From NCBI RefSeq assembly GCF_016859285.1, contig NC_053408.1, forward strand, positions 8,958,213 to 9,022,212: a stretch of 64,000 nucleotides of DNA, given 5' to 3'. Made by a program: the position numbers and the translations under genes. Source of the DNA: Xiphias gladius (lineage: Eukaryota; Chordata; Actinopteri; Istiophoriformes; Xiphiidae). This document shows positions 1 through 64,000 of this stretch, piece by piece. Position 1 is the stretch's first letter; every line of letters starts with the position of its first letter. The notes beneath the pieces are model-generated. The model worked only from the letters and a program-made list of their open reading frames with translations. It ran no database searches and was not told the origin of the DNA.

Positions 1-299
1 CAGTGGAGTTACAAAAGAAACCTTCTTCATTCGAAACAGAGCAGAAAAAGATCACAGGGCTGTTTTGGGGAGGATTCACTTGTTTTCCTTCACATGAAAA
101 ACATTTTTTTTTATATTTAATCACACTGCTAAGTCTAAGTAAAAAACTGGCTATATTTAGGGAAACTGCCCTTTAATTATAACCAAAGTTTTAGTTATGA
201 TTTTCTTTTTCTCCCTTTATGTGCAGAGTTAATGTTTTCATAGGTTCGCTAGACCAGCATCATTTCTCCACACTCAAAACAGGTTGATCTTGTATTGTA

Positions 300-455
300 A
301 TACTAAACTTAATATATTTGTGTTTTTGGGCTGTTAGTCAGACAAAATTACATTTTAAGACCTCGCGTTGGTTGTTTTCACCATTTCAACAAAATAATCA
401 ACAAATTAATATATAGTGAGAGTATTTTTTAGTTGCAGCCCCAATGATGAGCATA
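300..455. repeat. Partial copy of AT-rich interspersed repeat (family R1)
   Basis: It carries the family signature GTCAGACAAAAT plus a tail with AATAATCAACAAATTAAT and GTTGCAGCCCC. The same signature recurs at 1.3, 15.2, 22.4, 27.1, 48.7, 52.6 and 59.3 kb. Confidence 0.5.
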
Positions 456-973
456 GTACAATTGAGGATGAATTTAGTTCTGTCTTATCTCATTTTCAGG
501 TTGTAGCATGACTGTGCACTGTCATTTAGGTAAATATAAGTATCCCATTGGGCTCGGCAAACGTTCAGTATTTAAGGATTCAGACTGGAGTCGAGGGCCA
601 AAAAAATCTTGATTAGGACATTCCTACTACTTGTTGTATTTATAGCTATAACCATCTATCAGTTCTGTCATTGAAGTCCCCAAGTTAATAGCACAAAATC
701 TACATGAAAAGTGCCCTGAGACAACCTCTGTTATGATTTGGTGCTATATTAAAAAATTGACTTGAATTGAATAGATTTGAGAGTATGGTGACATCTCTGA
801 AATACTGTAGGTCTGATGGGTCAGATGGATGTTCAGACATGATGGAAACATACCACAGAAGTGAGCTAAAAACAGAGCATTCAGGTTCTAGTGAGGTGAA
901 CTACACTGTGTACAGCTTCTTCTTCCTTCAGTGTTTTCAGTTCAGCTTCAGGACTCAGTGTCAAAGATTTGTT

Positions 974-1224
974 ACCTCCACCAAGGAAGTTATGTCATCA
1001 CCCATGTTGGTTTGTTTGGTTTTCAGCAGGATTACGCAAAAACTACTGAACTGATTTGCAAAGTCTGCCCATGAGACATGGGCCAGGGAAGAATCAGTTC
1101 ATTGACTTTTGGAGCAGATCCGGATCATTTACTATGAATCTGAAATTTTCCGTCTGAAGTCTGGTGTATGTTGTTTGACATCGGCCTTGGTGGAGGTCTG
1201 CGCTCTACTAAGCGCATTTTCTAG
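974..1224. mobile_element. Short TIR repeat with 13-bp perfect inverted ends
   Basis: The sequence ACCTCCACCAAGG at 974-986 is matched by its exact reverse complement at 1185-1197. The interior contains the phrase for an AGGATTACGCAAAAACTACTG core, and the tail reads on to TCTGCGCTCTACTAAG. I recognise this as a widespread short repeat of fish genomes. It lies upstream of the first sec31 exon seen here. No target-site duplication was identified. Confidence 0.6.
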
Positions 1225-1287
1225 TAACATTAAATTGGAACATGACTGCCTAGAATTTTAGAGGTACTCGTCTGAGGTAGGGCTGCA

Positions 1288-1570
1288 TTTCATTATTTAC
1301 TAATCAGCTGATTATTCTCTCAGTTAAGTGAATAATCATGTGGTCTCTAAAATGTTACAAATGTCAGTTTCACAAAGCCAAAGCTGACATACTTAAATGT
1401 CTTGTTTTATCTGACCGAAAATCCAAAACCCGAAACCAAGACAGATATTCACGTTTGAGAAGCTAAAACAAAAAAAATCAATTTTTGACATTGCTTAATG
1501 GCTTATCGCAATAGTTGTTGGTTCATTTTCTGTTGAGTTACTAATTAACTAATTATTTCAGCTGTTAAAC
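1288..1570. repeat. Copy of AT-rich interspersed repeat (family R1)
   Basis: It starts GGGCTGCATTTCATTATTTA and ends ACTAATTAACTAATTATTTC, with the reverse-strand signature TTTTATCTGACCGAAAATCC inside. It sits just upstream of the first sec31 exon in the window. Confidence 0.5.
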
Positions 1571-1615
1571 TAAAGAGTTTTGCTAGTTTTTAACATTTTA
1601 CACTTTATTTAACAG

Positions 1616-4600
1616 ATATCCTCGTCATTTGATTCAATGGATCCCTTTGGTACAGGACAGGTGCTGCCTCCCCTGCAAGTTCCTCAGCCTACAGTGCAGG
1701 ACACCATAGTTCCCCCTCTGAAGAAGCCACCTAAGTGGGTGCGCAGGCCAGTGGGGGCTTCTTTTGCTGTAAGTGCAGCATTAGAGTATTCTATAAGTGT
1801 GTTAATGGAAAAGGCAAAATCCTCTCCTTTATGACTCACTTGTTGTTTGTTTTTTATTTCTCAGTTTGGTGGAAAGCTTATAACCTTTGAGAATCCCAAG
1901 CTGCCTCCAGTGCAGAGCCCCCAGCCCGTCCCCAGGCAAGTGTTTGTGAGCCAGGTTACCACGGAGACAGAGTTCCTCCAGCGCTCCAGGGAACTGCAGG
2001 CGGCACTGCAGACAGGTTCTTTTAACAACTACTGCCAGGCCAAGATTCAGAACGCCAAGTCAGACGCTGAGCAGGACATATGGAAGTTCCTTCTGGTGGG
2101 CCCTTAAGTACTCTTGATATTGAGACATAACATTAAGTCTGTCAGTCAGTGTTGTGCTACTGTATTCTAAATTAATTCACTTTTTTCTGTTTACAGGTCA
2201 ATTTTGAGGATGAAGCCCGCATTAAATTCCTCAGACTTTTGGGTTTCAGCAAAGATGAACTGGAGAGAAAGGTATTCTGCCTATGAATGAAACTGCAGAC
2301 ATCAGCTAATATCTATCATATATAAGCATTTACCTTACTCATCATCATCCTGTGTCTTAGCTGTAAAAATGTCATGTGTATTCAGATTTCAAAATGCCTG
2401 GGGAAGAATTTTCAACCCAACGGACATGGAGTAGATGCCAGAGATCTGGCAGAAAAGATGCAGCGGCTTTCCACCGAGGTCAGCAAATCTGCGCACACAC
2501 AGTTTATTTTCAAGTCTTTTTGACCATTGTTATTTGCAGCGCCTGATTACTGTGAAATACTCTTTTTTGTATTTCCAGAGAACTGATGAAGCAACTGCAC
2601 TAGGTGATGCAAGAACATCGGGTTCTGTTTCACCAGCAGACTTCTTCAGTCACACTCCAAAGGAAAACTCCAACTTCCAGATCCCTGTATCATGTGGTAA
2701 AATCCCTCACCTGCAAATACTGTTTGTTATGTTATTATCACAAGCAGTAGCTCTGTGAAGACATCTGACACCTTGTGGTTGTTATGCTTGCACGATTGCA
2801 AGCCTAACTGGGTGGATGGCTAACTACCTTGTTGTTCTTTTGAAGATACTGACGGGCTGATAAGCCAGGCGCTGTTGGTTGGTAACTTTGAGGGAGCTGT
2901 GGATCTGTGTCTGAATGATGGTCGGTACGCTGAGGCCATCCTCCTGTCTATCAGCGGGGGAGAGGAGCTGCTCAAGAAAACTCAGCAGAAATACCTAAGC
3001 ATGCAAAAGAACAGCATTTCAATGGTGAGAGCGTTAATGTTAAAGTTGATGTTGTTACATTTGTTTCATTGATTGTGGTTCAGTTGGTACAATTACAAGA
3101 AAAAAACGTATCTGTATGTTAAGTTAATTTAGTATGTCCTTGACTCTAGCTTATATCATCAGTGGTGACGCAGAACTGGAGAGACATAGTGCAAAGCTGT
3201 GAATTGGACAACTGGAAGGAGGCTCTCGCTGCTCTTCTGACCTATGCTCACCCTGAAGACTTTGCCCGTCTTTGCGGTAATTTGTTCACACTCATCATGC
3301 TGCGACTTGTCTCACTTCAGGGAGAACTGCACTGTTTCAGCAGTACTTGTTTTACTTGCTGAATAACATTTCTCTCCGCACTTACTCTGTCTGCTCTCAT
3401 GTCAGCCACCCCGCTTTCTTTAACATAGGTTCATTCTGTAATTCTTGGTAGATACGCTGGGAGGTCGGTTGGAGTGTGAGGGGACAGAGAAGCGATGCCT
3501 ACAGGCCTGTCTGTGTTACATCTGCTCTGGCAACGTCGAGAAGCTGGTTGAGTGCTGGGCCTTGCATAGAGACTGCTCCTCCCCTCTTGGTCTAGAGGTA
3601 TAATCTTTTTAATCTTTATTATATTACCCTAGGAAAAAAAAAAAATGTTGTTATCTTATTTATGTCCTTTTACTTTACAAAGACATCTTAAAGTACATGT
3701 CAGACAGAAGGATTCCGCCCCCGTAAAATGAATAAAGAATGGCTGCTTTTTCCATCATAAAGAAATGTCCTGACATGTCCAAAACTGGTGTAGCAGCTTG
3801 GGAAGAATCTGCAAGAGAATTTTTATGGGGTGCACATGCAACATCCCATTGTAGCCCAAAGGTGAGAGAAATGAGGAACGCAACAGTGACAGTGTCATGT
3901 GCCGTGTATTTTTACAGGATCTGGTTGAGAAAGTAATGATGCTGCGTAAGTCAATCGAACGCCTCCGCAACAGCGAGGTGGCAGTCCAGAGCCCCATCCT
4001 GGCCGAGAAGCTAACCTGCTACGCTGGAATACTTGCTGCAGAGGGCAGTCTGTCCACTGCCATGACCTACCTGCCCGAGAACTCAGACCAAGTGAGAGGC
4101 ATAGCAGCAACCTGATTTCAAAACCCCAAATTCATAATTTTGATTTACTTGGATTGTAATAAGCACCTTTGTGTATTTGCACCATTTTGTATCCCCAGCC
4201 TGGGATCATGATGCTGAGAGACAGGCTGTTCCATGCTCAGGGAGAGGCTGCCGTTGGACAGCAGGCTCCAAACTCCTTCAATAGAGTCAGCGTGTCAACA
4301 GCCAAGACCGCTCCTGCTGCTCAGACTCCTGCACCAAAAGCACAAATTATGGTATAAAGTTATGAGCAATCCAAACCATTAAATCATTCATGTATTTTGC
4401 AAGATTCTTTCCTACTATATTTAATTATGGATGGTTGAACTTTTCTTTAAACGTCATGACCATTAGGGTGATATTGATTTTTTTTTTTTTTTTTTTTTTG
4501 CAACCTTAGAGCCAGTACCAGCCCTCTGCCCCTCCCCAGGCGGCTGCACAACCGCAGCCTCCCATGCCATCAGCTTTTACCCCACAAGCTGCTCCAACCA

Positions 4601-6322
4601 ACACTGGGCCTGGTCTGCCACCCTCTTCTCATGTACTGCCGCCCAGTGCGACCCGCCCTGCCATGAGGCCTTCATACCCGCAACATCCTGCTCCGGCTCC
4701 AGGTTTGACTATTTGTACCATACTTAAAATGATTGCAGCCTGATTTTATTTGATGTAATGACACTTATATGTGTGCTTTCCCAGGTTTCCTGCCTCATCA
4801 GCCATTCCAGCCTCAGCCTATGACTATGGGCGGATCCTCAGCCTTCCCCCCTCCAGGTCCTTCTATGCCAGCTGCAAACTTATCAGGACCTCCACTACCA
4901 CCTTCATCATCAACCCCTGGAGGTCTGCCCCCGATGCCCAGCCCTGGGGTGCCACCATCAGGCTTCATGCCATCTACCTCTTTACCCTCAGGCCTCATGC
5001 CACCCAGCTCTCAGCCTGGAGCCCCAGTTCCCATGTACCAAGGGGGACTCCACAACCAGGGGCCTGCACCCCCCATGGCATCTGGTCCCTATGCTCCTCT
5101 CGGATCAGGGTATCCACAGGGAGGCCCCGGAGCTCCTGCTGTAAAGCCCTTCCCAACCCCTGCCGTTGCTCCTCCTCCTACAGGTACACACCCTGTTGTT
5201 CACCTTTTATAGTCAAGAGAACACAGTTACGTTCATTCCATTTGCTTTTTCACACGTGTTTGGCCAAATATTTCTAGATGGCAACAGACCTACACAGTGT
5301 TACAGATATTAACAGGATTCTGTTACTTATGGTGATTAACTTCTGTTCAGCTGTCATTCCTTATTTGACTTGCAGGATATTTTCCCTGGCTGAATTCCCA
5401 GTGTGACCATCAAGGTGACAGGGTTAGGTTTGGATATGGAATCAGAGTGCATTGAAACATACACTGAGCGACAATATAAAAAAAAAAAATAAAATGTTGT
5501 TATCTTATTTATGTCCTTTTACTTTACAAAGACATCTTAAAGTACATGTCAGACAGAAGGATTCCGCCCCCGTAAAATGAATAAAGAATGGCTGCTTTTT
5601 CCATCATAAAGAAATGTCCTGACATGTCCAAAACTGGTGTAGCAGCTTGGGAAGAACCTGCAAGAGAATTTTTATGGGGTGCACATGCAACATCCCATTG
5701 TAGCCCAAAGGTGAGAGAAATGAGGAACGCAACAGTGACAGTGTCATGTGCCGTGTATTTTACAGGATCTGGTTGAGAAAGTAATGATGCTGCGTAAGTC
5801 AATCGAACGCCTCCGCAACAGCGAGGTGGCAGTCCAGAGCCCCATCCTGGCCGAGAAGCTAACCTGCTACGCTGGAATACTTGCTGCAGAGGGCAGTCTG
5901 TCCACTGCCATGACCTACCTGCCCGAGAACTCAGACCAAGTGAGAGGCATAGCAGCAACCTGATTTCAAAACCCCAAATTCATAATTTTGATTTACTTGG
6001 ATTGTAATAAGCACCTTTGTGTATTTGCACCATTTTGTATCCCCAGCCTGGGATCATGATGCTGAGAGACAGGCTGTTCCATGCTCAGGGAGAGGCTGCC
6101 GTTGGACAGCAGGCTCCAAACTCCTTCAATAGAGTCAGCGTGTCAACAGCCAAGACCGCTCCTGCTGCTCAGACTCCTGCACCAAAAGCACAAATAATGG
6201 TATAAAGTTATGAGCAATCCAAACCATTAAATCATTCATGTATTTTGCAAGATTCTTTCCTACTATATTTAATTATGGATGGTTGAACTTTTCTTTAAAC
6301 GTCATGACCATTAGGGTGATAT

Positions 6323-6353
<31 letters not shown>

Positions 6354-9300
6354 GCAACCTTAGAGCCAGTACCAGCCCTCTGCCCCTCCCCAGGCGGCTG
6401 CACAACCGCAGCCTCCCATGCCATCAGCTTTTACCCCACAAGCTGCTCCAACCAACACTGGGCCTGGTCTGCCACCCTCTTCTCATGTACTGCCGCCCAG
6501 TGCGACCCGCCCTGCCATGAGGCCTTCATACCCGCAACATCCTGCTCCGGCTCCAGGTTTGACTATTTGTACCATACTTAAAATGATTGCAGGCAGATTT
6601 TATTTGATGTAATGACACTTATACGTGTGCTTTCCCAGGTTTCCTGCCTCATCAGCCATTCCAGCCTCAGCCTATGACTATGGGTGGATCCTCAGCCTTC
6701 CCCCCTCCAGGTCCTTCTATGCCAGCTGCAAACTTATCAGGACCTCCACTACCACCTTCATCATCAACCCCTGGAGGTCTGCCCCCGATGCCCAGCCCTG
6801 GGGTGCCACCATCAGGCTTCATGCCATCTACCTCTTTACCCTCAGGCCTCATGCCACCCAGCTCTCAGCCTGGAGCCCCAGTTCCCATGTACCCAGGGGG
6901 ACTCCACAACCAGGGGCCTGCACCCCCCATGGCATCTGGTCCCTATGCTCCTCTCGGATCAGGGTATCCACAGGGAGGCCCCGGAGCTCCTGCTGTAAAG
7001 CCCTTCCCAACCCCTGCCGTTGCTCCTCCTCCTACAGGTACACACCCTGTTGTTCACCTTTTATAGTCAAGAGAACACAGTTACGTTCATTCCATTTGCT
7101 TTTTCACACGTGTTTGGCCAAATATTTCTAGATGGCAACAGACCTACACAGTGTTACAGATATTAACAGGATTCTGTTACTTATGGTGATTAACTTCTGT
7201 TCAGCTGTCATTCCTTATTTGACTTGCAGGATATTTTCCCTGGCTGAATTCCCAGTGTGACCATCAAGGTGACAGGGTTAGGTTTGGATATGGAATCAGA
7301 GTGCATTGAAACATACACTGAGCGACAATATAAAAAAAAAAAATACAAACACCTTTAAAGTATAGTACAATGCAATACAATATTCCTGCATTAAGTTGCA
7401 CCTTTGTGTTGGATTGCATTTCATTGCACAGGCTTCAATATTTTTCTGGTCACTCAGCGTGTGTTTGGTAGTGCTTGCTTGTGCTTCCGTATGTTTCAGG
7501 GAAACTTAGTGACTTAAGAGAACCAAACATGATAAACAAAACAAAAAGTTTCTAGGCCTGAATAAAGAGACTGTAGGTTTTATATTGGATCATACAGTGT
7601 CAGTCGCTTAAAGATAACATACACAGTCATACGTTCATAGTGCAAATTAAGACTTAATTGAAACATTTTACAACATTTCCAGTTATTACATATGTTTGAG
7701 CTGTTGCTGTTGACAGATTAGGAGAATGCTGCATGAACATTTTGCAGTATTTGCTGTTTTGTTTTTTACATAAACTGCTGGAGTCTACAGACTAATGTCA
7801 CGTTCTCACTTTAAGCTTTTTGCCATCTAGACTAACCTAGGCTCAAAGAGATTGTCTCATGTAGACGATCTTTGACTGCTTGAGTGTGACCACAGGAGAA
7901 AATGCTTTTCGTTTCTTTCTGATTCTCACTTGTCTTCTGATTTAGGACCTCAAGAGGGCTGGAATGACCCACCAGCAGTACGGGGTGGACCCAGGAAGAA
8001 GAAGGTATTCCTGCATTTATCGCTATTAAAATAGGGTTTTAGGTCTTGCAATTTTTTTCAGTCCCTGCAATATTTCCTTTTAAAGTATGTTTAAAAATTA
8101 GAATAATATGCTTGCAAACGTGTGAGCAAACTTTCCATCATTTAGTTTTCCAGTCCACAACTTTACTAAACCAGCTTCGATGCAAATGCAAAATGTCCAG
8201 GGATCTCCTCCCCCTGAGAAGAACTGAAGTAAGGAGTTAGAGCAAATAGTTATGTGTACATTTCCGTTACATACTTCTGTAGGAACTTAAACATTGACGC
8301 ATTTAATGACATGCTTAAATGTCCTCCGAGATAGCGGTTCTCAAACTTTTTTGTTTGACATACTTAGGGGGACTCGGGCTCTTGGATACTGTAGCTTTAA
8401 GGAACTTTTTCACAGTTTTTCACTGCAGAGTAAACCCCCTGTCTGTGGGGGATTCCTGGAACATGGAAATTCACACAAAACACAGTGGTCCCGCAACTGT
8501 CGACATTTAGTCTTGGTCCCTTTTTTCAGTAGATTAGTTACCATTTTGAGTGACAAAATCCGGACATTTCAACCACTTATATATTAGTTTTAATTGTTTA
8601 TGTCGACTTCTCTGCTTGTTTGCTGACAAGTTTTCTTGTTACTGCTTATTGTGACAATAAATATAAAAAGACAAAATCAGCAAGAGTTTCCACTTATCCC
8701 TTGGCGTCTTAGTTATTCCAGTCTTTCCATTTACGCCCTGGTAATTGCCAGATTATCTTTACAAGTATCCCTGGATTACAATCGTTGCTGTAAGATAAAT
8801 GTAAGAGTGCTGTGTAGTAATACTGGGAAAAGTTAAATAATTTAACCCATCAGGAGCTGAGTTCAATAATTCAAGTCATCATTCATTCTTAAAGCTCCAC
8901 TAATAAATGATTTTCAATAATGTATCAAATTAATACATATAATTTAAAAGGGGTTTTGTGTAGGGAAAAATAGAGAAATATCATTCTCTCATTAACCTTC
9001 TTTCCAGCAGCAGAATGCAGATGTTTTCAACGAACAAACTCTAAAAAACCCGCTGTGAACTACCTGCTCTGCACTAAATGACAGACCGATGAAATGTTAC
9101 TACTAAAGTAACTACCTAACTGAGTTAACTAAAGTTGAACATCCAGTCAGAAAGTTGTGGAGGTCCTCTGGCCAAGTGTTCCAAAAAGTCAGCTAATGTA
9201 GCTTTAATAACATGTCAAATCTAAACTGCTGGAAACACAGTCTCAGTGTTTTAAACCTCCCTCTCACTGACTGGTTATGTGTTACTGTTGTCGCAGGTCC

Positions 9301-10825
9301 CTGATAACTACACTCCACCAGCCCCCATCACAGCCCCTGTGATGGGATTCCCGGTGGAGGCTCCTCAGCCTCACGACCATGCCCAAGTCCCACCTGGAGC
9401 CCCGCAGGAGCCCAGCGTGCAGGTTGGTGTGTGACAAGGGGCCGTTATCTGAATTCTCAAGAATAACACACACGCCAAACACGTCAGCACCTTGTATTTG
9501 TTTCCTTGTTTTGCTCAGCTTCTCCAGCAGTTGCCAGCAGAGAGGGTGGAGCAGAAAGAAATCCCCGCTGAACACATGGTCCTCAAATCCACCTTTGACA
9601 GCCTGGTGCAGCGCTGCCAGCTAGCAGCAGGGGACCCTGTAAGTCCCACGGCCTGTCTGTGGCATCATTCAGATTTTTCTGTGTTTGTAATAAAGCTGGT
9701 ATTGATTTTAAGGAAAAGGTTTGATGAAATATTAAAAGACCAAAAATATTTCCATTTCAGCAAACAAAAAGGAAACTTGATGATGCAGCCAAACGTTTGG
9801 GATACCTGTATGACAAGCTGAGGGACCAGTCGGTAAGGAATTATTCATGCGAACAAGGTTGTCATTGTGCTGCAAAAATAAATTATCTAAACAAAAACTG
9901 AAGAAAAGCTGTTTTTCAGCCATGTCCTGAAGTTAAAACGGCAGTAGGCTGAGTGTTGATGTGAAAGTACTCCTACTCTCCTAGATTAGAAAGTGAAAAG
10001 TCTTCTGTTTTTTTCTGATTGAGTCTCCGTTGATTTGCCCCCTTTGATTTAGTTGAAATTCTGGTGTTGAGTAGGACCCCTGAGAGAGTCTCCTCTGCTC
10101 AGTGCCCACATGCAGTGAGGATTTAAAGCTTTTGTGAAGTAAAGAGAAGCTCTGCTAATGTCAGAAGAAATGATTATATTTCAGAAAAGTCTTAAGCATA
10201 AGGGGAAGCATAAGGTTTACAAGTTGGGAAAAGTAAAGACGAGCAAAACGAACAAAAAAAGAATCTGCACTGTAGGTCAGACATCACGCTGAGGTTAGAT
10301 TGATAAATACCAGCGGACATTTTGACTTGTCATAGCTGGAAAAGCACAGTTGTAACTAATCACACTAAAGATGGCCCCGTTCCATTTAGTGTCTCAGGGA
10401 GCCGCTCGGGCGAGTGTGCAGAACATGTGGGTCCTGGAACTGCCTCACCTAAGCAGAAGGCTGCCCTTATTAATGTAATTAATCACACCTGCGCTTCTCC
10501 TGCTATGACAAGCCAAATGTCTGCCGTTTCAAAAGGTCTACTATACTCACCTCTGCCAACCAGTTTCTAGGGAACCTGCGGTAGGCATTTAAACACCAGG
10601 TGCCCCTTATAAACATATAATATTATGTCCCCGCCAATCTCGTAGCTCTCTCACAGCATCCTGAACGGGCTCCACGAGATCAGCCGCTGTGTGGCGAGCC
10701 AGAACTACCAGCGCGGCCTGGAGGTCCACACACAGGTGGTCAGCAGCAGCAACTTCAGCGAGATCTCCGCCTTCATGCCCATCCTCAAAGTGGTCATGAC
10801 CATCGCCAACAAGCTGAGCGTCTAA
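1616..10825 (+). CDS. sec31b: Sec31 COPII outer-coat protein, C-terminal two thirds (5' partial), probably sec31b
   Basis: Sec31 pairs with Sec13 to form the outer cage of COPII vesicles leaving the ER and stimulates Sar1 GTP hydrolysis through Sec23. Exons read: 1616-1768, 1865-2095, 2197-2271, 2386-2478, 2579-2696, 2846-3024, 3150-3276, 3452-3597, then a duplicated set 3918-4091, 4199-4351, 4510-4702, 4785-5183 (second copy 5766-7037), then 7946-8004, 9297-9422, 9519-9638, 9761-9832, 10646-10825. With one copy of the set this gives 865 codons plus stop, all phases matching. Visible parts are the helical solenoid (WRRPVGASF-like start, [10 protein letters not shown]), a proline-rich stretch, the GWNDPP motif at 7946 that in this family reaches the Sar1/Sec23 site, and the C-terminal helical domain ending in NKLSV. 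The WD40 propeller is absent because upstream exons fall outside the window. The b paralogue is inferred from linkage to scd; sec31a is the alternative. Confidence 0.93.
3643..5491 (+). repeat. Intragenic tandem duplication, copy 1 (four sec31 exons)
   Basis: This 1849-base block repeats immediately downstream with about seven substitutions and two homopolymer-length differences seen by eye, so about 99.5 percent identity. It contains coding exons a (3918-4091, phase 0 to 0), b (4199-4351, 0 to 0), c (4510-4702, 0 to 1) and d (4785-5183, 1 to 1), plus introns. Exon a belongs to the helical solenoid; c and d encode most of the proline-rich linker. Both copy boundaries lie in A-rich runs near 3633-3645 and 5479-5494, which suggests microhomology at the junction. 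It may be a real recent duplication or a false duplication of two haplotypes in the assembly. Confidence 0.95.
5492..7345 (+). repeat. Intragenic tandem duplication, copy 2 (four sec31 exons)
   Basis: Second copy, 1854 bases. Its exons are 5766-5939, 6047-6199, 6364-6556 and 6639-7037, all with intact splice sites and open frames. The only amino-acid difference from copy 1 that I found is in exon d, where a Gln codon (YQGG, near 5038) becomes Pro (YPGG, near 6893). Splicing copy 1 exon d (ending with one base over) to copy 2 exon a (starting in phase 0) would reach a TGA after three codons. So the two full sets cannot both be included in one open message. Confidence 0.95.
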
Positions 10826-12170
10826 CCCCGGGAACGCCACCAACCAGACTTCAGTGTTATCATATTGTTATATATGTATTTATTTCTTTTTGACCTAATG
10901 ATGTGCTTTGATAATGAGAATAATTACCGATAATATTGCAGATTGTGATCGTCATCACTCCATACATGTTCCTTCCCGGGGAACTCGGCTGATTTGGGCA
11001 GTGAGGTGGATTTTTGTAGAGATTTGTCAATGTTGCTGTGGTAATTTTACAATAAGATGAATGTATTCTGAAAGTTGTGATTCTGTGTAAATTCAACGGT
11101 TGATGTAATATACGAAGCAAGTGTTGCAACGTTTGAACGGAGGCGGTGTTTGTACAAGTGGGTGCATTTTCACAGTCGTCATCAAACTCTACACCAGTGC
11201 ATATTTTTCCTCTCACTTCAGCAGTATCTTCAATTCAATCAAAACATCTTTGATTGAATGCATGCAGTGCTCCAACTGCAGAAACAAAACATCTGGGGCT
11301 AGCAACTCCTACGTCCGTGGTAGGGGAGAGAATCGGGAGAATAAAATTTGAGTTGCATCTATTATCCATCTGTCAGTGTACTTTTGTATGAGAGAGAAAC
11401 AGACTGGTACTCATGTTCTTTTTACTGAGTGACTACCATTGTACAACAAGCATCAAAAGCATTTTTTTTTGTTTTTGTTTTTGAATGTAACATAAGTACT
11501 CATCGTTCTCTTCACTTGCTGTAACAGATTGTGTCCAGTTCATTGTGCCATTAGGGGTGTTGGGCCAAAGCGCTAGGGAAGGATGTCATACAGTGATTGT
11601 CAAGTTGCTGTCTTTTCTCTCATCTTGTGTTAACTTAGCCCTAATAGCACTGCTGTATCCTGATAGCTTGTGTGAATGACTGAATGTAAATGACTTTTCT
11701 TCCTTTCACCCTGAGACTTGCATCAGCGTGCATGTTTACCATGTTAACTCCTTCACTGACTGCTAAACAAAAATTACATTCATTTATGTTGGAACTGAAA
11801 ACAAATGAACATTCTCGCCGCTCCCTCTGTTAAAGATGCTCTTACTCATCTTTCTACCCAGGTTTCATCTTATCTTTTTGTAACTGAATAATGGTTTGTT
11901 GTTTTTTTTAAATCATACTTATTTTAGATTAGATCATACAACCTAAATGAACTGTCAAATGAAAAAAAAAAAAAAAAACACACAAAACATGATATTCTGA
12001 GGTTTGTAGCTGGACATAAAGCTGGATAGTATGGTTGGTGTATCATGGCAGCAGAAGGCAGTAAAGTGCCTCAGTGTGCTCATTTTGGTTGCACAGATAT
12101 TTATACAATCCATGTTGCTTATTTTACTCATTTCGGTATCTTTTTCAAATAAAATTCCTCTTCAACGGGT
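10826..12170 (+). other. Probable sec31 3' UTR
   Basis: No coding potential follows the stop at 10823-10825. Poly(A) signal hexamers AATAAA occur at 11340-11345 and 12148-12153, so the 3' UTR is probably either about 0.5 kb or about 1.35 kb long. Which signal is used is not visible from the sequence. Confidence 0.5.
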
Positions 12171-12923
12171 TTGAGCTTCGATTAATTTCTTCAGACGTTT
12201 TAATGAGCTTGTCAAGTGATCACATTTTGGTACCATCCTCTAATAAGACACCGTTCAGAAAAGTTTTAATAAGTTGAAACTAATGGATTTGTTAATGGTT
12301 TATAGAGGATTTATTAGTAACTGTTAGGGACAACTTTGGGATTGCCATCATCACTAACCTTTGGTGTTGGCTTATTAGAAAAAGAGCACTTTATTAATGG
12401 ATTTTATGAATGTGAGTGCAAAATCAGTGACTCAGAAGTGAGAAGATCATCCTTTACTCATAACTCGAAGGGGTTACTCCTGATGAAGTGGCAATCTAGC
12501 TAATACGGCTGAACACCAGTCAAACTGCTTTTTCACAGTTTGGACTCTTAATTTTTGTTCTAATTAATAGCCTTTAGCTCCATAAAGCATCGGCAAATGA
12601 TTCATTTGCAAGCCCTGGGTCGCAGCTTTATAAAGGGTGCCTCATTAGAAACTGGAGCCCAGATGTCCCATTCAGTTCTCCTCTGCATTTCTTCGTGTAC
12701 TGCGGGGACTACAAAGCTTTACTGATAAGTTTCAAACGGCCATCATCTTGATAAATTAACATGTTCACGCCTGGAGTATGTAAAGCACGTGTCACGAGCA
12801 ATATGTATACTCTTAATGTCAAAGCTGTGGCTGTTTTAAAGCTGCACGTTTTACATACAAAACATGCGATGAACAATTACAAAACGAAGCATTGCGGATT
12901 AGACTGGATAAAGAAGTTAAAAA

Positions 12924-13720
12924 TCATGAAGTGACTTTAAAATGGTGCTTACACACGATTGCATCCAAAGGTATAATCCAGTAGAATAACATATACCGTA
13001 GTACTCTGAAAAGGGGGCAGTCAATGCTTTTATTTCTGGCAGATCTTTCCTCGGTTACTTCAGCAACATTTTGAACGCGCTTTTCAGTTATCTTCACGTC
13101 ACGGCCTCGTTCCCCTTGTTGTTCGTCAGGCACTTCCGATACGCGGTTTCCACGTCGACCGGCAGGTGGCTCTCCGTTCATCTCCCCGCCAGCGGTGGGA
13201 CGACCGACACTGCCGCTCCGTTTTTCCGACTCTCACCGAAATCACGTGAACGCACCGAAGTCTGCGTTTAGACATTTTCTTTTTTTTTTTTTTTTCCCCC
13301 CCTTTTTTAACCGTCATAGACTGGAGACTTAGACGGGGGGGGGGGCGTTTCATAACTCACTGGTTTCATTCACCGCCACATCCCGACGCTGTGAGATGTC
13401 AGTAAATTTTTGCAAGCTGGCACAGGTGGTTCGCCAGCCCTCCCCCCATTGGTCGAGGAGGATCATAAGTCAGGAGCAGGCCGCCGATTGGCCGGCCGGA
13501 GTCAGACGCTGTGAGCTGCGTGGCGTGAATGTTTTCGGGGGCCTTTGAACTGCAGTAACCCCGGTCATGTCAGCCTGGGGTGATGGTGGTATAATGTAAC
13601 TTCGCCACGCATCACACCACGGCGGCGTCCTGAGTCATGCTGCACTTTCGCTCTATGGGACACTGCGTCGGCTCAGTGTTTCATAAAGACGCAATGTGCT
13701 GACGGAAACTCCCGACATAC
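12924..13720. promoter_or_regulatory. Orphan CpG-rich, CCAAT-bearing patch
   Basis: From about 13080 to 13720 CpG density is visibly higher than in the flanks, and inverted CCAAT boxes (ATTGG) occur near 13449 and 13486. The composition resembles the promoter regions at 23.5, 25.6 and 39 kb. No recognised gene starts on either strand within several kilobases. It could be a promoter of an unannotated transcript, a relic promoter or a GC-rich repeat. Short open frames across it do not resemble known proteins. Confidence 0.3.
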
Positions 13721-13795
13721 CGGTTGTAGGGACACTGGGAGTCAAGTGCGGTGGCGTAGAAAGTTATGATCCTGCCGGAGGCCACTCCACCGTGA

Positions 13796-15137
13796 CCAGC
13801 AGTGGAAAAATATACCCGAGTGCCTTTACTTTACTTGATTATTTCCAAACTCATGTATCTGACAGCTTCAGTTACTTTGCTAATTCACGTTATTGATACA
13901 AAATATAACAAACGCGTGAATTCTGAAGTAAGGTATCCTGGCAGCAGATCAGGTAGTTCAAATTAGTCCCACCTTTACCAGCTGTGACATTAAAGTGATG
14001 ATCACATGAATGCATCAATAATTCTAATCCAGTAATAATAATAATAATATATGTTATTCTGAAATGGCTCATGCTGCTCTAGGTGTAGTTTTGCTTTTGG
14101 TAATTAAAGTCTGTTTTGATGCTAATACTGTAGATAGACACAATTTTTAATGCACTTGTTACGGAGTATTTCTATAACATAGTATTGCTTGTCACGGTTC
14201 TCAGAAAGGGGACCCAAGAGCACGACTCAGGAGGCAGATGTAAAAGTAAGCAGTCTTTATATGGGTTGGGGGAAAAAAAGGAGGGATACAAAGATCCAAG
14301 AAGGCTCAAGCAAAATCCCCCTCAAAAAAAAAAACACACGCAAGGTCAGGATCCAAACAGGCGGGCGAAGAAACAGAGCCCCCCCCCGGAAAGGTAAGGC
14401 ACGCAGGGACAATCTGGCACAGGCCAAGTGGAAGCTAAATGGCGGATGAGGAAATGGGGAAGAGGTGAGCAGACAATGGGGAGGACGGGCAGGTCAGGTG
14501 ATTCTCCTGGCAGGAAAAGCAGGCAGGTGAGAGTGGCAGGGTCTGAAAAGACAGCAGAATTAGAACACGCATGCACGGACAAGTGGACTGGATGATGAAA
14601 AGATGAATGAGCAGACTGAAAGTCAAGACCACAACAGTTGCTACTTTTGCTTTGGTGGACGGTAATGAAGTACATTAACTCAGTGAATGAGGATTTTTGC
14701 AGCGTCTGCCTCTTTCTATTTCTATTTACGGGGGAAATATTGTACTTCTCCATTACATTATCTGACCGCTATAGTCATTAGTCACTTAGCATTAACATTT
14801 TATATAAAAGCCTAAGATCAGTTTATAAGATAGGATACATTGCCATAGATGAGACGACCAACAACATGTAAAGTGGTTAAAATTATCCCCAGCTCAACCA
14901 GCTACATCCTTAAAATGCTGCTTACATGTTAATGCATACATAATAATATTCCACAGCAGAGCAGCATACTCTGAAAGAAGCCATTCTGCATTTTGATACT
15001 TTAAGTATATTCTGACAAGGTACTTTTACTTAATGACATTTTCAGTGCAGGGCTTTTACTAGTAACAGAGTATTTTTAGACTTTGGTATTACTAATTTTA
15101 CTTAACACGAGGATTTGAGTACTTCTTCCGCCACTGG
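13796..15137 (+). mobile_element. Nested pair of hAT-like MITE copies (family M1)
   Basis: One M1 copy begins near 13796 with CAGTGGAAAAATA and reads through the family landmarks (ATCTGACAGCT, ACATTAAAGTGATG, AATGCATCAATAAT) up to a break at 14189. A second, more complete stretch runs from about 14650 to CTTCTTCCGCCACTG at 15137. The same family is seen with clean ends at 36991-37486 and 46781-47255. A different element interrupts the first copy. Confidence 0.6.
14190..14637 (+). mobile_element. Unclassified ~450 bp element inserted in a MITE
   Basis: It starts TGTCACGGTTCTCAG and ends near CCACAACAG. It is flanked by TTGCT at 14185-14189 and 14638-14642, a candidate 5-bp target-site duplication, and the flanking MITE reads continuously if the element is removed. 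I recognise the internal text (GACAATGGGGAGGACGGG, CTCCTGGCAGGAAAAG) as a repeat common in fish. The class, LTR remnant or TIR element, cannot be settled. Confidence 0.55.
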
Positions 15138-15150
15138 CTGCACCTATAGG

Positions 15151-15420
15151 TTAGTTTCATTACTAATTAAGATTTTTTCGATGTAATCGCTTAGTCTCTT
15201 ACGATGCAAGAAAATGATGAAAAATGCACATTACAAATTAACACAGTCCAAAGTGCACCCCTTTTGCCTCTTGTGTCCAACTAAAACAGGCCAAAACAAA
15301 ATATTACATTTACTGGGACATAAAATGGTCAAAGACCTCACAGGAGAAGCTGGAATTTTGACATTTTTGCTTGATAAATGACCTAAATTATCATCTGACT
15401 GATTAATTAACGAATTTTTT
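15151..15420. repeat. Copy of AT-rich interspersed repeat (family R1)
   Basis: It contains TACTAATTAAGATTTTTTCG, GCTTAGTCTCTTACGATG and a terminal GATTAATTAACGAATTTTTT, all typical of the family. Confidence 0.4.
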
Positions 15421-15764
15421 CAAAAATTAGGGAACTTTGCTCAACAAAAACAATCATAACTCCCACGCACCCTGTACTCCTCAGCCTGAAACAGTCAGAT
15501 GGTTCATAAACTGGTTTCTGGTAAGCACACCGGTACTACATTCCTCCCTGCCCTGTGTAAACCATTTGAGAATGCTTTATTCATCTGCAGGCAAGAGCTA
15601 ATAACTGTAGTGTTAAATAGAAGAGATATATTTGACTTGCACAATTATGTCAGCAGCAAACAGGATGTGCTCAGTTTTTTACCACAGAAGGCAAACGCTC
15701 GCCAGGGGACAGAAAATCCCCAGACAAATCCCCGTTTTTACAAAAAAAAAAAAAAACGGTGGTG

Positions 15765-16521
15765 GGAGAAGTATTCAGGTCATTGACTTCAGTAAATTTA
15801 GCAATAGCACAATGTAAAAATACTCCAGTACAAGTATCCATCCAGTGTGCATCCAGTGTTCCTGACGTATTCTTCATATTATTATTTCCTGACGTTTTAG
15901 TTCTATATGATATTATACTGTCTTTCTGACTCATACTTTATAAACTGATCTTATGTTTTATGTGTAAAAACGTTAATCCGGAGAGTAGCTCTGCATTTCT
16001 GATAGATTGTAGCTGATGAAAAACTACACTATTTCACTCCGAAATAGGCGTCAAATTATCCAATCGGTCACACAAAAATCCAAGATTAGAGAAAAGTGCA
16101 AAATGCGAATACACATTTGTGAGGCGGAACGTTGCTCTTGCTTCTTTCCTCTCCCCGTCATGAACCCTAAAGATTTATTTTGTGGCCCTGTGGAGGGGAC
16201 TCACCCCTAGGTCAGGGCACCAAAAAAAATCAAACTGTATATAAAGTAGTTAAATTATTTCCACCTCGACTAGTTACAACAGTAAAGTGCTGCTTAGACA
16301 CTGATGCACCAGCATTTAAAATCTATTATTGTAATATATGAACTAATAATGAATCAGTTACAGGGACATTTTTTCTGCATTTACTTTTGATGCTTCTGTA
16401 TTTTTACTTAGATGCAGCATAGAATTTTGAACACAGGACTTTTACTTGTAATGAAGTACCTTTACATTAATGTCTTGGTACTCTTACTTGAGTACAGGAC
16501 CTGAAAAATTCTTCCACCACT
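15765..16521. mobile_element. Two partial MITE M1 copies in opposite orientation
   Basis: Bases from about 15765 read GGGAGAAGTATTCAGGTCAT followed by the reversed M1 landmarks. Bases from about 16220 to 16521 read forward M1 landmarks (GTATATAAAGTAGTTAAATT, AGGACTTTTACTTGTAATGA) and end TTCTTCCACCACTG. The text between 15.96 and 16.2 kb is unrelated. Confidence 0.5.
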
Positions 16522-16524
16522 GTC

Positions 16525-18986
16525 AGCCAGAGGAGGCTGAGCGGGCTCCTTCTCCAGTACTGTTAAATGGTGGAGCCTGAACGCAGCCCCGCTCATTGCA
16601 GGACACCAGAAGCCCTGGCAGCTTCTGGCCTCATTCTTCACTGAACCAAGATTAAATGCTCCACGTTTGCAGGTGGTTTTGCCGCTCTTGTTAAGACTGC
16701 CTGCGGCAGCTGTAGCTGGATCATCCGTTTCACTTTGTGTCAAAACTGAGCCACGACAGCTTGCATCAAAAAGAGCAGAACCAAGAGGACTAAAATTGCA
16801 AGCAAGGTCAAGGTGGCAGAGAAAGCGAAGACACAGTGAGTTAAAAAAAAAAAAAAAAAAAAAAAGAAGAGCAACAACTGTTCATTGAATTACGAGTGTA
16901 TTGAAAATATTGTGAATTTTATTTCAGAATTACAGTTGATATTTGACATAATCATTCAGACTGACAACCTTTTGATCCTCATTGTCATTAGGAAAATGTT
17001 GATTTCGACCCTCTGGACAGCGGGAGTTGTTTGCATGGCTTGTGATGTTTTAGTGTCGGATTTGGTAAGTGCTCTGATGATGCTCTAAACATTCCTCACA
17101 ACAGCACCTTTGTTTGGAAGTTTTCTTACGGAGATGCTTTGATGGGCTGAAACTAGTTGGCACATCCCTCAGGGACCATATTAAACGCTCAGGTTTTTTA
17201 AAAATAAAAACAATGTTCGACATGGTGCTTCAGCCTGTAAACATGGACCTTGGTCAGATTTGTTTTGTGGTATTTGGGCCTTTTTATCTTAACTGACAGG
17301 ACATGAAGAAGATCAGGAATGGCTATAAGTCATAAGGCATTAGGTTGTATCCTGACTCGTGGGAAAAAATAAATAAGTGCTCCAATTTTATATATTTTAC
17401 GAGACAGTCTGCCAAATCTTGGAATGCAGAAACTTGTTCAGGTTAGAGCAAAATGTTTTTTAGTCAATAAGAAAAAATAAAAGAAATAAATACATAAATA
17501 AGATAACGTCAGCATTCCCCACACCAGAATTGAAGATGAACATAGACATCGATGCACCTGAAATTTTGCAACAATTAGCTTTGCAGGACTTCAAAGGGAA
17601 ACCAGACCCCTGTCTCCGAAATCACCAAGGCAACAGTTCTGATGATCCAAAAGCGATGCAGCTCCACTGTACATTACAAAAATAGACGCAGTTCTGCCAT
17701 TAGAGTCACCGACAAAAAGAAAAAAAAAACAGCTCACCACAACACCTACTACAGTATATTGTCATGCATGGGTGGCATGTTGTTTTGTAACACCAGAACT
17801 GTCACATGACTGGCTGCTACGTCGACCAATGAGACCTCTGCTGCAGATGTTTCAGGACAAAAGAGGGACATGTTGGATAGAATCTCAAAAAGGAAGGAAA
17901 AGCCACCGCTGCCACAATGTTAAAAAACTTCCACAATGATGTTGAGTGAAGGAACAGTATCGACTTAGTGTGCTCTAGTGGACCACAGAGATGGTTATAA
18001 ATATGTCAACAACTCTTGGCACTGTGATATATTCATCAAAAAACAAAAAAGTCAATTAAACATCGCATGGTTCTAAGGTAAAATAACATTTATCATTTGC
18101 TTTGATTATCGAATGGCAGTTTTAATTTAATGATAAATGTGTCCCTAATATTGTCTTGAAAAAGCTCCATCCAATTACTCCACGGATTGAATACAGTATT
18201 CGTGTTTTCTATTTCCTGTTTTCTGCAGGAGACAACCAAGTTATTCACAGAAACACTCTGCATGACTTGGTTTCTGTACAGTTTTGGCGTACTGGTTGTC
18301 AGCATAGTCAAGTTATAAGAAGATGCTCTGGGTTCCCTCACACTTCCGTCGCGCGCCATATTTCATTAAAGCCAGCAACTTTTTTTTCTTTTATAACAAA
18401 ACAATTCAAACTCTCATCCTTTGTTTTCCCCAACAGATGTTAGAGTGCTCAAAAACTTAAATGTATATCAGAACTGTAAAAACTTGCTGTAAACTGCGAT
18501 AAAGGCAACAGTCATCAGTATCATACCTTATCAGTTAAAACATTGTTACCCCATATTTCAGTGCTCCACTTCTTGTCTATTTTGATTAATAATCGAGTAA
18601 TACTTACATAAAAATGATTGGCTACATGACTGATCTTGCATGAAGAAATGCACACCAAAGTGGCAAAACAGCGGAGAATGAAGTTGACTTTTAAAATATA
18701 TCTACTTCAAATCTAAAACATCTTTGCAAGACCTTGGCCTGACTGAACAATAGCAGCCAAGGCCAAGAGCTTAGCAAAATGTGTTTGTATTTTTTTTTTT
18801 TTTATCCATCTTGAACAATTTGTTTAGTTACAGCTACAAAAAACCACAAAAACAAGCAAAATGTGGTCAAGGCCCTCATGAAGCTGACTTTCATCCTCAG
18901 AGGATGAGAAATGTATAGCTGTCAAAGACTGTGAAGCTTCTTCTTTTCGGTTGTTTTGCCTTGAAGCTGACCACAACTCAACAATC
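16525..18986 (-). other. Non-coding; downstream part is the likely scd 3' UTR
   Basis: There is no recognisable coding exon. The scd stop codon is at 18987-18989 on the minus strand, and fish scd genes tend to have long 3' UTRs, so 17.3-18.99 kb is probably transcribed UTR. A minus-strand AATAAA lies at 16918-16923, but I cannot say that it is used. Confidence 0.35.
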
Positions 18987-21900
18987 TTAGCCACTCCGGT
19001 GGCTGCCGTCTCCGGTGCGCTGTATTCGGGCCAGTACCAGCTCATGGGACACTCTCTTGCGGTCCTTGGCCAGGCCCAAGAAGCACATGAAGTCGATGAA
19101 ACAAGTGGTAAGGTTCAACTTGCAGCCAAACTCGCTGGTTGCATAGTCATAGGGAAACGTGTGGTGGTAGTTGTGAAATCCCTCACCTGTAGGGCACAGG
19201 AAACAGAGATGAAGAGATGATACCAGAAAAACAATAAAGGATTCAGACTCGGCACAGCTGGATGAGGTTTATTAGAAATTTAAATGGATTAGGGACCACA
19301 CAAAACATGTCACATCAACAAAACTAACCACTTCAGTGACACCAAAGAGACTGTGTCACTATGTCATTTAGCAGGATATATGGCAAGCTATGTAACAGAT
19401 GTCACTGATGTTTAATGGAAAGTTACGCCATGTGCCAGGAAAAATGTGTTTTAAGTGTGTAGAGGTGGCCATTTACTCTATGTTTCGGCAACGCCTAAAT
19501 CATGACGCATTGTTGGCACAAGAGTGAAGTTCTCGTAAACCGCTAATGAGACCTACAGCAGGTTTAAGTTCAAACACAACGAACACAGTTGGTCCTATAA
19601 GCAGGAATCCAACAGTGCTGGGGTGATGTGAGGTGATTTTAGTGCAGTGGCTGCATGTGGAACTGCAGGATCACGTGTCGCACACTGGCCACAAAAGACT
19701 TTCTCCCATACACGATCACTACAAAAGAAATGACTGTAAAATGATGCGAGCCTTTTTCTCGGCAACACAAACACCTTGACATGAATTTTTCTATGATCAC
19801 ACTTTAATCAATTTGGTCCAATAAATATTAAAAGGTCTTGAACAGCTTATTAGTAAATTATCTTTGCGCCATCAATGGGCGTGAGGAATTAGCTAGGTCG
19901 GTCAGAGTCTCTAAGACCTAAAGATGCAGACGCCCAATGAGGCCTGATGAGCAGTTATTGTTGGAATGAACTGGGTGCCATCTTAGAGCATCCAGTTCCG
20001 AGTCTAGTTCTTTCAGTAAATCCACTGTCGTCACTGCACTAGTAACTCCTACTTTGATTATTTTACACAATCTTTAGCCCATTCGGTACATCAAATTTTG
20101 GACGAGTCTGAAAAATGGTTTATTTGTTTTATGATATGCCATACTGATTTCCCACCATCAGATACCAACTTGTCTGACATAACCTCCACTAACTCTTGAA
20201 TCCACTGTAAAGCAAAACGTTGGCAACAGGTGTACGTATCAACTCTGAGCAATCCTGCAAAATGTAATGGTATTTCGCCTCTAGGTGGCTCTACAGCAAA
20301 CTGATACGTTTATATTACCATAACTCACTAGTCTTACTTAACAAAAATTAACATATACCTGAATCAACAATGTAGAGACTTCACTTCCTGCATTATTGAT
20401 TGAACTGTGCTGTACCTTTTGGGTTTAAGTTACTCATTGAATCTTCTCTATATCTTTTCTTTCGTTATATTGAGAGCATGCCTTCATGTGTTCTTCGTAC
20501 CTATAGCGCTGAACGTGACAAACTTGTTCTCCCTTGGGTTGATGTTCTTGTCATAGGGCCTGTTTCCCCACATGTGAGCCGCGCTGTTGACCAGCCAGGT
20601 GGCGTTCAGCACCAGGGTGTACCTCAGCAGAGTGGGGATGAAGTACGCCACCCACAGAGACTCCCCCCACAGGTAAAAAGGCACGAACATGGGGACGAAG
20701 AAGCACATGAGCAGCACCGACATCTTGTAATACCTTTCGAGGAGAAGGAGTGGGTTGAGAGCAGAAAGAATGGAACTTAGTCTTTATTCAGTACAACATT
20801 TAACGCCCACAAATGTGCCGCTTGTCAGACATGGGATTGTTAACTCTCTCACCTTCCTCCATATGACAGTTTTATTAAACAGTTTAGTCGATCTCCACTT
20901 GCATGAATGACATGTTAATAGTTGTCATCTTGCTACACCAGAATGTCTGATACAACCGGCATTATAGACACAACTCTGCATCAGTGTTGGGTAAATTGTA
21001 GTAGGTGAAGTTTATTGGTTCTTCCTTTGCTCTTTGTATTACGACGTATTGACAGAAAATAAAACTGTGAAACACAGTGCTGCTTGGTTACTGTCAACAC
21101 TACCTGACAAAGGAGTAAAACGCACCTTTTTTTAATGATTTAACACTTTCATGCTGGTATCTAGCTGTTAGATGAAGAGTACAAGTCAATCACTGAATGA
21201 GGCTACTTACTTCCTTTGAAACATTACAACTTTGTCGGCCAGCAGGTCACTGAGCTCAAGCTTGCGTCCTTTCTCAATGACGTCGGGGTGTTTGCGCACC
21301 AGCAGCCAGCCAATGTGAGCGAAGAAGAAGCCTCGGACGGCGTTGTGAGGGTCTGCGTCTGTCTCTGAATATTTGTGGTGAACCCTGTGGTCTCGAGCCC
21401 ATTCAAAGATATCATTCTGTGGGTTGAAGTGAAGACAGAGATTACATACACCGTAGACACTCTGGTACTTAGGCTGTAATGAAAACTGCTATTATCACAA
21501 CGTTAAGTGTGTGCTTGTGTGACTGTAGATCTGTGCGATCTGTCATTTTTAGTTACCTGAAATGCCATGGAGTTCGCAACACCAAGAAAGATCCTTAGTG
21601 GTAATGACGCCTTGTAGGATCTGTGACTCCACAGGCGGTGAGCTCCTGCAGTAACTCCTAAAGCACTTATCAAAAAACAAAGTACGGCTGTGGGGAGAAA
21701 TGCATCAACAAATTAGTCTGAGCAAATACTACTCATCTCCTCCTGTCACAAGCACTTTATTGCACTAATACTGCACATTGCAAAGTCTTGCTTCAGACAT
21801 TTACTGTAAACTGGTACTGTCCGTTAGGGCAGGGAAGGCATTCCTGCAACAACTTATATATCAGTCATCTAAGATGCATCATGAATTCTGTGTAACTGAA

Positions 21901-23177
21901 GGAGATCATCCCCCTAAAATAGCAAAATGGTTTTAGAAAAAGAAGAAATTATTAATGTACTGTAGGATTTGTTCACCACACTGTCGTTTACAAGGCCTTT
22001 CCTGTTTTTGAAGGCAACATATTTGTGCCTTTTGTTCCAAAAAGCTCCTAACAATACAATCAGACGCATGACCCTAGCTGTCATGCACAATATTTCAGAC
22101 TGAAAATTGTCTAAGATCTGCCTCTGACTGTATTGGTCTGTACTAACTCGTTTCACAAGAAATGGGATAACCATCAACAAAACAAGGTACATTACATGGA
22201 GCTGTGACACACCCTCTCATATCAAATAATGACTAAAGGGATAAAAGCATTTGATGACTGGATGTATGATAAGACTGGAAGCGTGAGAATTGCGAAGAAA
22301 ATGAGGTCCTCAAATGTCTTTTTTTGGTCAAATCAACCGTCCAAAACCCCAAAATATTCAGTTTGCAATTACATAAGACTGAGAAAAACATACACCAAAA
22401 TAGACAGAACTGTTGTCAAATGTTTGGCATTTTAAATTCACAAGTAACTCCGATGATTAATCAGTTATAAGAATAGTTATTTTTTTAAAAAGACCAACTA
22501 ATCAATTAATCGACAAATCGTTGAAGCTTTACTAGATTGTTACTTAATAGCAGCTCTCCGTTGTTAAGGAAAACGTGTTATTTTCCTGCCGATCGCGCAC
22601 TGCACAGTTTGCAGCTTTGGGATGCATGCTGTGACATGAAATCTCTAATGACATGGGCCTCATCTACTTTAGGGCACTGGGAGGATCATGCACAGGGTCT
22701 ATGCCACCACCTCTTTGCATGCACGCACCAGCGGTGAGAGAGCGGGCTGGGCCGCTGACATAACAGCTGTGATATTAGGAAAAAAAAACAAAAACAAAAA
22801 CAAAAAAAAACGAAAAACAAAAAAAACAAGATGACACACACAAATGTAGCTAAACGAAAATGCCACAAGCAACACCCAGCCTGTGCAGAAATTCTGTAAC
22901 AGGTAGATTTCCTGGTTTACTTACACCAAAGCAAGGTCGGAAGAGATGCTGAAGGGATGAGGAGTATGCTGTAAGCGGAACCTATATGCAAGAGAGTCAT
23001 CATTATGACATTTTTCCACACGATGATCCTGGGAGGTTTGGGGCCCTCTTTCTCTTTGTACGTGTGATCAAACGTGTCTTCTCTGGTGGCCTCCGGAGGA
23101 ACATTCCCGTTGCCGGACTTGTGCTGCTGCTGCTGCTGCTGCTGCTTCTCCGACGCCTCCGCCTCCGTCTCCGTCAT
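18987..23177 (-). CDS. scd: Stearoyl-CoA (delta-9) desaturase
   Basis: This ER-membrane enzyme puts a cis double bond at C9 of stearoyl- and palmitoyl-CoA using cytochrome b5 and a di-iron centre. Coding exons, in transcript order: 22925-23177, 21557-21687, 21211-21416, 20501-20733, 18987-19186. They total 1023 bases, giving 340 aa, and all phases close. The three histidine boxes are intact: HRLWSH (residues 101-106), HRVHH (138-142) and HNYHH (279-283), and the sequence ends TGDGSHRSG. The N-terminus carries a seven-Gln run at residues 12-18, coded by a CAG-type repeat, where the family varies. The start at 23177 is preceded in transcript order by an acceptor at 23201-23206, implying a 5' non-coding exon. 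Fish can carry more than one scd copy; which one this is cannot be told here. Confidence 0.97.
22300..22530. repeat. Copy of AT-rich interspersed repeat (family R1) in scd intron 1
   Basis: It reads in reverse: TTTTTTTGGTCAAATCAACC, then GATGATTAATCAGTTATAAG and ACTAATCAATTAATCGACAA at its end. Confidence 0.45.
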
Positions 23178-23200
23178 CGCGGCTGCTGCTCGGGCGATGC

Positions 23201-23720
23201 TCTGGGCGGCAAAAACGCGAGATAAAATCGGTCACCTCGGTTTCTAGTGCGTCGCTAAAACACCCTCATCACACGGCGAATACCTTACGCCGTTTCAGTG
23301 CTTTCCCGCTAGCCCGGCGGGCTAGCTTTTATAGCCCGGTAGGCTAGCTGCTTCGAGCTGGATGGTCATGTAACGATGATGCTGACTTCTCGCTGAGATA
23401 CGACACTCGCCGCGTTGCATAACACCGACATTACACCTGTAGAAAAACAATAAAAGGCAGACAAATGACTCACCAATGACAAGGTAGACGACTGGGAAGG
23501 GGAGTCCGGCGGTTAAACGGAGACAAAATGTTCCGTTTAACCCAAAACTACAGCAACCCAGAAAGGGAGAGCGACAGTCAGCTCTGCGGCGAACGCATCA
23601 ATGGGAGTTGGAGCTGGACGTGCGACTGGCCAATCAGCGCCCAAATCGCGCCCGGAGCTCGGGCTCCGATTGGCTGCCTGTTTATCTGCTGTTCACCTTT
23701 TATTCATTCTCTTGCCAGAT
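23201..23720 (-). promoter_or_regulatory. scd 5' non-coding exon and CCAAT-box promoter
   Basis: A consensus minus-strand donor (GTGAGT) lies at 23468-23473, and the matching acceptor (CCGCCCAG) ends at 23202, just before the coding exon, so a non-coding first exon ends at 23474. Two NF-Y-type boxes, CCAATCAGC at 23630 and ATTGGCTG at 23669, sit upstream in a GC-rich patch. Mammalian SCD promoters are known to use NF-Y together with SREBP sites; no clear sterol element was seen here. The start site, probably near 23.54-23.56 kb, is inferred. Confidence 0.5.
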
Positions 23721-24090
23721 GTATATTTACCTCCCCGGGAGAGCAGCTGCTGTTGTCTAGACATGTAGTGGATCAACCGCGCTCATATTTCCATTCACGC
23801 ATGGATTAAAAGGTATCGACAGCGTTAGAAAATGGTGTCAAAGTAGACGAGGAAGCAAGTCAGTTACTCGCTGTGCTTAGAGAGGAACCCCCCCCCCCCG
23901 CCCACAAATGCAAGGAAAATACAGGGATGCTTGATCTGTCGCGTCAATCCTTTTGTATGATGGCAGGAATATAACAGTTATATAACTGTATAACTGTCTG
24001 TAAACATTGCCATTTTAGCCTTTCTTCAAATGTTAAAGTACTGTTACTTTTTTATTTTGTGAAAAAAAAGAGGGGGGGGGGGGGGTAAAC

Positions 24091-24824
24091 TAACTAAAAG
24101 TTTGGGCTACCTACAAAAGTCAGGACTTTTTTAACCTGCCCTTTGCCAACTTAGCATGGGCGTGGGAGTATTCTGCTTCAGGGTGTGCGGGCAGCCTGTT
24201 GCACAGGAAACACTGCCCAAATAGAGGGAAGAATTCATCCCACTAAATATCAGCAAATTCTGGATGCAAATGTCCTGCAGTCCATCAGGATAGTAAGAGT
24301 GAAAAGAGGCTCCTACGACGGGACAATGATCCGAAGCAGACCTCAAAATCCACCATGAACTGCTTGAAGAAAGCCAAGCTGAGGCTTTTGGAGCGGCCCT
24401 CGCGGTCCCCCTGACCTGAACATCATTGAAAATCTGTAGGTAGATCTTGGGTGGGTGGCGAAGGCAGACACAGGACATTCTGTGTGTGAAAGACTAAGCC
24501 TGAAAACATCTCTGAACTTGAAGTGATCTGCCAAGTGAGTGGGTGAAAATTTCAAAATCAAGATTAGACGGACATTTTGCTGGCTATAAAAAACACGTAC
24601 AAGCTATGATATTTGAAAAAGGAGGTCTTGCACATGCCACAGTAACTGTTGAATTTCTTTCCATTTTTATTTGGTTCATGAAATAAGAAGAATACATTAA
24701 CATTTGAAGAAGACATTTTTAATGTCTGCTTGCTGCAGTGGGTGTATTTACTTTTTTTTCACTTCAAAAAATGAAAAACTATGGAATTTGCCAAGGGGTG
24801 CCCAGACTTTCGCACAGAACTGTA
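24091..24824 (+). mobile_element. Degenerate Tc1/mariner-like transposon fossil
   Basis: The right end GGGGTGCCCAGACTTTCGCA through ACTGTA (24795-24824) is a Tc1-type inverted terminus, and a weak inverse of it (AAAAGTTTGGGCTACC) lies at 24097-24112. Between them, plus-strand frames encode scraps of a DDE transposase: DNDPK-type text at 24322 and a PDLNIIENL motif near 24411-24437 in another frame, followed at once by a stop. Frameshifts and stops show it is dead. It sits between the divergent scd and dnajb12 genes. Confidence 0.75.
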
Positions 24825-25259
24825 AATATTCAAGTTATCTTAGAGGCAGTAAAATGAAATGTCCCAAGATAACATTTATGTCTTTATAAACCTGCTACTG
24901 AATAGGAATAAGAATGTCTCTCGTTCGTGTTGTGAATTTCAACCTGCAGCTAAAAGCTTTGCACTATTTATTGCAATCAAATCATGTAAAAAGACTATTA
25001 ACAGAGTCACAGATGGATCACTGAACTGGGCAAAGGCCCAAGGGGTCAGGTGGTCCCTGGTCCAGAGCCTCTTTTTGATATGACTGTTAAGATTGATTTT
25101 CAGAAAAGTGAATCAAACTAGAAAGAGACACAAAATGACTTTACAAAAAATAAAATATAATGACAATGGGATAAAATAGCTACAAAGAGACGCATGACTG
25201 TGAGGAGACAGAAAAAAACACACAAAAATTCACTAAACAACCAAAAAGAGAGAGAAAAC

Positions 25260-25689
25260 AAGCGCAGTCATTTTGTGTCTCCGTCAGTCTGGGGGTCTGG
25301 CTCCTATGGAGGAGCGGCGGGGGGCCTCAATGAACGGCGCTGACGCTCAGCCGAGGAGGCAGTGAACAGGCACAGTGCAACTGCGCAGGGCCCCGACGTC
25401 CATGTGTTTTCAACTTCGTGACCTACTGCACGTTTGAAAACAGACGGTTTACCGCCATCTAGCGGCGAAACGAGGCAGGGCAGGGAGCCGACGCTGTCCT
25501 CGTATCGCGCAAACGGGGCTAACCTATTTCCCAAATCTCCCGACGCCGGCGGCAGGAACCATCTGACATCTGACAAATTTATGCCACCGGTTGACACTCT
25601 TCGCAGCGTTCACATGACGGCATCAGCAGGCGCCTTTATTTACTTCTGGTCCAGTTAGCCGCCGCCGCCGCCGCCGCTGCCCCGCTGCA
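25260..25689 (+). promoter_or_regulatory. dnajb12 CpG-rich promoter and 5' UTR
   Basis: CpG density rises from about 25.3 kb to the start codon at 25690. A CCG/GCC triplet run (about 25658-25677) ends only 12 bases before the ATG and would make a GC-rich 5' UTR. No TATA box is evident, as is common for housekeeping chaperone genes. Confidence 0.45.
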
Positions 25690-26022
25690 ATGGAGGTAAA
25701 CCGGGACGAGGCGGAGCGCTGCATTGACATTGCAACTGCGGCGTTGACCAACGACCAGCCCGAGAAGGCGCAGAGGTTCCTGGAGAAGGCGCAGAGACTC
25801 TTCCCGACAGAGAAGGCCAAGGGTGAGTTAAAATGGCCGTGCTGGAGTGAAAAGGCGACCCAGCCGGGGAGGTAGGTGCGCAGCATCATCACCTGCAGCA
25901 TCACCTGCATCCCGGATGAGCTCTGCAACGCACGCAGCCGGGGCCTTTGATAGCACGCTAGCCTTAGCCGCTCTGTGCACCACAGCAGCTAGTGTGGGTC
26001 GCAACGTTGTCATTTCAAGACA

Positions 26023-26053
<31 letters not shown>

Positions 26054-29000
26054 TCATCCCCCGTGGAAGCGATTGCGTATGAAAGGGTCTGCACACCCGC
26101 TGAACATGACACAGATGAGGGTCTCAGCGGCAACGCTCGTTATCGGTTGCCTTTCCATCAGCTAGCTAAACCTAGAAAGTCAGTTACCTGCAGGGTAGGA
26201 GTGGGAGAGGGACACAAAAATCCCTGGAAGCCAGTTGACCATGTGTTATCATTCTGTGATCCCTAGACCGGACCCCCCCCCCCCCCCCAGCTCCAGACCT
26301 ATACAATGATACACAATTACAACATATAGCAAAACAAAACACAGAAGAGTGAGAAATACACACACACACACACACAAGAAAACACAAAAGAAAAAAATAA
26401 TGTACTGTGTACGAATATGGAGTTTTAAGCACTAAAAGTAAAGAGAGGATGCTTTCAAAAATAATCTTTTAGCTTATCAATTAACTTAACATAAAAAGTG
26501 CACTAAAAGGGAAAAAAATAAATCAAATCAAATCCGTATTGGGTGTAACCAGCCTGCCTTTGAAACAGCACCAGTTCTCCTCAGTACACTTGCTCGCTGT
26601 TTTTCAAGGTCCTTGGCAGGTAGTTTGTTGGAGAACTTGCCACCGTTCTTTTTTATGGACCCAGGCGGCCTGAGTGTCTTCTGTCTCTCCTCGTGCGATC
26701 CCAGACTGACTCCATGATGTTGAGTTCAGGGCTCCTTCGGGGCCAGACCATCTGCTGCAGGACTCCTTGTCCTCCCCGTCGTCTGGCGATAGTTCCTTAC
26801 GACTGTGGCTGTACGTTTGGGCTCGTCGTCTCCCTGATGGTGCTGTGTGATGTCTGTGTCCTCCAGCTACCTATCCATGAATGTCTGTCTCAAAAAATTC
26901 ACGTGTGTAAATATCTCCTGCAAGCAGCAACAGTAAACCCTAAATAACTGTCACAATGTAAATATCCTGGTATAATTATTGATCGATTGAAACATTTATT
27001 AACGCGGGGGCTCTCTTTCGCAGGAATGCCTTGTTTACAGTGGTAGTTGCAACTTATTTGATAATCAGTTAGTCGTTTAAGTATTTTTTCTAGCAAAAAT
27101 ACCAAACATTCACATTTCATTAAAACTGACTGAGTATCTGGGTTGTGGATTGTTGGTCAGACAAAACAAGCAATTCGAAGACATCATCATGGGCTTAAGG
27201 GAACTGTGATGAGCGTTTTTAACTATTTTCAGACATTTTAGAGAACGAATGATTCAGTAACGAAAATAAGCATGAATCCATTTTCGTTACTATAATGTTA
27301 CAGTATACCTCAAATTTGTGTGTGTGTGTTTTTTTTATATATCCAAAAGGCTTCATTACTTTTCTAAGGTTCTATGACTATTCTAGCTGATTGTAAAAAT
27401 CTGATGAATGCAGCAGCAGTCATCCCTAAAATAACATCACAAATGTTGATAAATAATATCACAAATATTGATAAGTGTCATGTATATTGAGGCATTAGGT
27501 AAAAAAAAAAAGGAGTTGTTTGAGTTTATACTTGGGAAATATGAACAATTCAATTTAACTGCCCTTCGAATGCAAATAAATCCACAGACAGAAAAATACA
27601 GGGCTTACAACATAGGCCTTATATATTCCTAAGGTTGCCAAAGTTTCTGATCTGATCTGAATATTTCATGATATCTCCTCTCTATGTGTTACTGGACCTG
27701 CCTAGTTAATCTGACCATGATCAGAGAGAAATTTTTTTTTTTTTATTCGCTCCCTCTCTATGCACTTTTGTTGTAAGCCGGAATATCTTTAAATGCTCAC
27801 AATGGTGTTTTTGTATTGGTTTGTAGTGCTGCTGGAGCTAATAGCAAAGAATGGATTTACACCCAGGCAAGGCAGCCACTCAGAGTTCGGCGGGACCTCG
27901 GGGCCTCGGCAGCGGCAGACCACCGGTGAGGACACGAGACCTGAAGAAAAGCCTTCAGACACCTCAGAATCCTACACGGCGGATCAGCTAGATGCCGTGA
28001 GGAGGTAAGGCTGGTACTCTTTTAAATCTGCTGTTGTTAGAAGGAATAGTTTTATCTATGGGTTTATTTTCACCCTTTATACAGAACCTGACATTGAAAA
28101 TCATGTGTCCTCTACACAGGATAAAACAATGTAAAGACTTCTATGAAATTCTCGGGGCCCAGAAAGATGCCTCTGAGGACGAACTCAAAAGATCGTACCG
28201 AAAACTTGCTTTGAAATTCCATCCGGACAAGAATCACGCTCCGGGCGCTTCAGAGGCATTTAAAGGTAACGCACAAAGCCCTAATTAGGGGCTATAAGTG
28301 TCGTTACCACAGGTGTCTTTTAGCCCTGCTTTGTGACGCCGAAACATAATTTGACTTTTCACTTTTCAATTTCCAAAAGCTATTGGGAATGCGTATGCTG
28401 TTCTGAGTAATGCCAACAAAAGAAGGCAGTATGATCAGTGTGAGGAAGAGAGGAGACATCCTTCAAGACATGGCCCAGACAGTGGGAACTTCGAGCCAGA
28501 TATTTCACCTGAGGACCTCTTTAATATGTTCTTTGGAGGAGGCTACCCGTCAAGTTAGTGCCACTGTTTTGTTTTCACACCAGATTATACTCTTCATGAT
28601 CCGTCTATTAAGTGTTTCATGTGCTGCTGCTAACCTAGGTAATGCTAATGTGTACACTAATGGGCGGATGCGTCATCAAAGGCGAGAGAGAAGAGAGCGA
28701 CAGCGAGATGTAAGTGTGACGTTATTATTAGAGCTCCTGCAGATATGCAGATGATGTAATGTTAGGGTTAAACAGCAGAGTGAGAAGTTGAGTAGTCTGT
28801 AATTTTACCGTTTGGGGTGAACTCTGCAATATTCGAGTGCCTTTCAAAGATATTTGAAAGAGAGGGCGGGCTGATGAATGTGTTTGGATCAGCCGTTTCT
28901 ATGGTTTTTCTTCGCAGGGAGGTCTTGCTCTCTTCATGCAGGTCATGCCCATCCTCATCCTGGTCATTGTGTCAGCTCTCAGCCAGATCATGGTCAACAG

Positions 29001-30051
29001 CCCCCCCTACAGCCTCAGCTTCAGGCCGTGAGTGTGATCTCTGTTACGAAAGCTTGCCTAAAGGGGATGTTAAATAACACATCAAACTGTTGTTCTGCAA
29101 AATTGCAAGGGACTTAGACAAAAGATTATCTTCATTTTACATAAAACCCAGCATAATCCCACCCAGGTTCGTTTCCATGATTGTTAGTTGTTGTATTTTC
29201 ATGCAGTTTCTGCACAAGCTGGAGATCAAAGATTAGTGACTGTGTTTGAAATGTCACTGATTTATAGATTAACCAGCCCCAAAACAGATTTGCTTTCATG
29301 GTACTTGAAGTTATTTTGCGTCCTAAAACAGATCCTTTGTATTGACCTTTCAGTTTCGTGTTTGACTTAGAAAGAACATCTTGATGCTGCCTCAGTTAGT
29401 TCGAAATTATCACAGACCTTCTTCTTCCTCTGTGTGCGAGGATTGCTGGCTCCACACGTCTGGCCTCTCTCCATTTTGTCTGCCTTTGTGTTACAGATAC
29501 AGAGACAGGCGGTGCCAGAGCCTCTCATCCCCGCGCAGTCATGGTCGGTCATCTGATATGTCTCCCACACTTTGCCTTATCTTTACGCAGGTCAGCAGGT
29601 TACACCCAGAAGAGGCTGACTGAGAACCTTAAGGTGCCATATTATGTAGGGGAGCAGTTCTCCAAAGAGTTTACTGGAATGAATCTGAAGAATTTGGAGC
29701 GGACGGTGGAGGATGATTATATTTCCAACCTTCGCAACAATTGCTGGAAGGAGAAACAACAAAGTATGTTTGCCAGGAAAACAAATCATTGCTTATTTAC
29801 TTATTTAGTCATCTTATGTAAACTGTTTGTTTCTGCCATTATCAGTACTGGGAAAACGATTAAAAACATATTCTGGTTTTTATTACCCCTCATATATCTT
29901 TCATGACTTGTTTCTGTTGTTTCCTTCAGAGGAAGGCATGCTATACAGAGCTCGCTATTTCGGAGACACTGATCTGTACCAAAGAGCACAGAGGGCTCGC
30001 ACGCCAAGCTGCGCCAAGCTGTCCGAGATCACGGCTTCATTACATGGCTGA
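25690..30051 (+). CDS. dnajb12: DnaJ homolog subfamily B member 12 (ER-membrane J-protein)
   Basis: This tail-anchored type ER J-protein faces the cytosol and recruits Hsc70 for ER-associated degradation and membrane protein folding. Exons: 25690-25822, 27827-28004, 28120-28265, 28380-28553, 28639-28709, 28918-29027, 29591-29763, 29930-30051. They total 1107 bases, giving 368 aa, with all phases closing. The N-terminal helical motif ([22 protein letters not shown]) is followed by the J domain from about residue 108, with the HPD triad at 138-140. Next come a glycine/charged linker with [10 protein letters not shown], a hydrophobic membrane segment at about 243-258 and the DUF1977-type tail ([12 protein letters not shown]). 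The ending [13 protein letters not shown] fits DNAJB12 rather than DNAJB14. The region around exon 5 is unusually Arg-rich ([10 protein letters not shown]). AATAAA hexamers at 30897-30902 and 31143-31148 are candidate poly(A) signals. Confidence 0.96.
26025..26055 (+). repeat. (AATC)n microsatellite
   Basis: About seven tandem AATC units occur in dnajb12 intron 1. A C-homopolymer of about 17 follows at 26273-26289, and a short (CA)n lies at 26358-26376. Confidence 0.9.
26535..26880 (-). mobile_element. Tc1-like transposon fossil, transposase 3' end, in dnajb12 intron 1
   Basis: Read on the minus strand, this is the C-terminal part of a fish Tc1-like transposase. On the plus strand the recognisable pieces are GTATTGGGTGTAACCAGCCT at the terminus, CAGACTGACTCCATGATGTT, GGACTCCTTGTCC and GGCTGTACGTTTGGGCTC. 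The order matches the family but there are internal deletions, stops and no 5' half, so it is non-functional. It is a different lineage from the fossil at 24.1-24.8 kb. Confidence 0.75.
27045..27265. repeat. Copy of AT-rich interspersed repeat (family R1) in dnajb12 intron 1
   Basis: The signature GTCAGACAAAACAAGCAATT at 27160 closely matches the copy at 59.4 kb (GTCCGACAAAACGAGCAATT). It starts with GTTGCAACTTATTTGATAAT. Confidence 0.55.
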
Positions 30052-31779
30052 GGCTGCTTTCATAATTAAAAGCAAGTTCTCCAGACTTAGACTTTTTTTT
30101 TTTCGCCCCTGAACACATTTTGTAGTGTGCTACCTTCACGTTTTGTTTCTTTAATTTAGTCATTGTTTTCTTTTTTTTTCCTTGTTGTCTCCAGGTTTCC
30201 AGAATCAACACAAAAGATTACTTGGCTGTAAATAGAAGAGCTTCAACAATCTGGAGACTGAAGAAGAATCAACAAGCAACACAAACAAACCAGCACCAAT
30301 CTGCATCAAACTGATCACACAAACTGGTTGAAACTATGACTTTTAGTATGTGAAATTTAAATATAATTTTAATATGTTTTGAAATGGAAAAGCCACTTAA
30401 AAAAGCTTGACCTCCTGACAAGATACGAGTTTGGAAAACCTCCAAGCCCCAGTTCGGAGTGGAAGCCATGACACTGGCAGAGGAGACATTATGGTTTTTG
30501 CAAGAATGCAGTATGAAACCAGAGTGTAGTCGGGTTAGATATTGTCGTACGGATGTTATTTATGCAGCAGTTGATTAGATACCACAGCGAATGCTTCCTC
30601 TCATTTTATGCAGTCAAATCAGTAAAGGAGATGAGTTTTAGGAGGGTTTGCTGATGACTTCAAATGCACATTCTGAAACTATGCAGGAATAATGTGAAAC
30701 CTCTGATAAATATACATACACTTGTGTCTAAGGTTTTTCAGACATTTGAACACTGAGATTAGTCTTGTCTTCTGCTGTCCATGTGTGTGTGTGTGCGTGC
30801 GTGTGTTGGAGATAATTTAGAAATGTCCCTTTACACTTTGCCTCCTTTAATTGTGTTAAGGATAGAATTATATAATGTACCTTGATGACACTCCACAATA
30901 AATGCCAAGAGAATGAGAGATGTGCCTACCCACAAAGTGGGGCTTTAACAGGTTCTAGTTTTGGAGTGTAATGTCTCATTGGTTGGAAAAAAAAAGCAGT
31001 CTTTGTCACACTTTTTAAGTTTATAGTATGCTATTTATTCTTTGTATTGTTATTTATTTAAAAAAAAAAACTGATTATCAAACTTAAGAAACCAAGACAA
31101 ATCTTGCTCACTTTTTCCACCATGTTTTTACTCCCAGCTGAAAATAAATATGGATGCTTAAAACTCGTTGGAAGTGACTCATCGCTCCGAGCAGAACAAG
31201 CACAGAATGTGGAAACAAAAGCTCAGTCAGCACATTCGGTACATAAAAAACTGCCAGCGGACTGAGACTGGGAACTGGAAACATGGCTCTGTGCACGTTC
31301 ACGTTTGGGCAGACGTGCAGCATGTGCCCGGCAGAAACTGCAGCGTCACATTCTTTCGGTGCAAATGCATTCAGCTGGTTTTGGCAGATGTTGCTCCTCT
31401 GCATTCTGATATCTGACTTGCACTTTTGGTTTTTGCAAATTCCACACTTTCGCCATTGTCGTGAATGATATGGCTGGCTCGTGCCTATCAACTGATCCAC
31501 ATGACAATATAGCTGAACATTAGTCCTCGCTACAACAAGTATTAGTATTTTTATAGTTTGTCAACGAATGAGCATTCAGTCCAATGTATGTGACTGTATA
31601 TTTAGCAGAATGAAGCACATTTTTCCATTATTTTGTGTATATTAACATTTAAAGACTGACTTTTTAATAATTTCCACAATTTCCATAGCAAACCTGAACC
31701 TGGATGTGAAACTGCAAATGGAAACATTTGGATCTGACAAATTTCACAAAAATAAGACGCCAGTGCAGAGAATTGTTTA

Positions 31780-32395
31780 AAAAAAAAAAAATAATTTATT
31801 TGCAATCATGAAAGTACAAAAACAGTGCAATGTTATGAGTATTTGAATATCAAATAAATAAAGTTGAAAGCAGGACAGATCTACACAGATGCAGGATAAA
31901 GTTACATTTGAAATGTTAGCCAAGGCTTACACATATACTGCACAGGGCAAGCTCTGGAAAGCCTTCGGTCTTGAATTCAAGCAGTCGCTAAGGTCCCTAG
32001 CGGTTTGCTTATTGTACAATTCGTCACTTTGAGCACAATTCAGTTAATTGCCTTGTATAAAAAAAGATCACAATGGTCTTCAAGGAATATAACCATACAG
32101 CTAGCTGCCATCGTGTGGTTTCAATAGAAACTGAGGTACGCACTTTAATAATTGCAAAAATGCCTATTTACCAGATATAGCATGATGGTTACACATTATG
32201 AGGAGTAAGTGTTGAAGCAACACCTGCTCCAGGTACCTTTAACTTCAACTCCTTTACATTCGGAATAGTAGGCTACATCTAGACAAAGTCCATCCTTACA
32301 CTTCAGAAGGCATCACACACAGTAATAGTAATAAGGCCCTTCTGTGAGATTAACTGGACATTTTGAAAATGCATATTGACAGTCCCTTGCATTTC
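31780..32395 (-). other. ddit4 3' UTR with poly(A) signal
   Basis: About 600 non-coding bases follow the ddit4 stop. A minus-strand AATAAA lies at 31795-31800. The convergent dnajb12 transcript probably ends by about 30.9-31.2 kb, so the two 3' UTRs need not overlap. Confidence 0.6.
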
Positions 32396-33181
32396 TCAAC
32401 ATTCCTCAACCACCAGTTCTTCAGAACAATACAGTTTCTTCTTTATCACACGGAAACCAGTACTAAGTTTAATAGCTTGTCTCACTACTGGGGTGGAAGG
32501 AGACTTTGTGCTAAAGAGTCCTTGGATTTTGGGCCACAGCCCGCCAGACTCCAGCCTCAACACCAGAGTCAGCTGAAAGGTGGGGACAAGGTAGGGGTCC
32601 ACGGATAGTTGCCCCATGCTCTCACAGACAGCCCCTTGCTCCACGCAAAGGTCAATGAGAGCCCCTCTTAAACCGCAGGGCTCACTAGCTGCCAGGTGAA
32701 GGAGCTCCTGTCCGATGTGCTCCAGCAGTTTCTCGGGGATGAGCAGTTTGGTACATCGTAAGGCGCAGTCCGAGTCTTTGGCCTCTCTTAGGCTTCGTGC
32801 AATAAGGTCCACTACCTCTTTCAGGATGGTCTCCTCCAATGGACTGTAAAACAGGTCTTCATTAGATGGAGACAGGTCACTGGACATGTCTGACCCTGTT
32901 GAAAATTCACACTGGGTTAGAACTGGAACCATGCATGAAGAGGAGAATCAAATTCACCCCTGACAAAAGATTACTAGATGTGTTTTGCAGCATTGCGTAC
33001 CCGAGTCTGACAGATCACTCCTGCTGCCATTGTTGTACCCCAACTCGATGCTGCTGTTGGCCGATGTGCTGAAATCAGTCAGTCTTTGCACCAGTTTGCC
33101 CCAGGACAGCCTTCTGGGGCTGCCGTCCACCGGAGACGGGGGTGAGCTGCCGATATAGGTTGATGCAGGGAGAGCAGGCAT
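32396..33181 (-). CDS. ddit4: DNA damage-inducible transcript 4 (REDD1), mTORC1 inhibitor
   Basis: DDIT4 is induced by hypoxia, energy stress, DNA damage and glucocorticoids and restrains mTORC1 through TSC1/2. Coding exons: 33001-33181 and 32396-32895, together 681 bases, giving 226 aa (human about 232). The start Met (MPALPAS) lies 36 bases after an acceptor at 33218-33220. The Ser-rich variable N-terminus is followed by the conserved C-terminal domain: EPCGLRGALIDLCVEQG, LVPTFQLTLVLRL, LWPKIQGLFS and STGFRVIKKKLYCSEEL. The ending VVEEC also fits DDIT4. DDIT4L is excluded by these motifs and by the dnajb12 neighbour. A 5' non-coding exon is predicted at about 33462-33585 with a perfect GTAAGT donor. 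That exon contains an RCGTG hypoxia-type core on the minus strand near 33553, which is suggestive only. Confidence 0.97.
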
Positions 33182-33461
33182 GTTTGTCCTCTTTGCAGTT
33201 GCTGCTTCTGTGCTCAGCTGTTTGTGAGGAGACAAAGACAGCAGATAAGCCCTCAACGTCAGGCTAAATGACAGTAGCTAACAGTAGAAAATAAACGTAA
33301 GTAAGAGAATTTTTAAGTAAATCTTGTTTGCGAGCGTATAAAAAAAAACCCACAGGTTTGCAGCGAGAACATCTTTGTTTTTTAGAGGTTGCTAGCAGCT
33401 CTTTAACTGTTCAAATTTGCTACCGAGCTAGCAAAACTGCCAACTTCGACATAGTACTTAC

Positions 33462-33665
33462 AGTTTATTCTAAAACGGAGCTATTCGAGGACCGTTGTCG
33501 ACGGTGAAGATAGTTGTTAGAATGGTTATTGTCTACGAGAACAACTGTCCTGACACGTCCCTCCACCGCATCTCACCAGCTGCCAAGCTCTGCAATCTGT
33601 CCCTGCAACAATGTTTATATAGGGGCTGTTAGGCCACGCCCGCGCCCCTCCATCCAGCCAATCAA
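33462..33665 (-). promoter_or_regulatory. ddit4 core promoter and 5' non-coding exon
   Basis: A minus-strand TATATAAA lies at 33614-33621, with GC-box-like text (GGGGCGCGGGCGTGGCC) at about 33632-33648 and a CCAAT-type box near 33656. Transcription would start around 33585. The first exon then runs to the donor GTAAGT, whose complement is at 33456-33461. The order of TATA, GC box and CCAAT is that of a classic inducible promoter. Confidence 0.7.
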
Positions 33666-33742
33666 AAAGAGAGGCACGCCATCTGACCTGTATCCTGCCT
33701 GGTAACATGCCAGCAGAGAGGAAGGACAAAACAGGAGGGGGA

Positions 33743-33744
<2 letters not shown>

Positions 33745-33819
<75 letters not shown>

Positions 33820-33829
33820 GGGGGGGGGG
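33745..33829 (+). repeat. (GT)n microsatellite followed by a G run
   Basis: About 37 GT units are followed by TTGGGGGGGGGG. It lies about 125 bases upstream of the ddit4 TATA box. Alternating purine-pyrimidine tracts of this length can adopt Z-DNA, so allele length could affect the promoter; that part is inference. Confidence 0.95.
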
Positions 33830-35754
33830 TTGAATAGCAGATCCCAGTGTTGTGGAAATGTACAGGGACTTGCCTGGGCTTGCAAGGATCATATTGTACT
33901 CCTTTGTTTAATATCCCACATAAGTATAAATAAGTATCTCTGCTGTGTGCGCATCCCGACTACTGAGGGCACTGACTAAAGTCCATGCGGGCAAGGCTCG
34001 GGGGTTGAGTGTTGCAGTGCACATTATGTCATCTGTTTTGCTGAGCCATTACATCAGATTTTTTTTTTCATCTGCCACATACAGATGCAAAACAACACAC
34101 AACTGGCTGCTTAACACAACACTGGGCACAGGAGGGAATGCTAATAAGAATGTTTTATATCCATAAAGACGTGTGACACCTCTTCCTGCATTTTATCCTC
34201 AAAGAGTAAAACAATGAAAACATGCAGAGCAATAGCAATGCACCAGGAGAGTAGATGGTACTATTTAATTATTTCTCTGGCTTCTACTACTGTATCAGAT
34301 ATGCTCTGGTGCTATCAAAAAGTGCATGCAAATTAAATTCAAAGGCACTGTCATGGTGACTCATGGTATTTCACATAGAGACACAAGCAAATAACAAGAA
34401 AACAGCAAAATTTTAGTGCTATACAGAAACATCTGCTTTGTTTATGTCCGGCAAGGCCATACTGTAACCGACATACACACTGTTTGCTCAAAGAAAAAGT
34501 TTTGGAAAGCAGCCAGATATACGCTGCGTTGCTACACGTGAGTGGGATGGACTGTTCTTTAGGTCAGGGAGGAACTGCAAGACATAAACACGTGTAGGCA
34601 CAGTATGTTCTAAGGAGGATGTTATGAATTAAGAGTCGTCGTGGTCGCTAGGTTTTGGTGCAAAAAAAGAAATGTGTTCCTTTTTTTTAATACAAAGAAT
34701 TTGGACTAAGGTTACAGGGTTTTGCAGTTCATGGAAAAACACTAAAACTTTTGAGAACTTTGAGCAAAGAACTTGTAAAGTTAATCCCTAGATCATGTGT
34801 TGTAAAATTTACTGTTGTCTGAAGCCTTAAAAAGGAAATTCAAGCTCCAGCGAGAGGTGTGTCTTGCAATGTCCAGGGTTGGACATGCACACTCGGAGCA
34901 GTACATTCTGTACATTCCCACCCCTCATCTGTTTGAAAACACTCATTCTCTGAGCAAAACACCACGATCTGCATGTTTCCTCACAGTGCTCACAGCTGAG
35001 ACGTGACGCAAAAACAATCACGTCAGTGAGTTTCAGAGCTCATTCAAGTAACAGAAAAACATTTTCAGCAACAGCCTGGTAAATTGAGACAAAACAGACA
35101 GCACAAAGATTTAATTTTGTATCTACAACATAATAGCAGTTAGCTTAGTGTAGTGGGTTGGGACAAACACAGAGAAAACAAACGTAAACTGACCCGGGAA
35201 ATGTCGAAGTAGGACTTTATTTACAAGTTCTTTGTAGCAGCGATGAGGACCCGCAGAGAGAGGAAGATAGACTGAACAGGCACCAGATTTCCAGATTTAT
35301 GAGTTAAAATGCAGCCACATGCAGCAACACAATGCCTCACTTCAGGGGACTATTACGTTACCAAAGATATTCTTTGTCTGATGCTAAGAGCAGATTGGAC
35401 TGGCAACACTTTATTAGCTTAAAACAGTTGAAAAAAAATCTAGTAACAATCTATTACAAAACTTTGAATTGTTTAGGCATTAGTATATGATAAGAAGATA
35501 TTTGTTGACAAGGGTTTATTTTAGTATGCTGGGTCAAATGTAACAAGTTTTTTAAAAACAAACCATACTCATACAACAGTGAAAGTGATAAAATAATACA
35601 TCTCACATTTAGTATCTCCAAATAACATTTCACATTTAAGATATAGAATAAAACCATACAGGGGACTATCATTTATGAACTGAAATAAACAATCTCCTTC
35701 CCTTTTCCTTAAATTTGGCTTATTTATTAACCAAAGGCATCTGGATCTCTTTAT

Positions 35755-38523
<2,769 letters not shown>

Positions 38524-39053
38524 CGCCTTAGGAAAAAACTTTAACAACACACACAAAGGGCTCAGGAGGGCAGTTAACCTTAACCAAACCAGCCTGCAAA
38601 CGCTAATGTTTGTCGGTTTATGGTTCAATCAACTGCTGCAACTACTGGGTGGCTAGCAAGAAAGCTAACTATCCTGCTAACACCAATGTAGGGAATAACC
38701 ATCCACCGTTAGTCTTATTAAACACAACATGGCAATAACTAACCTATTTTTCTAACAATATGACTTACCGTCTATGTCCCAGTGGATCTATAATTACTTT
38801 TAATCCACGCAGTCGATTCTGTTATTTGTTTGTGCAGTTGTTTTACCCCTAGTTTACAACAAAGCATTTTACCTTTGAAGAGATGGCGTCCTTACCACAG
38901 CTAGCGACACCTTCCACACAGTCGTCGCTCATTTCCGTTTGTAGATCTGCTACGCTAGACGTCACCAGCGGCGCCACTGAGACGTGAACGTAAACCCTGC
39001 TTGGACGCGACGACGCTGAAGTTAGCGTCCGTTTCGACAGTTAAGGGGAGAGT

Positions 39054-39786
39054 TGAGGGAAACTTGAATTACAGTCCTTAGCGACCGATTCTCCGTTTTA
39101 TGATCCACCTATTGATGTGGAACGGTGTTAGACATTGTAGTTAAAACTTAAAACTTTAACATTTTTTAAATCCTTTTTTTATTTAAAATTCCACGCCCCC
39201 ACCCCTTTTTTTTAACATGTAGACCACACTGGACGAGGTCCGGATCAAAAACCACTACACTTAGACTGGTCAAATATAGATTAGATTATCCAATAGAGGC
39301 TGATGACTCCTTAAAACATAGTTACAAATTTTAGCTTGGTTCTATTTGTGAAATCGCAAAAATATCGATTTTACTGCTTTTTTTTTTAAACATCTAGACC
39401 ACATTGGACCATATCTTTCAAAACCACTATGCTTAGACTTGACAAATCTGGACCGGATTAGCCCAGGAAGGTTTAAGAATCTTTACAATTACAAATTTTG
39501 GAATTATTTGTGAACATCACTTTTCAAGCTCAAAATCTTACTGACCCTAATTTGAGCCCATAACCTTCAGCTTGTCTGGGAAAATCTAGTCCACATTTGT
39601 CAAGTCTAAGTGTAGCGGTTTATGATATAGACCTGGTCCGATGTGTCCGATAAACAAAGGTTTCACAAAATTTGAAAGTGGGGTTCAGAAAGCGTCCACG
39701 CTTTAACTTTAAATGTGTAACACCATTTCACAACAGTAAGAGGCGGAAAGAACGGGGAATCGGTCGCTCCCTTAACGTTCCCCTCA
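39054..39786. mobile_element. Imperfect foldback (long inverted repeat) element in the anapc16/ascc1 divergent interval
   Basis: Outer arms: TGAGGGAAACTTG with AGCGACCGATTCTCCG on the left (39054-39094) pair with the inverse of CGGGGAATCGGTCGCT and CGTTCCCCTCA on the right (39753-39786). The pairing continues inward: GGTGTTAGACATT near 39124 against AATGTGTAACACC near 39712, and CACTACACTTAGACT at 39255 against the inverse of AAGTCTAAGTGTAGCGG near 39602. The left arm also holds a direct repeat of its inner segment (about 39203-39290 and 39379-39470). There is no coding capacity and no clear target-site duplication. Confidence 0.7.
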
Positions 39787-39924
39787 GCCACCGAGTCGGA
39801 AGCTAGCTTCAGCGTCGTTATGAGTACGTTAGCTAGGTAGCTAAAGTAGCAGCGGGCTACCCAGACACTTATCTATGTCTGTTTAGCTTAGCTTAGGCTA
39901 AGCTATCGTTATCAAGTTCACATT
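39787..39924 (+). promoter_or_regulatory. ascc1 5' UTR and proximal promoter
   Basis: This is the short interval between the foldback element and the ascc1 start. It contains tandem GCTA/TAGC-rich text (GAAGCTAGCTTC, TTAGCTAGGTAGC, GCTTAGCTTAGGC) and no TATA box. On the other side, the anapc16 first exon lies near 38.9 kb, so the two genes are arranged head to head with about 1 kb between start regions. Confidence 0.4.
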
Positions 39925-40279
39925 ATGGAAGTTTTACGTCCAGTTCTGATCAATGTGAATGGAAGAATATACCGAAGAAACATGCTTAAGGAAGAACATT
40001 ATGAGGAAGAAGAGGATTTCTCCTACATGGGACCGACAGGTTTGTCAGTGTATACAGATGCACTACAAGCGTACACCCACTTGGCAGTTTATAAGTCACA
40101 CCAAGCTAAAGCTAATGCATTATAATACAGAACTCCTGCAATAAATCCTGTCCTCAGTAAGGTTATAGTGTTCCGTTTCTTGTTGAAACTGTGTTAAAGA
40201 GGTGTAGATTCAACTGTGTGATCATTTTTGGAGGCTTTGGTCTGTGGTGCTGTTGAACTGTATTGCATTATACACAGAG

Positions 40280-40342
<63 letters not shown>

Positions 40343-43300
40343 GAGCCTACCCTCAATGATTTGAATGGGTTGGACAAAATAAATAGGAACACCTGTCAAC
40401 ATAACGCGGTGCACCACAGACTACACCCTCTAAAATGATCATACAGTTGAATCAACACCTCTTTAACACAGTTTCAACAACAAACTGAATATTGAAATTT
40501 ACGTGAGGGAGGATTTACTGCAAGACTGCTGTATTAGACTGCATTAGTTCTATTAGACTGCAGTGCAGTCTTGGTAGCAGTCACATTTTCTTAAAAAAAA
40601 AAAACAATGATATGTTTGTATGTTTGTGGTTTACCATGTTTAGAGAGTGAAGAGCTTGCAGCAGATGAAACCTGTGATACCCACGTCATTGAACAGACTG
40701 ATAAAGGATACCGCTGTGCCATTGACGTCCCAAGTGTTCTTTACAAGTGAGTCGTCTACAAAATGCACGTTACGCTTGTTCTGCATTTTCCTCAACTTCA
40801 AGAGCATATGAGGTTTTGTTTGTAAACGGCATAATGTGAGTGTGCTTCCTTGTATGCTCCGCTGTTTCACAGATACATCATTGGGAAAAAAGGAGAGACA
40901 CGCAGACGTCTAGAGTTCGACACAAAGACATCTATCAGCATACCAAAACAAGGAGTGGAGGGACAGATTGGTGAGGTCTAAGAGCAAATCTAGCTATCAT
41001 AAAACAGATGAGGGAGCACGCTCTTGGAAAAAAAAGTTTTTCTCTCAACTTTCTTCCATCTTCTGACAGTTATCACAGGTTCCCACAAAGCTGCAGTCTC
41101 GTCTGCAGTCACACGAGTTGAGGTCCTTGTTGACAGTTTCCGGAGAAAGCAGCCTTTCACACACTTCCTGTCATTCCCTCTGAATGATCCCAAAATTCAA
41201 GAAGGATTCCTAAAATTTAAAGATGAGGTGTTGCAGCAGTGTTCACAGGTATTTTATTATATACCTTTTTATATTTAATAACAAATATAATAAAATATAA
41301 TATATATTTGTGCACATTCTTCATTTAGTCCTTGCACTTGTCACTTTCACATGCTTCATCTAACTGGAGTTTTCTTTGTGTATTGCTGTCCACCTCCACT
41401 GCTACACAATTTAATTATTGGTTGCACATGTCACACGTGTTTTTTTGCATTTGTCACTTTCATATATTTCATATACCTCGCATAGCATAGTCCATATTTC
41501 TTTTAAATTTTTGTATCTCATTTCACAAATAACCTAATTGTCTGTCTTCTGTTTTGCACTCTCGAGCAAATGCCAAGACATATTCTTTGTATGTTTGCAT
41601 AATTGGCTAATATAAACAGATTCTGATTCTGAGGTACTATAGAAGGAAATGTAAATTTGAATAGTGAAAATGAGGGGCAGTGATGGCCATGTATCATTTA
41701 ATATCAGTTCATTATATTGTTAATAAATTCTAAGATCACAAACTGTTGTAACCTGATGTGTAGGATCATGGATTAGAGGGAAGCATCTTTCAGAACCCTG
41801 CAAAGCTTCACCTGACAGTCGGCACCATGGCTCTGTTAAATGAGATGGAAGTGAGAAAAGCATGTGAACACCTCCAAGAGTGTCAAAACTTCATCAGGTA
41901 GGGGCGAGACAAAGTCGTCGTATCATACTAAGATTTCAACCGTGTAACAGAAAAATACTTTCTTTATTTAAGATTAAACAAAACTAAAATTACTGCTTGA
42001 AAGGATAAATCTGGTGATATTCTGTGCTCTTCTTATTGATTGCAAAGCCCATGAAAAACAAGAATGAATTGATCCTGCTAACAAGCACTGCCTGTGAAGC
42101 CAAACTCTGACATAATTTACTCCTTGCTGCCACAAACCTCCATTGTCAGGCTGACATGTCCCTTCATTACGATGTACTTGGGCACTGTAGTTTATTTTCA
42201 GTCAATCCCACATACGCCGTCCTGCTGTTATAAATACTCACTAGGGCACCGAAGCCTCGGGTGAAAATAGTCCCCAACAAATATAGTATTTAAACCTATT
42301 TGAGTGATGTTTGCTAAAAACTACGGTGCCCAGCTGTAGGAAATGATTTAGCCTGGTTTTCAAATGAAAGTATACATTTGTGACCTGTTTTTAAATACTT
42401 AAATCTTCAGTTGTAACTGATGAACTCTGGACTGAGTACTACACACAAGCTGGGTCAGTTAAAAAGTATTGAGAGACGGATTATTCTATTGGTTTTGGTC
42501 CATTCAATGGATTTGCTGACAATAAGAGAAACATAGATGATCACCAGCATTATCCTTTAAGAGTAAATGAACTCCTGTCTTCGTACCTTTTTAAGTAGTT
42601 AAATTGGATTAGATGTAATTAGATTGGATTTGATTGTATAGAGTAGATAAGCTTTTCTCTTGAATGTTAGATTTTACTAAAAATTTGTATGGCGTCACAG
42701 GCCAGCTCAGTTGCACATACACAGTAAAATGTGATATTACAGACGGCTAAAACACATCAGGAAACATAAGAGAAACTGTAGAGACAAACCTGAACTGTAA
42801 ACCCGGTGTGAACCACACGAGTGTTCTTTGTGTTGTCTTTCATCAGAGACATCACAGAGGGAAAACCTCTGCCCTTGGAGGTGACAGGCATAGAGTACAT
42901 GAATGATGACCCAGCCATGGTGGATGTCTTGTATGCCAAAGTCAATGTGAAAGACGGATCTGACAAGTGAGTGGGTCCGTAAAAAATCATGCAAAGAAAT
43001 AAAACCATTTAAAAAGCTGACACCACACTGTTTAAAAATGTTCCGCCTGTTTGAATCTCTGTTTCGGTTGTTTTTTTTGTTTTTGTTTTTATTACCACAC
43101 TTTAGGTTGCAGGTGATTGCAGACCGACTGGTAGAGCACTTTGTCTCTACAGGGCTGATGGTCAGAGAGTGGGACAGAGTGAAGCTGCATGGCACCGTGA
43201 TAAACACTGTGTTCAGAAAGGACTCCACAGGTAAAAACATTACAAACACATGACGGGCTAACCAGCACGAATGCAAACAGCATCTGCGCCTGCAGCTTTT

Positions 43301-46082
43301 GTGAAAACAAAGTTATTGACCTGCTGTGATCGCATTAGTAGCTCCTGCCCTGAACCTATTTGCAAATGTCCCCTTATTATCTTTTGGCTTGGACTGGAGC
43401 TGCGGTGACGACGAAGCTGAATCTTGAACAGTTACAGGAACAAATTGCTGAAGAGAGGCAGCATCAGGCAGCTAGTTCTGTGTTTGGCCACAGCTCTGTT
43501 TACGTGCACCAAGCAGTGTGTTTTCCAAGTACTGTGACAATGGCTTCATTCATGTTGGCCATGGATCAAGTCCAACCCCAGTTCTCAAATTTGTACTGGG
43601 CTGACCAACAACACAGCACAAGAGAGGGGCCGTATCACTGCTGACCGTGTTTACCAGCATGTGGACACATCCTATTAAAATTCTGTGGGTTTTTTTTTGT
43701 TTGTCCTTAGTACCTGTTTCACAAACTAATTTCACAAACTAACGGCCCCTTGATTCTCGATTAACTATTTCACTACAACTGTGTCAGCAAGTAAACATGT
43801 TTATTTGATCAGGAGATAACATATCTGTATTTTTTTTTTTTTTTTTTTGTCCTGTGCTACGTTCTTGAGCTTGTCTTTTACACTCTGGTGTTTTTCCAGT
43901 TGAAGACGCCGGAGGCGCAGGAAGACACACCGTGAGTGAAAGAGAGGCTTTTGATGCCAGACGCATATTAAAGGTTAGAGGAAATTTACGCCTGCCTGCC
44001 CTTTCAAACTACTAAATTACACCCAGACAGACCCCGATCTACCAGATGAAAAACTACACGAGGATTTATAAATTGCTTTAAGCTATGGTACAAATGAAGA
44101 TCAGAAATATTCTGTTATATACAGACAAGTCCTTAAACACCCGGTATTTGATTCATTCTTAGAAATGCCACCTTAAATGTGAAAAAATATGTAAGGTATA
44201 CTATGAGAGGAATGAGAAATGGTAAACTGAAATATCTATGGAAAGGAAGTTGAGCTCAGTTGCTTTTATCGAGGCAGCTGCAGCGATATTGCACCAAACA
44301 AGTGATGCAACATTGTCTGCATACTCCACACACTGAATACAGGTTTTAGAACTGTGGTTAACATTTTCACTGCATTTTTAGTCCCTCGGGGATATGAGAG
44401 TTTGCCAGTTTATAGGCCTCTAAACAGAGAGATGTAGAGCAGCACAGAAGCATGCAAAGAGGAAAATCAGGTTAACTTTGGGGCTGATTCGCTCTTGCAT
44501 ACTAAGCAAAAGGTGTTTTGATTTCAGGCTGGGACTAAATGATTATGTTCCCAGATTTAGTGCAGTGTGAGATCGTTGATCGTCTAGAAGCTAGTCGTGG
44601 TTGCCCCGATTTCAGATCAAAAATGATATTTAGGTCCATCTCCTCCAGTCTGTAGTAGACAGGGAACACTGATTCATTCTGGTGTATTTTCAGTGTAATG
44701 TGCAGTTGTGTGATGTTGTGTTTTGCCTAAAACTCCCACATTGTGTTATTAGCCATGATGATTGTGTTGTTTCTCCACACTCATTATGGGAATAACATGT
44801 CAGCTGACAAAAAGCTGTTATTGCATCAAGGAATTAAACGTTATATTACTTAAAAATGCAAAAATTGCACATTAATATTTTAACATTAAACTAAAAATGC
44901 TGAAATATTGGATGCTAAAAATCTATTACCTGACAGTGAAAAGTCTGAAATATTTAGTGTCAGGTTACACTAGAAAAGAACAAGTTTGTACGTTTGTACG
45001 TTGTCCGAAAAGCGTTTTATAGTTGTTCTGAACAGCCACAGTAGAGGGTGGAGTGAAAAGCCAGCCTTCACAGAGAGGGGCCAGACACAAAGCTCATTTA
45101 AATATGGGGGTAAGAGTGCACATTTTCGGACGGTTTGTCCTGGAAAACATTCATAGTGTTGCCCTCTGCTTTAAAAGAAAAATGTCAGAAATAGTTGTGT
45201 AACCGATTGGGGGGAAAAAAAGAGATTTTGAGAGAGAAGCTTATTTTCTCACCTCCGTGCAGCCGGTCAATCACCGTGTGAAGTGGGTGTGAATGTCGGA
45301 ATATTGATTTTTGTAAAGTTAAAGAAATTGTCGGACACAGCAGATGCAGCTGCAGCATCGGAAAGGTGTGGGGAAAGGGGGTGTCCAAAGCTATTCAACC
45401 ATCTGAGAAGCTTTTCTGATGGAGTATACTGACGGCTTTAGAGTCTACTTCTTTACAGTATATTGATTAAACAAGTTGTTTGTCCTTAGTACACTGAAAA
45501 AGTTCAAAAAGGAAAGTTTTGACTGATTTTTGTTTTGTTTTTTTTAAAGCAACACTTGTCTGAGCCAGACTATAAAATCTTCCGGGTGACACCAAATTGG
45601 GTGACACCAAATTGACATAGCAGGTAGAAAGCTCTGAAATCGACCTTCCTTTTCTCTCTGGTGCACAGGACGTCTTTGTTTGAATACCAAAATCCTTGAT
45701 TTTGTTCTCTCTGAAAATGACACAAGGGTGCCAACCAAATGCTCAGTCATCCGTAACCATGGTAACACCACGTTTGTGAATGACAGCTTGTCTTCTTCTC
45801 CCCACAGAGCCAAACAGACTTTTCTGAATCATTCAGTGGTTAGACTGTTTTGATACTGGGAACATGCAGTTAATGCAATTCAAAAATAGCTAAATTGATG
45901 ATGAAGTTTTGTATTATTGAAGTTTTCATTTCATTGTATGGGAACATTTGCTGTTTTCATTACAGAAATTTGGTGCTTACCATTTTGGAGAGTTTGAGCT
46001 GAGCAATGCCCTGCTGTCCCAGAGATACTCAACAGATTGTACAGGTTACTACACCTCTGCAGGCAGCATCAGCTTCTCATGA
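39925..46082 (+). CDS. ascc1: Activating signal cointegrator 1 complex subunit 1 (KH + 2H phosphoesterase domains)
   Basis: ASCC1 is part of the ASC-1 complex, which acts in transcription coactivation and in ASCC3-ALKBH3 alkylation repair. Exons: 39925-40039, 40644-40746, 40873-40970, 41070-41248, 41764-41897, 42847-42966, 43106-43230, 43900-43973 and 45966-46082. They total 1065 bases, giving 354 aa, with all phases closing. A KH domain with the GKKG loop at residues 77-80 is followed by the ligT-like 2H phosphoesterase fold. Both catalytic HxT motifs are intact: HLT at 181-183 and HGT at 278-280. The start MEVLRPVLI and the block IEYMNDDPAMVDVLYAKV agree with vertebrate ASCC1. A candidate poly(A) signal is at 46677-46682. 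Introns contain a (GT)n tract, a LINE tail and a TIR element. Confidence 0.97.
40282..40341 (+). repeat. (GT)n microsatellite in ascc1 intron 1
   Basis: About 30 uninterrupted GT units, likely length-polymorphic. Confidence 0.95.
41300..41635 (+). mobile_element. Probable LINE 3' tail in ascc1 intron 4
   Basis: The stretch ends in TCTTTGTATGTTTGCATAAT and then AGATTCTGATTCTGAG, a short tandem ATTCTG tail of the sort ending fish CR1/Rex-type non-LTR elements. No reverse transcriptase remains. Confidence 0.45.
41999..42558. mobile_element. TIR element (non-autonomous) in ascc1 intron 5
   Basis: The left end AAAGGATAAATCTGGTGAT at about 42000 is inverted at the right end ATCACCAGCATTATCCTTT (42540-42558), with two mismatches over 19 bases. 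The interior is non-coding. I recognise the AAAGGATAA-CTGGTG terminus from other fish genomes. The superfamily was not determined. Confidence 0.65.
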
Positions 46083-46690
46083 GCTACCACAGCTGAGCAT
46101 ATTCTGAGGTAAGAAATGAAGTTTCCAGCTTAGAAGAACACTGAGCAGTCTCAATGGTGTAGTCCAGTAGGTGGCAGCATAGGATTTACAATTTTTTTTT
46201 TTTTTTTTTTAATTGAAGATGACGAAGATTCCTTGTTTTATGAAACCCATTGGTTTTTGTAGTGCAGAATAATTGAAATTTCAGGCTGAAGCTCATTCAA
46301 AAGATGAGACATGCATGCAAATCCATTGTGAAATACTCTAGGGAGTCGAATTTGTGTTTTTGTACTTTAGTCTCTAGACAATTGGTTCTCTTCAGGGAAT
46401 ATGAGTCAAACAACATCCAAGTCAATGAAAGAAAAAAAACAGTTTTATGGAACAGACAAGCAAAAGAAACCATGAAAATAGTTAGAATTTCTATCAAAAC
46501 TCAAAACTGTTTACCTTACTTTTGTTTCTACTTTGAAAATAGAATGGCTTAAAGAATGGAAAGATTTTATTTTGCGTGGGAATCCCAGTAGAATAATGTT
46601 TCTTTGTGAGCAATGTTGTTCTCTTAGAGGAGAACACGATAGACTAGCTTTGAGTAGGAAATTGGATTGTTGAAAAAATAAAAGTCTGGT
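46083..46690 (+). other. Probable ascc1 3' UTR
   Basis: Non-coding sequence follows the stop, with a T homopolymer of about 20 near 46192-46210 and an AATAAA at 46677-46682. Confidence 0.4.
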
Positions 46691-46780
46691 AAGAGTGGGA
46701 CAAAAAACCGTAGATCAGTCTTGGATTACAATGTCTGTTGAGATGTGTCAAATATATAATAAGTGACATTTTATTGAACA

Positions 46781-47255
46781 CAGTGGTGAAGTACAGGTAC
46801 TTAAGTACAATTTTAAAATACTTGTAACTGAGTATTTCCATTTGTCCACTACATTTATCTGAAGGCTGTAGTTAGTTTGCAGATTAAGATTTTACACAGA
46901 AAACGTATCATCAATTTATATAATGTGATGTATTGTTATAGACTAAACAACTCAACAGTATATAAAGTAGTTGCTCAGCCTCAACCAACTGAAACAGTAA
47001 AATACTTACACACACTTACACATTAATATAAGATTAATAATAATTCAAATATATAAACATATAATAATAATGTAACACTATGAAATTTGGCATTCTGCCT
47101 TTCAAAGTGATTACGTTTCATTTTGATACTCTAAGTACATTTTTTCTTTGCATTTACATTTTGAAATCAGGACTTTTACTTGTAATGGAATACTTCTGTT
47201 TTGTAGTACTGCTACTTTTACATAGGTAAAGGATTTTAGCACTTTTTCCAACACC
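46781..47255 (+). mobile_element. hAT-like MITE (family M1), older copy
   Basis: It starts CAGTGGTGAAGTACAGGTAC and ends CTTTTTCCAACACCG. Interior landmarks match the copy at 36991-37486 in the opposite orientation: CCACTACATTTATCTGAAGG, GTATATAAAGTAGTTG and AGGACTTTTACTTGTAATGG. The flanks ATTGAACA and GTTAAACG resemble each other at only five of eight positions, so the target-site duplication has decayed. Confidence 0.75.
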
Positions 47256-48621
47256 GGTTAAACGTCTACATTTTGTCACCTGGTAGGTATCAATATCCAA
47301 GTTACCCTACTAGCTGTCAAAAATGAAATGGGGTGCGCTGAAAAGTGACCCGATCACCGCTGGCTGGCCATTCACGTGAGGCGATTGGCCGATATATCTC
47401 ATATGTTTTTCGCCTGGTCGTAAGTGATGTCAGTGTTACTGGCGTGTTGTGAATAATTTAAGAAGTCCAGTTGCACTGTCTCGCTTAAATAGCTGATGAA
47501 GACATGAGATGACAGTTGAGCATATCACGTTTCAGCACATATGAAGTCATAATAATAGTTTCAAAAATAAATTATGTGCAGAACCAGAAAGCTTTCACGC
47601 TGATCTGCTCCCATCCACACACTATTGGAAGTCATCATAAGTATTACCCATTTCCTTTCATCTCACTGCCTCATGAATGTGTTAATGCATCACCGACATG
47701 ATTTATTACACCAGTCTGTGTTTTTTTATTTTTTATTTTGTTGTTGTTTTTTTTCAGTCTTCTTTATCAGTGCCGTTCCCACAGGATCAACAACTTTGTT
47801 CCCACTCCCGTCTGTTCAGTGCGTCAGTGAATACAGACGTCGGACGGCCTGGCCCCTTGCTCTTACCGTTAGAGCTTTTTTTTCCAGCCCTCCCCTCAGC
47901 TGCCGATGCTCTCTGCTTGGCATGCAGGAGGCCGATTGCCGAGTGGCCAAAAGTTACACTGATGGAAACTGAGTGCGCTTTTTGTTTGGCAGCTCTGCCA
48001 TCCCTTGCTGTCCACCCTCCCATTTCAGCAGTGGCATCTTTTTTTTTCCCCCTATCCCCCTGGAGCTGTGTCAACAGACACCATTAGACAGGGACATGCT
48101 AATGTCGTCATCGGAAAACAGCCAACCACTCGAGAACCGTCAATGCAGTGACTGCTGCACTGTCTGGGCATAAAATTTATCTTTTTTAGACCTGGAAAAA
48201 AAAGGGCTAATTATTCACTCCCTGACTCCCGAGAGGATGCTTGTTAGTGGGTCAGGAGTACACATTCGGCGTGCCACTCTCAGGTAACTGATACAGCGAG
48301 GATTCTGGGATTTGCCAATACTATTGCTCACAAGAGTGAGAGAGAGAGAAGGTGGTTTGCAAGTTAATGAATTACACTGAGACTGTGCATCCTTCTTTTC
48401 TTTTGGCATGGAAATGATTAAGGATGCGTTGTGCAGATGTCCTCTCTAATGGTCGCACTGAAAACACATGTAAAGGAACAGAGGTCATCCACAGACAGGC
48501 TCAGACGCTCAAGAAAGATTTAATCTGTTAGGAGATTTCAGTATAAGATGTTTGCACTATATGTTCATTTAAATTGCCATATGTGTGTTTTGTTGCATAG
48601 AACAGTAACATATTGGACTAG

Positions 48622-48875
48622 GGGTGCAATGAATCAATAATGTTTTCGATTAGTTGATCAATCTTTTAGTCTAAATAATGTTAGAAAAGAGCAAAAAATG
48701 CATAACATGTAGCATTAGAACAACAGGGCAAAAACCAAAGATGCTAAATTTACAAAGATGGGAAAGAGAGAAAAGCAGCAAATTCTCACATTTTTAGACG
48801 TTGGAACCAGTAACTGTTTGGCATTTTTGGTGGATAAATGACAGAATTTATGATCGTTTCAGTTCTACACTTGCA
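48622..48875. repeat. Copy of AT-rich interspersed repeat (family R1)
   Basis: It starts GGGGTGCAATGAATCAATAA and TTCGATTAGTTGATCAATC, with the GATAAATGACAGAATTTATG landmark near its end. Confidence 0.45.
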
Positions 48876-51800
48876 TGCATTGTCTTCACATTCTAGTGAG
48901 GAGTATAAATTAAAAACACTGGTGCACATTTGTTTTATTTCCACACCCATATATATATATATATATATATAAGGCATAATGGTTATTGACAAAATCAGGT
49001 TGCTATGCATGTCTGTGTGGGTGAGCTTGCTTACGCACTGCCTGACATATCTCTCACCCTAATTAGTCAGCTCTGTGCTTCCTGCTGTGGGAACTTCCAA
49101 CGTGACCCATGAGATTTCGAGACTAGCATGTGTCCCTTTCAATAAGCCAGATAAATAAGACCTCTGTATCTGTTTGTGTTACCGCAGACCTGTTTCCTCT
49201 GTGGATTTATATCCCTATTTCTAAAGATCTGAAGAGACACAGGACCTGGATTTAATTAAAATAAAATGTTCGATGGTTTCGTTGTCTTTGCAGGCATGTG
49301 TGCATGTGCTCGTTTACATGCGCTGATGAGTCAAACAGGCAGTATGTTTTGAAGGCTGGTTCACAATGTCCACTGAAAACAAGAGTTTAGAATGTCAAAC
49401 CAGCTGGGGGAAAAAAAAGGCCATTCCAATTTATTTACTTTTTTCTCCTGTGTTAAAAGTGTCGAGAGAAAAAAAGCTGTGATTTTTTTTTTTTTTTTTT
49501 TAAAGTGAAAGAAAAAGCAGTCACGTAGATGAGCCCATAAAACCAAAAACTTGCAGTGAACCATTAAGTTATGAAACTTCATATCATGTTTGGTAACTGA
49601 AGTCTTGTGTTATCTCAACAAGAATTGTTTTGGCTTCAATCCAATTTGCATATTTAATTTCATGCCTGTTTTCAAAGTAGCCTTTTTTAATGCAAAAGCT
49701 GTTTGAAATAGGTCTTACTTGATCAATGTCAAACTTTGTTAGCACATTTTGGGTTTTTGATATTCAGAGAAGCACTGTGCAATTTTTCATAGTGTAATTA
49801 CATGTTAAGCTGTCACTCAGGAAGACTAGTGCTAACATTGGCTGGGGAAAAAAAGATGATGCTTGACAGACGTGACCTTGTAATAGAGTAGATATGTTTG
49901 ATTTGCACGCTTGGAGTAACTAATAACATGCATGAAATTGATTAAGCGCCAGGTTGCCTTTTTAGGTAACAGTAAGTTCTACCCACTTGTGCCTTTAAGC
50001 GCGAATGTTGATAGGTTCAATTTAACAGGGCAAAATATAAAATATTTTGAACCAAACCCAATTAACCGAAAGGAATGAATTGACTGTGCCATGTTTTTTT
50101 TTTTTTTTTTTTTTTAGCAAGCTTAAAATCTTCAGATTGTTTTAAGGAGGTATTTGATTGATCAAACACATCAATCCATGAGAAGTTACAAAGGTGCCCT
50201 ATAAAGGCTCATGCCAGACAAACCAAAAAAATCTTCCAAATTGGATATTGTTAGCTGAGAAGTATGACAGCATGCCTTCCATTGTTCGTTCTACTACGTT
50301 GGCTGTAACCACGTCACCACCGTTCGAAGTTCACACCAATCACTCTTTCACCAATGGCACGAGCAGCCTTGATGCACAGGCACGGCGAGAGTATTTGAAA
50401 TGTCTAATCGGTGTCTCCAGCGAGGAAGGCAGGTGATCCCTGCAGCAGCTCTTTATCATTCAGAGTGCCGAGTCTGGAGGCTGCCTGCAGCTGTCCACAT
50501 CTGTTTACTGCTGGAGGCATTCAAACAGAGAGGAGAGGCGCAAAGCCGAGGGTGTTTGAACAGCAGGTAGTCATTCAGAGCTGCTGTTTACTTTACGTGC
50601 ACCCTGCACAATAAGAATTTAAAATAGGGCTGCGACAAACTTTCATTTTCAATTTATCTCTTGCTTCTTTTGTGATAATTACGTTCCACTAAAATCTTTA
50701 TCAACCGAATCGTTTCATAGTGACATAAAAGCAGTTTACATAGCAGTGTCAACATAAGGACTGTAATGGTAGTATTTTTTTTCTCTTTTAGATTAAATTT
50801 CAAATTAATTTAGTCAGTCAGGACATTAAAACAGCATTAACTGACATTTATGGTCACTTTGGGGTAAAAGAACAAACGGTGGGAACACAAATTTAACATA
50901 TCATCACCTTTATAGAGATGTTGTGGTAAAGATGTTAGCAAACAGTCGCCTGAATACACATCCAGCAGTTATGGAGCAACATTAGTATTCATTTGGAGTC
51001 GGGTTTTTGGCGACCTGACGAATACAAATCCACATATTCGTTTCATCCATTGTTAAAAAGTATTGATTAGTGCAGCTTTAAAGCATAATCTAAAATAGTG
51101 GCAAAGGTTGATGGTGGGACATCAACACTGTAGTGGCTCAGTTTTCTCTTGATCATCTGAACATTTCAGCACCGAAGTGATTGACTCCCTCACCGTGATC
51201 AATACACATTTAATATGCAAAAGTAATGATTTACTTTTGTAAACTCTCTCTATATTTAAAGCTCTAAATTGTTAAACAAATCCTCCTCCTGACTTGTGTT
51301 CAAACGTTTTATCCATCCACTCCAGTGTTGCAGTGTGACATCCCTTCACACAGACCCTAATGCTGTTTCTTATTGGTAGGATGTAGAGTTAAACTGATGG
51401 GGATTTGACACTTAGAGTAGCTGGCATAAGCTTCATAATACAGACTAAAAATGGATCATCTACTGAGACTGATCATGTCAGAAGTTCAGAATGTTAGCCA
51501 GCTTCTGTCCTTTGTGTACATTTAATTGAAAGAGGTGCTGCACTCTCTTCCACCCCTGCTGCAGCTGCCCGCAGTGCAAAACAGCAGCTACAGTGCCTGC
51601 AAACTGCTGTCAGACTGCGCTCAACTAACTTTGCACTTTTAATAGCTGTGTGACCCAGTTTGAATCCAATTGAATTAAATCTATACACATTTATAGCAGC
51701 TCCACTTACAGCTGTAAATCACTCGAGATTACTCAATAAATGCTTGCCGATGTGGTTTATTCTCTCCTCAACTTTCAAACTAACTTCTTTGGATGGTTCT

Positions 51801-52549
51801 CCTATCCAGGAATGTGCTTTCAGGCTATGATTTTTTTTTTTTCATGCACGCTTTACCATGGCAGCATCTATCACCAGCAGTAGCTGCTTCACAAACAAGC
51901 ATCAGTAGTGGCTTTTGTAAGAAATACAGACAAGAATGTGTTTGTTTTTATTGTGTCATCAGTGTTTTATGCTTCAATATCCTTTTTGACCAACTTTTTT
52001 CCCTTTTTCATTATTTAGACTTTACATCACTGGTGCATGCATACGTATGAGTAGGAGGGGAAGCAGGAAATAAATTCGCAATAAAGAAAATAATCCCATC
52101 CTCGTAGGTCCATGTCCCCTAAGAGTCCCCTTCCCCACTCCGTGTCACATTTCTCAGGGGTTCATATATACAGGCTTGCACTTAAAAAATGTAAATCAAA
52201 TAAGACCATTAAGGCAGTAATAATAATAAATCTGTATGTCCTCTATACAGAATCTATACACTCTCATACACTACATATCCATACACAAAGACACATACAT
52301 ATAGTATAGTGTGAAAGAGGTATCTCTCTATTGAAAGAAAATGCCAGAAAGCAAAGTATACATGATTACAGATGCAGAACACAATGCTTTACCCAGTAGC
52401 AACAAATTAAGTTACAAATTAAGAAGTTAATTGCTTGTATTAGAATTAGATAGATATGCTGTCATCTAACCTTTTCTGTCGTTTATTGGGTTTTCTTATA
52501 TAAACTGCTCGTACTGTTCTGTATGTCAGTGTTTGCAGAGTACAGTATC

Positions 52550-52870
52550 AGTAGTAGATTATTGGATTAGTTAATCAACAGACAGCTGAGATAATCGATT
52601 AATTGTTCTAGCCATTTATCAAGCAAAAGTGCCAAACATTCACTGGCTCCAGCTTCTTCAGTGTGAGGATTTGCTGCTTTATTTTTTTAAGGTCAATGTA
52701 AATTGAATATCTTTTGGATTTGAAAGGTTGGTTGGAGAAAAAAAGCCATTTTAAAACGTCACCACTGACTTTTGGAAATTGTGATGTGAAAGCCTCACAA
52801 TTTTCTGACATTTTATACACTTAATAATGTCAGTTCATAAAAAAAAATTCATTGATAAAAATAATCCTTA
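52550..52870. repeat. Copy of AT-rich interspersed repeat (family R1), fairly complete
   Basis: It contains GAGATAATCGATTAATTGTT, CAAGCAAAAGTGCCAAACAT, CTCCAGCTTCTTCAGTGTGA and TTTCTGACATTTTATACAC in order, then a decayed tail of ATTGATAAAAATAATC. Confidence 0.6.
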
Positions 52871-55800
52871 GCTGCTGCCTTAGGATGCCTTAAAGTACAA
52901 ATATTGATCACTGATTATGTGTTGCAGGTCATTGATGAACATGGCAGCAGGACAGAAAGTGTTTACTGATCTTGGCTGATGAAGGAGCCCTCGGCTGACA
53001 TTAAAGCACTATGGGAAACAAGTTTCCATCAGATGATGAACATGAATGGACTTACAACAAATTGTCACTGCATCGTTGCTGCATCTTTTGTTGAAATGAG
53101 TTGGAAAATAACCATTCGTTTGGCTTGTGTTTTCCTTCATGGTGGCAGGAGGCGCTACATTTTAACGTTCTGTATAAATTTGGCAGAAATAAAGAAATGT
53201 CTAAAGCATCCACCCTTGGCCTGTTGCAATTAATTGTTGTGTATCGGGAATTCCTGAAGCGATACTTACGGATATGTAAAGCCTTGATAAGCAGTGAAGC
53301 TCGTGTTAGTCCTCACGATCTGTTTGTAAGACAGAAAAAGGGATGTGCTGTGTTTACATTTGTAGACAGAAAAATATTTATAGATAAGCAAGCCTTCAAA
53401 TTTTGCTGCAGTCTTGTCTGATGTAATTCAAATGAAGCTTCCTACCCCTGAATTCCTTTTGTGAAAACTGATTATGCTGGGTGAGCAGTATAGATAAGTT
53501 TTATCAACATCTGCCTAGAGAGGAACTGGGGGAACTGATGACATCAGTTAATCCCTATACAATTACAGGCACTCTTCCACAGGGCAACTAAGATATGTAG
53601 AAGAAGATGTTAAGGAAGTGGTGTGGAGCTGCTTCCACGTGTAAAATATAAGAGGCTGCATGTCACGTTTTTGTCCTGAATGTGTGATTTTAGTTTTGTT
53701 CAAATCAACTCGACCAGTATTGCTGAAGGGGTCGTTAGGGGAGTGTTATGTCATGTGACAATATGCACGCACTCAATAAGAAAATATAAAAAAAACAAAA
53801 ATAAATTCACCTCAAGTATTAAAGCCACCTTTAGTGTCTTTAAAACCAGGACTTTGACTCACTCGTGAACGTAATTAGTGATTAACTCACTGGTTCCAGT
53901 CCTCTGAACCTATGTCCCGGGCCAGCAGGCACTCCGCTGGCCACCAACGGTGTTAGATGTTGATATTTGGTTAAATGTAGGTTGTGATGTCGGGGCGGCC
54001 AAAGCTCAACGTCAGGTCAACGTCTGACATTGAACGTCAAGAAATGGGGCAGTCATCTTCCTACAAAACTTGCTAACTACGTAGCTACATTCACGAAAAA
54101 AAATTGACAAAACTTTTTGCTAACATAAACAAAATGTCAGGCTGAATGATGAAGTGAAAGAAAATGGCAATGCAATTCTGGTTCTCAGGCTATTTGTCAT
54201 CTGTCAAATATAGCTCAAGCTCCGACTGAGTTCTGTTTCTATGATAACTATTGCTGCACACCGAAACCTGCAGCAGTTTGTTTTACTTCAGGTATCGTAA
54301 CATTATGAAAGAGCCGCATCCCAACAAGTCAGTTGTAAGGAAAAAAGGCAGCTCGTGCAGGATTTTAGTAAGAACACATTTGAATTTGTATTAAACCCCT
54401 TGAGAAATCACAACTATTACCATCCAGGTAATTACGTAGAGAATGCACTTTTCTTAAATCAGAGAAAATCTATAAAATATCATAAAATGATTAGAAAATG
54501 AAAACATAGATAAGGGCAAAAGTGCCACCACTGCCATTCCCTAAGTGACCTAATTTTGTGGTCCTCTGATTAGATAAATAAGAAGTATACCAGCAGTAAG
54601 ATGGAGGGTGTGCAGAAGTTTTGCACACCAACAACACACATATCCCACCGATACCCTCCGATAGAAGCTGACAAAAAGTCGCAACTTTTCACTGGTATTT
54701 TCTGTCGGTATTTTAGGATAAATACGTCTTTACCGCCACAAATTTGAGCACCTCATCTTTTTGACCAAATACAGAATTACTATTTTTAGCATTCAACAAC
54801 AACATCACGTGACCCTCGGCCCTCTGAAATGGCCGTCGGAGCCTCACGGGAGCATTAGAGCTCTACGCTAACACGATCATCTGAGACGTTCAAATGCGAC
54901 TAAATTTCATCAAGGTTGCTCACCGCCGTCATCCGGACTGAGAGGCACAAACGGCCGCCCAGTAATTTGAAAAGTAAATCTATTTGTCGAGTGATTCTCG
55001 GTAAAGCAGACGTAATCTAATTTGAGAATTTAGAGGGGGATCTAAGGTGGTTCCCTGGTGCTGTTACGAGGATGTAGGACATTGATTTCTGAGAACTCAG
55101 TCTCATCATTTAAGCTCAAACTTGCTAGAAAATTATTTTTTGCCTGTACCATGTGTACTGTAAGTATAAAAATGGTTTGCGGTGATTACAGGTCTTTAGG
55201 GGGCCCCTGGTCACTGTGCCGCTACCTCAGATACTGATGGAGCGGAAGAGGCGAGCCCATAAGAGCCCTCTGCAATAAAAAAAAATAAGGTCCTCTGAGT
55301 CTTGTCATCCCTAAACCTAACCTAACCCATCTGAAGTGATGGACAACTCAAAGCCCTTCATCGACATTTTTTTCCATTTGCTGTTGCTGTTCTTGCACAT
55401 GCAGGATTCCCGCGGGAGACTTCCTCTGCCACAGTCCAGAGCGGGGCTTCCCAGTATCATCTCAGCTCGAAAACAATCCTTAAAAGCTAATGATGCGAAG
55501 CCGAACACAGTCTTTAAATGCTTCCGAGCGACCCATTTCAGCTCTGTGACCATTAATCTGCAGCACATCCATCCTGATCGTGGCTTGACTGATGACGACC
55601 TCTCGATTATCACATCATGTCCAACTACTTGTACTGGTGATGTGCACAGCTGCCTGATGCTGCGGGACATTTCTCCCGCCGCCCTTGCCTCTCATATCTG
55701 GAGCTCTGCACGCTCGGGAAAGCCTGCATCTGCCACATCGACTATTCCGATGCCAGTGTCAGAGTTAGCTCGGCCAGCTAAGCAGCGTCACAGGAATGTG

Positions 55801-57004
55801 ATCCGGCCCCGGGCTACTCGGCCTCATATTGGTAACCTTAAACTCAAATGAATCAGTTCAGAGCGCCGGATTATGTTTATCTTCATGGGGATGAAATGGA
55901 GAGCGGAGGAAGCGAGAGGGAGAGGGCATTGAGAGTTTAGGGAGCAGCAGGAATAACGTGGCTGGACTGGAAATGATGTGCAGGTACAGCACAACCCTAG
56001 GTCACAGATTGTTGAGGAAAAAGTACATCACTTTTTACTTCTTCAATCCCACAACCCATCCTTACAACATAACTTTTTTTTTTTTTTCAGACGAGCAGTG
56101 TTCAAAACCAATGAAAGACTGTTTTCAATGTTAGTCAAGACCTCAAGGTTCAGTATCAAATAGGCTTACGTCATGCCGATTCACAGGGACGAGCGTGAAT
56201 GCATAAGACATTGAGAGTTTTCCATTTGATGTAGTGCTGAAATTATACAGTTAAAAACGTGGTCTTATTTTTTAAGAGAAGTGAAGGATGAAACGGTTGC
56301 CTTGGTTATAATTGATCCCCTTAATGATCTGCTTTAGCAGACAATATAGACAATACGAAAACAATAAAAAACTGAGTTGATTTTGAATAGTTTTATACAG
56401 TTTATGCAGAAAGCAAGAAAAGTGAATCATTGGACTTCCAGAGATGTTTCCTGAATGACAGACAGTACCATCTCTGGAGAAACTGACCCACACCGTGCAT
56501 AAAAATCTCTAAGGATTCATCAATAGATGGCAACCGCCACTTGTATATCCATGTATGTTTAAAAGTTCTCTTCCTTGGACCTTGAAATAACATTCACAAA
56601 GACTTCTGAAGCAAGTCGTATGATCATGGCTGGATTACTATCCGGGCAAAGCAGGCAACTGCCCCCAAAACGTCCGGGGCCAATTCTGTGTCAACTGTTC
56701 TGTGCTCATTTAATTGAAAATGTGGTTTGGGAAATGCACGGCTGAAGTGCAATACCAACTCATGAAGTCCTTAATGGCATATTTCGACATTAAGGGAAAT
56801 ATGCTTATTGACTTTCTGTCATAAGAGTGACATGAGAAGAACGATATCACGTGTCTGCCCGTTAATTAAGCGGCCAGCATTCAGTTATCTTAGCTTTGCA
56901 TAAAAGCCTGGAAACAGAGGCAAACAGCTGGCCTGGCTCCATCTGAAGTTAACAAAATCTCTAAAGCTCAGTAATTAAAACATTGTATCTTCCTGTATCT
57001 CTAC

Positions 57005-57105
57005 AAAAATATTTTATGACAATTTACAGACCAAACAATTAATCGGTTAATTAAGAAAAATGCAGATTAGTCCATAATGAAAATAATCATCAATTGCGGC
57101 TTTAC
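57005..57105. repeat. Fragment of AT-rich interspersed repeat (family R1)
   Basis: It contains ACCAAACAATTAATCGGTTA and AATGAAAATAATCATCAATT, the family's 3' end only. Confidence 0.5.
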
Positions 57106-57950
57106 TGGAGTTGATTATGGGAAACGGTCTTGTGTCACCTATAGTCATGCTTTTATTTCTCAAGGAAACAGCTTGGCTCTGTCTTTGTACTTGGATCGAC
57201 TGTGTTTTAAATACAACGAGACCTTTCGCTCTACCGACAATAAGTCTGATGTTGCCTCTGAAGGTATATGTTGTTAGACCTCAGAGAAAACTTAGCAGGA
57301 ATATTGGGTTCACATTTTAATGTCAAATTAGCACAACTTTAAAATAAATAAATAAATAAATAAAAAGCCAGTCATTGATACAGGAGTTGTTGTTTAGACC
57401 ACAGAACCATAACGAAGGCTTGCTCCAGGTACTTGTGGATTCAGATTTTACAGCAGGACACCTTACAGACACCTGTGAAGTCAGTCACTCTTGCACATTA
57501 TCTCTCTGCGCTGCTATTGAATAAGTTAAGAATGAAATGGTGCTCATTTGAAAATAAACTGCACCTTGTCCCCCCCCCCCGAGGCCACTTGGGAGCCCTT
57601 CAGTGACCCTCGGCAGTCTGGGGAGCCCAGCTTGGGCACCACCGCCTTATGGCTTTTAGCTCAATTGCAGCAATTTCCCTCACACATTGTTCAAATTGAC
57701 TTGTCCATTTCGCCGTCCGGTGCCGGATCCAGTGAGTCTCGCCGGCATAGACACTAGACAAGCACTGGCCCTTTGCCAGAACCGTTTGAATACAATGAGT
57801 AAAATCTGATTGATCATCAGCACAACAATAAACATCTGTTCCGCTTGCATGACTCATTTGCAGCGTGACTATCGGGACTTCTGGGAGAGTGTCTGCTGGC
57901 TGCTTAAAAACAGAAGAAAAAAAAAAATGAATTCAAGTAAGCAAGAATAA

Positions 57951-58090
57951 ATGATTAGTGCAGAATCTAATCTCTCCTTTAACTCCCTTTCTCCCTCCTC
58001 CCTCACTCTCTCTCTCTCTCCCTCTCCTCCTCTCTCTCTCTCTCTCTCTCATTTCCATCCAGTCTGTTGGAGCAGCAGCAGCAGCATCAG

Positions 58091-58125
<35 letters not shown>

Positions 58126-58228
58126 CTCTTGTATGTGGATCCTTGGTTAGAGGACAGTAGCAGCAGCAGCAGCAGCAGCAGCGGGAGGCGGAGGAGGATA
58201 CATCCCAGAACCCAAGCGCCCGAGCAAC
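57951..58228 (+). promoter_or_regulatory. spock2 5' UTR/promoter with (CT)n and two CAG-type triplet tracts
   Basis: A pyrimidine tract rich in CT units (58005-58050) is followed by two AGC triplet runs (about 58071-58124 and 58158-58182), ending 46 bases before the start codon. Two out-of-frame ATGs (57951 and 57958) open frames that run into or past the main start. If included in the transcript they would act as upstream ORFs. The transcription start is not visible. Confidence 0.45.
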
Positions 58229-58405
58229 ATGGTCGCCGTGCGAATCGCCGCGTGCCTGTCCCTGCTGGCGGGCCTCTCGCTCCAGGTGGACGTGAAAAGT
58301 GGGAAAGAGGCGGGGAAAGCGGGGAATTTCATGGAGGACGAGCAGTGGCTGTCCACCATCTCCCAGTACAGCCGTAAGATCAAGCACTGGAACCGCTTCA
58401 GAGAC
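58229..58405 (+). CDS. spock2: Testican-2 (SPOCK2), first coding exon only
   Basis: SPOCK2 is a secreted extracellular-matrix proteoglycan with follistatin/Kazal, calcium-binding and thyroglobulin domains. Only the first 59 codons are here. They begin with a hydrophobic signal peptide (residues 1 to about 19, RIAACLSLLAGLSLQV), then a Lys/Gly-rich stretch and NFMEDEQWLSTISQY, IKHWNRFRD, which match SPOCK2 rather than SPOCK1 or SPOCK3. The exon ends in phase 0 at a GTGAGT donor. The next exon, expected to begin with an EVEDDYIKSW-like sequence, was not found before the window ends, so intron 1 exceeds 5.5 kb. Position next to ascc1 agrees with the human gene order. Confidence 0.93.
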
Positions 58406-61400
58406 GTGAGTGCCGTGTTTAGTGTGATCATACTTATCTCCTCATGTCTTATCTCATCCGCGCTGGCGTTGGAGACGCTGCCTGTGGAGGTAGCGCGGCT
58501 TGTTTTCTCAGGTGATTTTGCGCACAGTTAACTGTCGCTCTGAAGTGCAGGTACGCGCAATATTAGCACTTAATACATCATGAATACTTAAAAAAAAAAA
58601 GGATAAGGAAAAACTATAACACACGAGAGTATGTTTAAAGATTTAAAATCTTAGGCAGATGCGAATAAATGCACGTGCACGTGCATGCGTGTGCTCGCGC
58701 CTTATGAAATGTTTTGATACATTTACACATTTCCTTTCATTTTTTTTTCAAGGTGCCTTATTTTCTGAAGATATTTCATGAATTGGCAACCCTTTAATTG
58801 GCTGGCGTGTCGAACGGGCTACTATTTTAAAAATGTATTTATGCGGTTAAATCGACACTTTTACCTATGGACCTTCTTATGTGAGAGCGAATAACATAGA
58901 GCGCAAAGGAAATCTTCGACATTAGACCAAGTCTCAAAGGCCATTTCCGAACTCCTGCGGGGTAACGGTAATATTCCCGAACCGTGTCTGTATTCGCTGA
59001 TCAATAGTCATTGATCTGCCATACTGCACAGAAAATGTGGGGCTCGCAGTTGGGAGGCTTCCAGAGCTCTGAGACCGATAAGCCACAGATCAAGAGATCA
59101 GATTTGTGTCCTCTGAAACGCGAATATCAAGTATAGGGCAAGAAACAATTCTTAATACTCGTGTGGATCTGTTGTCCAGAGTGATTTCTGGGCTGTAAAG
59201 CTTTGCAAAGCTTTGTTTATTCTGTTCAGTCATGCCAGGAGGACTATTCACTAGAGATGGACAATAGAATAATCTATAAAATTACAGAGGGTATGTATTT
59301 TTCAAGCAAAAATGCCAAACATTTGCCAGTAGCTTGTCAAATGTCAGCTTTTGCTGCTTTTCATCATCAAATATGATGGTAAATAGAATATATTAGGGTT
59401 TTGGACTGTTTGTCCGACAAAACGAGCAATTTCAAGACATCACTTTAGACTCTGCCAAATTCTGAGGAGATTTTTCTTTCTTTCTTTTTTTTTTTTTTCT
59501 TTTTTTTACTTTTTTTCGGGGACTTTTCAGATTAACAGATTAATTGAGAAAATAATCAGAAGATTAATCAAAAAATGAAAAGAACTATTAGTGGCATCCC
59601 TACATTTAAGTAATACATTTTTTGATATGAGAATGACAAAGGGCATTTTATGAGGTCACCCAGTCAGTGCACTAACCCAGGTTACAGGTGGGTGATACTT
59701 ATAAAATCTTCTGTCATGGTACTCTGTGATAGCTATATAATGTATATTGTGACGCAGTAAAATTTCAGGACATTGAACATAATAACCATTTTATAGATAA
59801 AATAGCCAGTTGCGAAGATACCTGTTTTGGGTGAATCCACTGAATTAACAACCTGATAAATCAAGGTTGTGCAAAATCCTGTAAATCCAATACAGCTATA
59901 TAGCAGTCCTGCTCATTAAATTGCACCATTTCCCACAATGGCTCAATATAAACGCAGATATTACAGATATAGCCACCTCAGTGTAGACAGAATACCCAAC
60001 TGGTATGCGCTGATCCAGGTCTCTCAGGGTGAGAGTTTCTTTTGCCTCTCATGCCATCAAACCGTTAAAGGCTCAGGTCTAGTTTTAACCACTGAGGATT
60101 GGGTGGAATGATGATGGCTAGATGTCCACCAGGTTTTATGTCATGCTGTAAACAATGCATTTTGTTTTACACATTTTTGTGTTTCAACTGGCTACAAGAG
60201 AAATTTCCCCTCCAGGACATGAAGTTAAAGTTGAGCTGAATCTAACTCTGTCCCGTCTAATACAGATTCTGGAGCCTCTAGACAAGGTATTTGCTGTTAG
60301 GGAGTAATGATCTGATAATAGTGCTCTCTTTTCCCCAAACTGAAATCCTGTGTACATCACCTTGGAGTCATTTTTATTTAAGGTTGATATGAGATCAGGG
60401 AACGGTGGTAAAAACTAAAACCACTGGGACTGAATGAATGTAATTGCTGGTGGAAATACTAAATTTTATGCGACATTCGACGAAAATACTTTATTCAACG
60501 TGGGTAGGAGGTTGCTTTAAGTCAGAATCGTGCCAATACTGATCTTGAATATCAGATCGGTGCATCTCTAATAACAATTTCTGTAATGGTATACAAATTT
60601 ATTTCACCTCATGGCTTTTACTGCCATATCACACAACTTCAGCCCAGTCCAAAAGCCTGTTATCTTTATCTGGTCTCAGTAATCAGGAAAAACATATCAG
60701 AAGTGAGCTAGGAAATATGTGCATTAATATACACCCCAGTTGCCAGTTTATTAACCAGCTAAAACCAATGCATTTTAATGTAACAGCCCTGCAATTAATC
60801 CTATCTTTATGGAGGTGATAATGTTGTTGAAACTGTTTTAGAGAGGTGTTCATTCAACTTTATGGTCATTTTGGAGCCTGATATCGGCTGTTGAATTGTA
60901 TTATGTTATTCTGTAAATGGGGGGATTTTAAATTACCCAACCTTGCCTTAAGCTCTCTCCTGTCAGCATCAAAAACACAACCAACCAGGGGCTATGCGGG
61001 CGACGGCAGAGACAGTGAGCATGGTAAGGGGTCAGGGGGTTATGACGCTGAGTTTGCCACATCGATACAGCGGTGACAATTGGTACCAATGGACAGAAGA
61101 CATGGCATGAATCAGGATGCTAGACATCTCTAGGGAGGAGTCGGTCAGCAATAGCTCGGATCCAAGCCCCTACTTTGACATCCGGAACTATGTTTGATCT
61201 CATAGCTGGGTAACATCACCTTATCAATCTTATCAGTGTCAACCAGACAGTAGCTGCATTACCTTTGCGCGTGTTTGGTGGCATGCAGGAATTTGTCTGA
61301 CAGCCCTGGACCCCCAGGGGCATAGAAGGCCCTGTTAAAGAATTTGAAATCGAAATGCAAATTTGTGCTGTCATGCAAATTTAAATATGATCTTTTCTGG

Positions 61401-64000
61401 TTTTTGGAGTGGTTTACTTTACCTGTCTGGTTGGATCAGTGCTTGCCTGACAGAGGTGGGTGAACAATGTGGAATGGGGCCTTTAGCACCATATGTGGGG
61501 CACGCTGACCCACAATGTCCTGACAAGATTTGTTTGAGATCTCCAGAGGTTGGGTATTAGATGTGTTTTCAATCTATCTGTTTTTAGCTGCATGCGGAAT
61601 CTAAATTTGACACGTGCAAATGTTGGAGGGCATCTTGACCTCATTGTGTGATTAAAACAAACCTAGAAATAAACAAAAAAGATATTGAATGATTTATTTT
61701 TTTGTCTAAAATCAGATATTTAATATAAAATGACTTAATCAATCCCTGAATCAATCAATGACTCAGTTATAGATCATTCTTTTGTTGCTTGTCTGAATGA
61801 TTAATGTACTGTTGTTCAATCACCACTGCTGTCTGACTTTTTCTACTTTTATTGTTTTACAATTTTGAATCCCAGTGGATTAATTAGGCTTTTCTGCGAC
61901 TGATCATCAGAGAATGTCTCTTAAATGTCAAAGCAAAAACAAATCTTTTGATCAGTTTCATTAAAGCTTTATTAATCTGCTGTGATTCAAATTCGTAAAA
62001 CCATAAAAGATGAAGAAGTCACAGTTGGGGGGTGGATACTTTTTATGACCACTGTGTGTGTGTGTGTAGTCAAATGTTTGTAGTGGTATTTAGTCAAGAC
62101 CTCCTCAAAGGTTTAGCATTTGTATTCAAACAAAAAATACAAGTAAATACATAATTAAAGTGAAGTAATTATAGCAACATGTTGAAGCTGTATCTGTAAG
62201 CTAAATATGGAGTTAGAGCTAGCAAGCGATTACCTCAACTTAGCATAAAGACGCAGAAAATATACCTACAAGCATATCGAAAGCTCACTAATTAACTTGT
62301 TGTATCTCATTTGTTTAATCGGCATGCTACACCAAAAGAAATGTGAAAACAACAGTTTGTCTTTTAACGGGATATTCTGTAACTATTTCCTGGCGACTAG
62401 CGCTAACTAGCACTTAGTTAATTGCTTCCCAGCTTTACCTACATGCGTAGCATACAAACATGTGATTGGTATTGGTAATTTTGTCATCTATTTTGCCAGA
62501 AAAAGCAAATAATGTAGTTGTGGGCTTCTTGTACTTTCATTTTCAGCTATTTTATTTCACCATTTTGCTCTGGTTTGGAGGGAGATCACATGCTGAGTAA
62601 ATAACAGTTGTGTAGATTTGGTTCATTGTCAGTCTCAGTGGTTTTGATAGGATTTTACTAGCATGGGAAATGTTTGTGCCCTTGCTCAGTCCTGCTTCTC
62701 CGTGTGAATCAGAGCAAAAACTCGAGGAGATTGTGGAACCACAGCACATGAGGAGCTGTGATACTGTAGGGAGACAGACGGCCAAGTTGGCTCGGCTCTG
62801 CTCAGATAGGGCTATTCTCTGCTGTACCGGGCAGTGAGAAACACCATCTGAAATGTGGCGGGTTTGTATTTGTTTACTAGTCCTGGTGCAAAAACAGCAA
62901 GCAGGAATATTCATACGGCATCTAAATAGAGCGGAGGGGAAAAAAATCTCCCCGTGGGCTTTATAAACACATTGATGGTGGTTTGATTGATCTGATTGGT
63001 GTTTAAATCGGACCAGTGTATATATGATTATCTGGCATGGGGACATAATGAGGAAATGTTGTAAGCAAGAACAGGTGCAGAGGCAGGGATAATCCACAGC
63101 AGTTTACAGGGTGTTATACAAGCTCCATTATGACTGGCATCAATGTTTGAAGCTGTACTGCAAATTTCAAGACATTAAATCTCACGATGTAGGTGCTCCC
63201 TCACAAAATTCACCCTCACAAAGCAGGCCAGGAGGTTACGAATGCACAGTCTGCAAGCTAAGCTTAGCTATAGTTAGCGGATTGCATCTTCCCGAATCTG
63301 CTCATCGGTTAAACAACTTCTTTGTCTACTTGATGTATTTTTTTATTTCATCCCATCACAAGTTCTGCTTTGCATTCTGGTGTTTTCGGGTGGATCTGCT
63401 CAGTGGGAGCTCAGGCCACCGCTCATGTGAACAATACTGTGCTGTTCATTCACGGCCAGATTCTCCCGTCTCTCTGAGCAGTGCAGAGAGGGATCTCATT
63501 AAGGAGCTGTGCAGCCTCTCAGCCAACCACACAGGGCTGCTTAAGGTTTGCACCTGCTCTACTGCCTGCCCCGTTTTTAATGAGGAACCAAACCTAATAA
63601 TAATCCGTCCAATAGCTTATGAGACAAAAGTCCAGCTTCACAGAACTGTTAGCGTGGCTTTACACTCTTAGTCTTGTGTCAATTATAAAGTGTAACAAAA
63701 ATATTGAAAAAGGCCCATTACGTGCTTCCAGAGCTAAAGGTTACTTCTCTAAATTGTATTTTTTGTCCAAAATACAAAGACTTGAGATTTACAATGATAA
63801 GACACAGAGAAGAAAACACCAAATCCTTACATTTGAGAGAATTTGCCATTTTTTGTTTGGCTTGAACATCTCAAAATTATCTTGACCATTAAAATTCTTA
63901 ACATTTCATTGTCATTTCAGCACTCGACTGTGCTCCAGCCACGGTGACATAGAAGCCCTTTATTTCAACACATACATAAGGATAGCAAGCAGATTGGATG
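58406..64000 (+). other. spock2 intron 1 (incomplete)
   Basis: No coding exon was recognised. It contains an R1 repeat copy at 59240-59610 and two medium-length open frames (62552-63097 minus, 63111-63671 plus) without recognisable domains. A comparatively GC-rich patch around 63.40-63.60 kb could be a conserved non-coding element. Confidence 0.6.
59240..59610. repeat. Copy of AT-rich interspersed repeat (family R1) in spock2 intron 1
   Basis: It has GCAAAAATGCCAAACATTTG, then GTCCGACAAAACGAGCAATT, then AGATTAACAGATTAATTGAG, in the same order as the 27.1 and 52.6 kb copies. A T-rich tract at about 59470-59512 interrupts it. Confidence 0.6.

Follow-up and report, generated by a model that had tools for sequence, protein, structure and literature searches.

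Gene model and identity of the locus

The window, i.e. the whole 64,000-nucleotide stretch of Xiphias gladius DNA that was analysed, contains on its forward strand a gene whose predicted product resembles Sec31, a protein of the COPII outer coat. The gene was modelled by joining exons on the basis of splice motifs and frame continuity; some exon boundaries were set by comparison with human SEC31A, and the model is a predicted one. It comprises 17 exons (e1 to e8, A to D and e13 to e17) and begins at position 1616, the upstream part of the gene lying outside the model. Eight single-copy exons come first: e1 (1616-1768), e2 (1865-2095), e3 (2197-2271), e4 (2386-2478), e5 (2579-2696), e6 (2846-3024), e7 (3150-3276) and e8 (3452-3597). 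They are followed by four exons that are present twice, first as A1 (3918-4091), B1 (4199-4351), C1 (4510-4702) and D1 (4785-5183), and then as A2 (5766-5939), B2 (6047-6199), C2 (6364-6556) and D2 (6639-7037). Downstream of this block lie the single-copy exons e13 (7946-8004), e14 (9297-9422), e15 (9519-9638), e16 (9761-9832) and e17 (10646-10825), the last of which carries the native stop codon. All exons are on the forward strand and all introns between model exons are GT/AG. In the predicted model, translation can proceed without interruption from e1 as far as the stop at 10825 with copy 1 alone or with copy 2 alone, giving 865 residues in each case.

The predicted product matched the PDB chains 2pm6, 2pm7 and 3mzl of yeast SEC31 (E values of 8.6e-9, 1.9e-8 and 8e-8, respectively); the best matching stretch covers query residues 186-362 only and is located upstream of the duplicated block. 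A match to the Pfam family TPR_Sec16 was also obtained (E = 2.6e-8). Besides this solenoid similarity, the product has the Trp-Asn pair of Sec31, present in the motif GWNDPP of e13. We presume this motif, equated by eye, to be the counterpart of W922/N923 of yeast Sec31. The latter residues are named as belonging to the active fragment of the yeast protein, and deletion of the active fragment alone from full-length Sec31 is described as causing no growth defect (PMC7594496).

Several neighbours of the gene were informative. DnaJ, DUF1977, RTP801_C and AKAP7_NLS domains scored above the Pfam cut-offs in a scan of 19 different open reading frames out of 366. A match to FA_desaturase remained below its cut-off, and the corresponding gene was named scd by eye. 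Neighbouring genes are presumably ddit4 and ascc1, which are located on human chromosome 10. SEC31B has been described near SCD1, and DNAJB12a and DNAJB12b near teleost SCD1b and SCD1a, respectively (PMC3112091). A search of the fish's own assembly (690.8 Mb, 1298 contigs) with the sec31 protein as query returned 15 matches, 11 of them on contig C9, on which the window is located, and four on C20. Because scd-, dnajb12- and ddit4-like genes adjoin the window gene, and because a second sec31 locus is present on C20, the window gene is most likely sec31b; the C20 locus is probably sec31a.

The C20 locus also provided a reference for the duplicated block. In 17 kb from C20, the homologues of exons A and B gave one match each, and no match below the cut used was obtained there for the homologues of the proline-rich exons C and D. 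Its sequence indicates a single unit for exons A and B. The homologue of exon A begins in phase 0 and that of e13 in phase 1 (frames read by eye), and this equality of phases at both edges of the block supports the gene model.

Extent and junction of the tandem repeat

Comparison of the window with itself by BLASTN revealed a single long near-identical direct repeat, 3634-5494 versus 5482-7349, in an alignment of 1869 columns with 99.14% identity, 7 mismatches and 4 gap openings. Compared column by column, the core of the repeat differs by seven substitutions and two length differences, the latter being one T at position 3909 and a T22 versus a T28 run at 4478/6326. Substitutions alone (7 in ~1,848) correspond to 99.6% identity without gaps, or a divergence of 0.38%. 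A repeat so long and so identical is not a product of chance. Template matching placed copy 1 at 3642-5490 (1849 bp) and copy 2 at 5491-7344 (1854 bp), both on the forward strand, with the unit shiftable by 1 bp. The copies are offset by 1849 at their left ends and by 1854 at their right ends, and the excess length of copy 2 corresponds to the difference between T28 and T22, minus one T.

The two copies are arranged head to tail. Their junction is at base 5491, with an ambiguity of 1 bp, inside the A-rich tract A12-T-A4 at 5478-5494 (forward strand). A12 tracts, again on the forward strand, are also found at the left edge of copy 1 (3634-3645) and at the right edge of copy 2 (7332-7343). Eight of the nine bases at 5483-5491 agree around the join, and the source ends overlap perfectly over just 1 bp, at 5491. 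A 28-mer spanning the junction occurs a single time in the assembly. These results bear out the original prediction of a head-to-tail tandem block of about 99.5% identity at 3643-7345, with its copies joined at 5491 within an A-rich run.

The contiguous 264 kb of assembly around the repeat contain no N, and hence no assembly gap separates the copies. With the low-complexity filter on, no further direct repeat with a length of 40 bp or more, an identity of 93% or more and a spacing of up to 6 kb was found in these 264 kb. A search of the own assembly with the block gave no third full-length copy, the remaining four of the six matches being 30-52 bp long, and a search with the right flank gave no second close copy, the only 100% match being its own place (40 scored of 131 candidates). 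Given the lack of a third block copy and of a second right flank among the scored matches, no leftover haplotig is visible.

Differences between the two copies

In each copy the four exons are bordered by AG/GT splice sites and their frames are open, all splice sites being present in both; the only splice-site difference seen is one T fewer before A2. In copy 1 coordinates the seven substitutions are at 3808, 4348, 4739, 4741, 4770, 4831 and 5040. Three of the substitutions are coding. Those at 4348/6196 (Ile) and 4831/6685 (Gly) are silent, and the one at 5040/6894 replaces the Gln of D1 by Pro in D2 (base 6894). The density of substitutions is equal in coding (3/919) and non-coding (4/929) sequence (Fisher p = 1). 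At an assumed rate of 3 to 6e-9 per site and year the divergence would correspond to 0.3 to 0.6 million years, an estimate that does not serve as a clock because differences between haplotypes look identical to it. The divergence is plausible as heterozygosity and is not diagnostic, and the earlier caution that low divergence cannot separate a young duplication from heterozygosity was right.

Effect of the block on the reading frame

Exons A (174 nt) and B (153 nt) are entered and left in phase 0, exon C (193 nt) is entered in phase 0 and left in phase 1, and exon D (399 nt) is entered and left in phase 1. The four exons together comprise 919 nt, one more than a multiple of three, and the block is thus entered in phase 0 and left in phase 1. 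Because of this frame shift, a transcript containing both copies stops early: in the predicted transcript A2 is out of frame when spliced from D1, and the D1-A2 splice reads TGSG followed by a stop, the TGA being the fourth codon of A2. Eight exon junctions (A2-B2 to e16-e17) are located downstream of this stop, and messages in which a premature stop codon is followed by exon junctions are expected to undergo nonsense-mediated decay. The predicted truncated product lacks e13, with its GWNDPP motif, as well as the C-terminal exons. Since deletion of the yeast active fragment on its own caused no growth defect, the predicted loss of the C-terminal part and decay of the message weigh more in our reading than loss of the Trp-Asn pair.

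The block had been described as containing four intact coding exons. This holds for the exons individually, each of which is open, and fails for the block as a whole, which is not frame-neutral. An ordinary in-frame gain of an exon block is rejected for the predicted model because 919 is not a multiple of three and the transcript stops early. The frame failure speaks against function, yet it is not rare by chance: 7 of the 13 possible four-exon blocks in the gene would have kept the frame (e1-e8, A-D and e13-e16; 16 exons).

Other joins were followed in predicted transcripts. The joins A1-A2 (924 codons including the stop), B1-A2 (975) and D1-D2 (999) are open to the native stop, and the plain joins D1-B2, D1-C2 and C1-A2 run into an early stop too. 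On paper, frame-restoring candidate acceptors exist inside A2 at 5782, 5833, 5890 and 5935, and frame-restoring candidate donors of D1 at 4948, 5026, 5140, 5164, 5194 and 5197; nothing supports the use of these putative sites.

Origin of the duplication

The two origins proposed in the original prediction, a young duplication or two haplotypes placed in series by the assembler, are still the ones that matter. The chances are about even that the block is a genuine, young intragenic tandem duplication in sec31b, present on one or more chromosomes of the individual sequenced. A 1.85 kb unit between two A12 tracts would have been copied head to tail, either through template switching or end joining with next to no homology, or through an unequal exchange between homologues. 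After an exchange of the latter kind the copies would have differed from the outset, in the manner of ordinary heterozygous alleles; this route yields exactly such a sequence, so that identity cannot decide the origin. Splicing of both units would shift the frame, produce the stop in A2 and lead to removal of the transcript by nonsense-mediated decay, and normal Sec31b would require transcripts from which the exons equivalent to one unit are left out. The allele would then be a predicted loss-of-function or hypomorphic one, tolerable if heterozygous or by virtue of the second sec31 gene. The repeat, its junction, the exon phases and the stop in the predicted transcript are shown by the sequence; the presence of the allele in the DNA of the fish, the decay of its transcript and the buffering by the second gene are what we infer. 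For some zebrafish tissues, compensation of Sec31a by Sec31b has been suggested (PMC11463966); the reverse, Sec31a compensating for Sec31b, is our own extension. On the predicted model the duplication is not a protein-building event. The original description as a very young duplication of an exon block in a core COPII gene needs correction: the gene is most likely the paralogue sec31b and not the sole sec31, and the block is better described as giving one of the two sec31 genes an allele that is predicted to lack function or to depend on splicing.

The competing explanation is false exon gain, a defined class of assembly error (PMC9516828), in which the assembler or a gap-filling step would have put in series either two haplotypes or two assembled versions of one sequence. 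Each real chromosome would then have one unit, and the seven substitutions would be ordinary heterozygous sites. We regard this as a serious possibility with a probability somewhat short of one half. Its main attraction is that the frame break costs an artefact nothing, whereas selection should act against a change that breaks the frame of a conserved gene. The divergence between the copies is plausible as heterozygosity, and its equal density in exons and introns, as would be the case for allelic differences, speaks against a real allele. There is also a direct precedent: in an earlier zebra finch assembly four of the ten exons of GABRG2 were falsely duplicated in tandem (PMC8081667). As in that case and in the false exon gain class generally, coding exons of one gene are repeated in sec31b, and at least one coding exon, here four, lies wholly inside the duplicated stretch. 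Moreover, according to PMC9516828, the share of same-scaffold cases among false duplications was 7 to 24% in three earlier assemblies, and in their newer counterparts such cases formed the greater part (22.2 of 24.1, 4.8 of 5.8 and 3.4 of 5.6 Mbp of the false duplication remaining in three Vertebrate Genomes Project assemblies).

In other respects the sec31b block differs from the described false duplications: it has no gap, nearly no overlap at the join and a unit of 1.85 kb. The regions between false duplications are most often an assembly gap, a usual and not an obligatory feature, and a true allele-specific tandem duplication sat within one contig (PMC9516828). The false duplications left in the newer assemblies of that study are also described as larger than those in the earlier ones. 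Duplications at contig boundaries are described as about one read length long and followed by a gap after scaffolding (PMC8081667). Neither property is obvious here, though PMC9516828 gives 1 to 50 kbp for false duplications of raw-read length, a range that includes 1.85 kb. The surrounding 264 kb, free of N at or near the junction, contain no second repeat of this kind. A perfect overlap of 1 bp is far below what an overlap-based merge would use, although a chimeric read or a gap filler could still make such a join. On balance, and on indirect evidence, the two explanations are close to even, with the real allele slightly ahead.

A real intragenic duplication would not be without parallel. 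A 12.3 kb duplication in pig VWF (PMC5919753) likewise concerns a stretch inside a gene; the sec31b block is smaller than that, and known here from sequence alone. A limited search of the literature found no report on sec31 with exon duplication.

It is improbable that the duplication is real and in use, with one unit being skipped to give normal Sec31b or with the phase-matched joins A1-A2, B1-A2 or D1-D2 producing a longer Sec31b. The three joins are open in predicted transcripts and every splice site is present in both copies; against this, splicing in genomic order leads to the early stop, and a single T fewer before A2 is the sole splice-site difference seen. The longer forms, equally doubtful, would have either the solenoid end or the proline-rich linker twice. 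There is similarly little to be said for a duplication that is common or fixed, with sec31b kept alive only by four-exon skipping or by phase-matched partial joins. If true, a coat gene would here be rescued through splicing, and Sec31b proteins with an additional solenoid end, or with a longer proline-rich linker towards the inner coat, would provide a natural test of the effect of linker length on COPII assembly. Functional exon duplication within a gene is described for the COE family (PMC2394523); a functional tandem duplication of this type would be expected to keep the frame, and the sec31b unit differs in being asymmetric in phase and breaking it.

That the block is an old and functional duplication, in frame, within a core COPII gene is hardly credible and, for the predicted gene model, refuted: every exon is open in either copy, but the two copies together, with 919 nt per unit, stop early, their near-identity argues against age, and the exon A and B homologues of C20 match once each.

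Annotation pipelines could report this locus as a sec31b cut short, an invented additional set of exons or a gain of exons specific to the lineage; the exon phases speak against the last of these under either origin. A real allele would amount to a natural loss of sec31b function in a fish with a second sec31 gene still in place, and could reveal the extent to which either gene substitutes for the other. Checking exon phases provides a quick filter for claims of exon-block duplication.

Other repeats in the window and at the second sec31 locus

The two head-to-tail copies of the duplicated block in the likely sec31b gene differ in the length of the T run ahead of exon C, which spans 22 residues in copy 1 (window 4478-4499) versus 28 in copy 2 (window 6326-6353). 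This difference could serve as a candidate length marker for typing copy 1 against copy 2.

The intron between the single-copy downstream exons e13 and e14 contains a dispersed element of ∼100 bp (window 8986-9106). When the right flank of the duplicated block was searched against the same assembly, 131 candidates were obtained, and 38 of the 40 that were scored matched this element, at 73-83% identity and spread over many contigs.

The second sec31 locus (contig C20; probably sec31a) contains a direct repeat of ∼220 bp with 83% identity, located between the homologues of exons B and e13 (positions 7457-7675 and 9148-9367 of L039, the stretch taken from this locus). A minisatellite with a 12-base step is also present there (L039 2712-2876, corresponding to about 22200711-22200875 of C20).

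Finally, a (GT)30 tract in the window is flanked by the ∼140 bp arms of an inverted repeat (40112-40250 and 40411-40547; 83% identity), which is possibly the remnant of a small DNA transposon.
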